A DNA stretch of 21,551 nucleotides from a virus. The notes below the pieces were generated by a model. The model did not search any database. It was not told the DNA's origin and saw only the letters and a list, made by a program, of their open reading frames with translations. Position numbers and translations under genes: made by a program. This document shows, piece after piece, positions 1 to 21,551 of the stretch. Numbering within the stretch: the stretch's first letter is position 1; the number at the start of each line of letters is the position of its first letter. The stretch spans positions 1-21,551 of the IMG/VR virus record IMGVR_UViG_3300013131_003718; one strand, 5' to 3'.

Positions 1-1
1 A

Positions 2-229
2 GTGATGATCCATCCTATCTCCGGTGGAGTTGGAGGTAATGTGTTCGAGGTGATCAATGAGTCTAAGGAACACAAGCGCATGCAGGATCAGATGGTAGAT
101 GCGATCGTCCGTGAGACCAAAGGCTCCAAGGCCGAGATCGAGAAGATCATGAAGTCCGGACACGACTTCTATCTGCTGCCAGAGCAAGCCGTCAAGCTTG
201 GTATCGTAGACAAGATAATTGGAGATTGA
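2..229 (+). CDS. ClpP-like serine protease, C-terminal part (5' end outside window)
   Basis: This is the last 75 codons of a ClpP-family serine peptidase whose start and nucleophile serine lie upstream of the window. The segment VMIHPISGG matches the region around the catalytic histidine of ClpP (MIHQP.GG in bacterial ClpP). The tail, with HDFYL and then AVKLGIVDKI, matches the conserved end of ClpP that carries the catalytic aspartate followed by A-V-x-x-G-L-V-D. So the His and probably the Asp of the triad are visible. In phages, ClpP-fold proteins often serve as prohead or scaffold maturation proteases, but a role in host-protein turnover is equally possible because no capsid genes are in view. 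The GTG at position 2 is an internal valine codon, not a start. Codon use looks GC-richer than in the gene that follows. Confidence 0.85.
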   Translation: MMIHPISGGVGGNVFEVINESKEHKRMQDQMVDAIVRETKGSKAEIEKIMKSGHDFYLLPEQAVKLGIVDKIIGD

Positions 230-244
230 CCAATAATTAGAACC

Positions 245-616
245 ATGATCCTATATCATGGCACCAAAAAAAGCAACCTTCCTGGCATTCTTAACTCAGG
301 TTTAAGAGCAGGTTTTGGATGGGGTGCAGATAATCCTGGTGTCTTTCTGTCTAAAGATCCCGAAAATGCATTGTATTGGGCAAAAATGTCCGTGGAGAAG
401 TCAGGTGGTCAACACGATACTCCTGTGATCATTCAAGTCGACGTTCCAGAGGATGCAATTTCTAACATCATTCCAAGAAGAACAAGTTTCGCAAAAGAAG
501 GTGATGTTCAGTTTTTAGGTGCAATTCCAAGTGGTTGGGTTAGTCCTTATGTTCAAGTAAGATCTGAAGAAACACGATTACTGAAGAAATTGGTAAGAGA
601 ATTCTTGAAACACTAG
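245..616 (+). CDS. ADP-ribosyltransferase-like (KptA/PARP-type fold) small protein
   Basis: A 123-residue protein that begins MILYHGT. The YHGT motif (His5), followed by a GILNSGL helix, then VFLSKDPENALYWA (Tyr44), is the pattern of the H-Y-[EDQ] branch of ADP-ribosyltransferase folds (Tpt1/KptA and PARP-like proteins). The C-terminal part, around GAIPSGWV near residues 92-99, resembles the 'G-x-IPP-x-x-I' end seen in small phage and bacterial proteins of this kind. The third catalytic position is not clear; Gln89 is one candidate. It may modify a host protein or nucleic acid with NAD, or remove an RNA 2'-phosphate; the substrate cannot be read from the sequence. No good Shine-Dalgarno precedes the ATG. 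By eye it is AT-richer than the flanking ClpP and helicase genes, which fits a separately acquired cargo gene. The fold call is fairly safe; the activity is inference. Confidence 0.65.
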   Translation: MILYHGTKKSNLPGILNSGLRAGFGWGADNPGVFLSKDPENALYWAKMSVEKSGGQHDTPVIIQVDVPEDAISNIIPRRTSFAKEGDVQFLGAIPSGWVSPYVQVRSEETRLLKKLVREFLKH

Positions 617-655
617 TGTAAAGAGAGCCTCAGGTAGTTTATTGTACAGGCAACC

Positions 656-2305
656 ATGCCTAAACATGACTACGTGAGGTATTTCCCATTTGATAGGATC
701 CGTCCTGAACAACGTAAGGCGATTGAATTCGCCCTCGACGCCTATGAATCAGGCAAGAAAGCCGTCCTCCTAGAAATGGGAACGGGTACAGGCAAATCGG
801 CCACAGGTATCTGCATCGCACGTTACATGGAGGCACATGCTCCTGTGATTAAGGATGAGGAGGGAATGCCTCTCACCGGTGCCTACGTGATCACCACCCA
901 GAAGATACTCCAAGAGCAGTACATGGACGACTTTGGGCCTCAATCCGGACGAAATCTCATTCGTACCATCAAGTCTGCATCTAACTACAGGTGTAAGCAC
1001 TACTCCGATAATTCATGTTCGGAGTCAAAACGTTTACTTCTCAAACTTGGCAAGCAGGTGGCAGGAACTGATTTCGCAAAGACTTGCAAGAACGAGTGCA
1101 CATACTCCCTGGAAAAACAGGACTTTATCGAGTGTCCAATCTCCATCACGAATTTCTCCTATTTTCTGGCGGAGACCACATACGCAGGAAAGTTAACTCC
1201 TCGTGCCCTCCTGGTGGTGGACGAGTGCCACAACACGGAAACGGAACTGGGCAAGTTCATCGAAGTGAGTTTCTCTGAGAAGTTCGCTCGAGATGTTCTC
1301 AAGTGCAAGATCCCGAAGCTGGACACTCAGGAGGCGGTTCTCGAGTGGGTGAAGGGTACATACCGCAAGGCAGTGAACAAGTACGTTCGAGAACTGGAGA
1401 AGAACCTCGTGAGATTATCCGATTCGGAAGGTCAAGGAGAGTTCTCGAAGCAGTACGAGATGCTTGAGAAGCACACCGGTAAGATCGATCAGTTCATTGA
1501 GGTATATAACCCAACCAATTGGGTGATGAATGTGGCCTATCCACAAGAGGGCAACCGCAGGGGAGCCCGCAAGTTTGAATTCAAACCCGTGGATCTGGGA
1601 CCGTACTCACAGAAGGTATTCCTTCGATCCGGAGCTCGAACCCTGATGATGAGTGCCACCGTTGTGGACCATGAGGTGTTTTGCAAATCTATCGGCCTAG
1701 ATCCTGCCGATGTTGCCTATCTTCGAATTGGATCTCCCTTCCCGGTGGAGAATAGGCCGGCCCACTACATTCCTGTAGGTTCTATGGGCAGAGATGCCAT
1801 CGACAAGACCTTACCGGTGATGGCCGAGGCTCTTAAGATGATTCTTGAGAAACATCCAAATGAGAAGGGTATCATCCATACCGCCAACTATAAAGTCGCC
1901 AAGTACCTAGTTGAGAACGTCAAGACTAATAGGTTCCTTACACACGAGTCTGGTAACAGGGACGAGGTGCTTAAATTCCATGTGACCTGCTCAGAACCTA
2001 CGGTTCTCTTGTCTCCATCGATGATGGAAGGTGTAGATCTTGCCGACGACGCCTCGAGGTTCCAGATCCTTTGTAAGGTTCCTTTCCCCTATCTTGGTGA
2101 CCTTGTTATCAAGAAAAGGATGGAGAAGGACAAGATGTGGTATCCTTACACCACTGCAAAGTCGGTGATTCAGGCTTTCGGACGATCCATTCGAAACGAG
2201 AAGGATCATGCAGTCTCCTACATCCTCGACGCTGACTGGGGCAGGTTCTACTCACGTAACTTACACATGTTTCCACAAGAATTCAGGTCTTCCTTCGTCA
2301 AATAA
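656..2305 (+). CDS. XPD/DinG-like superfamily 2 DNA helicase with Fe-S cysteines
   Basis: A 549-aa ATP-dependent helicase. Walker A is at residues 41-48 (MGTGTGKS). The DECH form of the DEAD/DEAH box is at 189-192 (VVDECH). Motif VI is QAFGRSIRNE starting near residue 506, with the arginines expected for ATP hydrolysis. Between Walker A and DECH lie cysteines at about 113, 121, 144, 148 and 160. Four of them could ligate the 4Fe-4S cluster typical of the XPD/Rad3/DinG group, which unwinds DNA 5' to 3'. SATVVDHEVF near residues 334-343 matches motif III of this family (x-SAT). It probably acts in phage DNA replication, recombination or repair, removing forks, flaps or R-loops. The gene is well separated from the ART-like gene (39 bases). 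Codon use is GC-rich with many C- and G-ending codons, unlike the structural genes downstream. An Fe-S cluster is inferred from cysteine position only. Confidence 0.9.
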   Translation: MPKHDYVRYFPFDRIRPEQRKAIEFALDAYESGKKAVLLEMGTGTGKSATGICIARYMEAHAPVIKDEEGMPLTGAYVITTQKILQEQYMDDFGPQSGRNLIRTIKSASNYRCKHYSDNSCSESKRLLLKLGKQVAGTDFAKTCKNECTYSLEKQDFIECPISITNFSYFLAETTYAGKLTPRALLVVDECHNTETELGKFIEVSFSEKFARDVLKCKIPKLDTQEAVLEWVKGTYRKAVNKYVRELEKNLVRLSDSEGQGEFSKQYEMLEKHTGKIDQFIEVYNPTNWVMNVAYPQEGNRRGARKFEFKPVDLGPYSQKVFLRSGARTLMMSATVVDHEVFCKSIGLDPADVAYLRIGSPFPVENRPAHYIPVGSMGRDAIDKTLPVMAEALKMILEKHPNEKGIIHTANYKVAKYLVENVKTNRFLTHESGNRDEVLKFHVTCSEPTVLLSPSMMEGVDLADDASRFQILCKVPFPYLGDLVIKKRMEKDKMWYPYTTAKSVIQAFGRSIRNEKDHAVSYILDADWGRFYSRNLHMFPQEFRSSFVK

Positions 2306-2317
2306 AGTTTACTTTAT
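2302..2317. repeat. AT-rich inverted repeat over the helicase stop codon
   Basis: ATAAAGT-TT-ACTTTAT is a perfect dyad with 7-base arms that includes the TAA stop of the helicase gene. It is not followed by a T-run, so it is a poor terminator. Its symmetry and position, ahead of the Hc1-like gene, would fit a protein-binding site, but nothing else supports that. Confidence 0.3.
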
Positions 2318-2334
2318 AGAAGGCGACCATATAT

Positions 2335-2350
2335 TCCTGATTCAGGAGGT
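2335..2350 (+). promoter_or_regulatory. Strong Shine-Dalgarno inside an inverted repeat, leader of Hc1-like gene
   Basis: AGGAGGT at 2344-2350 is a full-strength Shine-Dalgarno, the best in the window, 11 bases before the ATG at 2362. It overlaps the perfect dyad TCCTGA-T-TCAGGA (2335-2347). The dyad's one-base centre is too tight for a normal RNA hairpin, but an operator protein or alternative pairing of the SD is possible. High translation of the downstream DNA-binding protein is expected, with possible repression at this site. Confidence 0.55.
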
Positions 2351-2361
2351 CACATTAACAA

Positions 2362-2565
2362 ATGAGTGATAACCCAATTGCATCGAAGTGGAATGAGTTG
2401 AAGACCCTCGTGGAGAGCCTCGAGGCTGACGTTGCCAAGAACGCGAAGGGCGTTGCGGCTGCTGGTGTCCGAGCTCGTAAGGGTCTTCGACAACTTCAGA
2501 CAAGTGCTAAGGAGCTTGTCAAGCTCACACTTGAGACTGATAAGGCCGAAAAGGAAAAGGCTTGA
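2362..2565 (+). CDS. Histone H1-like (Hc1-type) small nucleoid protein
   Basis: A 67-aa protein resembling the N-terminal domain of chlamydial Hc1-type histone H1-like proteins. The pattern L-x-x-L-x-E-S-L-x-x-D-x-x-K (residues 13-26), then a glycine, an alanine-rich stretch with R-x-R-K-G (37-41), L-x-x-L and AKEL (49-52), follows that family from memory. It is rich in lysine and alanine and should be mostly helical. Hc1 compacts DNA; a phage version could package or shield phage DNA, or silence host DNA. The lysine-rich C-terminal tail of chlamydial Hc1 is absent. However, the next protein (2615-2917) ends in a KPKKKSAVKKKE tail, so a split function is conceivable. A strong SD precedes it and a hairpin terminator follows only 6 bases after the stop, so it probably ends a transcript. 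A relation to other small coiled-coil phage proteins cannot be excluded. Confidence 0.65.
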   Translation: MSDNPIASKWNELKTLVESLEADVAKNAKGVAAAGVRARKGLRQLQTSAKELVKLTLETDKAEKEKA

Positions 2566-2571
2566 CATAAT

Positions 2572-2604
2572 TAAAGGGCCCTCTAATGAGGGCCCTTTAT
2601 GTTT
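2572..2604 (+). terminator. Hairpin terminator after Hc1-like gene
   Basis: A 12-bp perfect stem, TAAAGGGCCCTC (2572-2583) with GAGGGCCCTTTA (2588-2599), closes a TAAT loop. The 3' side runs into TTTATGTTT. The GC core with flanking A- and T-rich arms is typical of an intrinsic terminator. The near-symmetric A and T flanks mean it could work on both strands, although the genes on both sides are on the + strand. Confidence 0.75.
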
Positions 2605-2614
2605 AGGAGACAAC

Positions 2615-2917
2615 ATGAGAGCTCAAAGAGCAGTCTTAAGAGAGATAGCCGAAAGAAATTTAAATCCAAAAATTGTCTACGTTGCAGGCAAGGATGGTCA
2701 ACTGGTCGAGAAAAAGAAGCCGGAGTTTAAGGCTTCAGAAGCGCCAAAAGTTGAAGACGTTATTGAGACATCAACACCTGCACAAGTGCAGATTGCCGAT
2801 GTCCCTGTCGAATCAGTGGGTGAAGAAGTAGATGTAGTCGAATCTGCACCTACGCAAGAAGAAGTCAAGCCAAAGAAAAAGTCAGCTGTCAAAAAGAAAG
2901 AAACTACTGACGAATAA
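2615..2917 (+). CDS. Small charged protein of unknown function, lysine-rich tail
   Basis: A 100-aa protein starting at ATG 2615, chosen because AGGAG (2605-2609) lies 5 bases upstream and because the terminator hairpin sits just before it; the frame is open further upstream but only across the Hc1-like gene. The N-terminus (MRAQRAVLREIAERNLNPKI, then VYVAGKDGQLVEKK) looks folded. The middle (about residues 40-84) is acidic, rich in Val, Glu, Pro and Thr, and probably disordered. The C-terminus is basic (KPKKKSAVKKKE). The function is not recognised. The basic tail resembles nucleic-acid-binding tails of Hc1-type histones, and the gene follows the Hc1-like gene. Its end overlaps the end of the convergent minus-strand sigma-like gene by 14 bases. 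Confidence 0.7.
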   Translation: MRAQRAVLREIAERNLNPKIVYVAGKDGQLVEKKKPEFKASEAPKVEDVIETSTPAQVQIADVPVESVGEEVDVVESAPTQEEVKPKKKSAVKKKETTDE

Positions 2918-3170
2918 AGTTTCTAATCTTCTGGTAGATATTTTTCTCAATCTGACAAATACGCATTCTCGTCAGGCCGTAGATCTTTCCTATCTCATTT
3001 AGGGTCAAAGGTCCGGCCTGAGTTGTTACAAGAATACAATTTTTGCCTTGCTCAAAATCTATCCATTGCTTGCAGTTTTTTCTCTCACAAACGCAATTGC
3101 TTTTCTCAATCGCATCGAAGCATCGTGAGTATTGTATGACAGGTAATGTTAATTTTTGGTTGTTGCTCAT
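2904..3170 (-). CDS. Sigma-70 region 4-like HTH protein with cysteine cluster
   Basis: An 88-aa protein and the only convincing minus-strand gene. Its C-terminal half, LTLNEIGKIYGLTRMRICQIE followed by a basic helix, matches sigma-70 region 4.2, whose usual form is TLxEIGxxxGVTRERIRQIE, the helix-turn-helix that contacts the -35 box. The N-terminal half carries Cys26-x-Cys28-x4-Cys33-x11-Cys45 around KQWIDFEQGKNC, a possible zinc- or Fe-S-binding site. It lacks sigma regions 2 and 3, so it is not a full sigma factor. It more likely acts as an accessory transcription regulator that recruits or redirects host RNA polymerase at phage promoters. It is convergent with the gene on its left (14-base overlap) and divergent from PhoH on its right, sharing a 59-base promoter region. 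No clear SD precedes its ATG. Confidence 0.75.
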   Translation of the reverse strand: MSNNQKLTLPVIQYSRCFDAIEKSNCVCERKNCKQWIDFEQGKNCILVTTQAGPLTLNEIGKIYGLTRMRICQIEKNIYQKIRNFIRQ

Positions 3171-3188
3171 AGATCTGTGTATGATAAT
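3156..3188 (+). promoter_or_regulatory. Candidate promoter for PhoH gene
   Basis: TATGATAAT at 3180-3188 contains a -10-like hexamer TATGAT. TTGGTT at 3156-3161 is a weak -35 with an 18-base spacer. It lies in the divergent gap between the sigma-like gene and PhoH. The hexamer ATAATT (3184-3189) recurs in several other gaps of the window. Confidence 0.35.
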
Positions 3189-3229
3189 TTAGCAAGGAAC
3201 AACTTTTGTATAAGTTGCACCCGAAACAC

Positions 3230-4636
3230 ATGAAGAAAACATACGTCCTTGACACAAACGTCCTTTTGAGCGATCCAAACTGTCTCAATAACTTTCAGGA
3301 TAATGATTTAATCATTCCCATCCTGGTTTTGGAAGAACTGGATAAACACAAAGGACGATCGGATGAGGTCGGTCGTGCAGCTAGAGAAGTCAACAGAATT
3401 CTTGACAAGATCAGCGAGTCAGGTTCACTTAAAGATGGTGTATCTCTTCCGCCTGGTGGCACTCTTAAAGTAATGTCATCGCCAACTGGCTACAGTGCGC
3501 TACTGCCGCCTGAACTTGTTCTTGGTTCCTCAGTAGACAATATGATTATTGGTTTCGCGCTGATGCTTCGTAAAGAAGTGCCTGAAGCAATCCTCGTGTC
3601 CAAGGACATAAATGTTCGAGTCAAGTGTTCTTCGTTGGGCCTTGAGGCGCAGGACTATCTTTCCAATAGAGCCACTGACTCTGCGGAACACCTCTATACA
3701 GGCGTGAAAGTTTTTACTGTTCCCTACGAAACGGTAGACATGTTCTACTCCTCTCGCGAATCGATCCACGTGAACAACGTGACGTCCGAAAAATTGTATC
3801 CAAACCAGATTGTGGTGATCAAATGTGTGGATCCTGATGGAAATACCATTAAGTCTGCGATCGCCCGTGTAAAAGGCGACATGCTTCATCACCTCAGAAA
3901 AATAGATCAAGTCTTTGGTGTGAAACCAAGGAATAAAGAACAGACATTTTCTATCGAACTCCTGATGGATCCAAGCGTCAGATTGGTGACACTCACAGGT
4001 AAGGCTGGTTGCGGAAAAACTCTCATCGCCATCGCGGCAGGTCTTGAACAACTTGAAGCCATGGGTAATGAAGGTCCGTATCAGAAACTCATTGTGTCCC
4101 GCCCAGTTCAGCCTGTCGGCAGAGACATCGGATTCCTCCCAGGCACCCTCGCCGAGAAGATGGAACCGTGGATCGCTCCTATCAGGGATAACCTCGAATA
4201 CCTCCTCAATAGCAAGTCTGGAAAAAGAGGACCTACTCGAGGCAAGAAGAAGATGGATGAGCTTGCAGGAGGAAGCGGAACTTCAGGACTTAGCAAAGAC
4301 CCCTTCCTCGAGTTAATGCAGTCGAAAGGTCTCATTGAGGTGGAGGCGATCACTTTTATCAGAGGTCGATCCATTCCCAACGCCTTCATCATCATCGATG
4401 AAGCGCAGAACCTTTCGATGCACGAATTGAAGACTATCGTAACTCGAGCCGGTGAGGGCACAAAAATTATCCTAACCGGTGATGTAGAGCAGATAGACAA
4501 CAATCATGTAGACACGTTCACCAACGGCCTCACACATGCGGTTGAGAGGTTCAAGGACTATGATATCTCCGGACACGTGACTCTCTTGAAGGGAGAACGT
4601 AGTGAGTTGGCCACACTAGCTTCTAAGATTCTTTGA
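3230..4636 (+). CDS. phoH: PhoH-like protein with N-terminal PIN domain
   Basis: A 468-aa protein combining a PIN nuclease-type domain with a PhoH ATPase domain. The PIN part starts KKTYVLDTNVLLSDP (Asp8) and continues with VLEELDKH, SSVDNMIIG and VSKDINVRVK, giving the acidic residues of a PIN active site. The ATPase has Walker A GKAGCGKT at 257-264, the PhoH signature SRPVQPVGRDIGFLPG, Walker B FIIIDEAQN (Asp390, Glu391) and ILTGDVEQID. PIN-PhoH proteins are linked to RNA unwinding and cleavage; in phages, phoH is a common auxiliary gene of uncertain role. A linker with GKRGPTRGKKK separates the signature from Walker B. The start is ambiguous. ATG 3230 gives the N-terminus usual for the family but has no clear SD. 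TTG 3206 has AAGGA 7 bases upstream and would add 8 residues. Confidence 0.92.
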   Translation: MKKTYVLDTNVLLSDPNCLNNFQDNDLIIPILVLEELDKHKGRSDEVGRAAREVNRILDKISESGSLKDGVSLPPGGTLKVMSSPTGYSALLPPELVLGSSVDNMIIGFALMLRKEVPEAILVSKDINVRVKCSSLGLEAQDYLSNRATDSAEHLYTGVKVFTVPYETVDMFYSSRESIHVNNVTSEKLYPNQIVVIKCVDPDGNTIKSAIARVKGDMLHHLRKIDQVFGVKPRNKEQTFSIELLMDPSVRLVTLTGKAGCGKTLIAIAAGLEQLEAMGNEGPYQKLIVSRPVQPVGRDIGFLPGTLAEKMEPWIAPIRDNLEYLLNSKSGKRGPTRGKKKMDELAGGSGTSGLSKDPFLELMQSKGLIEVEAITFIRGRSIPNAFIIIDEAQNLSMHELKTIVTRAGEGTKIILTGDVEQIDNNHVDTFTNGLTHAVERFKDYDISGHVTLLKGERSELATLASKIL

Positions 4637-4647
4637 TGCCATAATGT

Positions 4648-4676
4648 TTGGCGAAAACTCATGCATCCTGCATAAT
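4648..4676 (+). promoter_or_regulatory. Candidate promoter for the structural gene block
   Basis: TTGGCG (4648-4653), a 17-base spacer, then CATAAT (4671-4676), five of six matches to the -10 consensus. Transcription would begin near 4683, about 17 bases before the ATG at 4700. A short dyad, ATGCA-TCC-TGCAT (4661-4673), covers the spacer and part of the -10 and could be an operator. It sits exactly between PhoH and the first structural gene. Confidence 0.45.
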
Positions 4677-4699
4677 TTTTCTTGCGCGCAGCTGCAATC

Positions 4700-6154
4700 A
4701 TGAGTGGCATTCTTAACAACAAATCTAGAATCATAGACGCCATGTTAACTTCCGAAGGAAGAAGACAAATGGCAGAAGGGACTTTTGAAGTTTCTTATGT
4801 GACTTTTACCGACTCAGGTGTCTCTTACATTCCCGATTCGGTCAATGGACATGATGATCCTACGAAAAAAATATACTTTGAAGCTTGTAACTTACCTCAA
4901 GATCAAATAACATTTGAAGCCAATGATGAAGGAAATCTTCTGCCTTTCAGAGAGCAGAACATAAGACTCGACACATCAGGCATTTCGATGCCGTCAACCA
5001 ATTCTCAGGCACAGCTAAACAACGGCAGATTGAGTGCCTATCAATTACACCACGGAAGAATAGTAAAAACAAGTAACTTGTCGCAAAATTTGTCTGATGA
5101 CAACTGCGGCTTTATCTACTCTGATATTTCTGGTGTGACAGGCAGCATTCTCGTTAGATCTAGCGTTAACGCCGGATCTTTTACGACAACAGCACCTACT
5201 CCTGGAGGACCTTACATTTCTTATGTCGGGTCCAAAGGCGGTTTGGGGGCAAGTACTTTTGCTCAAGTTATCTCAGGAGCGATAGAGAGCCTAAGGCAAT
5301 TGTCAGGTGGTCCTGATGTCGTAACTTACGTGAAAGATAATGTTGTTTATTTCGATTCTGGCAAATCGTTCATAGGAACCAAGATATTGGCGACTGGCTC
5401 CCTGTCGTCTCCATTGTCGATAAACGAAGGATCTATTGGTGGAAATTTAGTCGTCAATGAAGTAGAGAACGCTTCATTTGCATCGCAGATAAAAGATGTC
5501 CTCACATCATCGATCGATAACTTCATTGAATTACAGACGATATCTTCGGTCAACAGGCTTTTCGAAGACGACAAATTCGTTCTTTCAACGAACGAGTTAA
5601 GTTTCGATCTGTCAAAAACCAGCAGCAAAGCGACCAGAGCATTTAGAGAGTCTCCTCCTTCTTTGAACTCGATTGATTCTCTCTTTAATGACGACAAGTT
5701 AAGTCACTTAGAAAATTTTATGTACTTACCTCCCATCGTCAAGACATCGGATTCTAGAGTACCAGATAAAACTAGGGTAGAGAATTTGACTCCTTATCTT
5801 CTTGGAAACTATCCTTCTTGGGGAGATAATGAGAAGAAACTAACGTATTCAAAGTTACTTTCACAGCTATTTGAGTTTGAAGATATCAGCAATCCTGTTT
5901 ATTTTGAGCAAACTTCTCTGGGCAATAAAGTCATTGGACAGTTTTTTGAAGTCACCAATAACTCGGTTAGCAAATTAGACGTAGTTGACTTTGGAAACAT
6001 GACAGACAACTTGGAAGGCTACAATACGAAAAGGGTCTTCTTTGTTGGGAAAACATTTTTAGACAACAGAGGAACTACTTGTTTCGTTAACATGTTTACG
6101 TTAATATTTTCACGAGATGAGAGAAGAACAACAACTTACGAGGTCAATAAATGA
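4700..6154 (+). CDS. Virion structural protein with N-terminal 'LTxxGRxxxA' module
   Basis: A 484-aa protein. ATG 4700 was chosen over TTG 4682 because the conserved module begins at MSGILNN. The segment RIIDAMLTSEGRRQMAEGTFEV, with its following FTDSGVSY and FEA, aligns with the start of the 249-aa protein at 14898 (IILDAVLTDYGRQRLA, then DDEVDY and FEA). This module is common near the N-terminus of structural proteins of large marine-type phages, from memory. The rest is Ser-, Asn- and Thr-rich with beta character and no recognised enzyme motif. The stop overlaps the next start (ATGA), implying translational coupling with the 918-aa protein. A tail or baseplate role is inferred from neighbours. 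A candidate promoter lies just upstream. Confidence 0.75.
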   Translation: MSGILNNKSRIIDAMLTSEGRRQMAEGTFEVSYVTFTDSGVSYIPDSVNGHDDPTKKIYFEACNLPQDQITFEANDEGNLLPFREQNIRLDTSGISMPSTNSQAQLNNGRLSAYQLHHGRIVKTSNLSQNLSDDNCGFIYSDISGVTGSILVRSSVNAGSFTTTAPTPGGPYISYVGSKGGLGASTFAQVISGAIESLRQLSGGPDVVTYVKDNVVYFDSGKSFIGTKILATGSLSSPLSINEGSIGGNLVVNEVENASFASQIKDVLTSSIDNFIELQTISSVNRLFEDDKFVLSTNELSFDLSKTSSKATRAFRESPPSLNSIDSLFNDDKLSHLENFMYLPPIVKTSDSRVPDKTRVENLTPYLLGNYPSWGDNEKKLTYSKLLSQLFEFEDISNPVYFEQTSLGNKVIGQFFEVTNNSVSKLDVVDFGNMTDNLEGYNTKRVFFVGKTFLDNRGTTCFVNMFTLIFSRDERRTTTYEVNK

Positions 6155-8907
6155 ATCTTTTTCAAAGGCCTCCTATTGTAGATTTGACATCAACTCTTTT
6201 CAGAGTTGACACCGAGACGTTTGCTGAGCTGCTGCAACAAACCAAAGATTCTTACATTTTTAACTTCAACTTTAGGTTAGCCATGAATAGTGGCAGGAAA
6301 AATCTGCGTGACTATGGTAAAGTTGTGGTGACGGTAAAAATAAAAGATTTGAATCTTGGACTTTCATCTGCGGTTAATTCTAATTTTTCTAACAGCACAA
6401 CGATTCAAACCGGTAACAACCTTGACAGGTCAGTTTCAAATAACTTATTGAGTGCTGTGAAACCAAACAATGGGATCGCGACTTCAAAAGTTACTTCAAA
6501 AGTCGCGAATAAACTGTATTCCGGTTTGAAACTTGTGAAAGACATACAGGCAAAAGAAGACTTCATAGAAAGGGTAGAGATACCGTTGTCTTCTTACATT
6601 CAAAATGCTAACTACAACTACAACTTTACGGAACTTTTCTCGACGCAAAATAGACCTGTGAAAAATGATGGTCGACGTCGCGACGTCGCAGTGCAAAATA
6701 ACAGTAACGACCCGAACAATCAAGTCTCCTCCATAGACTCCGACGCGTCCAAAATTTCCCCAGTCGATGTAATAGAAAGAATCAATCTTGAGTTGTGTGA
6801 TATCACAACTCCCATTAGCGATCCTGAAGTTTCACAATTGACTTCTGAATCTTACCTAGACAATCCAAGACTCAGGATGTCGGAAGTTAAGAAGGGCAAA
6901 TCGGCTCTCTTTTATGACGTCATCAAATACTACTTAAGTGATGTCAAAGGTAGTGTGCAAGAAGAATCTCAAACGTGGTATCAGACACGAAATGTGACTA
7001 AGCCATTGGATAATGTAGAGATTACGCAGACGGTCAACATAAAAAAGAGCAATAAAAATCAAATGTTGCTCGTTAAATTTGATCTCTACAAGGTCAACTC
7101 GAACGTGATAGATGAAACTTACACTTGCGATTTAGATGTATCACCACACGCCGAGGCTTTTGAATCTATAACAAGACCACCTCTTGTGACAGCATCAATG
7201 GTACCTGGAACTAATTTTTGTAATCTTTCGATAACTGATTTGGAAATCTCAGGAAGAGTTCAAGGATTTAATGTTTATTCAAAGAGCATCACCGAGATAG
7301 GCACCGTCGGTCAATATAAGAAAATAGTCGATCTCAAAAATGCTTCAAAAAATGAAGTACTGCTCACGTTGGATTCTCAGTTGGTCGCAATAAGAGTCAT
7401 ACCTGTAGACTCTCAAAACAAAGAAGCTGCAACTTACACCAACGTCATTGCAGGAATGGGCCACAAAGTAATAGGAAACTTGACCATAACGCCGTTTCAC
7501 TTTGGTAAAAATGAAATAAAAGTTGAAGTTTTTAACGTTCCAAAGGACGCAGTTTCTATAACTCTGTATCGTCGCGACTGCACAGAAAACAAAGATAGCG
7601 TCTTTAGTTCTATACTTTCGCAAAAGCTTAGTGGTGGAAATATAAACGTCAACCTGCTAGACACCGACACAGAGATAGGGAAGACTTACGAGTATTATTG
7701 CATATGTTCCGCAGTTTCTTTCGATTCTAACGTAGAGATTCCTGTCGTTTCGAACTATGTTATGTTCAGAAACATAAGAAGTTCCATCGTAGAACGTTCA
7801 ATAGATGTAACTTTGAGTAACACAACCGCCGCATATTACTCAGATGAATACAGGTTATCATTCGATCTAAAGACAGAAATTTCAAAACTTGAGAATGAAA
7901 AGATAACTCAAACGCTGAAGGAGCAGATAGGCGAGCTGTATGACCAATATCTCAATCCTGCAAACAATATAAACTCACCGCTCGGTGACGATTCAAAAGG
8001 AGTGCCAAGATATTCCGACTTATTTTTTCACGAAATAGTCAGAACTAACTTGAACACATCAGAGAGAGAAACATTTGAGATAGTTTCTGATGGTACTTTT
8101 GTTGACGGCCCTGAAACGCAAAGAGTTTTCAACATAAAAGCTATAAATCCACAGCATTCTTATGTGTATCAGGTCTTCACTTACAAGAAGAATCCAATTG
8201 AGCTCTTCAAAAAGTTCGTCGCCTGGGGCATTGATGATAAAGGTAAAGAGTGGTTTTATCTTCCTTACAAGTGGAAAAATTCAACGGTCAAACTTGGGAG
8301 ATTGTATCCTGACGATGAAACAGGCACACCTGTCATAGACACTTATGAAAATTTCACTTCAGAATCTTATGGTCTTACTGCAACTTACAGGACTGAAAGT
8401 TCCAAAGAATACGCGTCATTGACACAAGCAACAGCCAATAGGATCGATAGAAATACTGTAAAGATTAGTTGGAGCCCCAGCACGGACAAGCCAGAGATAT
8501 ATGATTCTTTTATCGTCATGAAAGTCGTGAATGGTATTAGGAGTTTTGTTGGTAGAACTCAGAAAAATTACATCTATCATGAACTAGATCAGTACAAAGA
8601 TTTAGGTTCGATTTATTACATTATCGTCCCTATAATGTCTGAGTTCGACATAGACGATCCTGGTTATTCAAACGATTTATTCATTTCGACGCAAGGCTTG
8701 TCGTCTCGAAGCCTCGCACAACCTATAAAAAATACCTTAAATGACAGCAACAAACTTGTGTTCAACAACTCAGCGGTTTCGGCAGCGTCACAACTAGCAT
8801 CGACAGGTAATGTTAATCTTGGTGCAAAAACTACTTTGAATGTTGGTGTGGTGAATCCAAGTGTAAGTGATGCAATACGACAGGTGTCAAAGATTCGTCG
8901 TATGTAG
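6151..8907 (+). CDS. Large virion structural protein with Fn3/Ig-like domains
   Basis: A 918-aa protein with no catalytic motif. Residues about 340-540 read as two beta-sandwich units; the second ends in EIGKTYEYYCICSAVS, the Y-x-Y pattern of the last strands of Fn3-like domains. A charged, probably coiled-coil helix lies at about 571-602. A third Fn3-like unit at about 740-830 has VKISWSPSTDKPEIYDSFIV and ends SIYYIIVPI. The N-terminus (MNLFQRPPIVDLTSTLF) is probably an attachment arm, and the last 60 residues are low-complexity Asn, Ser and Val. Chains of such domains are usual in phage tail, baseplate and fibre proteins. The ATG overlaps the previous stop and the next gene starts 7 bases after the end, so it is within an operon. 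Two dyads lie inside it (6673-6688 and 6790-6811). Confidence 0.75.
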   Translation: MNLFQRPPIVDLTSTLFRVDTETFAELLQQTKDSYIFNFNFRLAMNSGRKNLRDYGKVVVTVKIKDLNLGLSSAVNSNFSNSTTIQTGNNLDRSVSNNLLSAVKPNNGIATSKVTSKVANKLYSGLKLVKDIQAKEDFIERVEIPLSSYIQNANYNYNFTELFSTQNRPVKNDGRRRDVAVQNNSNDPNNQVSSIDSDASKISPVDVIERINLELCDITTPISDPEVSQLTSESYLDNPRLRMSEVKKGKSALFYDVIKYYLSDVKGSVQEESQTWYQTRNVTKPLDNVEITQTVNIKKSNKNQMLLVKFDLYKVNSNVIDETYTCDLDVSPHAEAFESITRPPLVTASMVPGTNFCNLSITDLEISGRVQGFNVYSKSITEIGTVGQYKKIVDLKNASKNEVLLTLDSQLVAIRVIPVDSQNKEAATYTNVIAGMGHKVIGNLTITPFHFGKNEIKVEVFNVPKDAVSITLYRRDCTENKDSVFSSILSQKLSGGNINVNLLDTDTEIGKTYEYYCICSAVSFDSNVEIPVVSNYVMFRNIRSSIVERSIDVTLSNTTAAYYSDEYRLSFDLKTEISKLENEKITQTLKEQIGELYDQYLNPANNINSPLGDDSKGVPRYSDLFFHEIVRTNLNTSERETFEIVSDGTFVDGPETQRVFNIKAINPQHSYVYQVFTYKKNPIELFKKFVAWGIDDKGKEWFYLPYKWKNSTVKLGRLYPDDETGTPVIDTYENFTSESYGLTATYRTESSKEYASLTQATANRIDRNTVKISWSPSTDKPEIYDSFIVMKVVNGIRSFVGRTQKNYIYHELDQYKDLGSIYYIIVPIMSEFDIDDPGYSNDLFISTQGLSSRSLAQPIKNTLNDSNKLVFNNSAVSAASQLASTGNVNLGAKTTLNVGVVNPSVSDAIRQVSKIRRM
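6673..6688. repeat. 16-bp perfect GC-rich palindrome inside structural gene
   Basis: CGACGTCG is repeated directly and, because each half is itself a palindrome, the 16 bases are a perfect palindrome. It encodes part of DGRRRDVAV in the 918-aa protein. Such a CG-rich block stands out in an AT-rich gene. It may be chance, a protein-binding site, or simply the codons for three arginines. Confidence 0.5.
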
Positions 8908-8914
8908 AGGAAGC

Positions 8915-11900
8915 ATGACTAAATTTTCTAAAAAAACTAATGGTTCCAATGTTAATGTTGCCCAGGTTAATCTGCACGCAACACCTGTTAGCCCAGTCGC
9001 TGTGTCACAGAACTTAAGTACTGCTACTGGTGCCGCTGCACCTACACTACCTGTCCTGTCGAATGTCAATGTGATTGTGTCCAACGCTTCCTCCGCGATG
9101 GATCTATACGGAATTCCAAAATTACCAATTTTAGGAAATATTGCCGCAGCGAATATAACCCCAGCCGCGGCGGCCGTTATTAGCACCCAGATAGCATTGA
9201 AAGAATGGGGTGATCCAAACACGACGCAAGAACCTATAAATTCCGACACGGTGTCGACACCAGAGAATCAAAGAGTTTTCTCGATTCAAACTGGGTTACT
9301 TGAGAGTGAACCGACGATAATTCTTTCGTCCGAGTTTCAGCCTCTCTTTGATTCGAACGGCAAGACTAATCAGGGCAAGGCAATTTCTCTAAAAGAAAAT
9401 GCCAAGTTGTTGACTGCAAAAACTTCTATAAGCATGCTTTCACAGAACGCCGATGCCACACAACTGCTTCAAGAAAATAAAGCATCTATAAAAGATCATG
9501 CTCAACTAGGTAGCGAGTTTGTTTCTCAGCTGCTTCGTACCACAAACAACGTGTTGTCCTATATGGACTTAAGCTCATACGCCATTCCCGTTCAAAGAAA
9601 TCCAAGTTCGGTGGGCAGTTTTTATGAGATATTGAAAAAGTCAGGATACAACACGTCGAACATTGTTGGTTACACTGAAACTAAGTTGTGGCAACAAGCT
9701 TTGGTAGAAGTGAAAAGAAATCTTTCTGCACATACGCAAGGATTGATATCACAAAATTTTTCAAGAAACAATGTACCGTCAGATTCTGATGCATTTGAAC
9801 TGTCAGATATAGAAAGCACCCCTGCCGGCTACAAGAAAATTTGGTTGAATCCTACACATGTTGCCTTACCCCCAGTCAATGAACTCAGCAACATTGACAC
9901 TGTCTCAAATTCTCTTCAGGCATTTACAGATTTTGATAAGAAAAAATACGTTAACTTGTCGACAGGAAACATGGCTGTGCCATCGCAACTGTCCAGTGAC
10001 ATAATCGATACTTTCTCTCAGAATGGGAAAGACATTGCCATAACATCGAATTGTGTCCTAAAAGAATTAACTTATTCTAACTACATCAACAAGAGAGAGA
10101 ACGCAGAAATCCTATCGAGCAAATATGGGTATGTAACTTCAAATACAGGGGATAATTTTAGAATTTGGGACCATGTCATCGGTAGATTTCCTAAAAAGAT
10201 AACGGACTTTATTCCTAATCCTACAGGTAATGGCAACTCATTAGTAAGCTTTTCTCAGCGTGCCATAACACCTGTGAATGGCGCAGGATCTTTTAACATT
10301 CTTACATTTGAAAATAATTCTTTCGAAAACTCTGCAGTGACACCTGGATCTGTCTACTACATCGACAGCACACTTAGTACTTCTGATGACAATTCTTTCG
10401 ATACTTCTCGAATAGATAGTTTGATCAAGTTGACCCAAGGTGCCCATGAGACTACAAAAGTAGCCATTGACATGCTTGGGTATGAGATTCTTCCTACGGT
10501 ATTGCCGATCGAAGGTCTCCATGAGTATTATGAAAAGAAGAGCCTACCTTTCGAAACTAAGTTAGAAAATATCGTTGACAAATTTGCTGTAATCTCTGAT
10601 CTCTACAAGTCATGCATCGACATAACCAACAGTCAGTTCGTCAAACTCAACACAAACTCTTTGGTTTCTGGGTTTAAATTGACGACCAATGACACCGTAG
10701 GTGTGAGATTGGCATCTCTTGTTTGCAAGCTGGCAGTTTATCCCACAGCTGGTTATGCAAAAATATCAAGTCGTCTCAAGACGCTCTTGTTCTTATGGTT
10801 GATTAACGTGGCCATGAAGATGAGTGATCCCACGATAGCAAATGAAAATCTAATAGTAGACGTCAAGAAAAGAATATCCTCTTACGTAGGATCTGTGAAA
10901 GCAGAAACCAACAGTAACGATTTAGAGAAAGCGATGTGGACCGCGAGGACAATCCTCGTCACAACTGATCTAGGATCCACAATAAGTGCAGAACAAAACG
11001 AGACAAATTCGGTAGTGAGAGAGAGAAAAGCAGCCTCATCGACATACGTGCAGGCTGTCTTCAACAAGATATTTCAAGTCGATTCTAATAAAGGAATTTG
11101 GAAAATCTTAGTAGATTCTTTAAGATCCGTTCTAGACAACCCTGATGTGTTTGTCAATGGCAACACTGCATATTCAGGTGTAACAAAGACAGCCTTTCTG
11201 TACAGCTATTTCGACATGCTTCTGAGGCTTATAGCAGTGCAAACCCCAGAAAATATCTTGGGGATGTATTCCATCACATCACCTCGTTCTAATACAGCAG
11301 GCAGGGTCAATGCAGGCAACATCGTTGACACCGGAATATTAATAAGCGAAGTTACCAAACAACAATTAGACGAATATTACAGTGTCAACCTGGTCTTATC
11401 AGGACGTCCTGCAAAGAGTTACGTCAATAAATTGAACGACGCTGTGTCGACAACCAATGTAGAAAACAACACCGTCATAAGGCAAGTCGCTCTCTTCAGA
11501 AAATACTTTTCTGATTTAGGATTGCAGCTCAATCTTTTTAGAAATTACCTTAAAGACAGTTTTATTTCTCAGTTGACACCTACGAAAAACCTGTATCAGA
11601 ATGACAACACACTTACTCAGGGTCAAAAAGTTTCTCTCATGAGCTTGTCGCTTTCTGAAGAGCAACTTAAACTTTCAAGTTATGTGTCTTCAGAGATCAT
11701 CGATAGGATAGATGAAGCATCCCGTGCAGAGTCGAAGCTTAAGTCATTACCTGCTTTCTCTGACATGAAATCAGGGTTCATGGATTACATGCCCATCAAT
11801 GAGATGGATCTGATCTCATACTCAGCACTGTCTCCTTACTTCAAGTCGACTGAATTTTTGTCTGTCAAGGGCAACAATAAGAGAATTTTTTCTATTGGAA

Positions 11901-12886
11901 TTCCTCCTCGTTTGATTAGATCGATACACACAATGTCTCGGTCTTCTACCAATCTGTCGAAAGCTATCAAGCAAGGAATAATCAGAATAAAAATATACAA
12001 GTTAGATAGACTGCATCCCGATGCAGTGTTCTTGCCAAAAAGCTTCATTTTTGAAATGAGCAGGTATCCGACAAGATGTATTTCTAACTGGGAGTTGTCG
12101 GAAGATGTCAACGTACTTTCGGCACCTACAAAATTGATTTTGCCAAATGGTAAAGTAGAATTACATAGAAACTTTAACGACGCTTACCCAAGCAACTATT
12201 ACGACAGCGTTCTCACTTTACAGGAGAGATATCAGTCTTATTCGAACCATGTCGTTAGCTTTCTTTGTGAAGAGTACTTAAGATGGTTCACTGACTGTAA
12301 GTTTGACGAGACTAGATACAATAATTTTTCACAGCTTTCACGTCGATTAGAGTCTGTTACCGACCAATATAGCAACTTTGTGACCGCAGTGAGACCTTCA
12401 GCATTTTCTGCAATTGGTGACACGTCCCTACTGCAAAGTAAAGTAGTTGCCTCCTTTACAGACAACAACACGAACGAAACATTCATGTTGCCTGCGGATA
12501 AACCCAAGCAAGACACTCCGAAAAATAAAGCTGATTCTGACAAAACTTACGTTTTGCAGCTCGATAGCACTCTACGATCTTACTTCATGAATGAAACTTT
12601 CATGTTGAACCCAGACGTAATCAAGAGGAGAATTTCTTATTTTAAGAAATTCGACAGAGTCTTCAACATGATAATTGATCCCGATGATTTTTATGTCGAT
12701 GCTTCTTTAACTCCTGAGAACACTCTGAAGTCCATGAAGCAACTTGGAATACTTATAGGTGGACAAGATGATTCAAAAGGCACTGTTCAACCTTACAGAC
12801 ACAGAGACACAAATCCCAACGACATATTTTTTAATGAGTACTTTGTCACTGTTGAACCTTACGACTATGTCCAAGAAGAGGCATGA
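8915..12886 (+). CDS. Very large virion structural protein, function unknown
   Basis: A 1323-aa protein, the largest in the window. ATG 8915 was chosen because GAGG (8907-8910) lies a few bases upstream and because the longer ORF start at 8867 runs inside the previous gene. The first ~110 residues are low complexity, rich in Ala, Val, Asn and Pro, with a PAAAAV stretch, and may be a flexible arm. The body has mixed alpha/beta character. The C-terminal part contains two NETFML segments (near residues 1188 and 1227), PDDFYVDASLTPENTLKSM and DTNPNDIFFNEYF. No enzyme motif, transmembrane segment or known family is recognised. It lies between two Fn3-bearing structural genes and is coupled by ATGA to the 651-aa gene, which supports a baseplate, tail or fibre component. 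A head or inner virion protein is not excluded. Confidence 0.72.
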   Translation: MTKFSKKTNGSNVNVAQVNLHATPVSPVAVSQNLSTATGAAAPTLPVLSNVNVIVSNASSAMDLYGIPKLPILGNIAAANITPAAAAVISTQIALKEWGDPNTTQEPINSDTVSTPENQRVFSIQTGLLESEPTIILSSEFQPLFDSNGKTNQGKAISLKENAKLLTAKTSISMLSQNADATQLLQENKASIKDHAQLGSEFVSQLLRTTNNVLSYMDLSSYAIPVQRNPSSVGSFYEILKKSGYNTSNIVGYTETKLWQQALVEVKRNLSAHTQGLISQNFSRNNVPSDSDAFELSDIESTPAGYKKIWLNPTHVALPPVNELSNIDTVSNSLQAFTDFDKKKYVNLSTGNMAVPSQLSSDIIDTFSQNGKDIAITSNCVLKELTYSNYINKRENAEILSSKYGYVTSNTGDNFRIWDHVIGRFPKKITDFIPNPTGNGNSLVSFSQRAITPVNGAGSFNILTFENNSFENSAVTPGSVYYIDSTLSTSDDNSFDTSRIDSLIKLTQGAHETTKVAIDMLGYEILPTVLPIEGLHEYYEKKSLPFETKLENIVDKFAVISDLYKSCIDITNSQFVKLNTNSLVSGFKLTTNDTVGVRLASLVCKLAVYPTAGYAKISSRLKTLLFLWLINVAMKMSDPTIANENLIVDVKKRISSYVGSVKAETNSNDLEKAMWTARTILVTTDLGSTISAEQNETNSVVRERKAASSTYVQAVFNKIFQVDSNKGIWKILVDSLRSVLDNPDVFVNGNTAYSGVTKTAFLYSYFDMLLRLIAVQTPENILGMYSITSPRSNTAGRVNAGNIVDTGILISEVTKQQLDEYYSVNLVLSGRPAKSYVNKLNDAVSTTNVENNTVIRQVALFRKYFSDLGLQLNLFRNYLKDSFISQLTPTKNLYQNDNTLTQGQKVSLMSLSLSEEQLKLSSYVSSEIIDRIDEASRAESKLKSLPAFSDMKSGFMDYMPINEMDLISYSALSPYFKSTEFLSVKGNNKRIFSIGIPPRLIRSIHTMSRSSTNLSKAIKQGIIRIKIYKLDRLHPDAVFLPKSFIFEMSRYPTRCISNWELSEDVNVLSAPTKLILPNGKVELHRNFNDAYPSNYYDSVLTLQERYQSYSNHVVSFLCEEYLRWFTDCKFDETRYNNFSQLSRRLESVTDQYSNFVTAVRPSAFSAIGDTSLLQSKVVASFTDNNTNETFMLPADKPKQDTPKNKADSDKTYVLQLDSTLRSYFMNETFMLNPDVIKRRISYFKKFDRVFNMIIDPDDFYVDASLTPENTLKSMKQLGILIGGQDDSKGTVQPYRHRDTNPNDIFFNEYFVTVEPYDYVQEEA

Positions 12887-14838
12887 TGTTTGAATTTAAC
12901 TTCGATTTTTCTGGTTTAACTAGGGTGTATGAACAACTCATTGCTGTTCTGCCGCAAGGCCTAGTCGTACCAGAGAGCGTTGCAGTGCCTGAAGGAGACA
13001 TTGGGAAATCTTATTCTTCTGAGAAGAGTAAAGTGTCCGATCCTTCTACTTCGGTTGACGATGTAAATGTTCCTGAAGTTACGAATCAGAAAGCGCAGTT
13101 CGTCTATAACTTCTATACAAGAGATGAAAGAATAAATCCTTATCCAAATGTGACCGAGCTGCCTCTTAGTAAGGTGCCTCGATACATCAAGGTTTCATGG
13201 ACCAGTCCGCAAGTGTCGCAATTTGAAATTCTAAAACCTGACCTGTCTTCAAATGAGGTTAGAGAAGAATTGCTAATTGAAAAAAATGCAGACAAATTGA
13301 TGTCTGAAGACGGATTTTTTAATCCTGGATACGTTAATCACACTTTTTCAGGAATCGATGCAATAACGCAAGGATCATCTGATCTTGAGAATTTCAGCAT
13401 TCTTTCACGCCACAATGCCGAAAGCGTGTTTCAGATGTCGAAGTTACAGATAGTAGACATTGCTTCTTCAAAAGACAATCCTGACGAAGAGTACAAGAAA
13501 AAGTTATCAGAGCTAACAGAAGCTTATTCCAAGCTGTCTGATTTCCCACAGACTTCATTAGGTCTTCGCATATATGACGATGAAAATAACCAGATAAACG
13601 ATGCTTCTGCCATAGCATCGATAACCGATTCTTTAAAGTTAAACTTGAAGATCAACAGTGCTGTTATAACAGACATTTTTGCCAATTCTAGAGAAAAGAA
13701 TAGCGGTAATTTTGAAGCCCTGTCTGTCGCGTCTTCGCAATCAAAAAACGGGTATTTGAGACAAAAGTCTCCTAATATGCTTCCTGTTCAAAGTGACCCC
13801 GAGAAAACACCATACCTGACTACGCCTGTTAAGTTGATCGGGTACGTCATCGAGAGATACCTTGTCACCCCAGATTTTCTTAGAAAAGAAGAAACTTTTT
13901 ACGTAGAAGATATTTCACAAACATCTTTTGAGGATAAAACAGTTTTGTATGGAAAAACTTACCTCTACACGATAAAGGTCGTGGCAGATGTCAAGATTCT
14001 ACTTTATGCAACCGATGGTATCACGGTAAATTCCACGACAGTTTATGTAAGTTCAAAACCCACAGCTACCGCTGTGGAGTGTTATGAATTCGTACCACCT
14101 CCCGAGCCTAACGATATCAAATTCACATTCGACTATGACAAAAGAAATTTGATTATCTTGTGGGACACTCCTGTCAACTCTCAAAAAGACATTAAACAAT
14201 TTCAAGTCTTTAGAAGGAAAAGTATCAAAGAACCCTTTGAGTTAATAGCACAGTACGGTTTTGATACTTCAGAGACAGGTGATGACGGTGAAGGCAGGTA
14301 TAAAACCGGCGAACGAGTCGATGCCAACAATTATTACGACATGTTTCCTGATGACAGAGGCCTTGTTAAGGTTTCTGACAAACCCGTTTACATGCACACA
14401 GACGAAGAATTCACCGTAGACCCAGAATTTTTTGTTTCTTCGGAGTACATCTATGCCATAGCATCGATAGACGCGCACGGAATGATTTCCAACTACTCAT
14501 CCCAACATCATGTCGTTTTTGATCCATACAAAAACAGATTGGTAACAAAAGTAGTGTGTGATGCCGGTTCTCCACGTCAGTATCCTAACATGAAGTTAAG
14601 AACGGACGCATTTAAAGATGTCATAAGTGTCGAAGGTTTGGCAGCACGTCAACTGAAGATTTTTTTCACACCTGAGTATCTAAAAGTTAGAGACGACAGA
14701 AACGTTACTTATAATATTGTAGAAGCTCAAACGCCTGGAAATGCTTCATATTATCTCTTACAACTGATAAATTTAGACAATCAAAAGATGCAGTTGCTAA
14801 AGATTAACGTGAAAGACCCAGAAAATTTGACTTTATAG
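12883..14838 (+). CDS. Virion structural protein with tandem Fn3-like domains
   Basis: A 651-aa protein. ATG 12883 overlaps the stop of the 1323-aa gene (ATGA); ATG 12886 is the next codon and has better spacing from AGAGG (about 12876-12880), so either may be used. Two Fn3-like units are visible. At about 315-385 there is LIGYVIERYLVTPD with later VLYGKTYLYTIKVV. At about 405-545 there is LIILWDTPVN and FQVFRRKS with later YIYAIASIDAHGMISNYS. Both have the strand B tryptophan or Y-x-Y patterns of Fn3. An N-terminal strand set with YIKVSWTSPQVSQFEI (about 100-115) may be a third. Domains like these decorate tail and baseplate proteins and may mediate weak surface binding. A GC-rich hairpin lies in the coding region between the Fn3 units. 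Confidence 0.75.
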   Translation: MMFEFNFDFSGLTRVYEQLIAVLPQGLVVPESVAVPEGDIGKSYSSEKSKVSDPSTSVDDVNVPEVTNQKAQFVYNFYTRDERINPYPNVTELPLSKVPRYIKVSWTSPQVSQFEILKPDLSSNEVREELLIEKNADKLMSEDGFFNPGYVNHTFSGIDAITQGSSDLENFSILSRHNAESVFQMSKLQIVDIASSKDNPDEEYKKKLSELTEAYSKLSDFPQTSLGLRIYDDENNQINDASAIASITDSLKLNLKINSAVITDIFANSREKNSGNFEALSVASSQSKNGYLRQKSPNMLPVQSDPEKTPYLTTPVKLIGYVIERYLVTPDFLRKEETFYVEDISQTSFEDKTVLYGKTYLYTIKVVADVKILLYATDGITVNSTTVYVSSKPTATAVECYEFVPPPEPNDIKFTFDYDKRNLIILWDTPVNSQKDIKQFQVFRRKSIKEPFELIAQYGFDTSETGDDGEGRYKTGERVDANNYYDMFPDDRGLVKVSDKPVYMHTDEEFTVDPEFFVSSEYIYAIASIDAHGMISNYSSQHHVVFDPYKNRLVTKVVCDAGSPRQYPNMKLRTDAFKDVISVEGLAARQLKIFFTPEYLKVRDDRNVTYNIVEAQTPGNASYYLLQLINLDNQKMQLLKINVKDPENLTL

Positions 14839-14862
14839 TATGTCAGCAAAAAATTAGGTTCG

Positions 14863-14868
14863 TATAAT
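14863..14868 (+). promoter_or_regulatory. Candidate -10 box (TATAAT) before the 249-aa gene
   Basis: A perfect TATAAT lies in the 59-base gap after the 651-aa gene, 29 bases before ATG 14898. No good -35 is seen at the usual spacing. It is one of six gap-located ATAATT sites, so it may be a phage-type promoter that does not need a -35. Confidence 0.4.
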
Positions 14869-14897
14869 TACAAGTTTAGAGACCTACCCGAGGAAAT

Positions 14898-15647
14898 ATG
14901 GGATATCTTGATCACTCCACAAACAACATAATCCTTGATGCCGTTTTAACAGACTACGGTCGTCAGAGGCTAGCCGCTGCAAACAGCGCCTTCAACATCA
15001 CACATTATTCCTTGGCCGATGATGAAGTAGACTACAGATTGATCAAGAAGTACGGCAGGACTGTCGGCAAGGAAAAGATAGAGAAGAACACTCCTATCTT
15101 TGAGGCAATGACAAATTCTTCCATAGCTTTGAAATATAGGTTGATTGGCAAGGAAAACAATGGAACGGCCCTGTCGACAGTTTTCTTGCCCGTGCTGAAA
15201 ACGTCTTCGACTGTGTCTCTGGAGAAGACACAGAATTCTTCCGTTACCGTCAAGGTGGATCTCTACTACAACAACGTAACAGGCGCCGCCGTGCCGGCCG
15301 AATTGATTCAGACAATTTACAAGATAAAAGTTTCCGATAGATTTTTTGTCGTGGACACGCCTGTGGGAGGCAAGCTTACCCAGCCTGACATTGCAAGAAA
15401 TTTCGTGAATCCGGGTGATCCTAACAGAATCGCTACGTATACATTCACGACAGGTGATTCACAGCAGACTTCTATATCTTTCAACATAAGGGCTCGCAAC
15501 ATCGACAACACGACGCTGTCGATATACGGTAAGAGGATAGATTCAACTTCTTCAACACGACAGATAAACAGCTACATAACTGTCGTTGGTGAGAGACATG
15601 GATGCACTCTTGACATACCCGTCACTTACAGAGCTTCACTAATCTGA
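14898..15647 (+). CDS. Virion structural protein, 'LTDYGRQRLA' family
   Basis: A 249-aa protein starting MGYLDHSTNN with GAGG at 14890-14893 upstream. The N-terminus IILDAVLTDYGRQRLAAANS, followed by YSLADDEVDY and then PIFEAM, is a recognisable phage structural module, also found at the start of the 484-aa protein at 4700. Residues about 70-245 look all-beta. The C-terminal ~100 residues (ATYTFTTGDSQQTSISFNIRA, later TVVGERHGCTLDIPVTY) have the look of Ig-like domains. It may be a tail-fibre or baseplate adaptor. It probably begins a transcription subunit with the 433- and 835-aa genes, given the TATAAT upstream and the short gaps downstream. Confidence 0.75.
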   Translation: MGYLDHSTNNIILDAVLTDYGRQRLAAANSAFNITHYSLADDEVDYRLIKKYGRTVGKEKIEKNTPIFEAMTNSSIALKYRLIGKENNGTALSTVFLPVLKTSSTVSLEKTQNSSVTVKVDLYYNNVTGAAVPAELIQTIYKIKVSDRFFVVDTPVGGKLTQPDIARNFVNPGDPNRIATYTFTTGDSQQTSISFNIRARNIDNTTLSIYGKRIDSTSSTRQINSYITVVGERHGCTLDIPVTYRASLI

Positions 15648-15664
15648 ACCGGAATTAAATTAAG

Positions 15665-16966
15665 ATGGCAACCACAAAAGAGATTCAAGAATCCGACAAG
15701 AAGACCACACGGTCATTTCTAAACCAGTTGATCGATGTGTTGCAAGAAGACATCAGCTCATCTGTTTCAAGAAGAAAATATCAGGTCTTCGTGACAGGTG
15801 GCGTTGGTCCTGGTGTGACGTCATCTCTCTTTCAGACGGTGTATGATCAAGATTTTACTCTGCAGACCGCTAACCCGATCTTTGATATCACAGTAGGGCT
15901 CGCATCTCCCGATGCAACTCGTGGCAATTCTACTAATTCAACGGGAATAGCTGCCGTAACAAAGACGTCTCAGGACACCACAGGTAAGTATCAGTACCCA
16001 AGCAGCTCCTTAATGATGAGAGAGAAAACAGACATCTACAGTCAGTTTGCTCAAACTCTCTTGGGTGACAGAAAGTCAATGTTTAAGATTCCTGTCGACG
16101 CTACTCTTACGACAAGTCAAAGCACGACTGAGATCGATGCGGCCTTATTCATAGCATTTAAACGTCTCTTTGCGAGAGACCAAATAAAGAGAGAGACTTT
16201 CGCAATGAGGTTCTATCAATCGGCCTCATACGTCAACATGACCAACGCAGCGAATGCTGCGCCTCCTGGTACAGGACAGGACAGTCTCGGCGTCCCAAAC
16301 CTCTATGTTACTTCAACTTCAGGATCTGCCATCTTTACAGACATTGGTTCTTCTGATAGCAGATACTTTGATGTTGGAGGTCAGTACGGATATCTTGTTA
16401 ACGCTTCTAACACATCGAACGCCGTAGGCGTCTTGTACTACGATTCTGGCATAGCCGTTCTTGATATTGAGAAGATCACTTCAGGTTCTCAGTTTATCTC
16501 CGGAACGATATCCGCAATGCATCCGCTCGGTCAGATGACTCTGGGAGGAAGAGGCACCGAAACCTTTAGAACCGCCAAAGTTGTACCTGACCTTTTGACT
16601 TCGGGTAGTGTCGATGACATAATAGATCACTTCTGTTATGCTCGTTTCGGAGCGGGTGCGTTGACTGCGATGACGTTCCAAAATGTCACAAATATCAACT
16701 CATCACTGATATTCTGCAGAGCATTACCAGATGATTTCAACTACTCTTCAAACCCAACATACGTTGAGTCTACAGGCGACTTCCAGGGAAGATTAACGAT
16801 ATATGACACATCATTACCCGATGAATCTCAAGAGCCCTTCGCGTATGTAACGACGATAGGTCTGTACGATAATGCAGGCGGCCTCGTTGCGGTCGCCAAA
16901 CTTAGCAGACCTGTTGAAAAAAATCCTGGAAGAGACTTAACTTTCAGGGTGAGACTCGACTTCTGA
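15665..16966 (+). CDS. Virion structural protein with shared C-terminal 'LDF' module
   Basis: A 433-aa protein. An N-terminal part (about 1-80) includes SRRKYQVFVTGGVGPG and a QTVYDQDFTLQTANP segment that looks conserved. From about residue 160 to the end it aligns with the last ~190 residues of the 835-aa neighbour. Matching points are DQIKRETFAM against KRILPGSFEI, GVLYYDSGIAVL against GNIFYDEGVIVI, FQNVTNINSS against FKGVQNVYST, NYSSNPTYVE against NSSSNATYIE, and the ends AKLSRPVEK..FRVRLDF against ARLAQPIIK..FKVALDF. Between the second and third points this protein has about 60 extra residues. The module is frequent in structural proteins of T4-like and other large phages, from memory. 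A baseplate, neck or fibre role is inferred. It starts 17 bases after the 249-aa gene. Confidence 0.75.
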   Translation: MATTKEIQESDKKTTRSFLNQLIDVLQEDISSSVSRRKYQVFVTGGVGPGVTSSLFQTVYDQDFTLQTANPIFDITVGLASPDATRGNSTNSTGIAAVTKTSQDTTGKYQYPSSSLMMREKTDIYSQFAQTLLGDRKSMFKIPVDATLTTSQSTTEIDAALFIAFKRLFARDQIKRETFAMRFYQSASYVNMTNAANAAPPGTGQDSLGVPNLYVTSTSGSAIFTDIGSSDSRYFDVGGQYGYLVNASNTSNAVGVLYYDSGIAVLDIEKITSGSQFISGTISAMHPLGQMTLGGRGTETFRTAKVVPDLLTSGSVDDIIDHFCYARFGAGALTAMTFQNVTNINSSLIFCRALPDDFNYSSNPTYVESTGDFQGRLTIYDTSLPDESQEPFAYVTTIGLYDNAGGLVAVAKLSRPVEKNPGRDLTFRVRLDF

Positions 16967-16986
16967 TGGTCTGAAGATGAGTCTCC

Positions 16987-19494
16987 ATGTCAGTCATTCG
17001 AGTTACGAAGAACGATGTTGAAACTTTCACGTTGGTCACGACTCCAAGTCGTAGCTATACGTCAAGTTCAGTTTCAGGATCTCAAGGTTCTGTAAAGGTA
17101 TTCCCAAGAAGATCTACGGTAGAAAAAGATACCGATAAGACGTTCTTCTTCAATGATTCACAGAATTCTGCTGTCGTAGATTTCAATTTTGAGTCAACAG
17201 CAAAAAGTATTCGTGACGGCGTCAGAACTAAGAGGAATATCGGACTCTCGGTCGAGTCTGATATCCAAAATTATCTATCTTATGTTTCTGGCACATCTGC
17301 AAAGCGAGTAGAAACTCTTGATGTAGAGAGATTCACTCCTACGACTCGATTGACGAAATACACCTTAATCAAAAATAACGTCAAGGACGTATTGATGCCG
17401 TATTACAGAGTGGGCAGTCCTCACTCTCATTGGGCATACACAAACTATCACAGCTTGAATTTTTTCAAAGCTTTTAATGGATCAGAAGACTTTGTTCCAA
17501 ACGATTCTGTTCTATTGTATCCTAATTCTTACGATTCTGATGTGACCGGAAGTGTTGGTTACGCTTCAGGTTCCTACTGCCTCAATGACGCTTTTACATT
17601 TGATTTTTACATCAACCCACGATACAACGATAAACAATCGGGTCACTTCAAGGCAGGAACAATTTTTCATTTGTCATCAAGCTATTGTGTCTCTTTGGTC
17701 ACAGGTAGCTTGAAAGATTACAACGGAAATCCAGATGGGTTTAGACTACAATTGCAGCTCAGTCACAGCGCCGATTACTCTCCTTCGACGGTTCCGCAAG
17801 GTGGCTATCCTTACGATTTGGTTTTCATTTCTGAAGATAACTCTCTTCGTTACAACAACTGGCACCATGTAGTGATACGTTGGGGAACCAATACTATCAA
17901 TTATGGTACAGGTTCTTTCATAATCGACGGCATCAATAAGGGAAACTTCGTGATACCGTCAGGTACGATATCTCCTCGTTCGACTTCAAATGCTCTCAAT
18001 CCCGATGCGTTGTGCATTGGAAATTACTATGAAGGCAGGAATTATGGTACCACTGCGCAGAGCCTGTTCTTTGGAGTCAAACCAGCTCGCCGGGACGGAC
18101 TCGATCAGTTGACAAATGATGACACATTAGATCAGCCATCTAATTTCTCTTTCAGGCATCCTCTACAGGCAGAGCTTCACGACTTAACGATTAGAAGGTA
18201 TTACCTCTCCGACCGTGAGATGGCCGCCACAGGATCTCGAGGTATCGGATTGGATGCAAAGGTAAAGAAAAATATAGCGTTTTATGTGCCACCTTTCTTC
18301 GTGGAAGACACTACAGTTAAACGTTATGTTGGCGACCATGGTGGCATTCTGCAAACTCCATTCTTTGAAATAGACGGCAGCACCGACGATCCTTTCAATG
18401 TTGCCATGTCGTTTGGCGTGAACGGTCATTACATCAACTTGGATAACTTTGTTAAAGACTTTGCCACAGGCAGATTCCCTCGACTACTGAACCTTACGGC
18501 ATCAACGATCAATCACACGACTACTGCCCAAGAAGCCAATAAGTTTCTCTACGACAGTGGCTTGGTCAAGAAGAGAAATCTGACTATATTGCCTTGCGAT
18601 GATGGTAACTTCGATCCGAACTACGAACTTCTGACCGCAGAAACTTCACGCAATAAATTTTCAGATCCTAATGGAACAATAGATTACAGCTACATCAATC
18701 TTGACAATCTGATAACTACCGCGTCTTTGGGAAATGGTGGAGTGACTTCAGGAGCTCCCGAAGATTATGTCGCTCAACTCTACGGACCGAGCCCAGAATC
18801 ACCTGGAGTGGAACCTGGTTTGGCATACAAGACTTACATGGCCGCAGTCACGGCATCGCTCTCAGCCGTGACCCAGGACGCCGATTTTGACAGAGGCATT
18901 CAAAAGGGCGCGCCGCTGACGATATATCAAAGAACTCTCGATCCTTCATCAAATCAGGTGACGTTCTTCAATGTTAGTAATCTGTACTATGGAAAAAGAA
19001 TATTACCAGGTTCTTTTGAGATTAAAGACACTTCTTTGTCAGGTTCTCATGGCAGCATCGGCATAACTCTTCGGGATGATTCCATGGGTAATTTGTACAG
19101 GGCCGACAGTTTGACTGCCAATGCGACGCAGAATTCAATTGGAAACATATTTTATGACGAAGGTGTCATCGTCATAAAGAGTCCTCATCTCTACTTCTTT
19201 GGCAAAGAACAGTATGAGATGTCATTCAAGGGAGTGCAGAACGTCTACTCCACCAAGTATGAGATAGTCGCCGCTGCTGGTCTTCTTAACTCTTCATCTA
19301 ATGCAACATATATTGAGAACTCAGACAGCTTGAGGGCGTCTGGTGACACTCTTGACACTGACCCCTTTGTCTACATCTCCGGCCTCAACTTTCACGATGA
19401 GAACATGAATGTGGTGGCGAAGGCTCGATTGGCACAGCCCATCATAAAGCGTGAAGGAGATCGGGTACTTTTTAAAGTTGCGCTGGATTTTTAG
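16987..19494 (+). CDS. Virion protein with LamG/concanavalin-like domain and C-terminal 'LDF' module
   Basis: An 835-aa protein. Residues about 198-348 form a LamG/concanavalin-like jelly roll: FTFDFYINPR, then NNWHHVVIRWGTN at about 290-302, a GSFIIDGINKG hairpin, and LCIGNYYEG near 341-349. The W-H-H-V-V core with 'I-D-G' is the usual signature. Such domains bind sugars or proteins and here would suit host-surface recognition. Residues about 650-835 are the module shared with the 433-aa protein, ending FKVALDF. The N-terminal 100 residues are Ser-, Thr- and Val-rich and may attach to the virion. The protein thus looks like a fusion of a core structural module with a binding domain. It could be a tail fibre, a baseplate protein or a head decoration; the first is favoured. 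Confidence 0.78.
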   Translation: MSVIRVTKNDVETFTLVTTPSRSYTSSSVSGSQGSVKVFPRRSTVEKDTDKTFFFNDSQNSAVVDFNFESTAKSIRDGVRTKRNIGLSVESDIQNYLSYVSGTSAKRVETLDVERFTPTTRLTKYTLIKNNVKDVLMPYYRVGSPHSHWAYTNYHSLNFFKAFNGSEDFVPNDSVLLYPNSYDSDVTGSVGYASGSYCLNDAFTFDFYINPRYNDKQSGHFKAGTIFHLSSSYCVSLVTGSLKDYNGNPDGFRLQLQLSHSADYSPSTVPQGGYPYDLVFISEDNSLRYNNWHHVVIRWGTNTINYGTGSFIIDGINKGNFVIPSGTISPRSTSNALNPDALCIGNYYEGRNYGTTAQSLFFGVKPARRDGLDQLTNDDTLDQPSNFSFRHPLQAELHDLTIRRYYLSDREMAATGSRGIGLDAKVKKNIAFYVPPFFVEDTTVKRYVGDHGGILQTPFFEIDGSTDDPFNVAMSFGVNGHYINLDNFVKDFATGRFPRLLNLTASTINHTTTAQEANKFLYDSGLVKKRNLTILPCDDGNFDPNYELLTAETSRNKFSDPNGTIDYSYINLDNLITTASLGNGGVTSGAPEDYVAQLYGPSPESPGVEPGLAYKTYMAAVTASLSAVTQDADFDRGIQKGAPLTIYQRTLDPSSNQVTFFNVSNLYYGKRILPGSFEIKDTSLSGSHGSIGITLRDDSMGNLYRADSLTANATQNSIGNIFYDEGVIVIKSPHLYFFGKEQYEMSFKGVQNVYSTKYEIVAAAGLLNSSSNATYIENSDSLRASGDTLDTDPFVYISGLNFHDENMNVVAKARLAQPIIKREGDRVLFKVALDF

Positions 19495-19502
19495 GTTTAG
19501 CT

Positions 19503-19901
19503 ATGACTGTCAAGAAGCGAAAGAAGAAGAGGAAGGGCCACTACATCCGTGGCACCTACACCTCTCCAATCGCCGGTAAGTGCAAGTTCCGTTCATCTTG
19601 GGAGTTCAAACTAATGATCCACCTCGATGCGAGTCCTGATGTGGAGTTTTGGTCGTATGAGAAGACCGTGATTGAGTATGTGTCCAACGTGAGGACGAAG
19701 AAGATTCGAAAGTACTATCCAGACTTTCTTGTAAGGTACAGGGACGGACGTACTGAACTCATCGAGGTGAAGCCTAAGAGAAAACTCGAGCAGGCTGTGA
19801 TCAAGAAGAAGATGGCCGCCGCCCTGCTGTGGTGTGCTGAACACGGTATGACTTATAGAATAGTCACAGAAATACAATTGAAGGAATTAGGTCTGTTATA
19901 A
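19503..19901 (+). CDS. PD-(D/E)XK nuclease, T4 gp4-like head completion / TnsA-like
   Basis: A 132-aa protein starting MTVKKRKKKRKG, a strongly basic arm that should bind DNA. The motifs FRSSWEFKLMIHLD (Glu34), then YYPDFLVRY (Asp74) and LIEVKPKRK (Glu88, Lys90) give the E...PD...ExK arrangement of PD-(D/E)XK nucleases. The SSWE and YxPDF signature and the length match the phage head-completion nuclease family (T4 gp4 type) and the TnsA nuclease domain. In T4-type phages this protein acts after DNA packaging to prepare the head for tail joining. It begins 8 bases after the 835-aa structural gene, so it is expressed with virion genes. By eye its codon use is GC-richer than that of the structural genes before it and the methyltransferases after it. 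Assignment to gp4 rather than another member is less certain than the fold. Confidence 0.8.
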   Translation: MTVKKRKKKRKGHYIRGTYTSPIAGKCKFRSSWEFKLMIHLDASPDVEFWSYEKTVIEYVSNVRTKKIRKYYPDFLVRYRDGRTELIEVKPKRKLEQAVIKKKMAAALLWCAEHGMTYRIVTEIQLKELGLL

Positions 19902-19941
19902 GAAAGTTTTACTGGCTTCATTCTAGGTTAATAATTCATCC

Positions 19942-20537
19942 ATGGCGTACCATGGTTACATTCCACACATAAAAAATTTCTTACTAGCATCGATGCCCCA
20001 AAAGTACTTGAGATCGGTCTCGACAAAGGCATAACAACGATACCTCTCATTACCTTCTTGATTAGAGCTCATAGGAATTTCGAGTTTATTGGAGTTGACA
20101 TACTTCTTCAAGAATCTCTTGTCACAATTCTCAATAACATAGATTATCTTGAAGGTCAAAAAGTAAAGTTATCGCAAGAAAACAGCATGGAATTTTTACC
20201 CAAGCTTTCTGAATCGGGGCAGAAGTTTGACGTGATACTGATAGATGGAGATCACAATTATCACACGGTCAAGAATGAACTACGATACCTTGATGACATC
20301 TCGAAATCTAACACTGTCGTGATAATAGACGATTATCACGGTAGGTGGTCAGATAAGGACATGTGGTACAAAGAAAGACCTGGTTACGAAAATGTATCTG
20401 TCGCTACGAATCCTCTCATGACTGAGAAGCAAGGAGTGAAATCTGCAGTAGATGAATTTTTAGAACAAAGCTCAAATTGGTTTCTTAGTTGTCCTATCCA
20501 AGGTGAACCTATTGTTTTGACAAAGAGAAGACTTTGA
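19942..20537 (+). CDS. SAM-dependent methyltransferase, frameshifted near N-terminus
   Basis: A class I SAM methyltransferase of the Methyltransf_24-like type, about 198 aa if a -1 shift is allowed. ATG 19942 opens a frame reading MAYHGYIPHIK; at the A6 run (19971-19976, codons ATA AAA AAT) reading must slip back one base, or one A is missing, to continue as KFLTSIDAPKVLEIGLDKG in the other frame. Without the shift the first frame stops at 20034. The second frame, open from 19935 with no ATG, has its first usable start at TTG 20058, which would delete SAM motif I (VLEIGLDKG). Later motifs are FIGVD (motif II), KFDVILIDGDHNYHTV (motif IV) and VVIIDDYHGRWS. The substrate is unknown; phage homologues often sit near structural genes and may modify glycans or proteins. 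No strong SD precedes 19942. See the matching finding. Confidence 0.8.
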
Positions 20538-20574
20538 AACTTTACGTTTTTCCATCACTGTTTACAATTTCCTA

Positions 20575-21156
20575 ATGCATTATAACGCATTAAGATTTTT
20601 GGAGTATGTCAAGTCTGTATTTCCTGAGTACATGTCGAACAAAAAAGTTCTTGACGTTGGTGCAGGAGATATAAACGGAAACAATAGGGGTTTGTTCAAG
20701 GATTGTGAGTATCATGGTAATGATGTACATCCTGCGCCCAATGTGACGATGGTTTGTAAGACGTCTTGCCTTCCATTCGTAAGCGGTTATTTTGACACGA
20801 TTGTCAGCAGTGAGTGCTTTGAGCATGATCCTGAGTACAATCTCTCTTTCAAGAGAATAGTCGATATGCTTCGTCCTGGCGGTTTATTTTTCTTTACTTG
20901 CGCCACCGAAGGTCGTGGTGAGCACGGAACAAGAAGATCTCGTCCTGACGATTCCTATGGAACAATTGCAGGAGTACCTGAGTTTGTAGATCATTACAAA
21001 AACATTACTTTAAAAGATCTAGACGAAGCAATTGATCTAAGTGAGACATTCTCGTCCTATTCAGCTTATGTTAACAACTCAACATTCGATTTATACTTCT
21101 GGGGCATAAAGAGAAAACCTAACTTTTCAGACGATCAAGTGATCAAGATAGCTTAA
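20575..21156 (+). CDS. SAM-dependent methyltransferase (Methyltransf_11-like)
   Basis: A 193-aa class I methyltransferase. Motif I is KKVLDVGAGDINGNN (about 23-37), an acidic residue for the SAM ribose lies in HGNDVHPAP, motif IV is YFDTIVSSECFEH (about 72-84), and motif VI is MLRPGGLFFFTC. A segment GRGEHGTRRSRPDDSYG follows and looks conserved in phage members of the family, from memory. The substrate cannot be told; small-molecule, sugar or protein methylation is possible. It follows the frameshifted methyltransferase by 37 bases and overlaps the next start by one base, so the two methyltransferases look like a cassette between nuclease genes. No clear SD precedes the ATG. By eye, codon use is AT-rich. 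Confidence 0.85.
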   Translation: MHYNALRFLEYVKSVFPEYMSNKKVLDVGAGDINGNNRGLFKDCEYHGNDVHPAPNVTMVCKTSCLPFVSGYFDTIVSSECFEHDPEYNLSFKRIVDMLRPGGLFFFTCATEGRGEHGTRRSRPDDSYGTIAGVPEFVDHYKNITLKDLDEAIDLSETFSSYSAYVNNSTFDLYFWGIKRKPNFSDDQVIKIA

Positions 21157-21551
21157 TGTCCAATCTCATACTCGGCCTTGATGTGTCCACTTCCATTACG
21201 GGAGTGTGTGTGGTGGATCCTGATTTGGAACCTATTAACGGTGCCAACGTCGCTTACCTCGATCGAATCGAGTTCAAGAAGTGTGTGACTCTATGGGACA
21301 AGGCCGACCGCGTCAAATCAGAGCTTCTCCTCCTCAAGACGAGGTTTCCATCCGTGACCGCCTTCGCCCTCGAGGAGCCTCTTCTTGGATTCTCGAAAGG
21401 CATGAGTTCTGCGGCAACCATCACCACATTGATGCGATTCAACGGCATCGTCTCATACATCGGACGAGAAGTGTTCGGTCTCGAACCCACATACATACCT
21501 GCAGCATCGGCTCGAAAGCTGTGCGGAGTGAAGTTGCAAAAGACCTCGGTG
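21156..21551 (+). CDS. RuvC/RNase H-fold nuclease, N-terminal part (3' end outside window)
   Basis: 132 codons from ATG 21156, which overlaps the last base of the methyltransferase stop, remain open to the window end. The start NLILGLDVSTSITGVCVVD carries the first catalytic aspartate (Asp9) of the RuvC/RNase H-like fold, with the D-x-S-T-S-x-T-G form found in phage RuvC-like resolvases. AFALEEPLLGFSKG (Glu73/Glu74) supplies the second acidic site. The remaining catalytic aspartates would lie beyond the window. Expected function is cleavage of branched DNA (Holliday junctions or packaging substrates) during recombination or packaging. By eye its codon use returns to the GC-rich style of the helicase gene. 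It could instead be a nuclease-dead RNase H-like protein; the missing half decides. Confidence 0.8.
   Translation, partial: MSNLILGLDVSTSITGVCVVDPDLEPINGANVAYLDRIEFKKCVTLWDKADRVKSELLLLKTRFPSVTAFALEEPLLGFSKGMSSAATITTLMRFNGIVSYIGREVFGLEPTYIPAASARKLCGVKLQKTSV

Follow-up and report, generated by a model that had tools for sequence, protein, structure and literature searches.

Do large phages reorganise DNA with an Hc1-type protein? The question is raised here by a 67-residue product encoded in the window, meaning the whole stretch of DNA analysed: the complete 21,551-base IMG/VR virus record IMGVR_UViG_3300013131_003718, which probably represents only part of a larger phage. A sequence-only reading had seen in this product an Hc1-like N-terminal domain, a very strong ribosome site and a terminator directly behind the gene, and had taken these as signs of a highly made DNA-binding protein. 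The gene and its surroundings are as follows.

656-2305, plus strand: DinG/Rad3-like helicase (phrog_2488)
2308-2335, plus strand: promoter-like element, TTTACT-16-TATATT
2344-2350, plus strand: Shine-Dalgarno sequence, AGGAGGT
2362-2565, plus strand: Hc1-type (PF07432) protein of 67 aa, modelled as a helical hairpin
2575-2604, plus strand: intrinsic terminator, a 9-pair hairpin with a T-rich tail
2615-2917, plus strand: next gene, about 100 aa
2904-3170, minus strand: sigma-70 region-4-only protein, 88 aa
3206-4636, plus strand: PIN-PhoH protein

A phage gene of the Hc1 family

The Pfam profile PF07432 'Hc1' aligns with residues 9-58 of the 67-residue protein (E=2.2e-11), with a score of 43.9 bits where the gathering cutoff is 23.5 bits. 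This confirms by profile search the domain that had been recognised from the letters alone, and the match also holds for the diverse phage relatives tested. Searches of the NCBIfam and PHROGs profiles gave no match to the protein, and a sequence search of the PDB gave no relative. The open reading frame at 2362-2565 is a genuine coding gene under purifying selection, because relatives differ chiefly at the third codon position; compared with the relative L009, the differences at positions 1, 2 and 3 number 2, 1 and 16. It is also a phage gene, as first proposed, since PhoH and head-closure genes accompany it in the virus record.

The protein terminates 9 residues past the matched domain, and the lysine-rich C-terminal nucleic-acid-binding domain of chlamydial-type Hc1 is absent. 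Its net charge is +3, and that of the relative L075 is 0. A few relatives (L036, L042, L049) carry short lysine-rich tails; most have none. Judged from its sequence, the window protein is a member of PF07432 that stands outside the full chlamydial Hc1 architecture. In chlamydial Hc1, the part homologous to the PF07432 match is the dimerisation domain, and it is the lysine-rich tail that binds DNA (PMC2848022). As only the dimerisation half is retained here, with the DNA-binding tail missing and a charge of only +3, DNA binding is not implied by the PF07432 match. The sequence-only reading's step from family to function was, as stated, unsupported.

A scan of viral contigs placed relatives of the window protein in at least 118 IMG/VR stretches, the largest contig measuring 369 kb; a second phage type, that of Synechococcus phage S-SRM01, is present in at least 443. 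Among large aquatic phages, Hc1-type genes that are short and mostly without a tail are common. From the first set, 80 loci were retained for comparison. The 46 of these with a DinG-like helicase upstream are here called the DinG-side group, a group defined by gene content and not by a tree. Each of the 20 large records tested carries exactly one PF07432 gene, and a T4-type Gp23 capsid gene is present in 13 of 15 related contigs. A tblastn search of 50,697 GenBank phages with the window protein and with the relative L055 returned nothing; the same search with a third relative gave weak matches, which pointed to S-SRM01.

The sole match in a cellular genome is a contig of a Legionellales MAG (L082, PBNF01000027.1). 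It carries the phage block of Hc1, sigma-region-4 and PhoH genes and is best read as phage, probably either misbinned or marking a link to a host.

A hairpin with an invariant basic tip

An AlphaFold2 model of the monomer, built with 69 relatives, contains two helices, at residues 5-28 and 32-66 (pLDDT 93.6, pTM 0.72). This is confidently the helical hairpin that the sequence-only reading expected of an Hc1-like protein. The model is without strands and does not correspond to the winged-helix globular domain of eukaryotic linker histone H1. Hydrophobic stripes run along both helices. Foldseek comparison with the PDB and BFVD returned generic helical hairpins only, none at E<=0.001; among solved shapes, small helical oligomers come nearest, at E-values short of significance. 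Because no significant structural relative was found, the fold gives a shape and no function.

Ten columns are invariant among the 69 relatives (D23, K26, G30, A34, G35, R37, R39, G41, L42 and R43), and all except D23 lie within residues 26-43, around the turn. Charge is distributed in a similar way: residues 22-46 carry +5, residues 1-21 carry -2 and residues 47-67 carry 0. The first helix is acidic. In the model, the basic patch at the hairpin tip is a plausible nucleic-acid contact, and DNA binding through this conserved tip is possible.

Signals for expression

The AGGAGGT at 2344-2350 pairs with the anti-Shine-Dalgarno sequence at -11.0 kcal/mol, the strongest value among the window genes tested. 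The 13 other window ORFs of at least 150 aa have a median of -5.4 and a best value of -6.6 kcal/mol. When 70 loci were compared, a site as strong as that of the adjacent Hc1 gene was seen in only about 10% of the other tested ORFs.

Behind the gene, a hairpin at 2575-2596, followed by a T-rich tail, begins 9 nt past the stop codon. The 51-nt terminator region has a folding energy of -25.6 kcal/mol (z -5.2); a simple scanner missed the terminator, and a scan permitting a T-rich tail listed it. Within 150 nt behind Hc1, 13 of the 42 DinG-side loci, the window's subgroup, and 7 of 30 others have a strong hairpin followed by a T-rich tail, as against approximately none in mononucleotide shuffles. 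These hairpins occupy the same place as the window terminator, with differing sequences and a preserved shape. In some relatives without a terminator, the next gene lies directly behind Hc1. Both the ribosome site and the terminator thus stand as first described. The further claim of a highly made product is upheld as far as the signals of strong expression go; abundance itself is what we infer from them.

A third signal lies upstream. The form TTTA(C/T)...TATA(T/C)(T/A) occurs within 80 nt upstream of Hc1 in 36 of 42 distinct DinG-side loci and in none of 30 loci of the other group. In 11 large DinG-side contigs (2.07 Mb), the exact element TTTACTN{15,17}TATATT occurs six times, each time directly upstream of Hc1; the five contigs without it include carriers of variants, such as TTTACG...TATACT in L050. 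Base composition at 40% GC would, on our estimate, give about 4-5 chance occurrences in the 2.07 Mb, which makes the element's absence away from Hc1 notable. In these contigs there is a single copy of the full consensus TTGACA/TATAAT. The idea of TTTACT/TATATT as a promoter for early genes in general was rejected, as no occurrence was seen elsewhere in the genomes searched. By its sequence, the element is promoter-like: a near-unique candidate promoter of the Hc1-type gene.

A conserved gene block

The order Hc1 (plus), sigma-region-4 (minus) and PIN-PhoH (plus) is kept in 76 of 80 loci, with PhoH identity down to 35%. The sigma-70 region-4-only protein (PF04545, E=3.6e-9) is encoded convergently to Hc1, contains a cysteine cluster and could be a late-transcription factor. 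The PIN-PhoH assignment comes from profile matches.

The gene at 2615-2917 follows Hc1 throughout the DinG-side group and is absent from the other group. Its product has no Pfam match; it combines a conserved N-terminal motif (RAxLxxIxxxxLDPK), an acidic linker and a lysine-rich C-terminus (for example KPKKKSAVKKK), and the whole protein is near neutral or acidic. The idea of a split Hc1, in which this gene supplies the missing tail, is weakened by the group that lacks the gene and by a protein that is not basic overall.

Other neighbours vary. At 245-616 (plus strand), the window encodes a 123-aa protein with weak, below-cutoff similarity to Tpt1/PARP-type ADP-ribosyl-handling enzymes, found in 1 of 80 relatives only. 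A phage tmRNA gene lies 3' of Hc1 in ten loci of the other group (L054, L057, L064, L066, L068, L069, L072, L073, L077 and L078), directly behind it in nine. In L054, and also in L066, L069 and L072, a tubulin/FtsZ-like GTPase adjoins Hc1 and the tmRNA gene, behind the latter (in L054 the PF00091 match, E=5e-8, is barely above cutoff). In L068, about 710 nt behind Hc1 and behind the tmRNA gene, lies the gene for another PF07432 protein, of 63 aa and divergent in sequence (E=1.5e-14).

Possible function in the infected cell

The best explanation, held at a probability of roughly 0.5, is that the window belongs to a large T4-like aquatic phage whose tail-less Hc1-type protein is an abundant small nucleoid-associated protein that remodels DNA in the infected cell. 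If so, its action would likely involve: plentiful production, driven by a promoter of its own and the strong ribosome site; pairing of the two-helix hairpins into dimers or small oligomers; contact of the basic patch at the invariant tip (K26, R37, R39, K40, R43) with nucleic acid; and, as the likeliest use, coating and remodelling of the host nucleoid or of replicating phage DNA. In its favour stand the family match, the hairpin model with its hydrophobic stripes, the invariant basic tip, the expression signals and the single PF07432 gene in each record tested; chlamydial Hc1 made in E. coli condenses the nucleoid (PMC13317200). Against it weigh the missing DNA-binding tail, with the dimerisation domain retained, the charge of only +3 (0 in L075), the acidic first helix and the Foldseek result, which gave no significant structural relative.

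Some of the same observations lead to a second reading, which is possible but clearly less probable. Since the dimerisation half is the sole half of Hc1 present, the protein may be a dimerisation module without DNA binding of its own, one that adjusts or blocks a partner by pairing with it, the partner being an Hc1-family protein of the host or a phage protein. The next-gene product of the DinG-side group, with its lysine-rich C-terminus, would be such a partner, and Hc1-family proteins exist in Bacteroidota (control genome Bacteroides ihuae), the host phylum predicted for most moraphages (PMC12619734). However, the other group retains the same Hc1 core without the next gene, whose product is near neutral or acidic overall, and the invariant tip is basic, as would suit contact with nucleic acid.

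Two readings that fix the timing are unlikely, and about equally so. In one, a late protein would condense phage DNA for packaging or be carried in the virion, as is proposed for moraphages (PMC12619734). In the window and several relatives, the gene does stand beside a run of large, possibly structural proteins. To our knowledge, however, T4-like packaging requires no histone, and the subgroup's own promoter-like element resembles the host sigma-70 type and occurs nowhere else in the genomes searched. The other draws on that element: in this phage group the Hc1-type gene alone would combine a well-formed promoter of the sigma-70-like kind with a perfect ribosome site, and host polymerase would express it immediately, as a takeover protein that remodels the nucleoid of the host when infection begins.

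Least probable is a role in transcription, in which the protein would be a small partner either of RNA polymerase or of the sigma-region-4 protein encoded convergently. This would account for the pairing of the two genes in 76 of 80 loci, but PhoH is equally conserved there and the pairing may be inherited gene order. The S-SRM01 gene stands outside this block, and neither sequence nor fold links the protein to polymerase-binding proteins.

Relation to known proteins

Phage Hc1-like proteins had been called little characterised. This is fair, in that no bench study of a phage Hc1-type gene was found in the literature searched; such proteins had, however, been reported already, in moraphages and as a 'histone H1' of S-SRM01. 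The promoter-like element, the gene block and the invariant hairpin tip now offer concrete handles on whether phages reorganise DNA through an Hc1-type protein.

Chlamydial Hc1 (HctA) has an N-terminal domain homologous by profile; the window protein differs in being phage-borne, 67 aa long and charged +3, and in lacking the lysine-rich DNA-binding tail. T4 MotB, an early phage protein with non-specific DNA binding and an effect on how host H-NS binds (PMC7827196), is a possible functional parallel, although its fold is unrelated, with predicted KOW and OB domains. Also known is the annotated 'histone H1' of the isolated cyanophage S-SRM01 (QPX48246.1), confirmed here as a short PF07432 protein (E=1.8e-14); it differs from the window protein in sequence type and gene neighbourhood.

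A further published case is that of the moraphages, large aquatic phages that also carry PhoH. An account of November 2025 reports PF07432 proteins in four complete genomes of this kind and proposes packaging or compaction as their role (PMC12619734). None of the marker genes used for that lineage was found in the window. The passages of the moraphage account covered here mention neither an architecture without the tail nor a hairpin tip, a promoter element or a block of conserved genes. Phage PF07432 genes were thus known before; set against those passages, a tail-less protein whose basic tip is invariant, a conserved gene block and a near-unique element of promoter-like form are possibly new.
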